A stretch of DNA of 64,000 bases from assembly GCF_002865545.1 (NCBI RefSeq), contig NZ_CP025543.1, forward strand, positions 248,001-312,000, given 5' to 3'. The stretch comes from Spiroplasma monobiae MQ-1 (GTDB lineage: Bacteria; Bacillota_I; Bacilli_A; Mycoplasmatales; Mycoplasmataceae). Below, piece after piece: positions 1 through 64,000 of this stretch. The position numbers and the translations under genes are program-made. Numbering within the stretch: the stretch's first letter is position 1; the number at the start of each line of letters is the position of its first letter. A model generated the notes under the pieces. The model had not been told where the DNA came from and made no database searches. It saw nothing but the letters and a program-made list of their open reading frames with translations.

Positions 1-356
1 TGGTTATTAAACCATATGATAGAAGTCAAATTGGAGCTATTATTGCTGGAATAAATAAAGCTGATTTGGGATTAAACCCATTAGCTGAAGCTGATTTGGT
101 AAGAATTAATATACCCGCTTTAACAGAAGAGATTAGAAAAGATTTAGTTAAAAAAATATTAAAAGAACTTGAGGGGTTCAAAGTTAGAGTTAGAAATGCA
201 AGAAGGGATGCTAATGATAAAATAAAAAAAGACGCAGCAACTCCTGAAGATGTTAAAAAGGACTTAGAAAACCAAGTACAAAAATTAACAGATAAATATG
301 TTGAAATGTTAGATCGATTATCAAAAGAAAAAGAAAATGATTTAATGAAAATTTAA
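1..356 (+). CDS. frr: Ribosome recycling factor, C-terminal part
   Basis: The window opens inside this gene; the reading frame is open from base 3. The visible 117 residues hold family-typical blocks, including a DLGLNP stretch and [14 protein letters not shown], followed by the long charged helices of the three-helix domain and a C-terminal coiled-coil. RRF releases ribosomes from mRNA after termination together with EF-G. The start lies upstream of the window. The gene ends at TAA and is followed at once by a hairpin terminator, so it closes its operon. Confidence 0.95.
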
Positions 357-360
357 TCAA

Positions 361-384
361 AACTAGCTATGCTAGTTTTTTTGT
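361..384 (+). terminator. Rho-independent terminator after frr
   Basis: A 7-bp perfect stem (AACTAGC/GCTAGTT) with a 3-nt loop is followed by a T-rich tract, directly after the frr stop codon. Confidence 0.85.
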
Positions 385-463
385 TTTAGTTTTTAAAATA
401 AAACTCTTAAAGTTGTAAAAGATTTTTTTATATATATACTAAATATTAGAGAGGTATAACTTT

Positions 464-2002
464 ATGGGCTTTAATATGGGGATGGTTGTTTCATACAATC
501 AACAAAATTATGTAATAGTAGAAATTATAGAAAAAGAAGTAACTGAGGGAATAATCAAGTTTTTAAAAATTAAAAACTTGATTAACCAAGAAATTTTAAC
601 AGTTGATTCTAGCAAAGTTTCTCAAATTGAATTAAGAAAAAAAGAAGATAGACAAATTGAAGAATTTGAAAATCAAGTTACTGATACAAGTTATATAGAG
701 TCTTTATTTTCAGGTGTTGGGGCAACAGAATCTGAAGATTTAAGTTTATTTGATTTATCTGGAGAAAATACTTTTACTTTAGATGACATAATCTTAGATG
801 AATACAAAAATAATGATGATCTTGAACTTCAATTAGACCTTGAACCATTTGATAAGGTTGAAAATGAAAATACAAAAGGATTGGTTCAAAATTTCCAAAT
901 TCCTGAAACTAAAGTTCATCTAACACCAAGAAGAGCAGCTTCTTTTGAAAACATTCCTCCAATAAGCGAAACTTTTAGTGATTTGCAATTGATTGGAGAA
1001 ATACCTACTCAAACAACTGAGTTTATTCCAACAAGAGTTCAAAATGAACAGAAGGTTCAAACTCAGTTTGTTCAAGAGGAAAAAAGTAATTTTGATGAAT
1101 CAAAAACTAATGAAGTGTTTATTAAAATGGGTGAAGAAAATGAAGATATTGTAAGAGTTGAAAAAACTACTGCTTCAGATTTATTTAATCAAATTAATGC
1201 AAATGTTGTGGAAAAGAGAATGTTTGAAGAAAAGAATGTTCTTGTTAATGAAAATCTTCAAGAAGACTTTACTGAAACTTTAGATAAGGAATATGTTGAA
1301 AAAGAAGTTACTTTACAAAAACCTCAAAAAGACATAACAGGAACTTTAGATGAAAAGCACTTTGACACTTTGGAAACAGGTCCTTTGAATACAAAAAGGC
1401 TTTTTGAAAACTTTAATAGGCAACAAAAAATTCAAGACAATTTGAATGATGAATTAAGTAAAAATAGTGAAAATACAAATACTTTATTTGGTGTAAGTGG
1501 TGGATTTAATCATGATGCATTGAAAAACTCAAGAATTTACAAAAAATTTAGAGTTATGAGTGGATGATTGATCACTTTATTGGTGTTTATGCTAATTACA
1601 CCTTTAATTGGTATGTTTGCAAAAGCGGCTATCATGTGAGTTAATGAAGAAGAAATTACATTAGCATCAATTTTTGCATTTAGTTTAACTAAAATTGTAG
1701 ATATTGCTATTATTGGATCTTCTTTATTGATGGGTCTTATATTTATTGTTTACACAGTTTGTTATTTAGTTTCAATAAGTGATAAACAGTATAAAAAAAT
1801 TGCATTCTATAATTTTCAACTAGAAAATAGAGTAGAAATTATAGATTCAATTCAAGAATATAATAATGAATCAAGTGTTTACTTGATAAAAGTTCATAAC
1901 GAAATTAAAAAAATGAAAAAGGATATTAAAAAATTAAATCAAGAAAGAATAACGCCATCTGTAAACAATACAAATGAAAGTACTCGTAAGATTTCACACT
2001 AA
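464..2002 (+). CDS. Acidic membrane-anchored protein of unknown function
   Basis: 512 residues when the TGA codons at 1565 and 1637 are read as Trp. A compact N-terminal part (about residues 1-60) looks like a small beta-rich domain. Then comes a long, acidic, probably disordered region (about 65-365) rich in Glu, Asp, Asn and Gln. Two or three hydrophobic segments follow (about 368-440), and a charged coiled-coil tail (about 445-510) ends the protein. A GAGG ribosome site lies about 7 bases before the ATG. It is transcribed alone between two terminators. I recognise no family; membrane attachment with a large soluble N-terminal arm is all that the sequence shows. Confidence 0.8.
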
Positions 2003-2030
2003 AAGGTCATTTAAATGACCTTTTATTTTT
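2001..2030 (+). terminator. Rho-independent terminator
   Basis: A perfect palindrome of AAAAGGTCATTT and its complement starts on the last bases of the stop codon and runs into a T-rich stretch. Confidence 0.85.
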
Positions 2031-2062
2031 TATTTGTAATAAAATATATGTTGAGGTGCAAA

Positions 2063-3559
2063 ATGCAATTTTGAGATTTAAAAATATTATTTCCAATACT
2101 ATTTATAGCATGTATTATTTCCATGATATTTTTGTGTTTAAAAGAAAAACTGCAAAAGACTTCTTATATGTGAGTTGCGCAAATAGTTTTATTTTGAATT
2201 GCTGCTGGTTACATAGGCGATCAATTAAAAAACCAAGTAAACGAGCTACAATCTACAAGTTTTATAGTAATGACGATTTTTTCAACATCATTATTTCTAG
2301 TTATATTAAAACCTCTTGCAACAATAGCAACAGGTTTGTTAAAAAATAGAAAAATATGGATACAAATAAGTAGTTGTATGATGATAATTTTAGCAATAAT
2401 TTTAAGTATTACTAATTTACCTTTATGATTATTGATTATTGCAACATTAATGCTTTCTTTTTCATTGGCAAGCTCAACTTTATTTTACTTATTTTTAAAT
2501 GAACAAAGTTTTTATAGAATTTATATTCTTCCAACGGTTTGAATTACATTTGTTTTTATGACATTTTCAACTGTTTTTGGAATATATTTAAGTAATTTAA
2601 ATACTTTTGTTTCAAATAACAGTATTACTGCAAATGTTATTCTAACTGTTTTAATGGTAACCATGATTATAGTTGGTATTGTTTTGAGTTTATTTTCTAA
2701 GGAAAATAAGAATATGATACAAGTTTTTGATTCAGAGATACTTGAAAGTTTGCCGAAAAAAAATAAGACAGTATTTTTTGTTTTATACTTACTAGGTTTT
2801 TTACTTTGTTTGACTAGTGCAATGAATAATTCTTTAGTAATCAAAATGTATATAGCTTTAAATTTAAATGAATTTAATTTAAATAAAAATTCTATAGAAC
2901 TATGATTAAGAATTAATAATTTTGCATATTTGCTACCAACAATCATAGCATCTGTAGTTAGTTATAAATTACTTAGAAAAGTATTTGAACAAAAGTATTT
3001 AATTTTTATAAATCTTTTTGTTTTATTCGCAGTATACACATCAATGGCGTTTATACAAAACCCATTTGTATTTATTTGTTTAAATATATTTGCAGGCATT
3101 TGCTTTAATCAAGTCATATACTCATTATTTTCTGTTTGTTTATTTTGAAACTATAGAGCAAAAAATAACCCAGTTACCGGATATTTTGGTAGTGCAATGG
3201 TATTTTCGTATCTTATTGTTGATATAACACAAAATGCAATGATAAGTTCAAGAACTGGGGTATTTAAATATTTTACTAATATAGATGACATTTTAAAACG
3301 TGAATCGAATGAATTAAAAAGTGCTTTAAACTTATTTGACAATGTTTCAACAATAATGATGTCAATAGCGTGTGTAATTATTTTAATAACAATTATTATA
3401 TTCTATTTCATGAGTAACAAATTAATGGCGGATTATGCAAAATATAGAGTAGCAACTCAGAATTTAAAAGTATTAATTAAGAAAAGGGTTATTGCTAAAA
3501 CTAAAACTAAAATTAATGTAGAGGTTGCAATTGATGAGGGTGTGAATGAATATGAATAA
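2063..3559 (+). CDS. Polytopic membrane protein, MFS-transporter-like
   Basis: 498 residues with several in-frame TGA Trp codons. I count about 12 hydrophobic segments of 18-25 residues separated by short polar loops, which fits the 12-helix layout of major facilitator transporters, but no family motif is clear enough to assign a substrate. The C-terminus is a basic cytoplasmic tail of about 50 residues. GAGGTG six bases before the ATG at 2063 sets the start; an overlapping frame starting at 2056 is a shadow. The next gene overlaps its 3' end by 14 bases, so the two are co-transcribed, which hints at sugar or glycoside transport, as an inference only. Confidence 0.75.
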
Positions 3560-4379
3560 AATATTTAATGATGATATTGAAGTAGAATTTTCAATTAATC
3601 CTTTTGAAATAAATAGTATAAAAAAATCTGGAAATGAAATAATATATCAAAAAACCTCTGCTTGAAAAAAAACCTGACCAATATTATTTCCTGTTTGTGG
3701 AAATTTAAAAGAAAACCTAACTCATAATGGCTTGGATTTAAAAATCAAAAGACATGGTTTTTTTAAAGATATATCTAGATGAGAGATTGTTGATAAAAAG
3801 AATGAAAGAATTGTTTTAAATTATAAATCTGAAAAAGAGTTTTATGATTTATACCCTTTTAAATTTGAATTGGAAATAGAATTAAAACTATTAGAAGATG
3901 AATTTTTATTCACAATAAAAGTAATAAATTTAGAAAATGAAGTAATGTACTTTTCTTTGGGTCATCACCCAGGGTTTTTATTTAATGAAAACTCAAAGCT
4001 AAAACTTGAAAAAGAAGATCTTTTTACTGATAAATTTGAAGAGGGTTTGGTTTCTGATTTAGCAAAGGATATAAAAATAAAAGAGATTACTTTTTATGGC
4101 TTAGACTTTTATAATTCTAAATCTTATATGACTGATGAGTATAATTTAGGAAAAATTAAAGTTAATAATGGTAATGTGCAGTTTGATATTGTGGCAAAAG
4201 ATTTTAAGGATCTTGTTATTTGAAGAGAGAGTAATGACTGTGACTTTATTTGTGTGGAAAATTGAAATGGAATTCCTGATGTCATATCTAATAATTCAAG
4301 AGAAATAAAAGATAAAAATAAAATTTTAAGTTTAAATATTGGGGAACAAAAAGAATTTTTATATAAAATTAAGTTTTAA
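3546..4379 (+). CDS. Aldose 1-epimerase family protein (LacX/GalM-like)
   Basis: 277 residues with four or more TGA Trp codons. Family features include RHGFFKDISRWE (about residues 74-85), LGHHPGFLF with the two histidines that line the active site (about 140-148), and a C-terminal NWNGIPD block. Such enzymes interconvert alpha and beta anomers of hexoses in the cytoplasm; the LacX-type subgroup often acts on sugars or sugar phosphates. The start is ATG 3546, with GAGGG five bases upstream; a second ATG lies at 3552. It overlaps the upstream transporter-like gene, suggesting the pair handles the same sugar. The exact substrate cannot be read from the sequence. Confidence 0.8.
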
Positions 4380-4402
4380 AAAAGATGCTATTGCATTTTT
4401 TT
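4377..4402. terminator. Bidirectional terminator between epimerase and ispG
   Basis: AAAGATGC and GCATTTTT pair around a TATT loop, with A tracts on one side and T tracts on the other. It serves the plus-strand epimerase gene and overlaps the last codons and stop of minus-strand ispG. Confidence 0.75.
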
Positions 4403-5461
4403 TCATTCATCATAATATTCCATTATTAAATCTTTTAATTCTGGAACCAGCCTATCTTGTTCAACGGTCTTAAATATTTTACCTTTTTTAAAAATTATTC
4501 CACCTTTATTACCTCCGGCAATTCCAATGTCTGCCTGGCTAGCTTCTCCAGGACCGTTAACAACACAACCTAAGATAGCAACCTTTAAAGGAAATTGTAG
4601 TTCTTCTACAAATTCTTCAACTTCTTTAACAACTTCTCTTAGTGAAAACTCTAATCTACCACAAGTTGGGCAAGCAATAACTTCAACCATATTTTCAAAT
4701 AAACCCATTGAGTTTAATAATCTCTTTGCAACTTTAATTTCTTCAACGGGATCTTCACTTAAACTTATTCTTATAGTGCTTCCTATTCCTTTGTGTAATA
4801 AATAACCTAATCCAAAACTGGATTTTATAGCTCCATTTAATAAACTACCAGCTTCTGTAATTCCAAGGTGAGCTGGATAATCTCAGTTTTCACTTGCCAG
4901 TTCATAAGCTTCTATAGCCATTAATGGGTCTGTTGCTTTTAAAGAATATATTATATTTTTAAAATCATACTTTTCTAAAATTTCAATGTGCTCTCTTAAA
5001 GATTCGACCATAGCTTTTGCTGTTCATCCATATTTTGCAACCATTTTTTTTGGAAGACTTCCTGAATTGACACCAATTCTTATTGGTATGTTTTTTTCTT
5101 TGCATTTTTCTACAACAGCAATTGTATTTTCTTCAATTCCAATATTTCCTGGATTAATTCTAATCTTTGCACAACCAGCATCTGCTGCTATTAATGCAAA
5201 TTTATAATTAAAGTGTATATCTGCAACTATAGGAACTGGTGATTTTTCAACAATTTCCTTTAAGGCGTTTGCATCATCAATTCCCAAAACGGCAACTCGA
5301 ACTATTTGACAACCCTCTTTATAAAGAGAATTTACTTGTTTTAAAGTTTCTTCAACATTGTGTGTTTTAGAAGTTGTCATAGATTGTATTACCACTTGGT
5401 TATTTCCACCAATTTGAATATCTTTTACCATCACTTTTCTAGTGTTTATTCTATTTATCAT
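4388..5461 (-). CDS. ispG: 4-hydroxy-3-methylbut-2-enyl diphosphate synthase (IspG/GcpE)
   Basis: 357 residues read right to left. It reduces methylerythritol cyclodiphosphate to HMBPP in the MEP isoprenoid pathway, using a [4Fe-4S] cluster. The N-terminal TIM-barrel part carries [15 protein letters not shown] and the block RINPGNIG. The three cluster cysteines are present: CPTC (about C264, C267) and GCVVNGPGE (C299, with Glu306 as fourth ligand). Length fits the family. The start is ATG at 5461 with AAAGGTGA upstream; an in-frame upstream ATG at 5494 lacks that site. Most mollicutes lack this pathway. No other MEP gene is in the window. Confidence 0.95.
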
Positions 5462-5589
5462 TAAATTCACCTTTAAAAGATTGTCTTTCCTCAAATATTA
5501 TACACTTCTTTTAATTAAGAGTTTTTACAACTCAAAATCAAGGTATAAAAATTTTTTATGTATAATCAATATAGTAAGGAGTGAGCATT

Positions 5590-6435
5590 ATGGCAGAAAA
5601 AACAACATTAAAAGATATTGTTCATATAAATAAGATGCTTGCTTCAAAAAACTACAATACAATAAAGGAGTTTCAAGCGTACACCGATGTAATTCAAGAA
5701 TATGTTGACGATACTTTCTTTAAAAATGATGCAATTATCCAAAAATTAGTAGAATATAGTGAAAATAGCGGTAGATATTTAGATATTCATTTCAAAAGTC
5801 CTATTAATGTTGAATTAAAAGTAGAAAACATACACGATTATTTATCAAATACAAAAAGAGCTATTGAAAAAGCTATGTTTATAGAGGAAGAAATTTTTGA
5901 TCATGTTATTTTTGTTGAAATAAAAAGTACATTCAGATACTTCTTAGAAAAGACTTATGAGTTTGATTCTTTAACTGACTATGAAACTCTTTATGGAATT
6001 AATACTGTGGAGTTTCATCAACAAAACGAAAGTTTTAAATACTTATATACAATTTTTGATAAATTAACTTATATTGCAAAACATTTAAATGAGAAATACT
6101 GTAAAAAGGAAGTTGTTCCATATGGTGGAGAAAGTATTAAATTTGCAACGGATTTCTTAAAAGATATTTCATTTTTAGCGAATAGTGCTGGTGAATATCA
6201 AAAACTAAGTGATATTATTGAAACCATCACCTATTCAAAAGCATGACATTATATAAGAAGGCTTAGAAATTCTATAGAACATGATTTTGTAGATCCGACA
6301 TTTAAATATAATATTTGCTTTTCTTTAGAGTTATTGTTCATAATTATTGGTAGAATAATGCTAGCGATAAATAAATATTTAAAATCTGACAAAGAAGTTA
6401 GAAAGACACTTGATCACTTGAAAAGAGAAAAATAA
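5590..6435 (+). CDS. Unknown protein with a HEPN-like RNxxxH motif
   Basis: 281 residues, soluble, predicted mostly helical. The start is ATG 5590, with AAGGAG eight bases upstream. After a TGA Trp codon (W219) the sequence reads RRLRNSIEHDF, giving R226-N227-x3-H231, the RNxxxH pattern that marks catalytic HEPN ribonuclease domains, and it is followed by a helix-forming C-terminus. I recognise no other domain. It sits just before scpA, 19 bases away, with its own ribosome site, so it may be the first gene of the scpAB operon. The HEPN assignment rests on a short motif and predicted helix context; the function is otherwise unknown. Confidence 0.8.
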
Positions 6436-6454
6436 AAATTGGGGAGGGTACATT

Positions 6455-7195
6455 ATGAATAAATGAAATGAAATACAATTAAATAACTTTAATGGACCCT
6501 TAGATCTATTGCTACACTTAATAAAAGAAAAAGAAATGAATATTATGGATATAAATCTTTTAGAGTTGTCTTCACAATATATTAACTATATTAAAGAATA
6601 TGAATCTTTAGATATAGAAATAGCAAGTGAATATCTTGTTATGGCAGCATATTTAATAGAGCTTAAATCAAAACTTTTAATACCAAAAGAAGAGGTAGAA
6701 GTTGATTCTAATTATGAAGAACAAGAAAGAGATGAATTGATTAGAAGATTAATGGAATACCATAAGATCAAAGAAGTTACTGATTTTTTCAAAAATAAAC
6801 AAGAAGATTTTTTGAAAACTTTTAGTAAATCAAAAAGTATTATTAAAATTGCAAAAATTGATGACGATAAATTGCCGTTGGCTGAAAATAATATTGATAT
6901 CGATAAATTCTCAAATATTTTCTTAAGAGCAATAGAAAAGAACAAGTTTAAAAAAATGGAAGTTAATACAATAACTTCTATTGAAGTTTCTCCTGAAGAA
7001 ATTGCAGAAGAAATAAAAGATTTCTTGAACAAAAATAAAATTAATGAAATTGAACTTGGAAAACTTATTGAAATAAAAGAATTCTCAGTAAGAGTTATGG
7101 TGGCAACATTTTTGGCTGTTTTAGACCTAGCTGCTAAAAAATTTATCACACTTTCTCAAAAGAATGAAGAAGTTATTGTAAAATATTTAGGTTAA
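6455..7195 (+). CDS. scpA: Segregation and condensation protein A
   Basis: 246 residues. ScpA is the kleisin that bridges SMC heads and, with ScpB, compacts and segregates the chromosome. The opening FNGPLDLLLHLIKEKEMNIMD is the family hallmark, and ASEYLVMAAYLIELKSKLLIP follows at about residues 60-80. The C-terminal winged-helix part is present. The true start is ATG 6455 after GGGGAGGG; the first codons contain a TGA Trp, which would hide the N-terminus under the standard code. scpB follows after 18 bases. Confidence 0.96.
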
Positions 7196-7213
7196 CAAAT
7201 TTGGAGGTAAATT

Positions 7214-7774
7214 ATGGATAATAAAAAGAAAATGGCAATTGCTGAAGGTTTGCTATTTGTTAATGGTGATGAAGGAACTACAATAGAGGATTTGCAATTC
7301 ATATTAAATGATGTTAGTGAAGATGAAATTGAAGTTTTGATTGATGATTTAATCCAAAAGTATAACAAAGATGATTCTTCTGGTTTGAGTATTCAAAAAT
7401 TTGCTAAAAATAAATACAGAATGATCACTAAAAAAGAAAATGCTGAGTTTTATGCAAAACTTGCAAATGTTAAAACAGAATCTAAGTTATCAACAGCAAG
7501 TATTGAAACATTATCTATAATTGCATACAAAGGTCCAATATCTAGATCTAATGTTGAAGACATTAGAGGTGTAAATTGTGAAACAATATTTTATAAATTG
7601 AAATTAAGAAATCTAATTGAAGAAGCAGGTAAGTCAGATGAAATTGGTAAACCAATGCTTTATAAAGTAACTGAAGATTTCCTTAAATACTTTAACCTTA
7701 ATAGTTTAGATGATTTACCTAAATTAAAAGAGGCAATAGAAGAAGAAAAAGATATCTTCAATAGAGGTTCATAA
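7214..7774 (+). CDS. scpB: Segregation and condensation protein B
   Basis: 186 residues, the usual length. ScpB forms the winged-helix dimer that binds ScpA in the SMC complex. It has the motifs AEGLLFVNGDEG near the N-terminus and STASIETLSIIAYKGPISRSNVEDIRGVNC split across the second winged helix (about residues 95-125). A GGAGG site precedes ATG 7214. Its stop codon overlaps the start of rluB (TAATG), so the two are translationally coupled. Confidence 0.96.
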   Translation: MDNKKKMAIAEGLLFVNGDEGTTIEDLQFILNDVSEDEIEVLIDDLIQKYNKDDSSGLSIQKFAKNKYRMITKKENAEFYAKLANVKTESKLSTASIETLSIIAYKGPISRSNVEDIRGVNCETIFYKLKLRNLIEEAGKSDEIGKPMLYKVTEDFLKYFNLNSLDDLPKLKEAIEEEKDIFNRGS

Positions 7775-8523
7775 TGGAAGAAAGATTACAAAAGATTATA
7801 GCCTCAAGAGGATACTGTTCAAGAAGAAGAGCTGAAGAACTTATTGTTCAAGGAAGAGTAAAAGTCAATGGAGATGTTGTCAGAGAACTTGGTTCCAAGT
7901 TTGATACAAATGTAAAAATTGACATTAACAATAGAGGTTTAGAAGAAGTTAAAGAAAAAGTTTATTACTTATTTAATAAACCAAGATTAGTACTAACAAC
8001 TATGCATGACCCAAAAGATAGAAAAACTGTTGCTGAATTTTTTAAAGATTCAAAATTTAGAGTCTATCCGGTTGGGAGATTGGATTATGATGTTTCGGGT
8101 GCACTTATAATGACAAATGATGGAGAATTTGCAAACTTTGTAATGCACCCAAAATATGAGTTTAGAAAAACTTATCAAGCATTGTGTAAAGGCAAAGTAC
8201 ACAAATATCAAATAAAACAACTTGTTGATGGTGTAACAATTGATGATGATTATAAAACAAAAGCAATTCAAGCAAGGATTTTAAAATATGATGAAGAATT
8301 TGATGAATCAGTTATAGAATTAACTATAGCTGAGGGTAGAAAGCATCATGTTAAAAAAATGCTTATTGCTGCAGATATTTATTTAAGAAAACTTAAGAGA
8401 ACTCAAATTGAGTTTTTAACACTTGACGAACTACCTATAGGTAAATTTAGAGAACTAAAGTCACATGAAATTAAACAATTTTATGGAATATATAATTCAT
8501 TGAAAGTTAAAGGGAGAAAATAA
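7774..8523 (+). CDS. rluB: Pseudouridine synthase, RluB/RsuA family
   Basis: 249 residues. An N-terminal S4 RNA-binding domain (about 1-60, MEERLQKIIASRGYCSRRRA) is followed by the RsuA-type catalytic domain with GRLDYDVSG; Asp104 is the expected nucleophile. The family makes pseudouridine in the large-subunit rRNA (RluB) or small-subunit rRNA (RsuA). Position after scpB, as in Bacillus ypuL/rluB, supports RluB. The gene starts inside the scpB stop codon. Confidence 0.93.
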   Translation: MEERLQKIIASRGYCSRRRAEELIVQGRVKVNGDVVRELGSKFDTNVKIDINNRGLEEVKEKVYYLFNKPRLVLTTMHDPKDRKTVAEFFKDSKFRVYPVGRLDYDVSGALIMTNDGEFANFVMHPKYEFRKTYQALCKGKVHKYQIKQLVDGVTIDDDYKTKAIQARILKYDEEFDESVIELTIAEGRKHHVKKMLIAADIYLRKLKRTQIEFLTLDELPIGKFRELKSHEIKQFYGIYNSLKVKGRK

Positions 8524-8526
8524 AAG

Positions 8527-9144
8527 ATGAGAATAGCTATTTTTGGAACAGTGGGCGCAGGAAAATCTACTGTAAGTGAAGAAATTTCAAAGAGATTGGG
8601 ATATGAAATATTCCCAGAACCAATTGATAATAATCCATATTTTGATGATTACTATAAAGATATGCAGGCAAATGTATTTAAAATGCAAATTTATATGTTA
8701 ACTGCAAGAAGTCAACAACTAATAGAAGCTAGAACTTTAGAAAATGTTATTTTTGACAGAACAATATTAGAAGACCCTATCTTTGTTGCTGTTAACCATG
8801 AATTAAAAACAATGAATGATGTAGATTACAAAACATATACTGATTTTTATGAACATGTTGTTATACCAAATCTTGCTCATAGAGCAAAATTTGATGTAGT
8901 AATCTATTTAAAAGTTTCAACTGATAAAGCAATTGAAAGAATCAAAGAAAGAGGGAGAAATCAAGAGTTAGATACTCCAAAACAATATTGAGAAACTCTT
9001 AACAAAAAATATGACGATTTCTTCGAAAGAAGAAAACACATGTTTGATTTCTTGGTTGTTGATGCTGAAACTGATGATCTAGAAGAAAAAATGGAAGTTA
9101 TAATGAATAAACTTTATTCAATAGATCCAAGTTTAAAAAAATAA
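8527..9144 (+). CDS. Deoxynucleoside kinase (dGuo/dAdo kinase family)
   Basis: 205 residues with one TGA Trp near residue 155. A P-loop, GTVGAGKST (about 7-15), and the FDRTILEDPIF block, with the DR motif that contacts base and phosphate, place it in the deoxynucleoside kinase family. It phosphorylates salvaged deoxyadenosine or deoxyguanosine, which matters in an organism with little de novo nucleotide synthesis. It begins three bases after rluB stops and ends before a terminator, so it closes the scpAB-rluB operon. The base preference cannot be settled from sequence alone. Confidence 0.9.
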
Positions 9145-9163
9145 GCATTTGCTTATTTTTTTA
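9134..9163 (+). terminator. Terminator after the deoxynucleoside kinase gene
   Basis: AAATAAGC pairs with GCTTATTT around a short loop, followed by T residues, right at the stop codon. Confidence 0.8.
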
Positions 9164-9229
9164 TTTTGTCATATTTAAAAATGGTGTAAAATCTTAAAGT
9201 AAAGATTTTACCAATAAGGAGATTTTATT

Positions 9230-9946
9230 ATGGGAAGAGCACATGAAGTAAGAAAAGCGAGTATGGAAAAAACTGCTGCAATGAAGTCAGCGATTTATGG
9301 GAGAGCTTCAAAAGAAATTTATATGGCAGCAAAAGCTGGAAGTAAAGATCCTGAAGCAAACTTAGCATTAAGAAGTGCAATTGATAAAGCAAAATCAAAA
9401 CAAGTTCCTGCAGATGTAATTCAAAGAGCTATTAAAAAAGCGGAGGGTGGAGATGCTGACAACTATACATCAAATAGATATGAAGGATATGGTCCTGGAA
9501 ATTCTATGATAATAGTTGACTCACTTACAAATAATGTTAATAGAGCTATTGCAGAAATAAGGGATGCATTTAATAAAAATGGTGGAAAACTTGCAAACAG
9601 TGGAGCTGTTTCACATTCATTTCAATCATCAAGTGTATTTGTTTTTGAAGGAAAAACTGTTGAAGAAGTTTTAGAATTATTAATGGAAACTGATTGTGAA
9701 GTAAATGATGTTGTCGAAGAGGAAGGTCTAACTGTTGTATATGCTCCTTTCCAAGCATTTAACTCAGTTAAAACAGCTCTTGATAATTCTGGTATAAAAG
9801 AATATAAAATGGCCGAAACAACTATGTTGGCAGATGAAACTATGATAATTTCTGATTCTGAGGAAAAAGCTAAATTTGATAAATTAATGGATAAATTAAA
9901 TGAACTAGAGGATGTTCAAGATATTTATCACAACGTAGAAGAATAA
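9230..9946 (+). CDS. YebC/PmpR family translational or transcriptional regulator
   Basis: 238 residues, the family's usual size. The N-terminus MGRAHEVRKASMEKTAAMKS matches the conserved opening, followed by IYGRASKEIYMAAKAG, and the middle YEGYGPGNSMIIVDSLTNN and NGGKLANSGAVSHSF blocks. Members have been described as DNA-binding regulators, and YebC-type proteins have more recently been reported to ease ribosome stalling on proline tracts. Single-gene unit: AAGGAG upstream and a strong terminator after it. Confidence 0.93.
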   Translation: MGRAHEVRKASMEKTAAMKSAIYGRASKEIYMAAKAGSKDPEANLALRSAIDKAKSKQVPADVIQRAIKKAEGGDADNYTSNRYEGYGPGNSMIIVDSLTNNVNRAIAEIRDAFNKNGGKLANSGAVSHSFQSSSVFVFEGKTVEEVLELLMETDCEVNDVVEEEGLTVVYAPFQAFNSVKTALDNSGIKEYKMAETTMLADETMIISDSEEKAKFDKLMDKLNELEDVQDIYHNVEE

Positions 9947-9975
9947 AAAAAGTACTTAATTAAGTACTTTTTTTA
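9944..9975. terminator. Bidirectional terminator, yebC / pepO
   Basis: A near-perfect palindrome (AAAAAGTACTTAA and its complement) flanked by A and T runs lies between the convergent yebC and pepO genes. Confidence 0.8.
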
Positions 9976-11877
9976 TTATCATATTTTAATTCTTTTTTCT
10001 TTTTCCAAGTACATTAAATCACCTGGTTTTGTTTCATAGGTTTCATGGAATTCATCAATATTTATTAAAACCCCATTACATCTAAACTCTTCTGGTGAAT
10101 GCGGATCAATTAGTAATCTAGTATTTTTTAATTCAACTGTTGCTTTTCTCATTCAAACTGTTGCATAGTTTTCGAAAAATAATTTTATATCTTCCGGACA
10201 TTGTTCTTTGCAGATATCTAATGCAGCTGCAACCCCACTCAAGTCTCCGATATTTTCTCCTAAAGTTAATTTACCGTTAACTTTAGTTCCGTTAACCTCA
10301 TAATTATTGTATTGTTCAACTAATCTTTCAGTTCTTAAACTATATTGTTTATAATCGTCCTCTGTTCATCAGTTTTCAAAGTTACCATTTTTATCAAATT
10401 TACTTCCTTCATCATCAAAACCATGACTAACTTCATGCCCAATTACCGCACCAATTCCTCCTAGGTTTTTAGCTCTTGGTTCATTGATATCATAAAATGG
10501 TTTTTGAAGTATCCCGGCTGGAAAACAAATTTCGTTAGAGGTTGGGTTATAATAAGCATTAACTGTCTGAGGATCCATATATCACTTAGTTTTATCTACG
10601 GGTAAGTTTATCTCTTTCAATTCTTTTTTAATAAAGTATTTTGAAAGGTTTCTCATATTTTCATATAAATTTCCACCTTGTTCATAACTTTTTATATCTA
10701 TTTTTGAATAATCTTCAAATTTATCTGGGTATCCAATTTTTACTGTAAATGAGTTTAATTTATCAATAGCTTTTTCTTTTGTTGTTTCACTCATTCAATC
10801 TAATGATTTAATTCTATTAGAATAAATTCTTATTAAATCTTTTACCATTCCCAAAACATCTTCTTTTGCTTCTTGTGAAAAATGCTTTTTAATATATTCT
10901 TGTCCTAATAGGTCTCCAAGTCTAGAATTTGTAAATTCTACAGCTCTATCTATTTCTGGTCTCATTTCTTTAACTCCGCTAAATACACTTGAGTAATTAA
11001 AGTTTATTTGATATAAATCTAAACTTAATATTGAAGAATAGGCAACTAGAGTTTTTAATTTTAAAATGTCTTTCAAATCTTCTAATTCTATTTTTTCAAG
11101 CATCACATTTAATTTGCTCATAAATTTAGGTTCTGTTAAAATTCAAACCGAAGCCTTTGAATAACCTATTTCATTTAAGTATTCATCTCATCCAATAAAA
11201 GGACAATACACATTTAACTCTTTTGCTGTTACAACATTATAAATATTTTCAGGACTTCTTAATTCCTCTTGTTTCAACATACTTTGAGAAATTTCCTTTT
11301 CAAAGTTATAAACTAAATCAAATATATTGTTTGTGCTAAATTCTATTTTTGATGTTTTTGACATATCTTCCAAATAAACTTTATAAGCTGCTTTTATTTC
11401 TTTGTGTCTTGGATGGCTTTCTTCATAGAAATCTCTATCTGACATTCCCAATCCCATTGAACCAATTGATAATGCTCTAACATTACTATCTTTAAAGTCA
11501 GAATCAATTCCTTTTGAATGAAAATATGAAACGTTAAATTCTTTAAAACATTCAATTAAAAATTTAGTAAATTGTGATTTATCAGTTAAACCATCAATTT
11601 TTGAAATCAATTGTTTAATTGGTTCAATTCCCTGTTTATTTCTTTCTTCTTTATTTAAGTAGTTACTAAATAGGTTAACTATTTTTTCTTGATCAGAATT
11701 CAAAGAACTCATGTTCTCTTTAAATTCCAAAATCATTTCTTTTATATCATCTATTGATTTCTTGTGTAACATCTCAAAACTACCTCATGATGGATAACCG
11801 CTTGGTAACTCTGTAGTATCAATTCATTCTTTGTTCATATAATCAAAGAAATTATCTTGCGCTCTTACTTTTGACAT
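9976..11877 (-). CDS. pepO: M13 family endopeptidase (PepO-like)
   Basis: 633 residues on the minus strand, with several TGA Trp codons including one just before the stop (ending RIKIW, as neprilysin-type peptidases end in Trp). The zinc site HEVSH is at about residues 481-485 and the third ligand in GENIGDLSG (Glu541); VNAYYNP near 440 is the substrate-binding NAYY-type motif. No signal peptide is visible, so it is probably cytoplasmic, where PepO cuts imported oligopeptides. The start is ATG at 11877 with AAGGAG upstream. It is divergently placed from glpX. Confidence 0.95.
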
Positions 11878-11993
11878 AAATACATCTCCTTATTCATTAA
11901 AATGATTATAAAACTTATATTCAAATAAACAATAGCAAACACTAAAAGAAGCAAGTATTTATTTGTTATAATTAACGAGTAAGAGGTATTAAG

Positions 11994-13013
11994 ATGAATA
12001 GAGATATTGTTTTGTTGAGAACAGTTGAAGTGGCTGCAATTGCTTCATATAAATATATTGGTAAAAAGGATAAAGACTTGGTTGATCAAGCTGCTGTTGA
12101 AGCTTTTGAAGTTATGTTAAAAAACGAAAAGGGTTTTAAACTAAAGGTTGTAAATGGTGAGGGTGAATTAGATCAAGCTCCAATGTTATTTGTTGGACAA
12201 ATTTTAGGAGACTTGGAAGATCCAAGTGTTATGACATATGATGTAAGTGTTGATCCAGTTGAAGGAACACATCCAGCCGCTTATAACTTTGCAGGAAGCA
12301 TTGCAACTATTGCTTTTTCAAAAGAAAATACAATGTTACAACTGCCTGAAATGTACATGGAAAAACTATTTGTTAGTACAGATTTTATTGATCAAATAGA
12401 TCTATCTAAAGGTATTATTTCTTGTATAGAAGAAATGCAAAAACATGCTAATAGAAAAGATCTAAAATGCATCATTTTAGATAAACCTCGTCATAAAGAA
12501 GTTATTGAGAAAATGAATGAAATGGGAATAATAGTTCGCTTAATACAAGATGGTGATGTTCTTGCAGCAATTGATGTTGTAAATGGAGATGCAGATTTTG
12601 TTTATGGTATTGGAGGGGCTCCTGAAGGCTCTTTAATGGCCTCTCTTGCAATATCTTCGGGATGTAAAATGCAATCTAAATTAATAAGATATGAAGAAGT
12701 TTGACCCAACGAACAAGAAACCAAATTAAGAAAAGATAAAGAAAAGGCCTGATTGGATAAGTATAATTTAGATTTTGATTCTATATTAGATGATTTTGAT
12801 TTGGTAGCAGATAAAAGTGCAAGATTTTTTGCAGCAGGTTTAACAGCTGGTGGAAGTTTAAAACCCGTTGATTATAAAGATGGTAAATTCTATGTGAATG
12901 CATTTATGTCTTCTCATGGAATGGTTAGAAATATTGATTCTGTTTATGATATTGAAAAAGTAAATGTTTTAAAACCAGAAATTAAATTTTTGTTTGATAA
13001 ATACAAAAGATAA
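11994..13013 (+). CDS. glpX: Fructose-1,6-bisphosphatase class II (GlpX)
   Basis: 339 residues with two TGA Trp codons. The N-terminal RTVEVAAIASYKYIGKKDKD, the metal-binding region near residue 90 (VDPVEGTHPAA) and the GIGGAPEG block are characteristic of GlpX. It hydrolyses fructose-1,6-bisphosphate; class II enzymes may also act on sedoheptulose bisphosphate. In a fermenting mollicute this could feed the pentose phosphate pathway rather than full gluconeogenesis, which is inference. A TATAAT box lies at about 11962, and a GAGGT site precedes the ATG. Confidence 0.93.
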
Positions 13014-13055
13014 TTAATATAAAAGAATATAATAATTAAAAGAGAAGGTGAATGC

Positions 13056-13844
13056 GTGGATTCATTAACAAAAGTTTTATTAATAGCTTTGGTTTTATCG
13101 TTAATAGTATTATTAACTTTAAGGTTATATAATACATTTGTTTTAAATAGAGTTGTTGTTCATGAAATAAATTCAGCAGACAGTAACATCTCGAGTGGTA
13201 AAATAGAATCTATTATAGCTAAATTTAAAACATACTTAAGAGCAGAAGAGTTGAATATAAGTTATGGAGAAAATGAAAACTACTTGAGAGTAAATCAAAT
13301 GCTTAACAAAAAACATAAAACCATAGCAATTCCTAAATGAATAATGCCAAGTGTTGGTTATGAACTCGACTATATATTGGCAAGTATTTGATTTAATACA
13401 AAGTTATTCCAAAAGGATAGTGAGATAAAAAAATTTCAATTAATAATTAAGTGAATTCCTTTATTGCTGCACTTAGTTTATTACATAACTATCGTCATTT
13501 CTTTTCTTCTTTATTTTTTAAATAAAGAAGAAATAGTACAAAGTACTGGATCTAAGTTTTTAATTTTCATTTTTGAAAAGCCTGTCTTTGAATTAATAGC
13601 AGTAACTTCTTTTTTAGCTATTGTTATAGTTATATTTGCTTCAAATAATTTGAAAATGAGATTAGAAGAAAAATATGAAATGGAAATTATTCAATTTGTA
13701 AAAAATGAATGTGAAAGTTATAAAAAAGATATATCTGCAGCTAGAATATACTCAAAAGAGTTTGGGAAAATTGATTTTAAAATATTCAAATTTAATGCAA
13801 AAACTTCAAATTTGAAATTTGTAGGTCCTTTTACATTGCTTTAA
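13056..13844 (+). CDS. Membrane protein of unknown function, distantly YugP-like layout
   Basis: 262 residues if started at GTG 13056, which follows AGAAGGTG at five bases; a nearby ATG (13052) is in another frame that closes quickly. There is an N-terminal helix (about 5-27), a soluble domain, two more helices (about 137-160 and 175-200) and a soluble C-terminus. The order of parts resembles the membrane metallopeptidase YugP, but no HExxH zinc motif is present at the matching place, so it is not an active enzyme of that kind if related. I otherwise do not recognise it. Confidence 0.75.
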
Positions 13845-13878
13845 AAATAAAAAAATTGAGATTAACTCAATTTTTTTA
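13845..13878. terminator. Bidirectional terminator between 13056 gene and ppa
   Basis: AAAAAATTGAG and its complement pair across an ATTA loop, with A and T runs outside; it separates two convergent genes. Confidence 0.8.
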
Positions 13879-14442
13879 TTATCCCTGACCTAAGCCTTTT
13901 TCTTTTCATTCAGACATTATTTCTTCTTTACCACCTGGTTTAGAATATCTTTCTTTGTATTCAGCGTATCTTTCTGTACATTCTTTTAATTCGTGCATAG
14001 CTTCTTCGGCTGTTCCTCAACCATTAATTTTAACTTCTTTTTTTTGTAATGCTTTGTATTGTAAGAAAAAGTTTTCTATTTCGTCTTTTAAATGTTGTGG
14101 CACATCACTTAATGTTTTGTAAGCGTCAAATCTTCTGTCATCTGCAAAAACACCAAATAATTTTGTATCTATCTCTCCAGCATCAATCATTTTAATTGAT
14201 CCTAAAATTCTTACATTCACTCCAACTCCAGGAAGAGTTGGGTAAGTTACAAGACTTATAACATCTAATGGATCTCCATCTCAATCAAGAGTATTTGGTA
14301 CAAAACCATATTCTCCTGGATAAAAATTTGCTCCATATAGTACTCTGTCTAAACTAATTTCATTAGTATTAATATCATATTCATATTTGTTTGAACTACC
14401 TTTTGGTATTTCAACTATCATTTTTATTGTATTGTTTTCCAT
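13879..14442 (-). CDS. ppa: Inorganic pyrophosphatase, family I
   Basis: 187 residues. The motif DWDGDPLDV with the metal-binding aspartates (about residues 53-61), the KYEYD block and FADDRRFD are typical of soluble family I pyrophosphatases. It hydrolyses pyrophosphate from biosynthetic reactions in the cytoplasm. The start is ATG 14442 with GAGGAG upstream. The C-terminal tail (KPGGKEEIMSEWKEKGLG) carries a TGA Trp. Confidence 0.95.
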
Positions 14443-14475
14443 TGATAAAATCTCCTCTACAAAATAATTTTATAT

Positions 14476-14503
14476 TAAAAAAAGAAACTATATAAATAGT
14501 TTC
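14476..14503 (-). terminator. Terminator after ribU
   Basis: On the minus strand, GAAACTAT and ATAGTTTC pair just after the ribU stop, followed by a run of T. Confidence 0.75.
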
Positions 14504-15204
14504 TAAAATAAATGTTTATTAATTAGTTTTACAAGTATCTTTAAAGATACTGCCAAAAAAATTAAATTTAATATATATTTAATTAATGTAACACCAAAAC
14601 CAACCAATAAAAATAATAATCAACTCTCTTTTAGTATTTTTTCATAGTCTGGATAAATTAGTATATATAAATCAAATACAAATATGTCATTATATGACAT
14701 TGTAAATACTCCCGTTAAAAAAATAGATAATATACCTGAAATGATAACTATTCCAAGATAGTATTTAATTTTATTCTCGCTCTTAACTTTTAATAATCAA
14801 TATTTTTTTAAAAAGAAAAATGTAATAGAAAAAACAATTAAAAATGTAATATCAGCTAGTGTCATTGCCAAAACACCAACCCAGTCACTTCCACCAGGAA
14901 CTACTATTCTTATAGAATTAGATACAATACAAATAATAGATGCATATGTAAGATTTGTTGATATATATGCAAACATAATTCCAAAAAAGGACATTTCAAT
15001 TGTATATGTATTCATTATTAGTAAAAGTCCAAAAGTGTATTTATTGATAATTGTCAAAACTATTTCAAAAGCTAATAATAAAGAAATAAAAGCTATTTTT
15101 TTTATATCCAATTTATAACTATCTTTTAAAACTAAACGTCAATTATACTTATTTATCTCAGCAAAATCATATTTGTGTGATCAAAATCCGTATTGTTCTT
15201 CCAT
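14503..15204 (-). CDS. ribU: ECF transporter S component for riboflavin (RibU-like)
   Basis: 233 residues, with about six hydrophobic segments between residues 34 and 225 and a hydrophilic N-terminus of about 30 residues. It is a membrane S component that binds a vitamin and works with a shared energising module (EcfA/A'/T) not in this window. The substrate call rests on the FMN riboswitch immediately upstream on the same strand; riboflavin or FMN uptake is essential where flavins cannot be made. The start is ATG 15204, with AAAGGG eight bases before it, placed after the riboswitch-linked terminator. Confidence 0.82.
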
Positions 15205-15219
15205 TCGAAAAACCCTTTC

Positions 15220-15245
15220 AAAAAAACCCCTATTTAAATAGGGGC
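15220..15245 (-). terminator. Riboswitch expression-platform terminator
   Basis: On the minus strand CCCCTATTT and AAATAGGGG form a 9-bp stem followed by seven T. It lies between the FMN aptamer and the ribU start, where ligand binding would favour it and stop transcription. A competing small stem GCTTTATAAAGC lies next to it. Confidence 0.85.
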
Positions 15246-15290
15246 TTTATAAAGCAAAAAATTAAATCTCTAAGAATTTAAAAAAATTTG

Positions 15291-15412
15291 CTAGGCATTT
15301 TCTCACATCCGGACTGTACCGTCGGTTTCAGAATTCCACTGAATCATGCTCTTTTTGAGCTCATAGACTTTCACTATCGGTAAGGAATTTAACCTTGCCC
15401 CGAAAATGCTCA
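15291..15412 (-). ncRNA. FMN riboswitch (RFN element)
   Basis: Read on the minus strand, the segment has the conserved RFN blocks: CGGGGCAAGGTTAAATTCC, then TACCGATAGTGAAAGTCTATGA (compare the usual TACCGGCGGT...AGTCC), GTGGAATTCTGAAACCGAC, and GGTACAGTCCGGATGTGAGA. The closing P1 helix is GCATTTT (15295-15301) with AAAATGC (15403-15409). It senses FMN and controls ribU through the terminator downstream. Block order, spacing and P1 leave little doubt. Confidence 0.96.
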
Positions 15413-15445
15413 CAAAATAATTATAGACTAGCAATAAGAAAAAGT

Positions 15446-15492
15446 CTAAATTATAAAAATTATAAATTATAATTATAATTTTTATAATTTAG
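15446..15492. repeat. Perfect 19-bp inverted repeat between divergent transporter genes
   Basis: Arms 15446-15464 and 15474-15492 (CTAAATTATAAAAATTATA and its exact complement) flank a 9-base AT spacer. It lies between the FMN riboswitch leader (minus) and the His-rich membrane protein gene (plus). It has no following T run that would make it an ordinary terminator on either strand, so an operator or an RNA structure is possible. Confidence 0.7.
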
Positions 15493-15528
15493 TATATAAT
15501 TATTTTGAATTAAGAAGGAGAAATAAAT

Positions 15529-16365
15529 ATGGAAGAAAAAAATCACAAAATTCCAAATCATGACGATGAAACAGAAAAGAAAAAAGATCATTATCATGAT
15601 GAACACCACTTTGATTCTCTGGGTAACCATGACGATATCGATGATGGGGATTTTCATTGAAAAAATAGTTTATTTACAAGTAGAAGAAATTTAACATTCA
15701 AAATTACACTATCAGGAGTTTTTTTGGCTTTGGCAATAGCAATTTCTGCATTTGAAATGTGAATGGAATTTGTGTTAGATAAGATTCAATTTCAAGGAGT
15801 TTCAATACCTTTTAGAATCTTAGATCTAATTGTAATTACATTATCACTTTCGGCTTTAGGACCGATATTTTCGAGTTTGATTGCTTTTATTGCACCGTTT
15901 ATACATTTAGCAGATGGATTTCATAACCCAATATCTGTTGTAATTGATTGTGCTGGGTATTTTGTCTCTGTTTGGGTGATATGATTCTTTTATTACTTTG
16001 CTTTTAGAAACTCAAGTATTCACAAGCACCCAATAAATAGTGTTGACAAGTTTAAAAGATGAACACCAATGGTGGCATATGTTCCAATAATGTCTATATT
16101 GTATACAGTTATAGTTTTTGGGATGATGTATTTAAATTTAGAATTATCAAATTCAGGACATAACTATGATCATTCACTTTTTGTAAATAATATTTCACCA
16201 TTACATGAGGGACATGAGCATGGTGAATGGGAAGAGGTTGTTGAACATTTGGGAATCTTTATTGGAATAATTTCAGCAATTGAAATAGTTAGGTTTTCAA
16301 TAGTTTATTCATTATTTGCACTAGTAGAACCACAAGTTAAGAAAATCAACCACTATTACAAGTAA
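15529..16365 (+). CDS. Histidine-rich ECF-type S component (possible metal transporter subunit)
   Basis: 278 residues. Residues 1-45 are hydrophilic and rich in His, Asp and Glu (HYHDEHHF, GNHDDIDDGDFH). From TFKITLSGVFLALAIAIS (about 55-72) it has six or so membrane segments, with the FRILDLIVITLSLSALGP block seen in ECF S components. A second His cluster lies in a loop near residues 208-232 (GHNYDHS, LHEGHEHGEW). The clusters suggest a transition-metal ligand such as Ni, Co or Zn, but this is inference; the substrate is unproven. AAGGAG precedes ATG 15529. It is divergent from ribU and single-gene. Confidence 0.75.
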
Positions 16366-16445
16366 AAATAATTAATCTAATTTTTTTAATCAATATTTGT
16401 TAAAATCTATTTATAAGCATTAAATAGATTGGCGAGGAATCAAAT

Positions 16446-17468
16446 ATGGCAGGAAAAAAACCAATATATGTTTCTATGGATTTAGGAACAGCCTATACTT
16501 TAGTTTATGTAGAAGGTCAAGGAATCGTTTATAACGAACCTTCAATCGTAGCATACAGAATTAAAGAAAATAAAATTGTAGCAGTTGGAGCGGAAGCTTA
16601 TAAAATGATCGGTAAAGGTAATAAGAACCTAAGAATCGTTAGACCAATGGTTGACGGAGTTATTACTGATATTAAAGCAACTCAAGCACAATTAAACTAT
16701 ATCTTTGCAAAATTAAGAATAGAAAAAACTTTAAGAGGATGTGTAATGTTATTGGCATGTCCATCAGTTATTACTGAATTAGAAAAATCAGCACTTAAAA
16801 AAATTGCAACTAACCTAGGTGCATCAAGTGTATTTATTGAAGAAGAAGTAAAAATGGCTGCATTAGGTGGGGGAGTAAATATCAATGCTCCAACAGGAAA
16901 CCTAGTTGTTGACATGGGTGGAGGAACTACTGACGTTGCTGTTATATCATCAGGTGATATAGTTCTTTCAAAATCAATTAAAATAGCTGGAAATTACTTA
17001 AATGAAGAAATCTTAAAATTTGTTAGAGCACAATACGGAATGGAAATTGGTATTAAAACAGCTGAAACTATTAAAATAAGCATCGGTTCATTAGCAAAAC
17101 ATGCAGATGAAAAATCAATGAAAGTTTACGGACGTGATGTTGTTTCTGGATTACCAAGAGAGATCGAAATTACTCCAGAAGAAATGAGAGAAGTTTTAAA
17201 AGTACCATTATCAAGAATTATCGAATTGGTAGTTCAAGTTCTTGAAGCTACACCAGCTGAATTGGCTGGAGACATTTTCAGAAATGGTGTTGTCTTATGT
17301 GGTGGAACAGCATTAATAAAAGGTATTGCTAAATACTTTGGTGATACATTACAACTACCAACAAAAGTAGGAGAATCTCCATTACTTGCTGTTATTAATG
17401 GAACAAAAAAATACGAATCAGAAGTATTTGAAATGTTAAGAGCAGAAAAAAACGAATTAGATTACTAA
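16446..17468 (+). CDS. mreB: Actin-like protein MreB
   Basis: 340 residues, the usual length. Phosphate-1 (MDLGTAYTLVY), phosphate-2 (DMGGGTTDVAV) and adenosine (LCGGTALIKG) motifs of the actin fold are all present. MreB polymers support cell shape; spiroplasmas carry several mreB paralogues linked to helical form and motility, and most other mollicutes have none. This copy stands alone between a GAGG site and a strong terminator. Which paralogue it is cannot be told without a tree. Confidence 0.96.
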   Translation: MAGKKPIYVSMDLGTAYTLVYVEGQGIVYNEPSIVAYRIKENKIVAVGAEAYKMIGKGNKNLRIVRPMVDGVITDIKATQAQLNYIFAKLRIEKTLRGCVMLLACPSVITELEKSALKKIATNLGASSVFIEEEVKMAALGGGVNINAPTGNLVVDMGGGTTDVAVISSGDIVLSKSIKIAGNYLNEEILKFVRAQYGMEIGIKTAETIKISIGSLAKHADEKSMKVYGRDVVSGLPREIEITPEEMREVLKVPLSRIIELVVQVLEATPAELAGDIFRNGVVLCGGTALIKGIAKYFGDTLQLPTKVGESPLLAVINGTKKYESEVFEMLRAEKNELDY

Positions 17469-17492
17469 AAAAATGCCGTAAGGCATTTTTCA
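17469..17492 (+). terminator. Terminator after mreB
   Basis: AAAAATGCC pairs with GGCATTTTT around GTAA, directly after the stop codon. Confidence 0.88.
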
Positions 17493-17536
17493 TTGGGAAA
17501 TTATTGGAAAAAAATTCTAAAAAAAATTACATTTTT

Positions 17537-17566
17537 TATAACTTTTTTTATCTACTATGCTATAAT
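17537..17566 (+). promoter_or_regulatory. Extended -10 promoter for the 17573 RNA
   Basis: TGCTATAATG contains a consensus extended -10 (TG-N-TATAAT, hexamer at 17561-17566); a weak -35 (TTATAA) lies 18 bases upstream. No gene starts downstream on this strand before the terminator at 17724. Confidence 0.65.
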
Positions 17567-17572
17567 GAAATT

Positions 17573-17752
17573 GAAATTACAAGAGATTGTAATTTTACAT
17601 ATATCAATCAGGGATGTTGAAAAAAAGTTCAAAAGAATAACGTGATATCTAAATTTTAAAAGTAAATTCTCTAGTGTTTTTGGGATGAGTGAAATATTAG
17701 AAAAATTACTTTTATTTAGATATAAAAAATTCTCTTACGAGAATTTTTTTTA
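17573..17752 (+). ncRNA. Unidentified structured small RNA, about 175 nt
   Basis: This stretch between mreB and the ferredoxin gene has a consensus extended -10 at its 5' side and an intrinsic terminator at its 3' side (17724-17750), with no credible reading frame. It can fold into a 5' hairpin (AAATTACA with TGTAATTT), an ATATCA/TGATAT stem, and a long 18-bp helix (17645-17665 with 17706-17723) broken by a 3-nt bulge and capped by a loop of about 40 nt. The conserved blocks of tmRNA, SRP RNA, RNase P RNA and common riboswitches are absent. A 6S RNA seems unlikely as the ends do not close on each other. Confidence 0.5.
17724..17752. terminator. Terminator of the small RNA, shared with the ferredoxin gene
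   Basis: ATTCTC and GAGAAT pair around TTAC, with A tracts before and T tracts after, so it can act on the plus-strand RNA and on the convergent ferredoxin transcript. Confidence 0.8.
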
Positions 17753-17758
17753 TTTTAT

Positions 17759-17941
17759 TTATTCGTCACCTATTTTAACAGCACCAGTAGGACACACCAT
17801 TTGTGCTTCAACCAATTCAAGATCATTTTCATTAGCTTCTGCAAAACCATCTTCATCCATGAAAAGAGTACCAGTTTCATCTACTTGCACACATGCCATA
17901 CACCCTATACACATTGGTTTATCTATTCAAGTTTTTTTCAT
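17759..17941 (-). CDS. [4Fe-4S] ferredoxin
   Basis: 60 residues, too short and TGA-split to show under the standard code. The cluster motif CIGCMAC (C11, C14, C17) is followed by a fourth cysteine in VCPTGAV near the C-terminus, giving one [4Fe-4S] site; the second cluster of 8Fe ferredoxins is absent. GGAGATGA precedes ATG 17941. A possible user in this window is IspG, which needs an electron donor, but this link is inference. Confidence 0.92.
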
Positions 17942-18032
17942 AAAAATCATCTCCGTTTCATTAATATAATAACAATAATTTTAATTATTTCTATATTTAA
18001 TTTATAATATATAGGTTAATGGGGTGAAAAAA

Positions 18033-18710
18033 ATGAACCTAACAAGAATGGAAAGAAATAAGTCAATTCACGATAGGGTGAGAAAAGAAATTGCTTATAA
18101 AAAGAATGTTCAAGACGAAAAGTCTCTTATACATGCAACTTTTGAAAAACTTAAAAAAATTGATCCTGAATTCTTTAAGGAAAAATTGGCTTTATTTGAT
18201 GCTAAACATGAGTTTGAAAAACCATATCTTGATAGGGATAAATCATCAAGTTTATTTCCTGAAGAAATCAAGTATGAAATGAAACTAGAAATTTCAGAAC
18301 TTAAAAAGTTAGGTAAAAGCGAAGTGGTTTCGGCTCCTGCAGTAGAAGTTGAAGAAGAAGAACTAAACTTAAGAAGCGAAAAGTATAATAATTTATATAA
18401 TAGTTTACTTGCTAATGAAAAAAACTTTCAAAAAAACATTAACAAATTGAAAGAAAAACAAGCTGGTTTAAAAAATAATCCCCAAGATATTTCTATGACA
18501 ACTGTTCAACAAGTTAGAAGCAAAGATAATAGAAGTACACAACAAATGATCTTAGAAGTTAGTGAAAAAAATGAAAAAGGTCAAAATAGAGTTTTAAAAA
18601 ACTGAAAACTATATGAAAAAAAATATAGATTTAAATGAGCAATTCCGGTTTTAATTGTGGTTGCATTAATAATGACTTTAGCAATAATAATACCTATCTT
18701 TGTTGCTTAG
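18033..18710 (+). CDS. Tail-anchored coiled-coil protein of unknown function
   Basis: 225 residues. The first 190 are highly charged and predicted helical or coiled-coil, rich in Lys and Glu. After two TGA Trp codons the last 22 residues form one hydrophobic helix ending at the stop (AIPVLIVVALIMTLAIIIP), so the protein should be anchored by its C-terminus with the bulk in the cytoplasm. GGGGTG eight bases upstream favours ATG 18033 over GTG 18024. It precedes cmk by 13 bases and is probably co-transcribed. No family recognised. Confidence 0.75.
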
Positions 18711-18723
18711 AAAGGTAATGGAC

Positions 18724-19386
18724 ATGAAAAATATTAATATAGCAGTAGATGGCACTGCTGGATCTGGTAAAAGTTCTGTAATGATTAAAGTTGCTGAAAA
18801 ATTGAAAATGAATTTTATTGATACAGGTGTGATTTATCGTGCTTTTACAAAATTATGTATAGAAAACAATGTTGACTTTTTAATCGACCAAAAGATAGAA
18901 GAACAAATACAAAATTTTGATTATAAATATATAAATGAAAGTTCAATAATTGTTAACGGTGTTGATTTTGGAAAAAACATTTTTGATTATGATGTAGCTG
19001 AAAATATAAAATATGTTGCAAAGAACAATAAAGTTAGAGCATTTATGGTTGAATCGCAAAGAAAAATGGCACAAAGCAAAAATAATATTGTCATTGGAAG
19101 AGATATTACAACCGTTGTTCTTCCAGAAGCTGAATTAAAAATATATTTTGATTGTTCTGTTGAATCTAGAGCGAAAAGAAGGTTTGAGCAAAACAAAAGA
19201 AAAAATGTTGAACCTAATATTTATGAAGATATTTTAAGACAAATTCAACAAAGAGATGATTATGATAAAAAAAGAGAAGTTGGAGCTCTTAAGATTGCTC
19301 CAGATGCTTGATATTTAGATACAAGCAACTTTGATATAAATCAAGTAATAGAGCTTGTGTTAAAAAAAATAGAAGAAATTAATTAA
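18724..19386 (+). CDS. cmk: Cytidylate kinase
   Basis: 220 residues. P-loop GTAGSGKSS (about 11-19), the DTGVIYRAF substrate block and GRDITTVVLPEAELKIY are typical of Cmk, which phosphorylates CMP and dCMP. AAAGG eight bases upstream supports ATG 18724; ATG 18718 is too close to that site. One TGA Trp near the C-terminus. der follows after 27 bases, the conserved cmk-der order. Confidence 0.95.
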
Positions 19387-19413
19387 TTTAACAATTAAAA
19401 GAGGTGTAGAATC

Positions 19414-20727
19414 ATGGCAAGAAAAGGTATAGTGGCAGTTGTTGGAAGACCTAACGTTGGTAAATCTACACTTTTTAACAGAATTATTAGAGAAAAAAAG
19501 GCTATTGTAGAAGATAAACCCGGAGTAACTAGAGATAGAATGTATGGTAGAGCAGAATGACTTACCATGCCTTTTATTGTTGTAGATACTGGTGGAATAA
19601 CTTTGCAAGATAGTCCTTTTTCAAAAGAAATAAGGATGCAAGCTGAAATAGCTATAAAAGAAGCTGATGTTATAGTTTTTGTAATAAATTATAAAGATGG
19701 TATTACCCAAGAAGATGAAGCTGTTGCTAAAATATTATACAAAACACACAAACCAGTAATTTTAGCTGTAAATAAATATGATAAAAAAGAACAATTTGAT
19801 GAATCATTTACCTTTATGACTTTAGGTTTTGGTGAGCCATTTATGATTTCTTCAACACACGGAATTGGTGTTGGTGATTTATTAGATAAAATAATGGAAA
19901 GTATGCCGAAATTTGAAGATAATTTAGACGATAGCGAATTAAAATTGGCGATTGTAGGAAGACCTAATGTTGGGAAATCCAGTTTAGTTAATTCTATGGT
20001 TGGTGAAGAAAGAATGATAGTTTCAGACATTGCCGGAACAACTGTTGATTCAGTTGATAGCAAAGTTAAGTATAACGGTAATGAATATACAATTATTGAT
20101 ACTGCTGGTATGAGAAAAAAAGGTAAAATTTACGAAAACCTTGAAAAGTATAGTTACTTAAGATCTATTACAAGTATAAACAAAGCAGATATTGTTCTTT
20201 TGGTTCTTGATTCAAGTGAAAAAGTTGCTGACCATGATACAAATATTGGTGGGGTTGCATTTGAGGAAAATAAACCTATAATAATTATTGGTAATAAGTG
20301 GGATTTGGTTGCAAATAAAGAAACAAATACCATGAAAAGAAAAGAAGAAGAAATAAAAGCCTACTTTAAGTATTTAAACTACACAAAAGTTCTATTCTTA
20401 TCGGCAAAAGAAAATAAAAGGGTAAATAAAATATATGAAGTTGTAGATTTAGTTCAAAAAAATATCAAAAAGAGAATTAGAACTAGTTTATTGAATGAGA
20501 TTTTTAATAAAGCTCAATTAATAAATCCAGCACCAAACCACAATGGTGGGAGATTAAAAATATTCTATGCATCACAAGTTGAAGCATATCTTCCAACTTT
20601 TGTTTTATTTGTAAACAACCCAGAATTTGTACACTTCTCATACAAGAGATTTCTAGAAAATCAAATCAGATCTCAATTTGATTTTAGTGGAGTGCCAATA
20701 ACAATTATCTTCAGGGAAAGGAAATAA
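19414..20727 (+). CDS. der: GTPase Der (EngA)
   Basis: 437 residues with two GTPase domains in tandem: first P-loop [10 protein letters not shown] at about residue 10 and second [10 protein letters not shown] near 183, each with its NKxD motif (NKYD, NKWD), followed by the C-terminal KH-like domain. Der helps mature the 50S subunit. One TGA Trp early in the first domain (19558); TGG is used in NKWD. The GAGGTG site sets the start. Confidence 0.97.
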
Positions 20728-20731
20728 AAAA

Positions 20732-21736
20732 ATGGCAAAAGAAAAAATAGCAATTATAGGTACAGGAGCATATGGGACAGTTTTGGCTAATGTTTTAGCT
20801 GATAATGGACATGATGTATTGATGTATGGAATTGAAGAGTCAGAAGTTGAAGACATCAATAACAATCACTTAAACTCAAAATTCTTCCAAGACCTATTGA
20901 TAAATACAAACATTAAAGCAACAACTGATTTTGCAGTTGCGATGGAAAAAGCAAACATAGTTATACTAAGTGTTCCGACATTTGCATTAAATAGTGCAAT
21001 TGAAAATGTTATAAAATACGGTAAACGTGAAATGCACATTATAAATGTCGCTAAAGGTTTAGACGAAGAAAATCTTGATGTATTAAGTAAAAAAATTAAA
21101 AAACAATTTGAAGGAACTGGTGTTATGAAGTCTTATGGGGCGATATACGGACCTTCTGTTGCCATTGAAGTTATTATGAGAAAACCAACTTGTGTTATGA
21201 GTTGTAATGAAGATTATGCAACAGCAGAATACATTGCGAAAGTATTTTCAAATGAGTATTTTGTTGTTAAAGTATCAACTGATGTGGTGGGTTGTGAAAT
21301 AGCAGCCGCTTTAAAAAACTCAGTTGCTATTGCAGCTGGAATTTTACATGGATTTTCATCTGCAGATAATGCAAAGGCTTCATTAATTACAATTGGAAAT
21401 GCTGAAATTTACAATATTGCTAAACATTTTGGGGCTAAAATTGAAACTTTTATGAACTTTGCAACTCTTGGAGATCTAATTTTAACTGCATCATCACTAA
21501 AATCTAGAAACTTTTCATTAGGTGTTCAAATTGCACAAAAAGATGACGCTAAAAAGGTGTTAACATCACACAAAAATACAGTTGAAGGTGTTTTATCTTG
21601 TAAATTAGCATACGAAATGTGCAAAAAATATAAAATAAATGCACCAATGTTTGAAATACTATATAAAATACTATACAATAATCATAAGCCTAGTGGGTTG
21701 ATAAATGACTTTTTCCAACACGCTAAGGTAGTATAG
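20732..21736 (+). CDS. gpsA: Glycerol-3-phosphate dehydrogenase [NAD(P)+]
   Basis: 334 residues. The NAD-binding GTGAYGTVLANVLADNGHDV block starts at residue 9, and NVAKGLD, GPSVAIEV and the catalytic KNSVAIAAG lysine region are in order. GpsA makes sn-glycerol-3-phosphate from dihydroxyacetone phosphate for lipid synthesis. It begins four bases after der, the common der-gpsA-hup order of Firmicutes. Confidence 0.96.
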   Translation: MAKEKIAIIGTGAYGTVLANVLADNGHDVLMYGIEESEVEDINNNHLNSKFFQDLLINTNIKATTDFAVAMEKANIVILSVPTFALNSAIENVIKYGKREMHIINVAKGLDEENLDVLSKKIKKQFEGTGVMKSYGAIYGPSVAIEVIMRKPTCVMSCNEDYATAEYIAKVFSNEYFVVKVSTDVVGCEIAAALKNSVAIAAGILHGFSSADNAKASLITIGNAEIYNIAKHFGAKIETFMNFATLGDLILTASSLKSRNFSLGVQIAQKDDAKKVLTSHKNTVEGVLSCKLAYEMCKKYKINAPMFEILYKILYNNHKPSGLINDFFQHAKVV

Positions 21737-21756
21737 ATATAAGGGGTGGAGAAACC

Positions 21757-22032
21757 ATGACAAAAAAAGAATTATCAGAAAAATTATCAGCTGAATTTGG
21801 TAGCACTAAAGCAGAAGCTGAAAGAATGGTAAACTACGTATTTGACGAAATCTCAAATGCATTAGTTAAAAAAGAAGAAGTGGCAATCGCTGGATTCGGT
21901 AAATTCGTTACTGCTGACAGAGCTGCTCGTGAAGGTGTTAACCCAGCAACTGGAGCAAAAATTAAAATTGCTGCAACAACTGTAGCTAAATTTAAAGTAG
22001 CTAAACAATTAAAAGAAGCAGTTGCTAAATAA
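21757..22032 (+). CDS. hup: HU family DNA-binding protein
   Basis: 91 residues. It opens MTKKELSEKLSAEFG and carries GFGKFVTADRAAREGVNPATG, the beta-arm of HU; the Arg-Asn-Pro tip is Val-Asn-Pro here. HU bends and compacts DNA. It has a GGGGTGGAG ribosome site and a terminator just after, and follows gpsA by 20 bases. Confidence 0.97.
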   Translation: MTKKELSEKLSAEFGSTKAEAERMVNYVFDEISNALVKKEEVAIAGFGKFVTADRAAREGVNPATGAKIKIAATTVAKFKVAKQLKEAVAK

Positions 22033-22044
22033 TTTACTATACAT

Positions 22045-22073
22045 TAAAAAAACTTGCTAATAGCAAGTTTTAA
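22045..22073 (+). terminator. Terminator after hup
   Basis: AAAACTTGC pairs with GCAAGTTTT around a 5-nt loop, followed by a T-rich stretch. Confidence 0.85.
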
Positions 22074-22088
22074 TTTTGTTAAATACAT

Positions 22089-22640
22089 ATGTTTGAATTA
22101 TTTAAATCTGGATTAATAAGCAAAAAGGCTCTTTTAATATTAAACTACTCTAAAATTAACATTAATGAAAACCAGTTAGCTATATTATTGATAATTATGG
22201 AATTATCAAATGAAGATCAAAAGAACTTTACACCATCAGAAATTGCACAGCACATGATGATTTCAAAAGAGGAAATCGAACACGAAATATCAGAATTATT
22301 AAAGAATAGAATTATTAAACTTGAACAAAAAGGTAAAAAAACTATTCTTGATCTAACTCCCTTATTTAATAGACTACTTGTGGATTTAGAAGAGGAACAT
22401 TCTAAATTAAAAACAGATAATACATATAATTTTATTGAAAAAATACTTAATTATAAGTTGAATAAGCAAGAAATCGATAAAATTGAAGACTATATTGAAT
22501 TAGGAATATCTAAACCAAAAATAATGTCAGTAATAAATGATAATAAAATCAATAACATAGATGAATTATTTAAGAAGTTAGAAGAACAATCTAAAAAAAC
22601 ATCAGTAAAAATAACTATGTATAACTGATTAAATGATTAA
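22089..22640 (+). CDS. dnaD: DnaD-like primosomal protein
   Basis: 183 residues with TGA Trp in the last motif. The N-terminal winged helix (about 1-90, with LAILLIIMELSNEDQKNFTPSEIAQ) and the C-terminal DnaD/DnaB_2 domain ending in YNWLND are family features. DnaD helps load the replicative helicase. There is no clear ribosome site before ATG 22089. The 3' end overlaps the convergent recU by 26 bases. The dnaD-recU pairing mirrors Bacillus. Confidence 0.82.
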
Positions 22641-23100
22641 ATAAATCATTAAAATTAAAACTAATACCATTAGAACTTATTTCAAAGCAATTATCCTTGA
22701 AATAATCAATTGGTATTTTTTTTGTTTTTAAATTAACAATATCTTTAATATGTAAAAAATACATTTTTTCTTGATTATGGAAGTAAATTATTAAAAAGGC
22801 AGCTCCATTATTTAAATCTACTAATTTCAACTTTTCTAATTGATGTTTTTTTATATTATTTAAATTAAAAAAGTCTTTCTCTGTTTCTTTCGCTTCAAAT
22901 TCAATATAAATACCTTTTCAAAGACCTATATAATCACAAAATGGATTTTTATTTAGCCTTGCAGTTACTACATTGTCATCGATTGAAATTATATTATTGC
23001 TTAATGGCATTTTATATATAAATCCGTATTGATTTTCCAATAAACTAATACTATTGTTAATAATTGTTTCTAAATACATCCCTTTATTCTTAATAATCAC
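22615..23100 (-). CDS. recU: Holliday junction resolvase RecU
   Basis: 161 residues starting at GTG 23100, which has GAGGTGA upstream. The catalytic core is present: NKGMYLETIINNS near the N-terminus, then NPFCDYIGLW, then YIEFEAKET with the Glu-x-Lys of the nuclease site (about residues 65-75), and KHQLEKL. RecU cuts four-way junctions during recombination and chromosome segregation. At 161 residues it is shorter than Bacillus RecU (about 200). It converges on and overlaps dnaD. Confidence 0.9.
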
Positions 23101-23184
23101 TAAATCACCTCGATATATTAATCGTTATATATTTACAAAAATTTCTAAAATAAGATACAATAAAACTAAATGGGGGCTAAAAAA

Positions 23185-23514
23185 ATGGCAGATTACATTA
23201 AATTATCAAAACAAGATATTTTAGACAAAGACTTTGAAGTTGAATACAAAGGATATAAAGTAGAAGAAGTTGATTCATTTTTAGATATGGTTGCAGAAGA
23301 TTATAAAACTTTTACAGATAGAGAATCTAAAAAAGATGAAAAAATTAAATTGTTAGAAGATGAAGTAAAAAGAGTTACAAATGATTTAAATCAAACAATT
23401 GCAAGTTTAAAACTTACCGAAACTCAAATTGAAGATCTTGCAAGAAAAGGGCTTAACAACTCAGATATTATTAAACGTATCTCTAATTTAGAAAAAGACA
23501 CATATAATAAATAA
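23185..23514 (+). CDS. gpsB: GpsB/DivIVA-family cell division protein
   Basis: 109 residues. The N-terminal DivIVA-like block (KLSKQDILDKDFEVEYKGYKVEEVD) is followed by a coiled-coil to residue 80 and a short C-terminal helix. In Firmicutes GpsB links division and wall synthesis; this cell should have no wall, so the retained role is probably in division. GGGGG precedes ATG 23185; ATG 23170 lies before that site. The gene is next to rnpB, as in Bacillus. Confidence 0.88.
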   Translation: MADYIKLSKQDILDKDFEVEYKGYKVEEVDSFLDMVAEDYKTFTDRESKKDEKIKLLEDEVKRVTNDLNQTIASLKLTETQIEDLARKGLNNSDIIKRISNLEKDTYNK

Positions 23515-23529
23515 TTTGGTATAAAATAA

Positions 23530-23910
23530 TGATTGAGATTAATCTGAATCAACTGCTATATTTGAAAGATAATATAGAGGAAACTCCACGCTTGCACATT
23601 CTGAGATGAATGTAGTGATTGTGCTAGAGGAAAAAATAACTCTAGGTACCAATTTAATTGGTAACGACTTAAGCATAATCTAAGGGTACTTGTACCTATG
23701 ATGAGCTTTTTAAAGTGCCACAGAGACGAATAGCTAGAAATAGTGAAATGGAACGCGGTAAACTCCACAAGCAAGAAACTCAAATTTTGGTAGAGGAGCT
23801 TAAGGGTGAGGAACTGAACAAGCCTTTGGGATCGCTTCGGCGATAGATAGATAGTTGATACACGCAAGTGTTACAAAACGTGGGTTACGACGATTTAATC
23901 TCACTTTATT
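23530..23910 (+). ncRNA. rnpB: RNase P RNA (type B)
   Basis: The conserved regions are in order: GAGGAAACTCCACGCTTGCAC (P4 5' strand and CR-I, 23577 on), CCACAGAGACGA, AAATGGAACGCGGTAAACTCC, and near the 3' end ACAAAACGTGGGTTACGAC. The closing helix P1 pairs TGAGATTAA (23534-23542) with TTAATCTCA (23895-23903). The fold and location after gpsB match type B RNase P RNA of Firmicutes. It trims the 5' ends of tRNA precursors. Open frames crossing it are chance. Confidence 0.96.
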
Positions 23911-23926
23911 TTTTAAGGATTTGTAT

Positions 23927-24379
23927 ATGAAAGAATTATTTGAACATTTAAAATTGAATAATTTAACAATATCTAGCTGTGAATCTTTTACTGGTGGATA
24001 TTTCTCAAATGAAATTACAAATATAACTTCAGCAAGTAATCATTTTAAAGGTGGATTTGTTTGTTATTCAGATGAATTCAAATCTGAAATTTTAGGAATT
24101 GATATAGAAATAATTAAAAAATACAGTGCTGTTTCGAAAGAAACACTTAGTTTAATGTTGGAAAAAACTCAAGAAAAATTAAAAACAGACATAGTCTTTG
24201 GTTTTACTGGATTTGCACCTCCTTTGGACGGAAGTGAAAAATCAGGATTAAGTTACGTTGGATTTATAATTAAAGAAGATAAGTATATTTTTGAATTTAA
24301 AGTAAATGATAATATTTCGAGAGAAGAATATAAAAAAAGAAGTTGTGAATTTGTTATAGATAAGTTTTTAAATCTATAA
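23927..24379 (+). CDS. cinA: CinA C-terminal domain protein (nicotinamide-nucleotide amidase type)
   Basis: 150 residues, only the C-terminal PncC-like domain of Cin[17 protein letters not shown] (about 16-32) and the [17 protein letters not shown] and [12 protein letters not shown] blocks match; the GIAGP-type loop is changed to [11 protein letters not shown]. The domain deamidates NMN or pyridine nucleotides. The start is ATG 23927, downstream of rnpB, with AAGGA before it. cinA-recA adjacency is common in Firmicutes. Confidence 0.88.
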
Positions 24380-24426
24380 TTTTTTCTGAATCGATTGACG
24401 ATAAATCAATTGAGGAGGAAATAACA

Positions 24427-25467
24427 ATGATAGAAAAAAAATTAGAAAAAAATACAAATGAGGTGCTTTTAAATATGAGTAATAATAATATTTATGATGA
24501 TCCAGCTTTTAAAGGTGTCTTAAAGGATATTGAAAAAACTTTTGGTAAAGGATCAATAATGCAGTTGGGAGATTCAATTAATTCTTCAATTGATGTTATT
24601 CCAAGTGGTAGTTTTTTATTAGATAGAGCTATTGGTGTTGGTGGATATCCTAAGGGTAGAATAATAGAAATTTATGGCCCAGAATCAAGTGGTAAAACTA
24701 CTCTTTCTTTACATGCTATTTGTGAAGCACAGAAAAATAATGGTAGAGCTGCCTTTATTGATGCAGAACACGCTTTAGATCCAAGGTATGCACAAAATAT
24801 TGGTGTAGATATAAAAAACCTGGTTGTAGCACAACCAGATTCAGGAGAGCAAGCTCTTGATATTTTAGAAATGTTAGTAAAGTCAAACACAATTGACATT
24901 GTTGTTGTTGATTCTGTTGCTGCACTTGTACCTAAAGCTGAACTTGATGGGGAAATGTCTGATCAACAAATTGGTTTACAAGCAAGATTAATGTCAAAGG
25001 CTTTGAGAAAATTAAATGGAATTGTTTCAAAAACGAATACAACAGTTATCTTTATCAATCAATTAAGAGAAAAGGTGGGGGTTATATTTGGTAACCCAGA
25101 AACAACTCCTGGAGGGAGAGCTCTAAGATTCTACTCTTCTTTAAGGTTAGAAGTTAGAAAGGGTGAAACAATTTCTGCTAATGGTGAAGCTACTGCTAAT
25201 AAGGTTAAAATAAAAATTGTTAAAAATAAGGTGGCACCACCATTTAAAGCTTGTCAAATAACAATTGCTTATAACAAGGGTATTGAAAAGGATTTGGAAG
25301 TTGTAGAAATGGCCACAATTTATAATGTTCTAACTAAAGCTGGTGTTTGATATTCTTATGGAGAAGAAAAAATTGGACAAGGAAAAGAATCTGTAAGAGA
25401 ATGATTTGTAAATAACCCTGATAAATATGAAGAAATTCAAGAAAAACTTAAAACTTGTATAGAATAA
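24427..25467 (+). CDS. recA: RecA recombinase
   Basis: 346 residues, full length, with two TGA Trp codons near the C-terminus. Walker [10 protein letters not shown] is at about residues 84-92, Walker B is followed by [17 protein letters not shown], and the L2 loop region has [21 protein letters not shown]. RecA drives strand exchange and repair. GAGGAGG supports ATG 24427; a second ATG at 24475 (MSNNNIYDD) also has a GAGGTG site, so a 330-residue form is possible. Confidence 0.97.
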
Positions 25468-25497
25468 AAAATCGAGACACTATCTCGATTTTTTATA
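25466..25497 (+). terminator. Terminator after recA
   Basis: AAAAATCGAGA pairs with TCTCGATTTTT around a 5-nt loop, ending in T. Confidence 0.88.
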
Positions 25498-25589
25498 TTT
25501 TCAAAGTGTACTAATAAAAAAGTGTAAAAATAATGTAAAATAATAAAGTTGCAAAAGCAACACCACACTTTTCTAGGATTGGAGAAACA

Positions 25590-27122
25590 ATGCTAGTTAC
25601 AAAATCAGAAGAAACAATATATATTGCGATATTGGCTGTATTGGTATTGATAGTTTTATTATCGATTGCAGCTATAATTTATTTAATTAAATCTCGTCAA
25701 CGCAAATATATTCTACAAAAAGCAAATGACGAGGCAAAAGAAATAAAAATGAATATATTGGCTCAGGCCAAACAAGAAGCTGCATCAATTAAATTAAATG
25801 CAGAAAATGATGCTAAATATATTTCAGAAGAAGTATCTTTAGAACAAAAAAATTTAAAAATTAAAAAAGAAAAATTCTATAAGGAATTAGATTTATTGGG
25901 TGAAAAAGAAGAAGTTTTAATTAATGAAAAACTTCGTCTTAAAGAATTGAAAATAGAACTTGAATTAGAACGCAAAAATATTCAATCAATATTAGAGTCA
26001 AAAGCAAACTTAACTGAAAAAGAAATAAAAGAAGAGTTATTTAATATTGTTGAAACTAAATATTTAAATGAACTTTCAAATAGAGTTAAAGAATTTGAAA
26101 ATAATTTAAATAAAAAAGCACAAGAAAGAGCTTCAAAAATACTTATTGATGCAATGCAAAGTTGTCATATTGATATTACTAATGAAAAAAACACAACTTT
26201 CTTTGAATTAGAAAATGATTCATGAAAAGGAAGGATTATTGGTAAAGAAGGAAGAAATATAAAAACCTTTCAATCATATGGTGGTGTCGATATAGTTATT
26301 GATGAAACTCCAAATAGAATTGCTATTTCATCTTTTAATCCAATTAGAAGAGAAATAGCTTATTTAACTTTGCAAGAACTAATGAAGTCAGCAAGAATTC
26401 ATCCAGCAACAATTGAAGAACAATTGATATTGCAAGAAGAAAAATTAGAAAAACATTGCTATGAAATTGGTTTGGAAACTTTATCTAACTTAAACATTGA
26501 CGATTTACCACAAGAAATAGTAACTCTAATTGGTAAATTAAAATATAGACATAGTTATGGTCAAAATGCTCTTCAACACTCTGCAGAAGTTGGAATCATT
26601 TCTGGGAAAATTGCTCAAGAAATGGGACTTGATCAAAAAACAGCACTTAAAGCAGGATTGTTACATGACATAGGAAAAGCTGTGGATTTCGAAAAAGAAG
26701 GAAGTCATGTAACTTTGGGTGTTAAAATTCTTAAAAAGTATGGAATTGATAATATTATTATAAACGCCGTAGAAGCTCATCATAATGAAGTTGAAAAAGA
26801 AACTTATTATGCTGAAATTGTAGCAATAGCTGATGCTATGAGTGCTGCAAGACCTGGAGCAAGGAATAATGATATTGAGGATTATTTCGCAAGAATGCAA
26901 GAAATTGAAGATGTTTGTTTAAAACAAGAAGGAGTTTTAAAGGCCTATGTTTTAAAATCTGGAAGAGAAATAAGGGTAATGGTAAATCCTGGAATAATAG
27001 ATGATTATTCAATGGCTAAACTCTCTTATGCTTTAAAAGAAAAAATAGAACAAGTTAACAAAACTCCTGGAGATGTTTATATTACGATTATTCGTGAAAA
27101 ACGTGAAACTATAAGAATATAA
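25590..27122 (+). CDS. rny: Ribonuclease Y
   Basis: 510 residues. An N-terminal membrane helix (about 8-33) is followed by a long coiled-coil (35-200), a KH domain with GRIIGKEGRNIKTFQ (about 214), and an HD domain with LLHDIGKAVD and EAHHNEV (about 350-400). Rny starts mRNA decay at the membrane. A TGA Trp lies at 26223. GGAG precedes ATG 25590. Confidence 0.96.
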
Positions 27123-27148
27123 AAACACCAAGCAAAATGTGTTTTTTG
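27119..27148 (+). terminator. Terminator after rny
   Basis: AAAACAC and GTGTTTT pair around a 10-nt loop, followed by T. The stem is short, and a TATAAT-like box for ffh follows at once. Confidence 0.55.
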
Positions 27149-27178
27149 TTATAATTATTTGTGATTGGAGTGAAACAT

Positions 27179-28522
27179 ATGGGATTTGGAGATTTTTTAA
27201 CAGGTAGAATGAAAAAATCTATCGAAAAAAACCTTAAAAAAAGCACACTAAATAGTGAAAATGTAAAAGAAGTATTGAGAGAAATTAGACTGGCTCTTTT
27301 AGAAGCTGACGTTAACGTTGATGTTGTGAAGAAATTTATAGCAAATGTTGAAAGAAAAGCAGAAGGAGCATTTATTGAACAAGGTGTTAGAGCAGATCAA
27401 CAAATGATTAAGATTGTTCATGAAGAATTAATTGAAATACTTGGAAAAACTAATAAACCATTGGAAATTGAAAAAAAACCTTCTATTATTATGATGGTTG
27501 GTTTACAAGGTGCTGGTAAAACAACAACAGTAGGTAAACTTTCTCACTTAATAAGTAAGAAGAATAAGAAAAAAACTTTAATGGTTGGACTTGATATATA
27601 TAGACCGGGAGCTATTGATCAATTGGTTGAATTGGGTCAAAAAAATAATTTAGATGTTTTTGAACAAGGAAAACAAGATCCGGTAAAAACAGCAAAACAA
27701 GCAGTTGATTATGCTCAAAAAAATGGATATGAGGTAATTATTCTCGATACAGCTGGTCGTTTACAAATTGACAAAGAATTAATGAAAGAGCTAAATGATA
27801 TTAGAAAAGTAACATCACCTCAAGAAATTATTCTTACAGTTGATGGTATGACTGGTCAAGATATTATAAACGTTTCACAAGAATTTAATAGTTTACTAAA
27901 ACTAACTGGAGTAATTGTTACAAAACTTGATGGTGATGCTCGCGGGGGAGCAACACTTTCAATTACAGATATCACCAAACTACCAATTAAATTTATTGGG
28001 GAAGGTGAAGGAATTGGTGCACTTGCAGAATTCCACCCAAAAAGAATGGCTGACAGAATCCTTGGAATGGGAGATGTTGAGACATTATTTGAAAAAGCAG
28101 CAGATGTTATTGACGAGCGAACAATGGAAAAAACCATGAAAAGAATGTTTGCTGGTCAATTTGATTTGGAAGATTTAAGAAATCAAATGGAACAAGTTGC
28201 TAAAATGGGAAATTTAGGAGGAATCATGAAAATGATGCCCGGATTAAATGGAAAAATAAGCGAATCTCAAATAGATCAAGCCCAACAAAAACTTTGAGTT
28301 GCAAATATTTTAATGAGTTCTATGACTTTAAAAGAGAGAAGAGAACCAAGGTTATTAAAAGCAATTACTAGAAAACAAAGAATTCTAAAAGGTTCTGGAA
28401 GAAGCGAAAAAGAATACAACGAGTTATTAAACCAATTTGATAAAGGTAAAAAACAAGTTCTTGAAATGTCAAAAGCATTAAAATCAGGAAGAATGCCTAA
28501 TATGGGCGGTATGAGATTTTAA
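27179..28522 (+). CDS. ffh: Signal recognition particle protein Ffh
   Basis: 447 residues. The N-domain (1-95), then the GTPase with GLQGAGKTTTVGKL (about 107-120), DTAGRLQID and TKLDGDARGG, then the Met-rich M domain (about 310-447) that binds SRP RNA and signal peptides; the latter holds a TGA Trp. GGAGTGA precedes ATG 27179. The SRP RNA gene is not in this window. Confidence 0.97.
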
Positions 28523-28526
28523 AAAT

Positions 28527-28563
28527 TTAAAAAATGTCTTAATTAAATTGAGACATTTTTTTA
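28527..28563 (+). terminator. Terminator after ffh
   Basis: AAATGTCT and AGACATTT pair around an AT-rich loop, followed by seven T. Confidence 0.75.
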
Positions 28564-28668
28564 TGATAAAATAAAATTAAAGATATAAAATATAGATATA
28601 CAAATTTAAACAATATTTGCTAATCTATAGATTTGAATGAATTCAAAATAAAATAAAGGTTATAAAAA

Positions 28669-29400
28669 ATGATAAAAATAAATAAGATGGTTAAATTATT
28701 TAAAGAATTTAACCTTTCTGATATAAATTTAATAATTGAAAAAGGAGATTTAATAGCCTTAGTTGGTGATAACGGAGCAGGTAAAACAACTCTAATTAAA
28801 TCAATTTTTGGTATGGTTGAATTAAATTCTGGAAAAATAACTTTCAATGATGAAAATATATTTGATAATAATAATTTAAGTAGAATTGCATTTTTCCCTG
28901 ATTCAAATAATATTCCTTTAAATATAACTGTAGAAAATTATATGAAATATATTTCTATTGTTGCAGGTGTTAACCAAAAAGAATTTAATTCCAGAGTGGA
29001 TAAAATTATTGAAATGTTAGAAATACAAGCATATAAAAATAAAACAATAAAAAAATTATCAGCAGGAATGAAAAAAAGAGCAATAATGGCAGGGGTTTTA
29101 ATAACAAAACCTGAATTTATAATTTTTGATGAACCAACTGCAAATTTGGATGTAGAAGGTAAAAATGAATTCCTATCAATAATTAAAAAACTTCACGAAA
29201 GTAATGTTGGTATGATGATTACAAGTCATATAATTGAAGAATTGCAAGACTTGTGTAATAAATTAATAATATTAAAGGAAGGTAGCATTATTTATAACAA
29301 TAAATTTGATAATAAAAAAGAGAGTATAAAAAATATTTATTTTAAATATATTGATAAAAAGGAAAATAAATATGAAGGAGTTAAAGACATTTATGAATAA
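28669..29400 (+). CDS. ABC transporter ATP-binding protein
   Basis: 243 residues. Walker A GDNGAGKTT (about 33-41), a signature of KLSAGMKKRA (about 128), Walker B FIIFDEPTAN and H-loop TSHIIEE are all present, so the ATPase should be active. The layout is that of single-domain ATPases that serve ABC-2 type permeases. The next gene, a permease, overlaps its 3' end by 29 bases, so the two form one exporter. Substrate unknown. Confidence 0.92.
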   Translation: MIKINKMVKLFKEFNLSDINLIIEKGDLIALVGDNGAGKTTLIKSIFGMVELNSGKITFNDENIFDNNNLSRIAFFPDSNNIPLNITVENYMKYISIVAGVNQKEFNSRVDKIIEMLEIQAYKNKTIKKLSAGMKKRAIMAGVLITKPEFIIFDEPTANLDVEGKNEFLSIIKKLHESNVGMMITSHIIEELQDLCNKLIILKEGSIIYNNKFDNKKESIKNIYFKYIDKKENKYEGVKDIYE

Positions 29401-31117
29401 AAGTAATCTAAATAGATTAATAAAGTTAAACATTATATCTATTTTAAAAAGCAAGAGTTTGATTGTTAATGTGTCTATTATTTTTCTAAATCTACTTATT
29501 TTTACAATTATTTATTCACTAAATTCAGCTGATTATATATACAAAAAAACTGCTATTGTTAATATTGAAACTATGATTACAATATGTTTATTTGGAGTTT
29601 TTTCAATAATAATGGTAGGTCATTTATTATCTTCTGGAGAGGCAAAAAACTTTCAACAATTAGAACAAAGATATGGAATAAAAGCTAAGTTTTCTTATTT
29701 TTTTAGAATCATAACAATTAGTTGTTTATTAACTGCATTGACTTTTATTTACTTTTTAATTCAAACATTAGCAATTTCATTTCAAGATAATCATAGTGAA
29801 GCTTTAAGTATAATTTGTTTACCTAAAATTAATTTGATTTTATATAATCTATTAATTCTTGCGATAACTGTACTTATGGGGGTACTTTTAAAAGCTAGTT
29901 TGGGAAATGTGCTAGCAACTCTTTTTTTAGCATCTGTGGCAGTAGGTCCTTTCTTTAGTTTTTTGGGAAATGAATACTCATCTAAAGATAAAGGTATTGA
30001 AGAAATAATAACTGAAAATAATTTTAAAATTTATATAGGTAGTGAATTTCATGACACTCTTTTAAAAGATGGAATAAATATTTATGATAATAAATTAAAT
30101 TTATTTAATAATCTAACAACTGATGGTAATGCCTATTATAAAGGAAAGCAAAATTTCAAATCAATTATCATTAACCCGAATCAAAGTGATGATTACATTA
30201 ATAGTTTATTTCTATCTTATTATATGGGACAAACATTAAACAAAATATCGGATGATCAATCAGAAAAGCAAGTTTTTGAATTTGATGATGAATACTATGA
30301 AATGATAATTTTGTTAAAAAAATCAATTGAAGAAGTTGGTACTTCAGGAGCATACAATATAGAACAAGTTCCATTTTATGTAGAACCTAGTAAATATAAA
30401 GGAAAACTAAATTTGGATAAAACTTTAAAATCATTGTATAAAACTGAATTTGGAATAAAATATAAAAATTTATTAGATTTTATTTACAAAAATTATTATA
30501 GTATTTTTAATCAAATCGGTTATAACTCCAGAAATAATCCATTGTTTGGAAGATATAATTATGTAGATACTCCATTTTCAAATAAATATAGTAATTATTT
30601 TGAATTTTATGAAAAATATCCTGAATTTTTAGCTATATCTCAAGTTATTAATATTGGATTTATGAATTCTTTTAACACAACTATTTTTTATGAACAAATC
30701 TCAAGAAATGGTAAGTATAGCTTCTTGGAATTAAGAGATTACAATGACTATTACAAAGATATAAAGTTAAAACAGTTTTTAAACTTTTTTAACTTTGTTG
30801 CATATCAAAACACCGCTTTTGCAGAAGATAAGTATGCAAAATTCATACAGTACTCAGAACCTTCTTTAAATTACATTGATCAAATTTATCAAATAAATTT
30901 TAATTCTTTAAATGATGTTTATAAACCATTAGAAGGTCAAACTCCTGGATCTAGCTCATTCAACCCAATGAATACAAATTTTTCAATTTTTGATAAAGGT
31001 GCTTTAAAAATAAGAACTACAGGAATTATTTTATATTCATATATTGTTGAAATTTCTTTAGTAATAGCATTTACTTATGTTGGTTTTATATTTTTTAGAA
31101 AAAATCAAAAAATTTAA
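29372..31117 (+). CDS. ABC-2-type permease with a large extracellular domain
   Basis: 581 residues. After a short cytoplasmic N-terminus come a first helix (about 30-52), four more up to about residue 200, and then a large polar region (about 205-545), rich in Tyr, Asn and Lys, that must lie on one side of the membrane, most likely outside. A last helix (about 550-575) ends the protein. This 1+4+1 pattern suits exporter permeases with a big insert. ATG 29372 follows AAAAAGGA; ATG 29393 is an alternative. Partner of the upstream ATPase. Confidence 0.78.
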   Translation: MKELKTFMNKSNLNRLIKLNIISILKSKSLIVNVSIIFLNLLIFTIIYSLNSADYIYKKTAIVNIETMITICLFGVFSIIMVGHLLSSGEAKNFQQLEQRYGIKAKFSYFFRIITISCLLTALTFIYFLIQTLAISFQDNHSEALSIICLPKINLILYNLLILAITVLMGVLLKASLGNVLATLFLASVAVGPFFSFLGNEYSSKDKGIEEIITENNFKIYIGSEFHDTLLKDGINIYDNKLNLFNNLTTDGNAYYKGKQNFKSIIINPNQSDDYINSLFLSYYMGQTLNKISDDQSEKQVFEFDDEYYEMIILLKKSIEEVGTSGAYNIEQVPFYVEPSKYKGKLNLDKTLKSLYKTEFGIKYKNLLDFIYKNYYSIFNQIGYNSRNNPLFGRYNYVDTPFSNKYSNYFEFYEKYPEFLAISQVINIGFMNSFNTTIFYEQISRNGKYSFLELRDYNDYYKDIKLKQFLNFFNFVAYQNTAFAEDKYAKFIQYSEPSLNYIDQIYQINFNSLNDVYKPLEGQTPGSSSFNPMNTNFSIFDKGALKIRTTGIILYSYIVEISLVIAFTYVGFIFFRKNQKI

Positions 31118-31153
31118 AAATAAAACTAGTTTTATAACTAGTTTTATTTTTTT
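31117..31153. terminator. Bidirectional terminator, permease / 31144 gene
   Basis: ATAAAACTAGTT and its complement form a 12-bp stem with a TTAT loop between convergent genes, with A and T runs on the flanks. Confidence 0.85.
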
Positions 31154-32046
31154 GCTTCAATTTTCTTGATGTCTTTTTCTTGTTGAGAAATGGCTTGTAA
31201 TCTTCTGTTTGCTTCTTCAATTGTTTTTTGAGTAACTTCCATTTCAATTCTGCGTTTTTCTGCTTCTTTGATTTTTTTTCAAACTCCAGCTTTCATTGCA
31301 TCTGACATTAAAAGCACAGTTACAATAGCAACATTAAATAAATCGTTAATTGATTTTTCTACATGTTTCTTTTCTTTTGCAGATAAATTTTCTGATTTAT
31401 ATTTTTCTAAAGTTTCAACCTCTTTGAAGTAGTTTGTAGCAAATTCAGTTCCAAATTTTTGAAAAACTAATGCATTTCCTTCGTGTACAAATAAAGCAAC
31501 ATTTTTGAATAAGTTTAATTTTAATTCAACTTCTTCAGCTCCTGCGGCTCTAAATTGACCAATAACATTATTTAATCTGTCATCGTGATATTGATCCACT
31601 AATTCTTCAACAACAATTCTTGTAGATTGACCAACCAATTTTAAAATAGGTTTTTTAGTTGCAGTTTCTGAATCTACAAATTTATAGTTCATAGCATTTA
31701 TGTATTTTTTAATACGTAAAGGTAAAATATACATATCGTATGCAATATACTCTGAGTATCTTCATTTTCTTGCAACTATTTGTGAAATTATATTGTAAAC
31801 CATTTCTAAAATAGTTAAGTTTAATGTTCTTTCATTTAATTTAAATTCTAATTTGTTCAATCTTAATAACTGGTAGTACTCAAAACCATAGTATTCAAGA
31901 GCTATCATATTAAAGTAAGTTTGAACAGTTGAGTTGTTCATAATTGCAGAATATGAAAATTGAATATCTGGAACTAAGGCATCAATTATGTTTTCAAATT
32001 GAGGTCTAAAGTCCAATATAGATTGAAATTGTTTTTTTTCAGCCAT
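31144..32046 (-). CDS. Helical protein of unknown function with C-terminal coiled-coil
   Basis: 300 residues on the minus strand, with two TGA Trp codons. It is soluble and predicted almost entirely helical. The last 60 residues are a Lys/Glu-rich coiled-coil (KKIKEAEKRRIEMEVTQ and on). The start is MAEKKQFQSI at 32046, with GGAGGAGA upstream; a longer frame from 32082 lacks such a site. Codon use matches its neighbours. No family recognised; it stands alone between convergent and divergent neighbours. Confidence 0.8.
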
Positions 32047-32139
32047 AATATCTCCTCCAAAATCATATAGATATTTTATCATATATTTTTTTGAATAAAT
32101 ATGATAAGTGTATAATATTAGTGGTTTTTAGGAGAAATT

Positions 32140-32604
32140 ATGAAAATAAAATTGATATGTTTTAACAAAGTTAATAAGGAATATAAAGAAGTCTATAGTT
32201 CTTATATTAATAAACTAAAAAATCATTGTGATTTAGAAATAATTGAAATAAATGAGTTTGATCATGGTGATATTAAATCAAATATGACAAAAAATGAACA
32301 AAATATAGATCTAAAACTAAACGATTTAAAAGATTATGAAGTCTTTTTGTTAGATATAAACTCAAAACAATATACTTCAGAAATGATAGCAAATACACTA
32401 GTTGAAAATAAAAATTATAAGGGTGGAAAAGCTTGTTTTATAATTGGACCAAGTGATGGTTTTAGTCAAGATTTTAGAAAATTACATCCAAATAAAATAA
32501 GTTTTGGTTTAATTACACTACCTTATAACTTAGTTAGAATAGTGCTGTTAGAACAAATTTACAGAGGTTTCAAAATTTCAAAGAACCAAAAGTACCATAA
32601 ATAA
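32140..32604 (+). CDS. rlmH: 23S rRNA (pseudouridine1915-N3)-methyltransferase RlmH
   Basis: 154 residues, the usual size. MKIKLICFNKVNKEYKEVY opens it, and the SPOUT knot motifs FIIGPSDGF and ISFGLITLPYNLVRIVLLEQIYRGF form the C-terminal half. It methylates pseudouridine 1915 in 23S rRNA helix 69 using SAM. The closing residues KNQKYHK fit the family's ...YHK end. Confidence 0.95.
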   Translation: MKIKLICFNKVNKEYKEVYSSYINKLKNHCDLEIIEINEFDHGDIKSNMTKNEQNIDLKLNDLKDYEVFLLDINSKQYTSEMIANTLVENKNYKGGKACFIIGPSDGFSQDFRKLHPNKISFGLITLPYNLVRIVLLEQIYRGFKISKNQKYHK

Positions 32605-32684
32605 AGAACCATAACAATTTACAAAAAAATAGACTTTTTTAAAATTAAACTATAAAATGATACTATCGCTAAGGAGGTAATCCT

Positions 32685-33641
32685 ATGTTTGACGACAAAT
32701 CAACTTTTAATTGATTTCCAGGTCACATGAACAAAAGTATTAAAGAAATTGAAGAAAAGGTTTCAATAGTAGATTTGGTTATTGAGATAGTAGATGCAAG
32801 AGCACCTTTCTCTACTCAAAACCCTTTACTTAGAAAGATACTTAACAAAAGACCGAGATTAATTATCATGACTAAGTTTGACTTATCTGATAAGGAAATC
32901 ACTAACCAATGAACTGAATATTTTAAATCAGCAGGACACAGAACTTTCATTGTAAAAGATAAGCAAACAGACATATACAACGATGTTTTAAAATTAATCA
33001 ATGAAATGACAAGAGAAAGTCAGTTAAAACAAAAAAGCAGAGGTATAGAAAATCCACAATTAAACGTTTTGGTTGTTGGAATACCAAATGTAGGTAAATC
33101 AACAGTTATTTCTAAGTTGTCAAAAGGTAAAACTTTAAAAATTGGAAATAAACCCGGCGTTACTAGAGGGATGCAAAGAATTGTTATGACAAATAACATA
33201 ACACTTATCGACACTCCTGGAATACTTCCTGCAAGATTTGAAAATGAAACAGTTGCATGTAATTGTGCTGCAACAAACTCAATAAGATTAGATGTTATTC
33301 CAAAAGAAAGGATGGCAACTAAATTAATGAGATACATTTACAATTCATACCCATCATTAATTGAAAATACATATAAAATTAACAAGAATGTTTTGAGACC
33401 AATAAACTATGATGATACATTTACAATTTTTGAAGAAATAGCCAAAAGAAATAAATTTACTATTCTAGATGAAATTGCAGATGTTGAAAGAGCTATTGAA
33501 TTATTTGTTCATGATGTTATAAACAATAATTTGGGAAGAATTTCGTTTGAAAAACCAATTGAAATTAAAGAAATCTCAAAACAAGCAATTGAAGAAGATG
33601 ATCTAGATTCAACAGTAGTAAGTGACTTGACAGTAGAATGA
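32685..33641 (+). CDS. rbgA: Ribosome biogenesis GTPase RbgA (YlqF)
   Basis: 318 residues. NWFPGHMNKSIKEIEE at the N-terminus (with TGA for W) is diagnostic. The circularly permuted GTPase has TKFD (G4) first, then GIPNVGKSTVI (G1, about 130) and DTPGIL (G3). RbgA acts in late 50S assembly. ATG 32685 follows AAGGAGG. It overlaps rnhB by four bases, as in Bacillus ylqF-rnhB. Confidence 0.96.
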
Positions 33642-34270
33642 TAGAGAATCAAAGATATTTATTTGATCAAAAGATCAGAATAGAAAATGATGTTATTTTA
33701 ATTTCAGGAAGTGATGAGGTAGGAAGAGGTGCTATGGCAGGGCCAATAGTGGTTGCTTCAGCTATCTTAAAACCAGAATACAATAATCCTAAAATTAAAG
33801 ACTCTAAGTTATTAAATGAAAAACAAAGAGAAGAATTATATGAGGAAATAAAAGCAAACTGTGTAGCTTACAGTATTTGCGAATATGATTCAAAGTTTGT
33901 AGATGATAATAATCCAAAAAAAACTAGTCAAATTGGAATGATTGAATCTATTAAAAAACTAAAAATAAAGCCAGATATTTGTTTAATTGATGGTGAAAAT
34001 ATTGAATTAGAAGATTATAAGTGTTTACAAGTTATTAAGGGAGATAATTTAAGCATTACTATAGGAGCTGCAAGCATACTTGCAAAAGTTTATAGAGATA
34101 GAATCATGAATAATTATCATCTTGAATATCCACAATATAACTTTATAAATCATAAAGGCTATTGTACTAAAGATCACCAAGAAAGAGTAAAACAGTTTGG
34201 TGTATTAGATATTCATAGACTTTCTTATAAACCTATTAAATTTCTAAAGGAGAAACAAAATGAACTTTAA
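33638..34270 (+). CDS. rnhB: Ribonuclease HII
   Basis: 210 residues. GSDEVGRGAMAGPIVVAS (about 24-41) carries the Asp-Glu pair of the active site, IDGENIEL the third acidic residue, and SILAKVYRDRIM the fourth. It removes RNA from RNA-DNA hybrids. It starts within the last codons of rbgA and overlaps the next gene by 11 bases. Confidence 0.95.
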   Translation: MIENQRYLFDQKIRIENDVILISGSDEVGRGAMAGPIVVASAILKPEYNNPKIKDSKLLNEKQREELYEEIKANCVAYSICEYDSKFVDDNNPKKTSQIGMIESIKKLKIKPDICLIDGENIELEDYKCLQVIKGDNLSITIGAASILAKVYRDRIMNNYHLEYPQYNFINHKGYCTKDHQERVKQFGVLDIHRLSYKPIKFLKEKQNEL

Positions 34271-35939
34271 CAGAAACAATGAAGTGTATCAAGAATGAAT
34301 TAATTCAAATCATTTGGATGAAACATTAAAAGAAGAATTATTAAATGCAAGTGATGAAGAATTAAATGCAGCCTTCAATATTCAATTAGAATTTGGGACA
34401 GCTGGAATAAGGGGGATACTTGGTGCTGGTCCAGGAAGGTTTAACTTATATACAATTAAAAAAGTGACAATGAGTTATGCAAAACTTTTAATATCAAAAT
34501 ATGGGGATGAATTAAATAGAGGAGTTGTTATTGGGCATGATAACAGAAAATACTCAAAAGAATTCTCACAACTAGCAGCTGAAATTTTAACAAGCTTTGG
34601 AATTAAGGCTTATCTATTTGAAGATAACATAATGAAACCAACTCCAGTAGTTTCTTATGCTACAAAAGACTTAAATGCAATTGGTGGAATTGTTATTACA
34701 GCAAGTCATAATCCAGCTATTTATAATGGTTACAAAATTTATGATGAGTTCGGATGTCAATTAATTGATGAAGATACAAAAGTTATTGCAGAATATATGG
34801 AAGAAATTCAAGATATTTTAAGTTGAAATTATAAAACCGATGAATCAATTCTTGAAGTTGTTCCTCAAAAAGTTTTAGATAACTATAAAGAAATGATTTC
34901 AAATTTACAATTTTACAAAAACAAATCAAGAGATGGTTTTAAAATGATTTACTCTGCTGTTAATGGAACAGGAACAGAATTTACACCACCTTTATTAAGA
35001 AGTTTTGGTTATGATGTTATTGAAGTTGAAGAACATGCTTTTGAAGATTCTACTTTCAAAAATGTAGGCAATCCAAATCCAGAATTTGAGCCAGCATGAA
35101 AAATACCATTTGAATATGGAGAAAAAAATCCTGATGCATCAATTATGATAATTCAAGATCCAGATGCAGACAGAATTGGTTGTGCAATTAATCACAATGG
35201 TGAATGAATTAGAATTGATGGAAATCAAACTGGTCCTTTATTAATTGAATGAAAATTAAGTCAAATGAAAGAACATAATTTAACACCAGAAAATCCTGCA
35301 ATGTATTCAAGTTTTGTTACAAGTGACCTGGGAGACAGAATTGCAAACGAAACTTATGGAGTTAAAGTTATTAAAACTTTAACTGGTTTCAAATGAATGG
35401 GTTCTGAGATATTAAAAGAACCTGAAAGAAACTTAAACTTTGTATTTGCTTATGAAGAAAGTTACGGTTATGTACTTGATTCTTCAACAAGAGATAAAGA
35501 TGGAATACAAGCAACGACAATGTTAGTTGAAGCTGCTTGATATTACAAACAACAAGGTAAAACTCTAATTGATGTTTTAAATGATTTGTATGAAAAGTAT
35601 GGTCATTATTATACATATACAGAAAATTTAAACTTTAAACCTGAAGAAATTAAGTCTAAAGTTGAGCCAATAATGAAAAAACTTAGAGAAGAAGAGTTTA
35701 CTACTTTAGGTGGATTAGAATTAAGTTATGCAGAAGATTATATTGATGGTTTATTCAATATGCCGGGACAAAATTTAATGAAATTCTACTTTAATGATGG
35801 AAGTTGATTTGCAGTTAGACCTTCTGGTACTGAACCTAAAATTAAAATCTACTTTATATGTGTTGATAAAGATGAAAAATCTGCAAAAATTAAATGTGAT
35901 GCAGTATTTGAAGATTTAAAAGATTTCTTGGAAATTTAA
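34260..35939 (+). CDS. Alpha-D-phosphohexomutase (phosphoglucomutase/phosphomannomutase)
   Basis: 559 residues with many TGA Trp codons. The substrate loop EFGTAGIRG (about 42), the phosphoserine loop ITASHNPAIYNGYK (catalytic Ser about 147), the metal loop DPDADRIG (about 301) and the C-terminal RPSGTEPKIKIY phosphate loop are all intact. It moves phosphate between C1 and C6 of hexose phosphates, supplying precursors for glycolipids or glycans, and may also handle deoxyribose or ribose phosphate. AAGGAG precedes ATG 34260. Confidence 0.94.
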
Positions 35940-35942
35940 TAT

Positions 35943-35973
35943 TTAAAATAATGCTTATGCATTATTTTTTTAT
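35943..35973 (+). terminator. Terminator after the phosphohexomutase gene
   Basis: AATAATGC pairs with GCATTATT around TTAT, followed by T. Confidence 0.82.
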
Positions 35974-36052
35974 TTAAATAATAAAAAAGACTTTTACTAC
36001 AATATAATTATATTGGTATTATATTTTTTGCAAAAAAAAATGAGGAGATAAA

Positions 36053-37384
36053 ATGAAAACTTTAATCATTGGAGGTAGTGCGACAGGAATGGGAGTTGCT
36101 GCCAAACTAAAAAGAAATGATCCAAGTATCGAAATCGCAGTCATACAAGACAAGGATTATGTATCTCTTGGGGCCTGTGGTCTTCCATACTTTGTGGCAA
36201 ATAATTTTGAAAACAAGAATAACTTAATTGCAAGAACAAAAGAAGAATTTGAAAAAAACGATATTAAAATTATTTCAAACTCAAAAGTAGATTCTATTGA
36301 TTTTGAAAATAAAAAAGCATTCCATAACGGAAAAGCTGAATCATATGACAAATTGGTCATAGCAGTAGGTGCAAAGCCTATAGTACCAAATATTAAAGGT
36401 GTTGATGGAGAAAATGTATTTACTCTCACTACACTTGAAGATGGAGTAATGTTAAAAGAAAAAATGAACAATGATAAAGACATTAAAAAAGTTGCTATCA
36501 TTGGAGCTGGTTTCATTGGTTTAGAAATGACCGAAACTTTAAAAGATTTGAATAAAGAAGTTTATTTAATGGAAATGGAATCAAAAGTTATGAAAAAGGC
36601 TTTTGATGAGGAAATTTCAAATTTAATTGAAGAAAAATTAAAAGAGAAAAATATTAAATACTTTTTTGGTGAACAAGTTATTGAAATAAAACTATTAAAC
36701 AATAAAGTTGGTTCTATTTTATTAAAAAGTGGAAATGAAATTGAAGTTGATGCTGTTTTATTATCTGTAGGCTTTCAACCAAATACATCTTTCTTAAAAG
36801 GAAGTGGTTTGGAAATGAATGAAAGAGGAGCAATAATTGTTGATCAAAAAGGTGAAACAAATATTGAAGGAGTTTACTCTGCAGGTGATTGCGCAATTTC
36901 AAAAAATTATATAAACAATGAAGATATTTACTCGCCTCTAGCAACAGTTGCAAGTAAATTTTCTAAAGTTATTGCAGATAATATTGCTGGTAAAGAAAAT
37001 ATTTATGTAGGTTCAATTCAAAGTGCAATACTTAGAATGTTTGATCTTGAGATAGCCAGAACTGGATTAACAGAACAAATGGCAATTTCAAATAACATAA
37101 AAGTTAAGTCGGTTTTCATAAAAGATAAAGATCACACTAACTACACACCAAATCAAAAAGACTTATATCTTAAATTAATAATGAATGATGATACAAAAGA
37201 AATCATCGGAGCACAAATGGCTGGAAGCAACAATTCTATATTAAGAATTTATGCTTTGGCTGCACTAATTTGACAAAAAGCTAAAGTAGATTACGCATTA
37301 GAACAAATTGATTTACCTTATGCACCACCTTTTTCGAGAAGTGTGGATATAATACATATAGCTTTATCAAAATTAAATAAATAA
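36053..37384 (+). CDS. nox: NADH oxidase / CoA-disulfide reductase family flavoprotein
   Basis: 443 residues. The FAD-binding N-terminus (IIGGSATGMGVAAKL), redox cysteine C42 in LGACGLPYF, NAD-binding IIGAGFIGLEM (about 150) and the FAD block GVYSAGDCAI (about 275) are all present. The single Cys fits water-forming NADH oxidase or CoA-disulfide reductase. In fermenting mollicutes this enzyme reoxidises NADH and removes oxygen. AAATGAGGAG precedes the start. The symporter follows after 15 bases. Confidence 0.9.
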
Positions 37385-37399
37385 TAAAGGAGAAATAAA

Positions 37400-39070
37400 A
37401 TGACAATCTTAGCAGAAGATACAGGTCATAATTTGCTTAGAGATTTTCTAGCAATTAGTACATGACAATCACTTGTAGCAATTACAATATTTATATCTTT
37501 ACAAGTTGGTTTATGATTCTTTCTAAAGAAATATAAATTTGCTTTTATGTATAGAGTTATTTTGGGAATGGCAATAGGTTTAATATTTGGTATTGTATTA
37601 CAATCAATTATTGGCTTTCCTGGATCAGATGGTTTTGAAGAAATATCAAAACCAACAAATAAATTATATTGAATTTATGAATTAAATATATGAGCTTCAT
37701 TCTTTAAAAATATTTTTATTAATGGAGTTTATTTATTGACTGTACCAATCGTATTTATTGCGATATTTAAAATTACTTCAAAACCAGGAGAAACTGGTTT
37801 GGGAAGAATTACAGTAAAAGGAATAGCATTATTGTTATTTAATGTTGCTGTTATGTTCACAATAACCTTTTTTATAGGTTTGTTATTAAAGGTAGGAGAA
37901 GGTTTTGATTTATCATCAGAAAGTTCTGTTCCGAATAGGGATAATGTCCCATTGCCCCAAATTATTTGAGGATATATTCCTAATAATATTATTGGGGCTA
38001 TGGCTACTAATTCAATCATACCTGTAATGGTTGTTGGAGCTTTGGCCGGAGGAAGTGTGAAAATTCTTTCAAAGAAAAAACAAGTTGAAATGGAAGCAAT
38101 TAGAAAAGCTATGAATACAGGCTGAGATATTATGATGTCAATTTTAATGACATTTATGAAAATTATGCCATTAGCTGTTATGTCTATGATAACTGTTTCT
38201 ATAACTTCAAGACCAATTGGGGCTCTTGCTACAATTGGTAAAGTTATTGGAGTAGGTTACTTGGGAGTTATTATTGCGTTGGGGATACTGACTTTAGAAA
38301 TTTTCTTAAGTGGTGTAAAAGTTGGTGCTTGATGAAAAAAAGCTTGAAGACCTTTAATACAAGGATTTTCAACTCAGTCTTCAAATGCATCACTGCCTGT
38401 TGCTATGGAAACATTAACTGAAGATATGAAAGTTAATGGAAAAGCGTCAAATACAATTCAACCAATTTCTACAACAATGGGATTGATTGCTTGTGCTGGT
38501 GTTCAATCAGGGTTAGCAACAAGTATTTTATGAACTGGAACAACAACTGGTAGTGCTGTTCATGATATGGGATTATTCACATTCTTTATTATGGCATTAT
38601 TTGTAACTGTTATTGCTTCTTTGGGAATAGCGGGAGTTCCGGGAACTGCTACAGTTGTTACTGTTGGTGTTCTTGGGGGAATGGGGTTTGGTGGATATGC
38701 AGGAAGTGTCCTTGCTGTTATTGCACCACTAGACGGACTATTTGATATGGGAAGAACTGGAGCTAATGTCACTGGTGGTGTTGCTGTTGCAACTATTGTC
38801 GGTAAATCTGAAGGACTCATTGAGGAAGGTTCTGATCTATTGGGTGAAAAAGGAATAAAATTACAAAAACAAATTCTTGAAAAACACAAATATAGAGATG
38901 ATTATATAAACTCTATTAACTCTTTAAAAATTTCTGCTTCAAAGGAATTAAAAAATAAGGAATTAACTGTTGACGATAAAAAAGTCATTACAAACAAATT
39001 AAAAGAGAATTTATTAAAAGAAAAATTAAACTTCAAAGAAAAGAATAAGTTTTTAAAAGATAAGAAATAA
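37400..39070 (+). CDS. Dicarboxylate/amino acid:cation symporter (DAACS family)
   Basis: 556 residues with at least eight TGA Trp codons and about eight to ten membrane segments. The HP1-type serine-rich loop appears in FSTQSSNASLPVAMETL, and the HP2/TM8 region in IAPLDGLFDMGRTGANVTGG, which resembles the cystine carrier TcyP/TcyJ-type branch more than glutamate carriers, though the substrate is not proven. The last 90 residues are a charged cytoplasmic tail. It follows nox by 15 bases and ends at a terminator; the pairing suggests a redox or cystine link, as inference. Confidence 0.87.
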
Positions 39071-39093
39071 TTACTAAAAGTAATTATTTTTTT
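39067..39093 (+). terminator. Terminator after the symporter gene
   Basis: AATAATTAC pairs with GTAATTATT around TAAAA, then T. Confidence 0.82.
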
Positions 39094-39131
39094 ATATTTA
39101 TAACGATATTAATACTTGGAGGAATATAAAA

Positions 39132-39437
39132 ATGAATAATGTAACAATAATCGGACAAATTGAGGGTAATCCTCAATTGGTATTTAACTCAAAAGATGGA
39201 GAAAAAAAATTATATAAATTTACTTTAAGAGTTCCAAGGAATTATAAAACAAAATCAGGAGAACTAATTGATGATTTTATTAATGTTAAAGTTTGATCGA
39301 ACATTCTTGGCGATGAATATGAGTACTTTGATCAATCATATGTTGGTATTGAAGGAAGACTATTTTCTTTTGGAAACAGCGAAAAAAATAATTATGGTAA
39401 TGAATTAGTTGCAAATAAAATAATTCATATTAATTAA
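39132..39437 (+). CDS. ssb: Short single-stranded DNA-binding protein
   Basis: 101 residues, missed without TGA=Trp because of W55. MNNVTIIGQIEGNPQLVFN, the YKFTLRVPRNY strand, DDFINVKVWSNI and YVGIEGRLFS outline one OB fold of the SSB type. The acidic C-terminal tail of normal SSB is absent, so it is a minimal OB-fold form and likely not the cell's main SSB. Its stop overlaps the start of the DprA-like gene (TAATG), so the two are translationally coupled. Confidence 0.85.
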
Positions 39438-40192
39438 TGGAGAATGTCTTATTATATTTTTCAATAAAATATAATGGTGATTGAGATAAAATTTATCATG
39501 CTTTAGACACTAAGGAAAAAATAACACACAAAGACTTAGATGAAATATCTTCTAGAATTGAATGTAATTTTATTACAATTTTAAGCCCTTTATATCCAAC
39601 GTACCTAAAAAACACACACAAGCCACCATTTGTAATTTATTATGAAGGTGACATTACTTTACTTTCTAAGTATCATAAAACAATAGCTCTTGTTGGTGGA
39701 GGAGATGTTGATGATTATGGAGTTAAAAATATTGAAAAACTAATGGAAGAACTTAATGCTGAAAATTCTGTATTTTCAACAATTGAAAGTACAGGTGTTA
39801 ACAGTGAAGTTTTAGATTATGCATTTAAAAATGAATATAAAGTAATACAAGTTTTAGAAGAAAGTATGAAAGATTATCTTAAAAAAACCATAGATTTAAA
39901 GGAAAGAAAGAATTTTTTAGCAATTAGTGAATTTTATGAAAATGAAAAGAATATAAACACTCAATCAACAGATTATTCAAATAGAATGATTTGTGGAATA
40001 TCAAAAGGTGTAGTTTTTATACAATTTAAAATTAATGAGCCTATAAATAAGTTATTTTCATTTGCAATTAATGAGGGTAAAGAAATTTTTGCTGTCCCTG
40101 ATAGAAATTTTTCAAAGAACGGTACTAATAAACTTATTAAAAATGGGGCTAAACTAGTTGAAAATGCAAAAGATATATTAAATGAAATTTAA
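39437..40192 (+). CDS. dprA: Divergent DprA-like DNA-processing protein
   Basis: 251 residues with one TGA Trp. Recognisable parts are LSPLYPTYLKNTHKPPFVIYYEGD (read in two parts, about 51-74), IALVGGGDVDDYG (about 83-95, where DprA has a GSR motif), and at the end EIFAVPDRNF and GTNKLIKNGAKLV. The central SGxAxGID block is replaced by STIESTGVN, so ligand or DNA contacts differ. DprA loads RecA on single-stranded DNA during transformation. The frame is intact, which argues for a changed role, not decay. Coupled to the ssb gene. Confidence 0.78.
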
Positions 40193-40195
40193 TAG

Positions 40196-40204
40196 TGATA
40201 TAAT
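40196..40204 (+). promoter_or_regulatory. Extended -10 promoter for the 40211 RNA
   Basis: TGATATAAT is a consensus extended -10 box just past the dprA stop codon, pointing at a region with no gene for 130 bases. It has the same TG-N-TATAAT form as the promoter of the RNA at 17573. Confidence 0.6.
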
Positions 40205-40210
40205 GATTTT

Positions 40211-40340
40211 GTGGTAGAGATATCACACTTGTAAGGCTTAGGCCAAAAAACTAAGTATAAATTAAACTAATCATTTTATTCCCGACACACAAATGATAAG
40301 AGTAATTTTAATTTGAGAGAGATTTTATCTCTCTTTTTTC
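40211..40340 (+). ncRNA. Unidentified small RNA, about 130 nt
   Basis: Bounded by an extended -10 promoter and a strong terminator (40315-40340), without a reading frame. Possible pairings are TTTGTG (40208-40213) with CACAAA (40288-40293), ATCATTT (40270-40276) with AAATGAT (40290-40296) enclosing TATTCCCGACACA, and CTTAG (40237) with CTAAG (40251), the latter preceded by six A, as in pseudoknots. These pairings partly compete. The ABC exporter gene after it has its own TATAAT box, so this is more likely a separate RNA than a leader. I match it to no known family. Confidence 0.42.
40315..40340 (+). terminator. Terminator of the 40211 RNA
   Basis: GAGAGAT pairs with ATCTCTC around TTT, followed by six T. 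Confidence 0.85.
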
Positions 40341-40389
40341 ATTTTTGGAGTATAATTTTTAAGATATTTATTAGAAAATGGTGAATAAA

Positions 40390-42375
40390 ATGGCTGAAAA
40401 AACAACTTTGGAATCTACTCAAGAAGTAAATATCCAAAACCAAAACAAAAATATCAAACCTGAATTTAAGACAAAGAGAAGTGGAAGATCTTTCTTTGCT
40501 ATAATTATGCATTATTTAAAGAGACACCCAATGCTTGGTGTTTTCTTGGTGTTATTAACTTTAGCTTCTTCTGTAACAAGTGTTTTAAGTCCAAAAATTA
40601 TTGAAAATATTATGAGTATTTTAACTGCTCCAACAAGAATATCTGCAGCTGGAATAACTGATTTAAGTGAAGAAACAATTAATCGTTTCTTACATTCACT
40701 TACAAGTGGTCCTAAAATAACTGCATTTGGTAGTGGTCAAAATGTGATGGATTACATTTTTACAACAGGCTTATTCGGATTTAATTTAAAATGACAAGAT
40801 TGAATCTATGTTCAATTAGGCTTATTCGGTTCATTAGCGATATTTACTTTCGCTTCTAACTACATTGCTGGAATCATGGGTAAAAATATTGAAATTGAAT
40901 TAAGAAATAAAACTCTTGAAAGATTAGTAAAACAAGATATGAGTTACTATTCAGATAAAAAAATTGGAGAAATTTTAACAAAAATAGTCTCTGATACTCA
41001 AATAATTGGAGATCAAGCGCAACAAGTTCCAGTTACAATGATGAGTGCTGCATTTACATTCTTTGGTGCATTAATAATGATGTTTACAATTAACACTTAT
41101 TTAACTGTTGTTGTTATCATTACAATGACAATAATTGTTACATCAATATTCTCTACATTTGGAATTGTTAAAAAAGCGGCCTTAAAAACTAGAGATTCAA
41201 TAACAGATATAAACGGTGATGTAACTGATAGAATTGCTACAGTTAGATTAATTAAAGCATCTGGTACTGAGAACTATGAAACTTAAAGATTTAAAGAAAT
41301 TCATAAAGATTACTTTAAAAAATCAAGTAGTTTAATTAAATTACAATCAACAGTAATTACTGTATTGGTTGCAGGGGTAAGTTCAATCCAAATGATCATT
41401 GTTATTGCTGCTGCAATTAAATGACATAATGATCCAGGAACTTTATCTGTTGTACTAACTGCGTTTATTTCATCTGTTGGAACAATGGTTGGTCCAATTA
41501 TGCAAGTTGCTAGATTACAAGCTGGATTAATACAAGCTTCAACATCAGCAGTTAGAATTAACGAAATTCTTGGAGCAAAATCAAGAATTAACCCACACTA
41601 CAACCCTGAAGAAGGAATTCACATTGAAAATATTGACAAAGATATTATATTTAAAAAAGTTGAATTCAGATACCCAGAAAAACCTGAAAAAGTTATTATT
41701 CCAGAATTTGATTTCACATTTGAACACGGTAAATCATATGCATTTGTTGGTGAAACTGGAGCTGGTAAATCAACTATTGCTAAATTATTATTGAGATTTT
41801 ATGATCCATACAAAGGTCAAGTTTTAATAAATGGTAAAGAAGATTTAAAAGATGTAAACTTAGCAAGTTACTTAGATAAAGTGGGATATGTTGAACAAGA
41901 ACCTCAAATTTTATTCGGAGATGTATTAGACAATATTAAATATGGTAGATTTGATGCTACTGATGAAGAAGCTATTGAAGCTGCTAAACTAGCTGAATTA
42001 CATGATTTAGTTATGACTTGACCAGAAGGTTATAAAACTGTTCTTGGTGAACGTGGATTTATGTTATCTGGTGGTCAAAAACAAAGACTTGTTATTGCAA
42101 GAATGTTCTTAAAAGATCCACAATTATTAATTTTAGATGAAGCAACAAGTGCTTTAGATAATATTGTTGAAAAAGAAATTCAAGCAAAACTTGATAGTTT
42201 AATGAAGGGTAGAACAACAGTTACTATCGCTCATAGACTAAGTACAATTAAAAACGTTGACCAAATCATAGTTTTAGCTCCTGAAAAAGGAATTGCACAA
42301 GTTGGTACTTTCAATGAATTAAAAAATAAAGAAGGTCACTTCAAAAAACTATATGATGCTGGATTAATGGCATAA
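40390..42375 (+). pseudogene. ABC exporter (MsbA/LmrA type) interrupted by an in-frame TAA
   Basis: Read with TGA=Trp the gene would give about 661 residues: an N-terminal tail, six membrane helices (about 35-330), and a full nucleotide-binding domain with [32 protein letters not shown] and the H-loop AHRLST. One TAA codon at 41284-41286 cuts the frame inside the membrane domain (between YET and RFKEIHKDYF), where relatives would have Lys or Glu; a single base change would make it. Everything else is open on both sides, so the loss is recent or a sequence error. ATG 40390 follows GGTGA; ATG 40378 is also in frame. Confidence 0.8.
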
Positions 42376-42378
42376 AAA

Positions 42379-42414
42379 TAAAATCCTCTACTCATTAAAG
42401 TAGAGGATTTTTTA
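42379..42414 (+). terminator. Terminator after the ABC exporter
   Basis: A long stem of AAAATCCTCTACT with AGTAGAGGATTTT is followed by T. Confidence 0.9.
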
Positions 42415-42431
42415 TGTGAAAATTCTTTTAA

Positions 42432-42447
42432 TTTTTTTTTTTTTTTT
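42432..42447 (+). repeat. Homopolymer tract of 16 T at the -35 position
   Basis: Sixteen T lie 16 bases upstream of a TATAAT box (42464-42469) that serves the ABC fusion gene, where a -35 element would be. Length change by slippage could alter promoter strength. Confidence 0.75.
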
Positions 42448-42515
42448 ATTTGTATTTTTATTCTATAATATCAATTATGGTGCTTATTTATTGTAAAAAT
42501 AGAAAGTTAATAAAT

Positions 42516-44114
42516 ATGAATAAAGAAAATACTATGAGTAATTTTTCAAAAATTGATGGTGAAAAACCATTAATTAAAATTGAAAATATTTCAAAAATAT
42601 ATAAAAACAAAAAAGCTTTAGATGATGTCAATTTAATAATCAATCCAGGAGATAGAATTGGTGTTATAGGACCCAATGGTGGGGGAAAGTCAACTTTAAG
42701 TGAAATTATTGGGGGAATTAGAAAACCAACTTTTGGTAAAGTTACAAGACAAGAAAACATGACCATAGGATTGCAATTTCAAGAATCAAAATATCCAATA
42801 GGTATTAGTGTTTTAGATATGGTTAAATATTATCTTGAAACTTTTAATATCCCAATGACAGAAAGAGAACTTACTGAAATACTAAGAAAATTTCAAATAG
42901 ATAACTTTAAAAATAAATTTTTAGAGGGGTTAAGTGGTGGTCAACAGCAAAGAGTAAATATTCTTTTAAGTTTGATACACAATCCAGACTTAGTAATATT
43001 TGATGAAATATCAACAGGACTTGATATAGAAGTTAGAAGTGAAATTTTTGATACAATAAAGGAAAATGTTGTAAATAAAAACAAAGCAATGATTTTAGTT
43101 ACACACATGATGAGTGAAATAGAAGAACTTTGTGACAAATACATTTATATTCACAACGGTAAAATAAGAGAACAAGGTTTGGTTAAAGATTTAGTTAAAC
43201 AATATGGATCTGTTCATAACTTCACTTGAAAAAAATTTAAAGAAGAAAAGTCGGCAGATCTTAAAAAAGAAAATCTGCAAGCAGACAAGGAAAATAAAAA
43301 TAAATTAGATAAAATAATTAACAGTGAAAAAAATAAAGGTAAAAACATACCCTTAATAAAACTTTTATTAAAATACTATTATAAAGGGTTTGCTGTTCCT
43401 TTTTTCTTATTTTTCTTCCCATTAATTCTTCTTTTCTTGGAAGGTTTTGTATTTAAAAATATGCCTGATGCCTCAGGGAAACCGGGAGGGCTATTACATA
43501 ATCTAATCGGTTCTTTGGCGATTATGCAAATTATTGCTGTTGGAATATTTATCATACCTCAAACGATTTTAGAGTTCAAAAATAGTGTTCTTATGAAAAG
43601 AATTGGTGCAACAAATATTAAACCTATATTCTTTGTTTTAACAGTTGTTGCAATGGGTATATTCTTTATGATAATTGGATTTTTTTGAACATTGCTTTGA
43701 GCAGGAATAATGTTTGGTGGAGACCTAGGTTGATCAAATGTAGCTTTACCAAAACAATTCGGACCATCAGTACCATTTTTGGTGTTAACTTTAGTTCAAT
43801 CAGTTTCGATGGGAATGATGTTGGCAAGCGTCTTTAGATCAACAACAGCATATATTGCTGTTTCAAATGTTCTTTATATGCCAATAGCTTTTTTGGGTGG
43901 TTCATTCCTGCCTATAGATTTAATAATGGATAGTCCGGTTTTAAGATATGCAACATACATTAATTTATTTAAATACTGTATGGAACCATTCTCAAACGCA
44001 TGGGGAGGGACATTTAGTTTTAATTTAACTACAGGAATTTATTTAGGATTATCATTGTCAATGATTGCTGCATTTACAACAACATCAGCAATGAAACTTA
44101 GATGAGAATCATAA
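42516..44114 (+). CDS. ABC transporter, fused ATPase and ABC-2-type permease
   Basis: 532 residues. The N-terminal ATPase (about 20-235) has Walker A GPNGGGKST, signature LSGGQQQRV, Walker B LVIFDEIST and H-loop THMMSE. After a TGA Trp (43227) come a Lys-rich linker (about 238-285) and six membrane helices (about 290-520) with the ABC-2 permease look. ATPase-first half-transporters of this kind work as dimers and export lipids, drugs or peptides. The start is uncertain: ATG 42516 has a weak AGAAAG site; ATG 42477 lies only seven bases from the -10 box; ATG 42534 is also possible. Confidence 0.87.
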
Positions 44115-44125
44115 AATCTTTATTA

Positions 44126-44152
44126 ATGCACAATTTTATTGTGCCTTTTTTA
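44126..44152 (+). terminator. Terminator after the ABC fusion gene
   Basis: GCACAA pairs with TTGTGC around a 5-nt loop, followed by CCTTTTTT. Confidence 0.82.
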
Positions 44153-44177
44153 TAATCTTTTTTGTTATAATTAAGCA

Positions 44178-45494
44178 ATGGAAAAACTAGTTAACATAAT
44201 TGGGGCAGGTTTATCAGGGTGTGAAGCTGCTTATCAATTATCAAAAAGAAGTATTAAAGTTAAATTATATGAGAAAAAAACAATTGAAAGGAATCCTGTT
44301 CAAAAATTAGATTACTTTGCTGAATTAGTGTGTTCAAACACTTTAAGGTCAACCGATCTAAAAAACGCAGTTGGTACTTTAAAAGAAGAAATGAGGATGT
44401 TTGACTCATTAATAATAAAAGCAGCTGAATTTGCACAAATTCCAGCAGGTGGTAGTCTTGCTGTTGACAGAGATGTATTTTCAAAATATATAACAGATGC
44501 AATGAATAATGACCCAAACATTGAAGTTATTGAAAAAGAGTTTGAAAAAATTAATGAAAATGAAATAACGCTTATTGCTTCTGGTCCATTAACAAGCGAA
44601 AAACTGCAAACAGAAATAGCGAAGGTTATAGGAGAAGATTATTTTTATTTTTTCGATGCAGTTGCTCCGATAATAACAAAGGATTCAATAAATATGGATG
44701 TTGCTTTTAGAAAAAATAGATATGAAAAAGGCGAAACACAAGATTACATTAACTGCCCAATGAATAGAGAACAATATGAATTGTTTTATAACGAACTTGT
44801 TAAAGCTGAATTGGCTCCAGTTCATTTAGAATCTGAAAAAAACCTTAAATATTTTGAAGGGTGTATGCCAGTTGAAGTGATGGCAAAAAGAGGGTTTGAT
44901 ACTTTAACTTACGGACCTTTAAAACCTGCTGGACTTAGAAATCTTGATGGAACAAATAATTTTGCTGTTGTTCAATTAAGACAAGATAACGCAGCAGATG
45001 ACCTATATAATTTTGTTGGTTTTCAAACAAATTTAACATGACCAGAACAAAAAAGGGTGTTTAGATTAATACCGGGTCTTGAAAAAGCTAATTTTGTTAG
45101 ATATGGTGTAATGCACCAAAATAACTTTATTAATTCACCTACAGTTTTAAATGAATTTAATCAACTTAAATCTAATAAAAATATATTTTTTGCAGGTCAG
45201 ATAACTGGTGTTGAGGGTTATGTTGAATCAACTTCTTCAGGCATCATAGCTGCAATAAATATTTCAAGGATGTTTGAACAAAAAGAAATGAAAAAATTTC
45301 CTAAAGACACTGTAATGGGTGGGCTTCAAAACTACATTATTTCAACGGATTCAAAAAACTTTCAACCAATGAAGGCTAATTGAAGTATTGTTGAAAATTT
45401 AGAAATTAAGTCTAAAATTAAAAAAGAAGAAAAAAAAGAACTTTACTCTAGTAGGGCGTTAAACTCTATGAAAGAATTCATTAAAACATTATAA
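44178..45494 (+). CDS. trmFO: Methylenetetrahydrofolate-tRNA-(uracil-5-)-methyltransferase TrmFO
   Basis: 438 residues. An N-terminal FAD site ([15 protein letters not shown]), [10 protein letters not shown] (about 51-60) with its conserved Cys, [11 protein letters not shown] and the C-terminal [18 protein letters not shown] are family hallmarks. It makes ribothymidine at position 54 of tRNA, using methylene-THF as the methyl donor and FADH2. A TATAAT box at 44166-44171 lies six bases before the ATG and there is no ribosome site, so the mRNA may be leaderless. Confidence 0.95.
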
Positions 45495-45510
45495 AAAATG
45501 AAAGGTATAT

Positions 45511-47109
45511 ATGAGAGAAATAGATAAACAAAGTATATTTTGATTTGGATTACATAATTTAGCTCAAGAAAATGCTCAGTTAAAATACTATATAACAACT
45601 CAAAAAGAACTTATTTATAATTTGTATCCTGTAGTTTATTTGGGTGTTGTTCAATATTCTTTATACAGAGGAATAGTTTTAGATGAAATTCCTCTTGAAG
45701 AAAGCAATACTTATACTGAATATATCTTGCAAAGATATGAAGAAATATACAAAATAAGATATAGATTTGTAAAAGATAAGCCTAAAAAAGCAAATTTAAA
45801 AGATGAAGAAACATATGAATTGTGTGAAGAAATTATTTCGAATTTACTCTTACCTTATATTAATGAATACTGTTTCAGAACCTATGATATGTGAAAAAAC
45901 TTAGCACAAGCATATATTAGGGAAAGTGCAATTAATTATGAATATGATATAAACCATGAATCAGATGATGGAAAAATCAAAACATCAATGCTATATCCTT
46001 TTTACTTTACTTTGAGTTTAATTGTTGTTCAAGAAAGACAGGGTTTATATCAAAGAATTGAAAAGTGTTATCAAAAAGATGTTCTATTGAGAAAATTTAA
46101 TTCTGGAAGAGAATGAAGAGAAAAGGAATTAGATTATTTAAACGAAACTTATGAATTAATAAAGAATGACGAAGAATGACTATTATTTTTAAGTAATTTT
46201 TCATCATCTAAATGAGATAACTTTGATTTAAAAGAAAGATTTAAAGCACTATTCCAATTAACAAAACTTACAACTATTTTAATGAAAGATGAAATAAGTG
46301 CGGTTACAATGCTTGATGATGGTGAGGAATTATTTGATCAAGTAAAAAACTACTTACCTTTATTTATTTGTGATGACAAAATATTTAATGACAAAAAAGA
46401 ATTAAAGAGAGACTATAAAAAATCAAATATAAAAATACTTTCTCCTTTTGCAAATCAAAATATAAATATAGAAGTTTTGGGACCCTATATTCAATCTAAA
46501 GGAGAAAGATTTACTGATTATAAAAAAGAAACTTTGATTGGAACATCAGAAATTATATACACAGTTCTTGCAAAATTAAGGTTGATATTATTGATTCATG
46601 AATATTTACCGAATTTAATTGATTCAAGAATTGCTCCAAAGAAAAAATTATTTGTAGAAGTATTAAATCTTTTTCAAGAAGTTAAAGAGTGTAAATTCAA
46701 AAGAAATCTTGATGTTGAGAACTTACTTGAAGCAGACTTTTTGATCTCGGAAGACGATATAAACGAAATATTAGAATCAGAGTATACAAATATAAAAGAT
46801 TTCTATAATAAAAACTGTTTCTATAAAATTGGAAAAATAATGAGTTTAATGCTTGGAGTAGAAAACACAACTGCTTCAAGAATGGAATATGATTTATTTG
46901 AATTATTTAGAAATATAATAATTTTAATGGGTCCTCATCCATTGGATCATACTGTTCAAACATCTGAAACAATAGAAAAACTATACAATAGTTTTAAACT
47001 AATGTGTGAAGATTATGAAAAACTTCTTCAAAGAGATTTGGAAGAATCCAAAAAATATATATCTAATATTGAATTGCCATTAAAGTTATTAAGATGAAAA
47101 AAAGACTAA
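45511..47109 (+). CDS. Unknown soluble protein, 532 residues
   Basis: 532 residues with at least eight TGA Trp codons. It is soluble, with no signal peptide or clear membrane segment, rich in Lys, Glu, Leu and Tyr, and predicted mostly helical. GAAAGG precedes ATG 45511, 16 bases after trmFO, so the two are likely co-transcribed. A motif LMGPHPLDHTVQTSE near residue 475 is the most striking conserved-looking block. No family recognised. Confidence 0.8.
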
Positions 47110-47110
47110 A

Positions 47111-47152
47111 TTTAATAGTAATATAGCAAAAAATTTGCTATTATTATTTTGT
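47111..47152 (+). terminator. Terminator before tRNA-Arg
   Basis: ATAGCAAA and TTTGCTAT pair around AAA, with outer AATA/TATT pairing, followed by T-rich sequence. Confidence 0.75.
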
Positions 47153-47160
47153 CTTATTTT

Positions 47161-47237
47161 GCCCACGTAGCTCAGTAGGATAGAGCATGCGCCTTCTAAG
47201 CGTAGGGTCAGAAGTTCGAATCTTCTCGTGGGCGCCA
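47161..47237 (+). tRNA. tRNA-Arg (anticodon TCT)
   Basis: A complete cloverleaf: acceptor stem GCCCACG/CGTGGGC, D arm GCTC/GAGC, anticodon stem TGCGC/GCGTA with the loop CTTCTAA (anticodon TCT, reading AGA and AGG), T arm AGAAG/CTTCT with TTCGAAT, and an encoded CCA end. AGA is the main Arg codon in the proteins of this window. Confidence 0.97.
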
Positions 47238-47247
47238 TTAAGAAATT

Positions 47248-47280
47248 AGGTACTAGTTTGCAAACTAGTATTTTTTTTTA
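47248..47280 (+). terminator. Terminator after tRNA-Arg
   Basis: A 20-base perfect palindrome, TACTAGTTTG and its complement, is followed by nine T. Confidence 0.9.
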
Positions 47281-47325
47281 TTCTTTTTTACAATATGGTT
47301 GTAAAATGAATAGGAGGTAAAAAAT

Positions 47326-48093
47326 ATGAAATTTCTATACAAACAAAAAATATCAGAAAATGAAGGACATGATAATCTTGGTAGAGCATATCTTAGTTAT
47401 TTCTCAGATCCAATAAATGACCCATTTGAAATTATAAAAGAAGGTAATTTACAATTATTTAAATTTAAAAAGCATGAAAATTCAATTGTTACAATTAATT
47501 GAGATTATAGTACTGAAGATATTGATAAATTTAATCAATATTCACCTAAATTTTTGGTTAACTTAACAAATAAAAAATATGATAATCAAGAATTAAAGGG
47601 TATGAAATTTAAAGGTGGATACACATTTATGAGATTAAATCTTAAAGGTTTAACCAAATTTGATGCTTTGGAATTAGAGGGTGCAACATTTGAAAAAATG
47701 ACCAACTCAGTTGAATTGGATACCTTTGTAGATATTGTTGGAACGGTTTTCACTTCTGACGTAACAAGTTCTAAAAAATTTTATGGAATATTTGATGAAT
47801 ACAAAGACTTAAGTGAATTATTTTTAATTAAATATAATAAAGATATTGTTGGTACTGGCCATTTAATTCATTTTGATAAAAACAGCTCAATTGTTGATGA
47901 CATTGCAATTAGTGAAAAAGCTAGAGGCAAGGGTTTAGCAACATTTTTAATGAAATCACTTATAAATTGATCAATTGACAACGGAAAAGAAGAATTATGC
48001 TTATTTGGTAGTGATGAGGCATTCAATATATATAAAAAATTAGGGTTTAAGGAAGAAGATTTTTGACTTGAACAGTTTGAACTGATTTATTAA
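47326..48093 (+). CDS. GNAT family N-acetyltransferase
   Basis: 255 residues. The C-terminal half (about 140-250) has the GNAT fold features: VGTGHLIHFD, IVDDIAISEKARGKGLATFLM (the acetyl-CoA pyrophosphate loop is RGKGLA) and YKKLGFKEED. The N-terminal half is not recognised and lacks a second acetyl-CoA loop. Members acetylate small amines or proteins; the substrate is unknown. AGGAGG precedes ATG 47326. Confidence 0.85.
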
Positions 48094-48117
48094 TAATTAA
48101 AGAAAAGAGAAAAATAA

Positions 48118-49368
48118 ATGAAAAAATTTAGTATTCAATTAGTTTTTATCAGTGTATTATTTTTTGCTTATTACTTTTATAGTGCTTGAGTGGGCAGTTT
48201 TAAAGATGGTGAATTAATGTTTGAATTATTTGATCCTTTTAAATTAATTTTATTGGGTATGATTTTCACTATAATTTATGCAGCTATAAAAAACTTATTA
48301 TTTTCTAGGTTTGTAAATTTAAAACAATACAGAAAAACACTTAGGGACAATATATTGTTTGAATTTGAAAATACAATAATTTATGTGAAAAACTTAAGAA
48401 AGGTAGTGGAAAAGAATGATTATGTTGGAGTTAAAAAAGCTTTAAAAGATTTTAAAACAATAGCTTATAGACCTAATTATCTTTCTGACTTCATGGAAGT
48501 TTTGGCAAATGAAATATTAAAACAAAAAGATTTGTCTATTTATATCAATTCTGTTGAAGTTATTTTGAATAATATTGAAAAGAACTTTTCTCTAGAAAGT
48601 GAAAGAGTTTTAAAAAATCAAAAAGGTATGGCAGAAATCAGAATGACAGAAGCATACTTTACAAATACGAGTTGAGACTCAATTAAATATAATTTGGCTT
48701 TAAATAATCTGGATAATAGCAAATCTAGTAGATGAAAAATATCAAGTTTATATATTGCTAAATTTAAAAACTCTTTATTTATGTCATTCTTAATAACATC
48801 AACTATATTTATATTTGTTGGATTAGGAATGTATTTAAATAAAACAGCATTTAATAATTACGCACTTGTGGCTTATTTGGCAAGTCTACTAATAATATCT
48901 ATGATTCATTACAATATAACAATATTTATATCTTCTAAAAAAATGAATATTAAGATTTACTGAAGCCATCTAATGGTTTACTATGTTGTTATATCTTTAA
49001 TATTTGCAAATATAATACTGAACATAATATTTTTCCCTAGTGTTGGCAATATTGAAGTTTTAAATGAGGTAGCTTGATACAATTCTGAATTGTTGAACTT
49101 TTTAAAAAACATATTATATATAGTTTTTTCTACAATGTTGCTAACATATGTTTTTGGAGGACTTTTAGAATTGTTAGAAAATAACAAATTTAATTTCAAA
49201 AACTCTATTGAAGCTTTTATAATTCCTTTAAGTATATTTATATTAACTTTAGCTATAAATATAGTTTCAATACATACTCTGGGAGATACTTTATATTTTA
49301 TAAATTTTGCAATATTAACAGTTTTTTGAACTTTTATTGGTATTTGAAATAAATTTTTTGCAAAATAG
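48118..49368 (+). CDS. Membrane protein of unknown function
   Basis: 416 residues with about seven TGA Trp codons. Two hydrophobic helices near the N-terminus (about 6-23 and 40-58) are followed by a helical soluble section (65-215) and then five or six membrane segments up to the C-terminus. There is a GAAAAGAG-type site before ATG 48118, 24 bases after the acetyltransferase gene. The layout of paired helices, soluble part and multi-span C-terminus is not one I can assign. Confidence 0.75.
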
Positions 49369-49453
49369 TAAAATGTTTTTATTGAAGTAAAATTATATTT
49401 ATTCTAAAATCATTTATTTTTATACATTTATAATCTTTAATATTAAAAGGGTT

Positions 49454-49594
49454 ATGAAAAGAAGTATACATACAAAAATATGCTATAAATGTAAGTTAAA
49501 AATTGAAGAAAGGGATAAATATAAGCACTTTGAAGATCATGATATATTCTTGAATAAAGTAATATTTTATGCACACAATGAATGTTTAAAATAA
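49454..49594 (+). CDS. Small cysteine/histidine-rich protein (46 residues)
   Basis: A 46-residue frame with CYKC (C10, C13) and a later HNEC (H42, C44), the spacing of a small zinc ribbon, plus HFEDHD in the middle. It lies alone between the membrane gene and rpsP. An AAAAGGG site is only two or three bases before the ATG, which is close for a ribosome site. Coding potential rests on the cysteine pattern and an even reading frame; the call is tentative. Confidence 0.5.
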   Translation: MKRSIHTKICYKCKLKIEERDKYKHFEDHDIFLNKVIFYAHNECLK

Positions 49595-49630
49595 GTTTGT
49601 TAAGTAATTTAACTTGACAAACTTATTTTT
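49588..49630 (+). terminator. Terminator before rpsP
   Basis: AAGTTTGT and ACAAACTT form the outer stem and TTAAGT/AACTTG an inner one, followed by T. The 3' arm contains the TTGACA (49614-49619) of a likely rpsP promoter, with TAATAT at 49636. Confidence 0.75.
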
Positions 49631-49676
49631 TAGTTTAATATTAATAATGTTCTTAAATAGAAAATAAGGAGGAAAC

Positions 49677-50066
49677 ATGGTTAAATTAAGATTAAAAAGA
49701 GCTGGTAAAAAAAGAGCTGCTTTCTACAGAATTGTTGCTTCAGATGCACGTGTTAAACGTGATGGAGAGTACATTGAATTAATTGGAACATACAATCCAA
49801 TCAATGGAGAAGTTAACGTTAAAAAAGAAGTTGCTTTAAAATGATTACAACAAGGAGCTCAACCTACTGATACAGTTAGAAATATTCTTTCAAAAGAAGG
49901 TGTTATGACTGATTTGCACAACGTTAAATTAGAAAACAAAAAAAACCAACCTAAGAAAGAAAAAGCTGCTAAAAAACCTGCAGCAAAAAAAACAACAACA
50001 GCTGCCAAAAAACCTGCAGCTGCCAAAAAACCTGCTGCAGCAAAAGAAGAAGCTCCTGCAGAATAA
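49677..50066 (+). CDS. rpsP: 30S ribosomal protein S16
   Basis: 129 residues. The S16 core (1-83; [38 protein letters not shown]) is followed by an extra tail of about 45 residues made of Lys, Pro and Ala repeats (AAKKPAA type). Standard S16 is about 80-90 residues; such tails occur in relatives. AAGGAGG precedes ATG 49677. First gene of the rpsP-rimM-trmD-rplS operon. Confidence 0.97.
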
Positions 50067-50068
50067 TT

Positions 50069-50329
50069 ATGCAAGAAGCTTTTAAGGCGATTGATTGATT
50101 GTTCAAAGATATTGTCCCTAAAGATATAAAATATGTTTTTAAGGAAAAATATGAAACAGATCAATCATATGAATTTATACTTGTTATTGAAGAAAAAGAC
50201 TTACTTTTTTTTAAAAACAAAAAAAGTGAAAACTTAATTAAGTCAATAATTGATATTGCAAATTCGAGTAATTCAAATTTTTCTAAAAAAATAGTTATAG
50301 ATTTAGAGGTATTAGAAACATATGCTTAA
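50069..50329 (+). CDS. KhpA-like (YlqC position) protein with lost GxxG
   Basis: 86 residues. It sits exactly where khpA (ylqC) lies in the rpsP-khpA-rimM-trmD-rplS operon and has the right length. The N-terminal helix and last strand resemble KhpA (YEFILVIEEKDLLF, then KKIVIDLEV). The GxxG loop that binds RNA in KH domains is not visible (residues KNKKSENL instead). The start is ATG 50069 with an early TGA Trp. Placement in the family rests mainly on synteny. Confidence 0.6.
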
Positions 50330-50816
50330 TAATCTAAAAAAAATAGGAAAAATTGTTGCAACCCATGGTTTAAAAGGAGAACTAAAATTCAAATTAGAGG
50401 ATAATTTAATTATTTCTGGAGAATTTCAAGGAGAACAATTATTCTTGGAGAATAGTTCAAAAAATCTGGATGTTTTTGAGGTTAAAAAATCTTATTTTTT
50501 AAACAAAAAACATGTGATAGCTTTAGAAGAAATAACTAATATTGACAAAGCTCAAAAATTAGTAAATAACATAGTTTATGTTAAAAAAGATTCTGATTTC
50601 ATTGAAGAAGAATTTAGTTATGTTGGTTTTGAATGTTTTTATAATAACAAATCTTATGGAAAAGTTATTGAAGAAATGTTTAATGGAGCACATGACTTAA
50701 TAAAACTTAAAGTGGAAAATAAAGAAGTATGAGTTCCTTGTGTTGATTTCTACATTGAAAATGTAGATGAAGAAAATAAGGAAATTACATTAAAGGAATT
50801 TGAGGTTTTAATATAA
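50322..50816 (+). CDS. rimM: Ribosome maturation factor RimM
   Basis: 164 residues with a TGA Trp at 50730. [16 protein letters not shown] (about 7-22) and the C-terminal barrel with [12 protein letters not shown] match RimM. It binds S19 in 30S head assembly. Its ATG lies inside the previous gene's end, and its stop overlaps the trmD start. Confidence 0.94.
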
Positions 50817-51547
50817 TGAAATTTTCAATTATTACCTTATTTCCAAATTTAATAAAATCATACATATCAGAATCTATTATTAAAAGAGCTGTTGATAAAA
50901 ATAGTATTGAAGTTGAAGTTATAGATTTAAGAAATCACACTACCTTAAAACATAATCAAGTTGATGACTATCAATTTGGTGGCGGAAAAGGTATGGTTTT
51001 AATGGCAGAGCCAGTGGTTAATGCGATTGAAAGTTGCAAAACTAAAAACAGTTTAGTTGTCTTAACAAGTCCTCAAGGAAAAACTTGAAACCAAAGTTCG
51101 GCAAGAGAATATGCATCATCTAATGAACACATAATATTAATATGTGGTCATTATGAGGGGTTTGATGAAAGAATTTTGGATTATGTCGATTTAGAAATAT
51201 CGATTGGTGATTATGTTTTAACTGGAGGGGAAATTGCAAGCATAGCAATTCTTGATTCAATAACAAGATTATTGGATGGAGTTATAGCAAAAGATTCTCA
51301 TTTGAATGATAGTTTTGAAAATAACTTATTAGATCATCCTGTCTACACTAAACCAATAGAGTTTAGGGGCAAAATTGTTCCAGAAGTTCTTACTAGTGGA
51401 CATCATGCAAATATTGAAAAATATCGCCAAGAAGGCAGATTAAAAAATACTTTTAATAAAAGACCAGATCTTTTAGAAAAAAGTAAATTATCAAACACAG
51501 ATTTAGAATTTATTGAAAAATTAAAAAAAGTGAAAGGAGATAATTAA
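50816..51547 (+). CDS. trmD: tRNA (guanine37-N1)-methyltransferase TrmD
   Basis: 243 residues with a TGA Trp at 51086. [15 protein letters not shown] opens it, the knot motifs [15 protein letters not shown] and [13 protein letters not shown] bind SAM, and DHPVYTKP follows. TrmD methylates G37 of tRNA to prevent frameshifting. It starts within the rimM stop codon and runs to the rplS leader. Confidence 0.97.
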
Positions 51548-51549
51548 TT

Positions 51550-51951
51550 ATGAATATGTTAACAAAAAACACAAAAGCTTTAATTGATGAACAATTAAAC
51601 AATAATCTTCCAAATTTTACATCAGGAGATACTATCAAAGTTAGTGTAAAAATTAAAGAGGGAGAAAAATTCCGTATACAAGCATTCGAAGGTGTGGTTA
51701 TTAAAACTCAAGGTAGTGGAATATCATACTCAGTTTGTGTAAGAAAAAACTCAAATGGTGTTTTTGTTGAAAGAACTTTCCCAGTTCATTCACCAATTAT
51801 TGAATCAATTGAAATTATTAAACGTGGACGTGTAAGAAGAGCAAGAATTTACTACATTAGAAAATTATCAGGTAAAGCTGCACGTATTAAAGAAGTTATT
51901 AATAACAAAGCAAAAGATGCTTCATCTGTTAAAAAAGCTGTTAAAAAATAA
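51550..51951 (+). CDS. rplS: 50S ribosomal protein L19
   Basis: 133 residues. The core has [34 protein letters not shown] and the [20 protein letters not shown] end. L19 lies at the 30S-50S interface. A short Lys/Ala tail ends it. Last gene of the rpsP operon, starting two bases after trmD, with AAAGGAGA upstream. Confidence 0.97.
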
Positions 51952-51959
51952 TTCAAATA

Positions 51960-51996
51960 AAATAATGATCTCTCATATGTTGGGAGATTTTTTTAT
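51960..51996 (+). terminator. Terminator after rplS
   Basis: GATCTC(T)C and G(G)GAGATT pair around a 7-nt loop, followed by T. Confidence 0.8.
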
Positions 51997-52058
51997 TTTA
52001 TAGTAATGAATAAAACTTCTAAAAAAGGTAAAATATACTTTGTTAAGAGGTAAGTTTT

Positions 52059-52802
52059 ATGAAAAATTATTATGATGAAATAATGGAAAAAATAAATGAA
52101 GCTGTAAATAATAATGATTTTGATGAAGCCTTCAGAATTGTTTCTGAAGAATTAAATGCACCTTATGTTCCAAATGATTTTGAAGAGCAATTAGAAAAAA
52201 TGCAAAGTCAAATAATAGAGAAATTAAATTTAAAAGATAATAATTTAAGTAATTGAAATACAGAAAAGGTATTAGAAATTATGTCTAAAAAAATGGATCA
52301 AGATGTTCATTTAATGGCTTTTGATGCACTAAGGGGTTTGAATGCAAGACTTATAATTGAAGAAATTAAAGATTATCTTGTTGATGAAGAAATAAAGCCA
52401 GAATACAAAACCTTTCTATTAATGGTTTTAATCGAACAAGCAGTAGATAAAGAAATAACTATTAAAAAAGAATCTGAGAGCATAACAATAAATCCTTCAA
52501 AATTTAATTTAAATGATGCACAAGATGTTTTGAGAGATATTGAGTTAAAAATAGAACAAGTTGTGTATGATACAAATCCGAGTTTATTTTCAATTTGCCA
52601 ACATATTGCCAACACATTTTTTTATAATAAATTTCCAATGTTAAATTTTGATAACTATTCTTTAAATGATTTAGCCATGGCAATAATTATAAAAGCTACA
52701 AACTCTTTGGGTTTAGAATTAGAAGAATATTTAGAATTAAAATTAGAGTTTAATAAAGAAAATACAATGTTATTATTAAATGAGTTGAATAATATTGTTT
52801 AG
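52059..52802 (+). CDS. Helical repeat-like protein, possibly DUF3196 (mycoplasma type)
   Basis: 247 residues with one TGA Trp. Predicted all helical, with the first 65 residues reading YYDEIMEKINEAVNNNDFDEAFRIVSEELNAPYVP in TPR-like helix pairs. This resembles the mollicute family typified by MPN330, from memory and with modest certainty. Function unknown. GAGGT precedes ATG 52059. The next small gene follows after 17 bases. Confidence 0.75.
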
Positions 52803-52819
52803 AGAAGAGGTATTTAATT

Positions 52820-53167
52820 ATGATAAAAACAACTTTCACAGAAGAAGATTTTGTAAAATATAATGATCCAAAAAACGTTATGATGCAATTGTTTGGTGTA
52901 ACTTGCTCGGTTTGCGGTGTTGATGAAATAGATTTTATTGATGAAAAAGCACCAAAGACCTTAGGCCAAGTAGCAGAAGAAATTTTAGCAGAAAATCCTG
53001 AAATTGATGATGAAGAATTAAATGAAATGATAGAACCACAAATTGAAGCGTGACAAGAATTAGATGATTACAATGCTTCAATTGGTATGCCAACATTTTT
53101 ATGTTATAACTGTCATGATCAATTGATTGAAGGTGAAATTTCAATATCAATGACAGAAGAAGAATAG
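52820..53167 (+). CDS. Small protein with two CxxC pairs
   Basis: 115 residues with one TGA Trp. CSVC (C29, C32) and CYNC (C95, C98) would make one zinc site across a long acidic middle part. No family recognised. AGAAGAGG lies before ATG 52820. It is between the helical-repeat gene and obg, in the same direction with short gaps, so it is likely part of one transcript. Confidence 0.7.
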
Positions 53168-53189
53168 TGAAACAAGGAGTATATAGTTC

Positions 53190-54482
53190 ATGAAATTTGT
53201 AGATTTAGCACACTTTAATATCAAATCTGGAAAAGGTGGCGATGGAGCCGTCTCTTTTCGTCATGAACTTTATGTTGCTAATGGTGGACCAAATGGTGGA
53301 GATGGTGGTAAAGGTGGAGATGTTATCTTTATTGCAGATGAAGGAAAATCATCGCTATTAGACTTAAAATTACAAAAATTTTATACTGCAGAAGATGGTT
53401 ACAAAGGTGACATCAAAAATATGCACGGTAAAAATGGAAAAGATACATATATAAAAGTTCCTGTTGGAACAGTTATATATAATGCAGATACAAATGAGTT
53501 GTTATACGACTTTACAATTAACGGTCAAGAAGAGTTCGTAGCTCTTGGAGGAAAAGGTGGAAGAGGTAATGCAAGATTTGCAAACTCAAGAAACAAAGCT
53601 CCAACTATTTTTGAAGCAGGAGATCCTGGTCAAGAAATAAATATCAAAGCAGAACTTAAAGTTTTAGCTGATGTTGGATTTGTTGGTTTGCCAAATGCTG
53701 GTAAATCAACTTTGCTAAGAGCTATTTCAAATTCAAAACCTCAAATAGCAGATTATCCATTTACAACTTTAAATCCTCAACTTGGAGTTTCAAGAGATAA
53801 GCAGGGAAGAACTTTTACTGTTGCTGACTTGCCTGGTTTAATTGAAGGTGCCAGTTTGGGGAAAGGTTTAGGACATGAATTTTTAAGACACATTGAAAGA
53901 TGTAAAATTATTTGTCATGTTATTGATATGTCAGGAAACTATGCAACAGAAGATGTTATAAAAAATTACGAACTTATCAGAAAAGAATTGGTTGAATACA
54001 ATTATCACTTAGAGAAAAGAGTTGAAATAATTGTTGCAAATAAGATGGATATTGATGAGGCTCAAATAAATGTTTTATATTTTAAAGAAAAATATAGAGA
54101 TAAAAAAATAATTGAAGTCTCAGGTCTTAACAAAATGAATGTTGATAAATTATTATTAGAAATTGGTTCAACTTTAGAAGAAGTTAAAGATATTCCTCTT
54201 TGAGAAATCAAAGATGAAAATCCTCAAGATTACAAAGTCTATACATTTGAAAGTGACTTGAAAGATATTCAAGTTAATAATCTTGGAAATGGTAGATGAA
54301 GAATTGAAGGAGAAGATGTTTACAAGGCTTATCAAAAAACACCAATATCAACTTATGACAACTTACTATTATTTAATGAAAAACTTAAAAACCTAGGAGT
54401 TTATAACATTTTAAGAGAAAAGGGAGCACAACGAGGCGATATCGTTAAAGTGTTCGACATAGAATTGGAGTGAATGGATTAA
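53190..54482 (+). CDS. obgE: GTPase Obg (CgtA)
   Basis: 430 residues. The Gly-rich Obg fold (1-157; NIKSGKGGDGAVSFRHE, GGPNGGDGGKGG) is followed by a GTPase with GLPNAGKSTLL (about 167) and DLPGLIEGAS, and a C-terminal OCT domain after TGA Trp 54201. Obg acts in 50S assembly and stress signalling. AAGGAG precedes ATG 53190. nadE begins one base after its stop. Confidence 0.97.
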
Positions 54483-54483
54483 T

Positions 54484-55212
54484 ATGGAATTAAAAGAATA
54501 TTTAGATTATTTAGTTGAATGATTAAGAGAAGAAGTTAAAAAAGCTAATCAAAAAGGTGTTGTTGTAGGGATTAGTGGCGGAATTGACTCTGCAGTAGTT
54601 GCAGCTCTTGCTAAAAAGGCATTTCCAAATGACTATATAACTGTTTGAATGCCATGCAAATCAAGCAAATTAGATGAAAAGTGCAAAATGGAATTAATAA
54701 ATGATTTAGATCTAAAAAATGTAAGTGTTGATTTAAGTCAAACATTTGAAGTTATTTCAAAATCACTTAATGATTCAGGGATTGAACAATCAAAATTAGC
54801 TCTTGCAAATACAAAAGCAAGATTGAGAATGTCTACATTATATTCAATGGCTCAAACTCACAATTACTTAGTTTTGGGAACTGATAATGCAGATGAATGA
54901 CATATTGGTTACTTTACAAAATTTGGAGATGGTGGAGTAGATTTATTACCAATAGTACATTTGCTTAAAAGAGAAGTTAGAGAAGCTGCAAAAATATTAG
55001 GAGTTCCTTATTCTATAATAAATAGAGCTCCAACAGCTAGTTTGTGAGAGGATCAAACAGATGAATCAGAAATTGGATTTAGTTACGATTTGATTGATGA
55101 TTATATAAGTGGAAAACCTGTTGCTGATGAAGTTAAAAAAAGAGTTGATCACTTACATGACATATCAGAACACAAAAGAAACGGTGCTCCAATGCCAAAA
55201 AATATAAGATAA
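54484..55212 (+). CDS. nadE: NAD synthetase (ammonia-type)
   Basis: 242 residues with six TGA Trp codons. The pyrophosphatase-type loop [14 protein letters not shown] (about 37-50), [19 protein letters not shown] (about 136-154) and [16 protein letters not shown] are typical. It amidates nicotinic acid adenine dinucleotide to NAD. No glutaminase domain, so ammonia is the likely nitrogen donor. It pairs with pncA at 58821 in NAD salvage. Confidence 0.95.
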
Positions 55213-55245
55213 AAGTTTAAAAGATATATTTAAACTTTTTTTTAT
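55209..55245 (+). terminator. Terminator after nadE
   Basis: AAAAGTTTAAA pairs with TTTAAACTTTT around a 7-nt loop, followed by T. Confidence 0.85.
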
Positions 55246-55293
55246 TAATAACCTTTTTTGTTAGATAATTAAAGAAACAAGGAGAAATATAAA

Positions 55294-55785
55294 ATGACAG
55301 AAGTACAAGCAAATACAATTAGTGAATTTATTGATAATTTACCAGACGAAACAGCTGATAAAATGTTTGAAGAGTTAATAGCTGGAATGAGTCTATACTT
55401 TGCAGTAGTTTTATTTGGTGAAGAAATTGAAAAAAATTACGAACCATTAAAATTAGATGGAAAGTCTCTTGAAGAAATTTCAAGAGTAGTTAAAGAAAAT
55501 GAAATAGGAGAAGAAGAAGTTTATGCTGCATTGATGGGATCATTGCAAGAAGAATCAGATGCTGAATTATTTGCTGAAGATTGTGTTCAATCAATTGCTT
55601 TTAGTCCAGAATTCCCCGAAGAAGTTTTAACTAAATTAAATGAATTAGAAATAGATGTTAATGACTTTTCAATGAACTTGATTGTTACATTGAAAGATGA
55701 ATTTATCGATTTTTTTGTAAATGATCTTGATATTGAAGAATGAAAAAACGACATTATTGATGCGTTAGTAGCGAGTTGAGATTAA
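55294..55785 (+). CDS. Acidic protein of unknown function
   Basis: 163 residues with two TGA Trp codons near the C-terminus. Strongly acidic (Glu and Asp rich), predicted helical, no Cys pairs except isolated residues, no membrane segment. AAGGAGA precedes ATG 55294, and terminators flank it on both sides, so it is its own unit. Codon use matches the neighbours. No family recognised. Confidence 0.8.
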
Positions 55786-55786
55786 T

Positions 55787-55827
55787 AAAAAAACAAACTA
55801 GATTATAAAAAAATCTAGTTTTTTTTA
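55787..55827 (+). terminator. Terminator after the acidic-protein gene
   Basis: AAACTAGATT pairs with AATCTAGTTT around an A-rich loop, followed by eight T. Confidence 0.85.
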
Positions 55828-55898
55828 TAATTATGTTATTATAAATATGATTGTAGATAGGGTAATTTACAGTTGGGCTAAAAATAAAGGTGATTTTT

Positions 55899-56171
55899 AT
55901 GAAAGCATTACTATTAATTGGGACAGATTTCAAAGTTTTAGATATAGCTATACCTTTGATTGCAGTTTTAGTGGTTTTTGCTTTTATTGCGATTATTTCT
56001 TTAACTATATATTTCTTGATTCTTTTTAGAAAAAATAGAAAGTTTTATTTTGAAAAAGAAGAAGTTTCTGCAAATGAATTCAAAAGACTTGAAAAATTTG
56101 AAGATCAAAGAAATGATTTTGAGCTAGAAATAGCTAAAATAAAGAAAATTAAAAGAGAACGCAATAAATAA
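55899..56171 (+). CDS. Small single-span membrane protein
   Basis: 90 residues. One hydrophobic segment (about residues 10-40, VLDIAIPLIAVLVVFAFIAI, long enough for one helix or a tight pair) and then a charged coiled-coil tail of 50 residues rich in Lys, Glu and Arg. AAAGGTGA precedes ATG 55899. It may be co-transcribed with the Asn/Gln-rich membrane protein downstream. No family recognised. Confidence 0.65.
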   Translation: MKALLLIGTDFKVLDIAIPLIAVLVVFAFIAIISLTIYFLILFRKNRKFYFEKEEVSANEFKRLEKFEDQRNDFELEIAKIKKIKRERNK

Positions 56172-56172
56172 T

Positions 56173-56207
56173 ACCTTTTTATGCTCGTAAAAAAGGGGGC
56201 TTTTTTT
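56173..56207 (+). promoter_or_regulatory. Hairpin covering the ribosome site of the 56208 gene
   Basis: CCTTTTTA (56174-56181) can pair with TAAAAAAGG (56188 on) around a small loop, so part of the AGGGGG ribosome site of the next gene falls within the stem. It could be a terminator or a translational control element; a T run and the ATG follow at once. Confidence 0.4.
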
Positions 56208-57725
56208 ATGAGTGGATTTTTAAATCCTTTTAAAAAAGAAAATTCAACAGATAACCAAAACCAACAAAATGTTGGAAATTTTGAATTTAATCAAAACCCT
56301 CAACAAAACATGAATTACCAAAATGAAACAGCAATGTATCAAAAAAATCTAATAGAAAACAAAAATGAAGGTTATATAAAACCTAGACATAAAAGTTTTG
56401 AAAATAGTTATCAAAATCATGCTCAAATAACACCTCAATATGGTAGAAATGAAACTACTGGTGAAATCATGATGAAAGGTTATCTATCAAATAGTGTAAA
56501 TAATGCATCAATACAATATGGACAACCACAACACTCACAAAGAATGAATCAACCACAATATCAATCAGTTAATAACTATGATAATTATCAAAATCAATAC
56601 AATAATTTAAAACAAGAATACTTAGATTTTGATAATAATTCAAGAATTGATTATGGTAATTTCAGAGATGAAAACCAATATAATAGAATGGTCTATCCTC
56701 CAAATAATCAAATGAATAATATTCAACAAAGAAATGATTCTTATTCAAACAAACCTTTATACGAAAATTATCAAGTTCCAAATAATAATATGCAATACGG
56801 ATATAATGATTTTTCAAATAATGGTCAGTTCTATAACCAGGATGGTCCTTATGGATATAATCCAGAAGTTGACTATGCACCAGTTAGTTCAAATAACTAT
56901 AATCCTTATGAATATCGTTCATATAACGAAAGAATGAGGGTTGCCAATATTATTCCAAGGGAAATTGGTAAAGAAATTAAAAGTGAAAAATTAAGAATTT
57001 TCTTATTATTCTTAATGGGGGCTGTAGGAATTATTTCAGCTTCTCTAATGTTGGCAATTTATTACAAAGCTGGAGAAGAAGGTGGTACTTATCTTGGGGT
57101 ATTGCGTAACCAGGTTATGTATCCATTCTTTTCAATATTATTACTAATAGTTTCTGTTGGTTTCTTTGGTACAAGTCTAACTGATTATGGTTTTCTATAT
57201 TCAAATGTTAAAAAATATGAAAGAGAATTAATGGTGGGTAAAGAAGCCGTTCCTTATTTCATTACAAGAAACTACAGAAGTTTAATATCAAGATCTGTTT
57301 ATGTGAATTGAATTTCATTTTGTATATACATTTTTGGAGCAATAACTCTTGGTATAATGTATGGTCTTCAAGAACAAGTTAAAACAGGCAATACAGACAT
57401 TTATATACTATTTTGAAGGGTGGGAAAACTAAAACCTTTAGTATCAGAAATACAAACAAACATTATTGTTTTATTTGTTACATTAATTGTTCATGTACTA
57501 AATATTGTCACTACAAGAACAAGAAAAAACAACATAATAGGTTACTATGGATATGAAATAATTCCTCAACAAGAAATAAAAGAAATTAAAAGAAAAGCAA
57601 ACAAAGTTTGCATGATTATTTTCTTTACAATTATGGCAATTATTTTATTTGCAATTATAATACCTTGATTAATAATTAGAAAAAAAAGAGGTTTACCACT
57701 TAAACCATGAGGAACAGCAATTTAA
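56208..57725 (+). CDS. Membrane protein with Asn/Gln/Tyr-rich N-terminal domain
   Basis: 505 residues with TGA Trp codons only in the C-terminal half. Residues about 10-240 are low-complexity, dominated by Asn, Gln, Tyr and Met, with few hydrophobic residues. Residues about 250-505 hold four membrane segments with short loops and a basic end. The C-terminal layout reminds me of a mollicute membrane family named after MSC_0882; this is a weak recollection. AGGGGG sets ATG 56208. It overlaps hemW by 19 bases. Confidence 0.75.
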
Positions 57726-58819
57726 AAGATAGAAAAATTAATAGTTTATATGTTCACATTCCATTTTGTGAACATATTTGCTTTTATTGTGATTTTGTAA
57801 AGGTCAAAAAACCTGAAGATCCAAAAGTAATTGAAAAATATTTAGATAAACTAAAAAATGAATTAAGTGAATATGGAGATAGATTAAACGATATTCAAAG
57901 TATATATATTGGCGGGGGAACCCCAAGTTGTTTAAATTTAGAGCAAACAATAATAATGTGTGAGATGTTATTTAAATATAGCCAAAAACCTAATTTTGAA
58001 TATTCAATTGAACTAAATCCAGAATCTGTTACAAAAGAGAAATTGGAAATATACAAAAAATATAACATTAACAGAATAAGCATGGGTGTACAAAGTTTTG
58101 ATAATGATTTATTAAAGAAAATTGGCAGAATTCATGATAATTCAATTGCTATTAATGCTTATAAGTTAATAAGAGAAGTTGGATTTGAAAATGTAAGTAT
58201 TGATTTAATGTACAATTTGTATGACCAAACTAAAGAAAGTATAAATGTTGACCTGTCTTATATTAAGGAACTAAAACCAGACCATATTTCTTGATACTCA
58301 CTGATTATGAAAGAAAAATCTGTTTGAGGAAGAAAAAATATGAAAGTTCCTGAAAATGATGAATTATTTGATGAAATTGTCAATGAAGGTTTGAAAGAAA
58401 TTGGTTATACTAGATACGAGATATCCAATTATGCACTAGGAGAAAAAAATAAGTCATATCATAATATGACTTACTGAAATAACTCTATATTTGCAGGTGT
58501 TGGGATTGGCGCCACCGGTTTCGAACAAATTAATGGAAAATATTTTTTAACTAGAAACGAAGGTAACATTTTAAATTACAAAAAGGATTTTGAAGAATTA
58601 TCTCAAGAAGATTATTATTTCCAAATAATAATGATGGGATTAAGGTTGGTTGACGGAATAGATATTTCAATAGAAATTAATAAAGATATTTATGAATTTT
58701 ACAAAGAAAAAATTAATCAAAAAATTAATGAAAATTTATTAGAATTAGTAAATAATAATATAAAATGTACAGAAAGGGGTTTTAATATCTTGAATGAGAT
58801 ATTAATAGATTTTTTATAA
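57707..58819 (+). CDS. hemW: Radical SAM protein HemW-like (coproporphyrinogen oxidase-like)
   Basis: 370 residues. SLYVHIPFCEHICFYCDF carries the Cx3Cx2C [4Fe-4S] motif of radical SAM enzymes, followed by YIGGGTPSCL, ELNPESVTKEKL and RISMGVQSF, with the HemW-specific C-terminal part including YEISNYAL. Originally called HemN, this clade is thought to chaperone heme. Whether this cell uses heme is not shown by the window. Stop codon and pncA start are one base apart. Confidence 0.9.
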
Positions 58820-58820
58820 T

Positions 58821-59312
58821 ATGAAAAAAGCTTTAATAGTTGTAGATTATCAATATGATTTTGCAGATCCTAACGGTAAGCTATATGTTCCTCAAGGTGA
58901 AACCATCAAAAAAGATATTGATAATAGAGTAAAAGAATATAAAACCAATGATAACTATGTAATATTTTCTGGTGATTTTCACCCAATAAATCATGTATCA
59001 TTTTCTAAGTGAGGAGAACACTGTCTTGTTAATTCTGATGGAGCAGAATTTTATATAGATTCTTCTCAAGCAGACTTAATAATAAAAAAAGGAGTAGAAG
59101 TTGATTATGATAGTTATTCGGCTTTCTATATTGCACAAGACTTAAATATCGATTCAGGATTGAATGATTGACTAAAGGAAAGAAATGTTGAAGAGATAGA
59201 AGTTTGTGGTCTTGCTTTAGATGTATGTGTGCAAGCAACTTATGCTGATGCTGTTGAGAAAGGTTACAACTCTTTTATTAATTTTGAACTTTCAAAAAGC
59301 ATAAACTCTTAG
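58821..59312 (+). CDS. pncA: Nicotinamidase (PncA-like)
   Basis: 163 residues with two TGA Trp codons. Catalytic Asp in VVDYQYDF (about residue 9), metal-binding DFHPINH (about 52-58), a Lys near 92 and the nucleophile Cys in GLALDVCVQATYADA (about 133) match isochorismatase-fold nicotinamidases. It turns nicotinamide into nicotinate for NAD salvage, ahead of NadE. Translationally coupled to hemW. Confidence 0.88.
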
Positions 59313-59336
59313 GAGTTTTTTTTTTTTTTTTTTTTG
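59300..59336 (+). terminator. Terminator after pncA with a 20-T tract
   Basis: AACTC and GAGTT pair around TTAG at the pncA stop codon and are followed by 20 consecutive T (59316-59335), unusually long for a U-tract. Confidence 0.8.
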
Positions 59337-59380
59337 AATTATTTATTTTCTTCACCGATTAATAAAATTGGAGGATATAT

Positions 59381-60133
59381 ATGCTTAAAAGAATTATTAA
59401 CAAAGAAGAAGACAATTTAATATTTACAAAATTTGCAAACAAGGTAAATCACATAGATTTTAAAGATATAATTTATAATTTTTTGAATCAACCACAAATC
59501 AAGGTTGAACAAAAGTATGATTTGCTATTTTCAAATGCAATTAAAAGAAACTGTTTCAAAGAGGTTGTTAAAAATCTGGAACAGGACTTTAAGAATAACT
59601 TCATTTTATGGAAGTTGACAGAAAGAATTTCAAATTTAACAAACAAGTTCTTTTCAAGTCACTTTAGAAAAGGAGAAGGTTTTAAAATAATTCAAAGATT
59701 ATTTTTATTAAAACAGATTTTCCTTGCTCAATTAAGGTATAACTCAAATATTTGATTGAAATTAGATGTAAATCAAAGCCAAAGAGTATTGGATAAGAAA
59801 AATGATTTAAATATAAATTATAAAATAGCATTAATGTTATTTGATTTTAATGATAATGATGATTTATCTAATCTTATAAATGGGGATCAAAAATTAATTT
59901 TAGATTTAGTATTAAGATCAAACTCTATAGAGGAGTTTGTAACGTTAAACAATGAAATTGAAGTTGATATTTTTAAATATCTACCAATAAATATGATGCT
60001 TTTACAAGCACAAATGATTAAAAGCAATTCAAAATTAAATCTAAAAGAAAAAGCTAAATTATCATATTCAACATTTATGCAGTTATTCTGTATATTTGTG
60101 GAAGAAAATCTTTCTAAGAAAAAATTAAATTAA
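59381..60133 (+). CDS. Unknown helical protein, 250 residues
   Basis: 250 residues with one TGA Trp at 59753. Predicted soluble and all helical, rich in Lys, Asn, Leu and Phe. GGAGG precedes ATG 59381. It is alone between the long-T terminator and another terminator, just upstream of the clpB promoter. No domain or motif recognised. Confidence 0.75.
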
Positions 60134-60138
60134 TAAAA

Positions 60139-60172
60139 ATAGTACCTATTTTCGGTACTTTTTTTATTAAAA
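60139..60172 (+). terminator. Terminator before the clpB promoter
   Basis: AGTACC pairs with GGTACT around a 7-nt loop, followed by seven T. Confidence 0.85.
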
Positions 60173-60184
60173 AAAATTATAAAT

Positions 60185-60211
60185 TTAGCACTTAACCATT
60201 GACATTGCTAA
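60185..60211 (+). promoter_or_regulatory. CIRCE-spaced operator 1 upstream of clpB
   Basis: TTAGCA and TGCTAA half-sites separated by exactly 15 bases, the 27-bp spacing of CIRCE (TTAGCACTC-N9-GAGTGCTAA); the left arm has TTAGCACTT. It overlaps the -35 TTGACA of the clpB promoter, so HrcA bound here would block it. Confidence 0.85.
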
Positions 60212-60226
60212 TACAAGATGTATTAT
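60199..60226 (+). promoter_or_regulatory. clpB heat-shock promoter
   Basis: A perfect TTGACA (60199-60204), 16-bp spacer and TATTAT (60221-60226). It lies between, and partly within, the two CIRCE-spaced operators. Confidence 0.85.
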
Positions 60227-60234
60227 ATTAATGA

Positions 60235-60261
60235 TTAGCAAATAAGGTTATAGAGTGCTAA
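60235..60261 (+). promoter_or_regulatory. CIRCE-spaced operator 2 upstream of clpB
   Basis: TTAGCAAAT-N9-GAGTGCTAA with 27-bp length; the right arm is a perfect CIRCE half. It lies just after the predicted transcription start and 50 bp from operator 1. Confidence 0.9.
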
Positions 60262-60279
60262 TAAAAAGGAGGAATTTTT

Positions 60280-62427
60280 ATGGATTTTACACAAAAACCA
60301 GATCCTTTAAATGATCCAGAAATCTTAAGTAAATACACTAGAGATTTGACAAAGGATGCAAAAGAAGGAAAAATTGATCCCATCATCGGTAGAGATGATG
60401 AAATCATGAGAGTGATTAGAATATTAAGTAGAAAAACAAAAAATAACCCGGTACTTATAGGTGAGCCAGGTGTTGGTAAAACAGCTATTGCAGAGGGCTT
60501 AGCTCAAAGAATTAACAAGGGAGATGTTCCAAGTGTATTAAAAGATAAGAGAATTCTTGAATTGGACATGGGAAGTGTTATGGCTGGAGCAAGTTTCTTG
60601 GGAGACTACGAAGCTAGAATAAAAGGTATAGTAAATGCAATTCAAAAAGAAGATGGACAAGTAATATTGTTTATTGATGAATTACATTTAATAGTTGGGG
60701 CTGGAAAAACTGGTAATGGTGGAGGAATGGATGTTTCAAACCTTCTTAAACCAGCTCTTGCAAGAGGTGGTATTAAAGTTATTGGTGCAACAACTTTAAA
60801 AGAATATAGAGAATACATCGAAAAAGATGCTGCCTTAGAAAGAAGATTTCAAAAAGTTGTTGTAAGTGAACCTACAATTGAAGAAACTATCTCAATATTA
60901 AGAGGTTTAAAAGAACGTTTTGAAACTTATCATGGAGTTAGAATTCATGACAATGCTTTAGTTGCGGCTGCACAATTAAGTGATAGATATATTTCAGATA
61001 GATATTTACCAGATAAAGCAATTGACTTAGTTGATGAAGCTAGTGCAACAATTAAAACAGAACTAGCTTCTGTTCCAACTGAGTTGTATCAAATTGATAG
61101 AAAAGTTATGCAATTAGAAATTGAAAAAGCTGCTCTTTCAAAAGAAAAGGATGAAAAATCTCTTGAAAGATTAGAACAAGCTAATAAGGAATTGACCACA
61201 TTAAAGCAAAAACAAAGCGATTTCAATGAAAAATGAAATGCCGAAAAACAATCTTTGGAAAAAATTAATCAATTCAGATCAACAATTGATTCATTAAAGA
61301 TTGAATTAGAACAAGCTCAAGCTCAAGCTAATTATCAAAGAGCTGGAGAAATTCAATACTCATTATTGCCTGCTCTAGAAAAACAATTAGAAACAGCTTT
61401 AGATACTAATAAAGAAAAACTAATTTCAGAAGAGGTAACTGAAAGTGAAATTGCTTCAATAGTTTCTAGATGAACAGGTATTGAAATGGAAAACCTAATT
61501 GAAAGTGAAAAGCAAAAACTATTAGGTTTAAATACACAACTTAAAAAAATGGTTAAAGGACAAAATCAAGCAATTGAACTTGTATCTGATGCCATTATTA
61601 GAAGTAGGAGTGGAATAAAAGATCCAAACAAACCGATAGGAAGTTTCTTATTTTTAGGTCCGACAGGGGTTGGTAAGACAGAAGTTGCAAAATCACTTGC
61701 AAGAAATCTTTTTGGAAGTGAAAAGAAAATGCTGCGTTTTGATATGTCTGAATACATGGAAAAACACTCGGTTTCAAAACTATTAGGATCTCCTCCAGGT
61801 TATGTTGGATATGAAGAGGGTGGTAAACTGACTGAAGCAGTCAGAAGAGCACCGTACTCAATATTATTGTTTGATGAAGTAGAGAAAGCTCATCCAGATG
61901 TTTTTAATATTTTTCTACAAATATTAGATGATGGTAGAGTTACAGATTCTTTAGGTAAAACTATCGACTTCAAAAACACAATTATAATTATGACTTCAAA
62001 TATTGGATCGGATTATTTAATATCTACTCCATCTGAATTAGTAGATCAAGATGTTGTAATGGAAAACTTAAAAAAATTCTTTAGACCAGAATTTTTAAAT
62101 AGAATAGATAACATCGTAAACTTCAATTCTCTTTCAAAAGAAGTTATTAAAGAAGTTATTTTGAAAACTTTGGACGAATTAAAAGAAAGAGTACTTTCTA
62201 CAAATGAATATATTCTTAATTTCACTGACGCAACAATTCAAAAAATTCTTGAAGAAGGTTATGACCAATTATATGGAGCAAGACCAATTAAGAGATATAT
62301 TGAAAGAAATATTGAAACATTAATAGCGAGAGCTATTGTTGGTGGAGAAATTGAACCAAAAAGAAACTACGTTATTGATGTAAAAGATGATAAGTTCACA
62401 ATAACAACTTCAAATAAATTAAATTAG
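60280..62427 (+). CDS. clpB: ATP-dependent chaperone ClpB, without N-terminal domain
   Basis: 715 residues, about 140 shorter than ClpB of most bacteria because the N-terminal substrate domain is missing; it begins close to the first AAA+ domain. Walker A1 GEPGVGKTA (about 61-69), a long coiled-coil middle domain (about 280-395), then AAA-2 with [10 protein letters not shown] (about 460) and Walker [12 protein letters not shown]. It unfolds protein aggregates with DnaK. AAGGAGG precedes ATG 60280. CIRCE elements upstream and HrcA downstream show heat-shock control. Confidence 0.96.
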
Positions 62428-62450
62428 CACTTGATTATTAAGAGTGCTAT
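62424..62450 (+). promoter_or_regulatory. CIRCE-spaced operator 3, clpB-hrcA junction
   Basis: TTAGCACTT-N9-GAGTGCTAT with 27-bp length, eight of nine positions matching in the right arm. It overlaps the clpB stop codon and precedes hrcA, so it may give hrcA its own HrcA-controlled promoter or roadblock. Confidence 0.82.
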
Positions 62451-62488
62451 TGATAAACTAGATATGTATTGTGATGGAGGTGTTTTTA

Positions 62489-63508
62489 TTGTTAACAGAA
62501 CGTCAAGATTTGATATTAAAATCAATTATTGAAGAATATATTAAAACTGCTTCACCAGTTGGTTCTAAAAGAATTCAAGAAGTGTTATCTATAGAAGTGT
62601 CTTCTGCAACAATTAGAAATGAATCAGCTTTACTTGAAGATCAGGGTTATTTAGAAAAAGCCCACACTTCTTCAGGTAGAGTCCCTTCTACAAAAGGTTA
62701 CAGATATTATGTTGACAATTTAATGGAGTCAAATAATATTGATGATATTAAATTGCAAATTGATGAAATCTTTAAAAAAAGAGGGGCAACAATTGATGAG
62801 GTTTGTTCTAAAATCTCATCAATTTTAAGTGAGATGACTAAGTTAGCAACTGTGGTTGCAACATCTGATACAAACGATGAAGTACTATTATCAAAAGTTG
62901 AATTAGTGCCAATTTCAGATAGATCAGCAATAGTTATATTTGTACTTTCAAATGGAACTATTCAAAATAAAACAGTTAATCTAGATTCTGTGTCATTAGA
63001 AGAGTTAAGATTATCGATTGACCTATTTAATGAAAGACTAATTAATTCAAAAATTTCTGAAATAGAAACTAAATCACAAGCTATGATACCGGTTTTAAAA
63101 CAACAAGTTAAAAAATATGAGTTTGTTTTACAAACATTGGTAGGTGCTTTGATTCACACAGATTCAAATAAATCAAAAACTAGTGGTGTTAAATATTTAT
63201 TGGAAAACCCTGAATTCAACGATCCAAATAAAATAAAAGACATTATACAGTTTATTGAAAATGCTTCTCCTTTTGCTTGATTTAATTATCAAAGCAAAAC
63301 AAATAAAACAACTGTTGCTATTGGTTTAGAAACAGGAAATGAGAATGATGATATTGCTGTTATTGGAACAAACTTCCCCACTAAAGGTGGGGGAAAGGGT
63401 GCGTTAGCACTTGTTGGTCCTAAAAGAATTGAATATGATAAAGTATCAAAACTTTTAGAATGAATTAGCAAAAAAATCGAAGAGAAGTTTTTATTAGAAG
63501 GAGAATAA
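62489..63508 (+). CDS. hrcA: Heat-inducible transcription repressor HrcA
   Basis: 339 residues from the TTG at 62489, which follows GGAGG by eight bases and yields the family start MLTERQDLILKSIIEEYI; earlier GTG/ATG codons (62471, 62474) lie on the ribosome site itself. The winged helix has the block SPVGSKRIQEVLSIEVSSATIRNE, then AHTSSGRVPSTKGYRYYVD, and a dimerisation domain after it. HrcA binds CIRCE with GroEL help. Two TGA Trp codons near the C-terminus. Confidence 0.95.
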
Positions 63509-63510
63509 TA

Positions 63511-64000
63511 ATGGAAAAAGAAAAAGTAAAAGAAATTTTGGATTTATTTGAAACTCTTAAAAAGGAGTTAAAAATAGAGCCAAAAGAAGTTAAAGAAGGA
63601 GAAGTTCAAGAACCTTCTAATGTAGAAAAATTGGAGCTTGAATTTATAGCTTTAACAGAAGAAAATGCAAAATTAGAAGAAGCGAGATTAATAGCTGTAG
63701 CTGATAATCAAAACACTGTAAGAAGATTTCAAAATGAAAGTATTTTGGTAAGAAAATATGGTGGAGAAAAATTGGCTTCAGAATTAATTCCTGCTATTGA
63801 TATGTTTAGGGGGGTTCTAAAATCAACTCCAGATAATCCGGAAATTAAAAATTATTTAATGGGATTTGAAATGATTATCAACCAAATAGATCAGGCATTA
63901 ACAAATGCTGGTGTTACTATGGTTAATGTTAAACCTGGAGATGATTTCAATCCAGAATTACACTCAGCAATTGAACAAGTTAAATCAGAAGAATTTGAAT
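63511..64000 (+). CDS. grpE: Nucleotide exchange factor GrpE, partial
   Basis: The first 163 residues; the window ends inside the gene. A charged N-terminal coiled-coil (about 1-75) leads into the GrpE core, with VRRFQNESILVRKYGGEKLASELIPAIDMF and the C-terminal beta part GVTMVNVKPGDDFNPELHSAI. It releases ADP from DnaK. It begins two bases after the hrcA stop in the usual hrcA-grpE(-dnaK) order; GAAGGAGAATAATA includes its ribosome site. Confidence 0.96.
   Translation, partial: MEKEKVKEILDLFETLKKELKIEPKEVKEGEVQEPSNVEKLELEFIALTEENAKLEEARLIAVADNQNTVRRFQNESILVRKYGGEKLASELIPAIDMFRGVLKSTPDNPEIKNYLMGFEMIINQIDQALTNAGVTMVNVKPGDDFNPELHSAIEQVKSEEFE

Follow-up and report, generated by a model that had tools for sequence, protein, structure and literature searches.

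The locus lies in a stretch of 64,000 nucleotides (the window, to which all coordinates refer) of the genome of Spiroplasma monobiae MQ-1, a wall-less, insect-associated bacterium. From the sequence and the list of open reading frames, a complete transcription unit is predicted on the plus strand, within the interval between an mreB-like gene and a convergent ferredoxin gene. The interval runs from the mreB hairpin through an A-rich block, a -35 region, an extended -10 box, a 5' hairpin, a linker and a long hairpin to a terminator, as follows:

16446 to 17468, plus strand: mreB-like gene (cell shape; 340 aa), the upstream neighbour, an open reading frame whose orthologue adjoins the RNA in 9/9 genomes.
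17470 to 17490, plus strand: terminator-like hairpin 3' of mreB, AAAATGCC-GTAA-GGCATTTT, seen in the sequence, with a comparable hairpin after mreB in 9/9 genomes.
17506 to 17531, plus strand: A-rich upstream block, at about -67 to -42, UP-element-like and partly conserved in nine genomes.
17538 to 17543, plus strand: weak -35 region ATAACT, 17 nt upstream of the -10 box and with a conserved T run after it.
17556 to 17566, plus strand: extended -10 box TATGCTATAAT.
17573 to 17751, plus strand: predicted small RNA of about 179 nt, on the evidence of promoter, terminator, fold (z = -4.66) and conservation in nine genomes.
17573 to 17596, plus strand: 5' hairpin of 10 bp that begins exactly at the predicted 5' end, GAAAUUACAA-GAGA-UUGUAAUUUU.
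17603 to 17635, plus strand: linker, partly single-stranded, with the motifs AUCAA, (A)AGGAUGUU and GUUCAAAAG, from the alignment of nine homologues.
17645 to 17723, plus strand: long irregular hairpin with 31 pairs in the minimum free energy (MFE) fold; its sequence diverges among species and its pairing is kept.
17682 to 17691, plus strand: apical-loop motif GGGAUGAGUG, kept in 8/9 homologues.
17724 to 17751, plus strand: intrinsic terminator, hairpin AAAAAAUUCUC-UUAC-GAGAAUUUUUU (17724 to 17749) and then a T run.
17759 to 17950, minus strand: ferredoxin gene (63 aa), the convergent downstream neighbour, an open reading frame under code 4 with orthologues in 19/20 genomes of the genus.

The start at 17573 was placed by reference to the -10 box and the 3' end was set at the T run of the terminator. 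The hairpin at 17470 to 17490 is predicted to separate the RNA from mreB transcription. The initial annotation had set an unassigned structured RNA between mreB and the ferredoxin gene, and an element in the same interval was found in nine genomes.

The consensus extended -10 box reported in that annotation is present at 17556-17566 and, as is expected of an intergenic small RNA gene with a promoter of its own, its TGnTATAAT core is unchanged in all nine homologues, where one such match per 64 kb would be expected by chance. The box stands at a constant distance of 5 nt ahead of TGAAATTA in 9/9 genomes, and in this genome it is TGAAATTACAAG that begins 5 nt past it. In the -35 region, TAACTTTTTTT is retained in seven of the nine homologues and TAATATTTTTT in the other two. 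Further upstream, identity in the spacer alignment of the nine genomes is 0.80 at 17508-17519 vs 0.68 at fourfold-degenerate mreB sites, and the sequence of the A-rich block, resembling an UP element, suggests such a role.

The region 17573-17752 folds at -42.3 kcal/mol (z = -4.66), a stability that was equalled by none of 200 shuffles. The minus strand folds equally well and the strand was therefore assigned from the promoter, not from the fold. One of the two smaller stems described initially is the strong 10-bp hairpin at 17573-17596, which has pairing probabilities of 0.81-1.00 in 9/9 homologues and a change from C-G to U-A at one pair; mean pairwise identity over these first 24 nt is 0.82-0.84 vs 0.68 at fourfold-degenerate mreB sites in the spacer alignment. 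The linker of the homologues retains AUCAA, an (A)AGGAU-like block and GU(U/C)CAAAAG. The bulged helix described as having 18 bp exists but is larger, with 31 pairs in the MFE fold arranged in four segments between 17645 and 17723, and in this genome none of 300 shuffles was equally stable. Comparison of the folds locates a conserved motif in or near its apical loop: in most relatives the loop reads UGAAUGAGUG or UUAAUGAGUG (it is absent in G013), and the consensus (U/G)(G/U)(A/G)AUGAGU(G/A) is found in eight homologues although the flanking arms are unalignable. At the end of the RNA, where a small RNA gene is expected to have a terminator, the intrinsic terminator of the initial annotation proved to be real, its hairpin and T run being conserved in 9/9 genomes with compensatory changes from C-G to U-A and from U-A to C-G. 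A consensus terminator scan with a GC rule misses the hairpin at 17724-17749, which is AT-rich and has few G-C pairs; this bidirectional hairpin probably serves as the terminator of the convergent ferredoxin gene as well as of the small RNA.

Homologues in the genus were found by a DNA search and the syntenic interval was located by a search for ferredoxin. Nine of the 20 genomes have the element, in one copy each and flanked by mreB and the convergent ferredoxin gene (G000, G001, G002, G004, G007, G009, G013, G017 and G019). The element is missing from G005, G010, G011, G014, G015, G016 and G018, in which mreB is followed by one hairpin and then directly by the ferredoxin gene; the interval is rearranged in G006, G008 and G012, and in G003 the search found no ferredoxin match. 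Here G002 is taken as S. diminutum, G005 as S. taiwanense, G015 as S. culicicola and G018 as S. apis. A covariance model built from the promoter and the 5' half, and searched with strict filters, finds a single copy in each of the nine holders (E 5e-10 to 1e-18); the 89 other genomes searched gave no match below E 0.2. BLAST look-alikes in G027, G020 and G015 were dismissed as chance or coding matches, and a ferredoxin scan of a contig collection returned only unrelated MAGs. In a tree of Der proteins the nine holders form one clade (support 100/99), and S. taiwanense, which does not have the RNA, falls just outside it with moderate support (88/86). On balance, and taken jointly with the preferred explanation given below, it is probable that the RNA originated in a single Spiroplasma clade or has persisted only there. 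The initial reading as an undescribed mollicute small RNA is supported, no Rfam match having been found and covariation being present in relatives, with the limit that the element belongs to a clade of nine Spiroplasma species and is not a general mollicute RNA.

Over much of the long-hairpin region identity is only 0.26-0.55 and the arms are hardly alignable. Default MAFFT alignments put the 3' arm in the wrong place, and an alignment-free arm-swap test was therefore chosen, in which each species' 5' arm was paired in turn with the 3' arms of all the others and the duplex energy was calculated. The native assignment gave -114.7 kcal/mol vs a mean of -62.9 and was the best of 5040 permutations for seven lineages; when eight sequences were used, 2 of 40320 permutations did as well. 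RNAalifold on the plain MAFFT alignment gave weak interior support, with double changes at 4 of 27 pairs, because the arms are misaligned there. The covarying pairs that the initial annotation proposed to seek in relatives, and the compensatory change expected of a small RNA gene, are thus found by the arm swap and are weak in the MAFFT alignment; only nine related sequences were available. Shuffling the arms seldom yields a fold as good in G000, G007, G019, G002 and G001, the result is marginal in G004 and G009, and no clear fold into the shared long hairpin was obtained for G013 and G017. The arms coevolve while their sequence drifts, and the arm-swap result would also be compatible with mutation as the cause, through repair between the inverted repeats.

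This raises the possibility that the interval holds no functional RNA, and that fast-evolving AT-rich inverted repeats lying between two convergent terminators, together with a chance promoter, yield an inconsequential transcript in which the complementarity of the arms is kept by template-switch repair and not by selection. Palindromes can be homogenised mutationally, which together with the poor conservation of the long hairpin and the loss or absence of the element from the sister species and elsewhere in the genus would fit such a scenario. It is nevertheless considered unlikely. First, the loop and linker motifs, which are not palindromic, are conserved while their flanks are not. Second, the spacing of the promoter is invariant, and identity in the 5' hairpin exceeds that of fourfold sites. 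Third, all nine genomes, which are compact, retain the element as a single copy at one site.

The initial annotation found no reading frame across the element, and this holds insofar as the homologues share no conserved frame, as is expected of a small RNA gene; however, a TTG-started frame of 158 aa, read under code 4 and antisense to the ferredoxin gene, does cross it. Several short frames are present under code 4, frames and start codons differ across the homologues, and an AGGA-like block precedes an NTG codon in G007, G013, G017, G019 and G002. If AAGGAU served as a Shine-Dalgarno sequence, the transcript could be a small mRNA or a dual-function RNA, with a peptide started from the NTG ahead of TTCAAAAG. 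The (A)AGGAU-like block stands 5-9 nt ahead of NTG in most homologues and FKRKxDYL-like starts are seen in G007, G017 and G013, all of which would agree with translation. A conserved small peptide was rejected as a candidate, since the start-codon position is occupied by AAG in this genome and by CTG in three others, and length differences break the frame in G019, G001, G004 and G009. Furthermore, the sole in-frame candidate peptide differs after codon 9 between G007 and G017, despite nearly identical Der proteins in these near-identical genomes. A conserved peptide at the locus is unlikely, and the reading as a small mRNA or dual-function RNA is judged to be distinctly improbable.

The same block may take part in an alternative fold, as the predictions for UAUCU, at the foot of the long hairpin, favour the 3' arm as its partner in five species and the linker AGGAU in four, an exchange that under the small-mRNA reading would switch translation. 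It may represent a switch, or merely uncertain folding. A bistable, clade-specific regulatory RNA, in which UAUCU would have the Shine-Dalgarno-like AGGAU block and the 3' arm of a fast-evolving hairpin as alternative partners and in which the conserved loop or a translated leader would signal to a target in trans, is given a low probability; the bacteria concerned have very few transcription factors.

The initial annotation recognised none of tmRNA, SRP RNA, RNase P RNA, 6S RNA or the common riboswitches in the element, and an Rfam scan of the locus at gathering and relaxed thresholds gave chance matches only, for example to csRNA, at E 0.19 and on the opposite strand. Its exclusion of tmRNA, SRP RNA and RNase P RNA was also borne out: these are, like the element, stable structured RNAs from their own genes, but their family models have no match at the locus and each was found elsewhere in this genome, the RNase P RNA being of class B (RF00011, 253 bits) and located at 23541-23892 (plus strand) of the window. 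The tracrRNA of type II CRISPR systems is likewise a stand-alone structured RNA with a terminator, and was rejected as no CRISPR locus adjoins the element and 8/9 holders, G000 included, lack cas9. The distribution of cas9 in the genus is patchy, with nine of the 20 genomes having the gene and, among the holders of the RNA, only G004. Given that tmRNA, SRP RNA and RNase P RNA lie elsewhere and that cas9 is mostly absent, the element is neither one of these housekeeping RNAs nor a tracrRNA. A riboswitch or leader was rejected because no gene on the same strand lies directly downstream, the ferredoxin gene being convergent, and a UGUUCA/UGAAUG pseudoknot, possible by eye, is broken in species with UGUCCA.

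Another likeness is that to 6S RNA (RF00013), which is also a long irregular rod-like hairpin of similar length, and this raises the possibility that the element is a functional analogue that binds RNA polymerase. The Rfam model found no 6S RNA in 60 genomes of the order and detected it in the B. subtilis, E. coli and Lactococcus controls, so that the place of 6S RNA might be vacant, and the element does form an irregular rod of about 80-100 nt. However, the closing stem of 6S RNA joins its 5' and 3' ends and encloses a large central bubble, whereas the 5' end of the element forms a hairpin of its own and no such bubble is conserved. As the 6S covariance model also has no match at the locus and the element is absent from most of the genus, an analogue of 6S RNA is held to be barely credible.

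The arrangement of the locus might instead indicate an element that acts in cis, as a spacer insulating convergent mreB and ferredoxin transcription or as an antisense RNA to either gene. The convergent layout, the shared bidirectional terminator and the presence of the same neighbours in 9/9 genomes are all compatible with this. It is, however, thought very unlikely: mreB has its own terminator ahead of the RNA, the seven genomes without the spacer manage with mreB, one hairpin and the ferredoxin gene, and pairing of the linker with the translation-start regions of mreB and ferredoxin was no better than that of shuffles.

Among known RNAs, the MCS RNAs of Mycoplasma capricolum are small RNAs of a related mollicute group; the element stands apart from these in that its covariance model has no match in the related genera that the search covered. 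Bacterial intergenic trans-encoded small RNAs, for example those of Firmicutes and those predicted in Mycoplasma (PMC5088518), likewise have their own promoter and terminator, a length of about 180 nt, no conserved open reading frame and a clade-restricted distribution, while the element differs in having no Rfam family, known target or RNA chaperone. The element belongs to this known class, the intergenic small RNAs, but to none of the families tested here. It is suggested, with considerable confidence, that the locus is a real, undescribed and clade-restricted small RNA gene, as predicted from its sequence. The RNA, whose transcription is itself predicted, probably has a regulatory role, and the mode of action that we favour, with rather less assurance, is that of an independent, clade-restricted small RNA that acts in trans by base-pairing and is protected by its 5' hairpin.

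According to this model, RNA polymerase would start at about 17573 from the strong extended -10 promoter and would stop at the terminator near 17751. The hairpin at the 5' end would probably shield the transcript from 5' exonucleases, while the long hairpin would present its conserved purine-rich loop and the linker, with its conserved motifs, would be partly single-stranded. The linker, the UGAAUGAGUG loop or both would provide the seed for base-pairing in trans, and the remainder would serve as a scaffold. The target trials covered the complement of the loop and the two neighbouring genes, and the loop-complement search returned sites inside genes, mostly antisense, with no shared target found. 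In the nine holders CACTCATTC, the complement of the loop, clearly outnumbers its reversed control, and its copies are mostly antisense inside conserved genes, as in a ptsI-like gene (from a reading of the frame); this excess is probably a codon effect rather than a set of small RNA target sites.

Literature searches found no description of a Spiroplasma small RNA, and the locus is a candidate that is present in one copy and whose origin on the tree is clear. In S. melliferum, 24 transcription factors were counted (PMC5138195) and, because spiroplasmas have very few such factors, post-transcriptional control is a plausible substitute. Strand-specific RNA-seq is public for S. diminutum and S. 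taiwanense (SRR3466528-SRR3466531; PMC5726471), and as the former holds the RNA and the latter does not, the claim of a small RNA is directly testable. In that study only tmRNA and rnpB were named as highly expressed non-coding RNAs in both species, and intergenic reads were regarded as low. Its contigs were subject to a high coverage cut-off and were annotated by Rfam, ARAGORN and Bcheck, so that an S. diminutum RNA that was moderately expressed or unannotated would go unreported, and the library was made from fragmented mRNA, in which short RNAs may be under-represented. The result thus argues against very high expression under those conditions and not against a transcript.

Elsewhere in the window, an FMN riboswitch (RF00050, 103 bits) is found at 15293-15411 on the minus strand, upstream of a minus-strand gene for a membrane protein (14503-15204) that is probably a riboflavin transporter.
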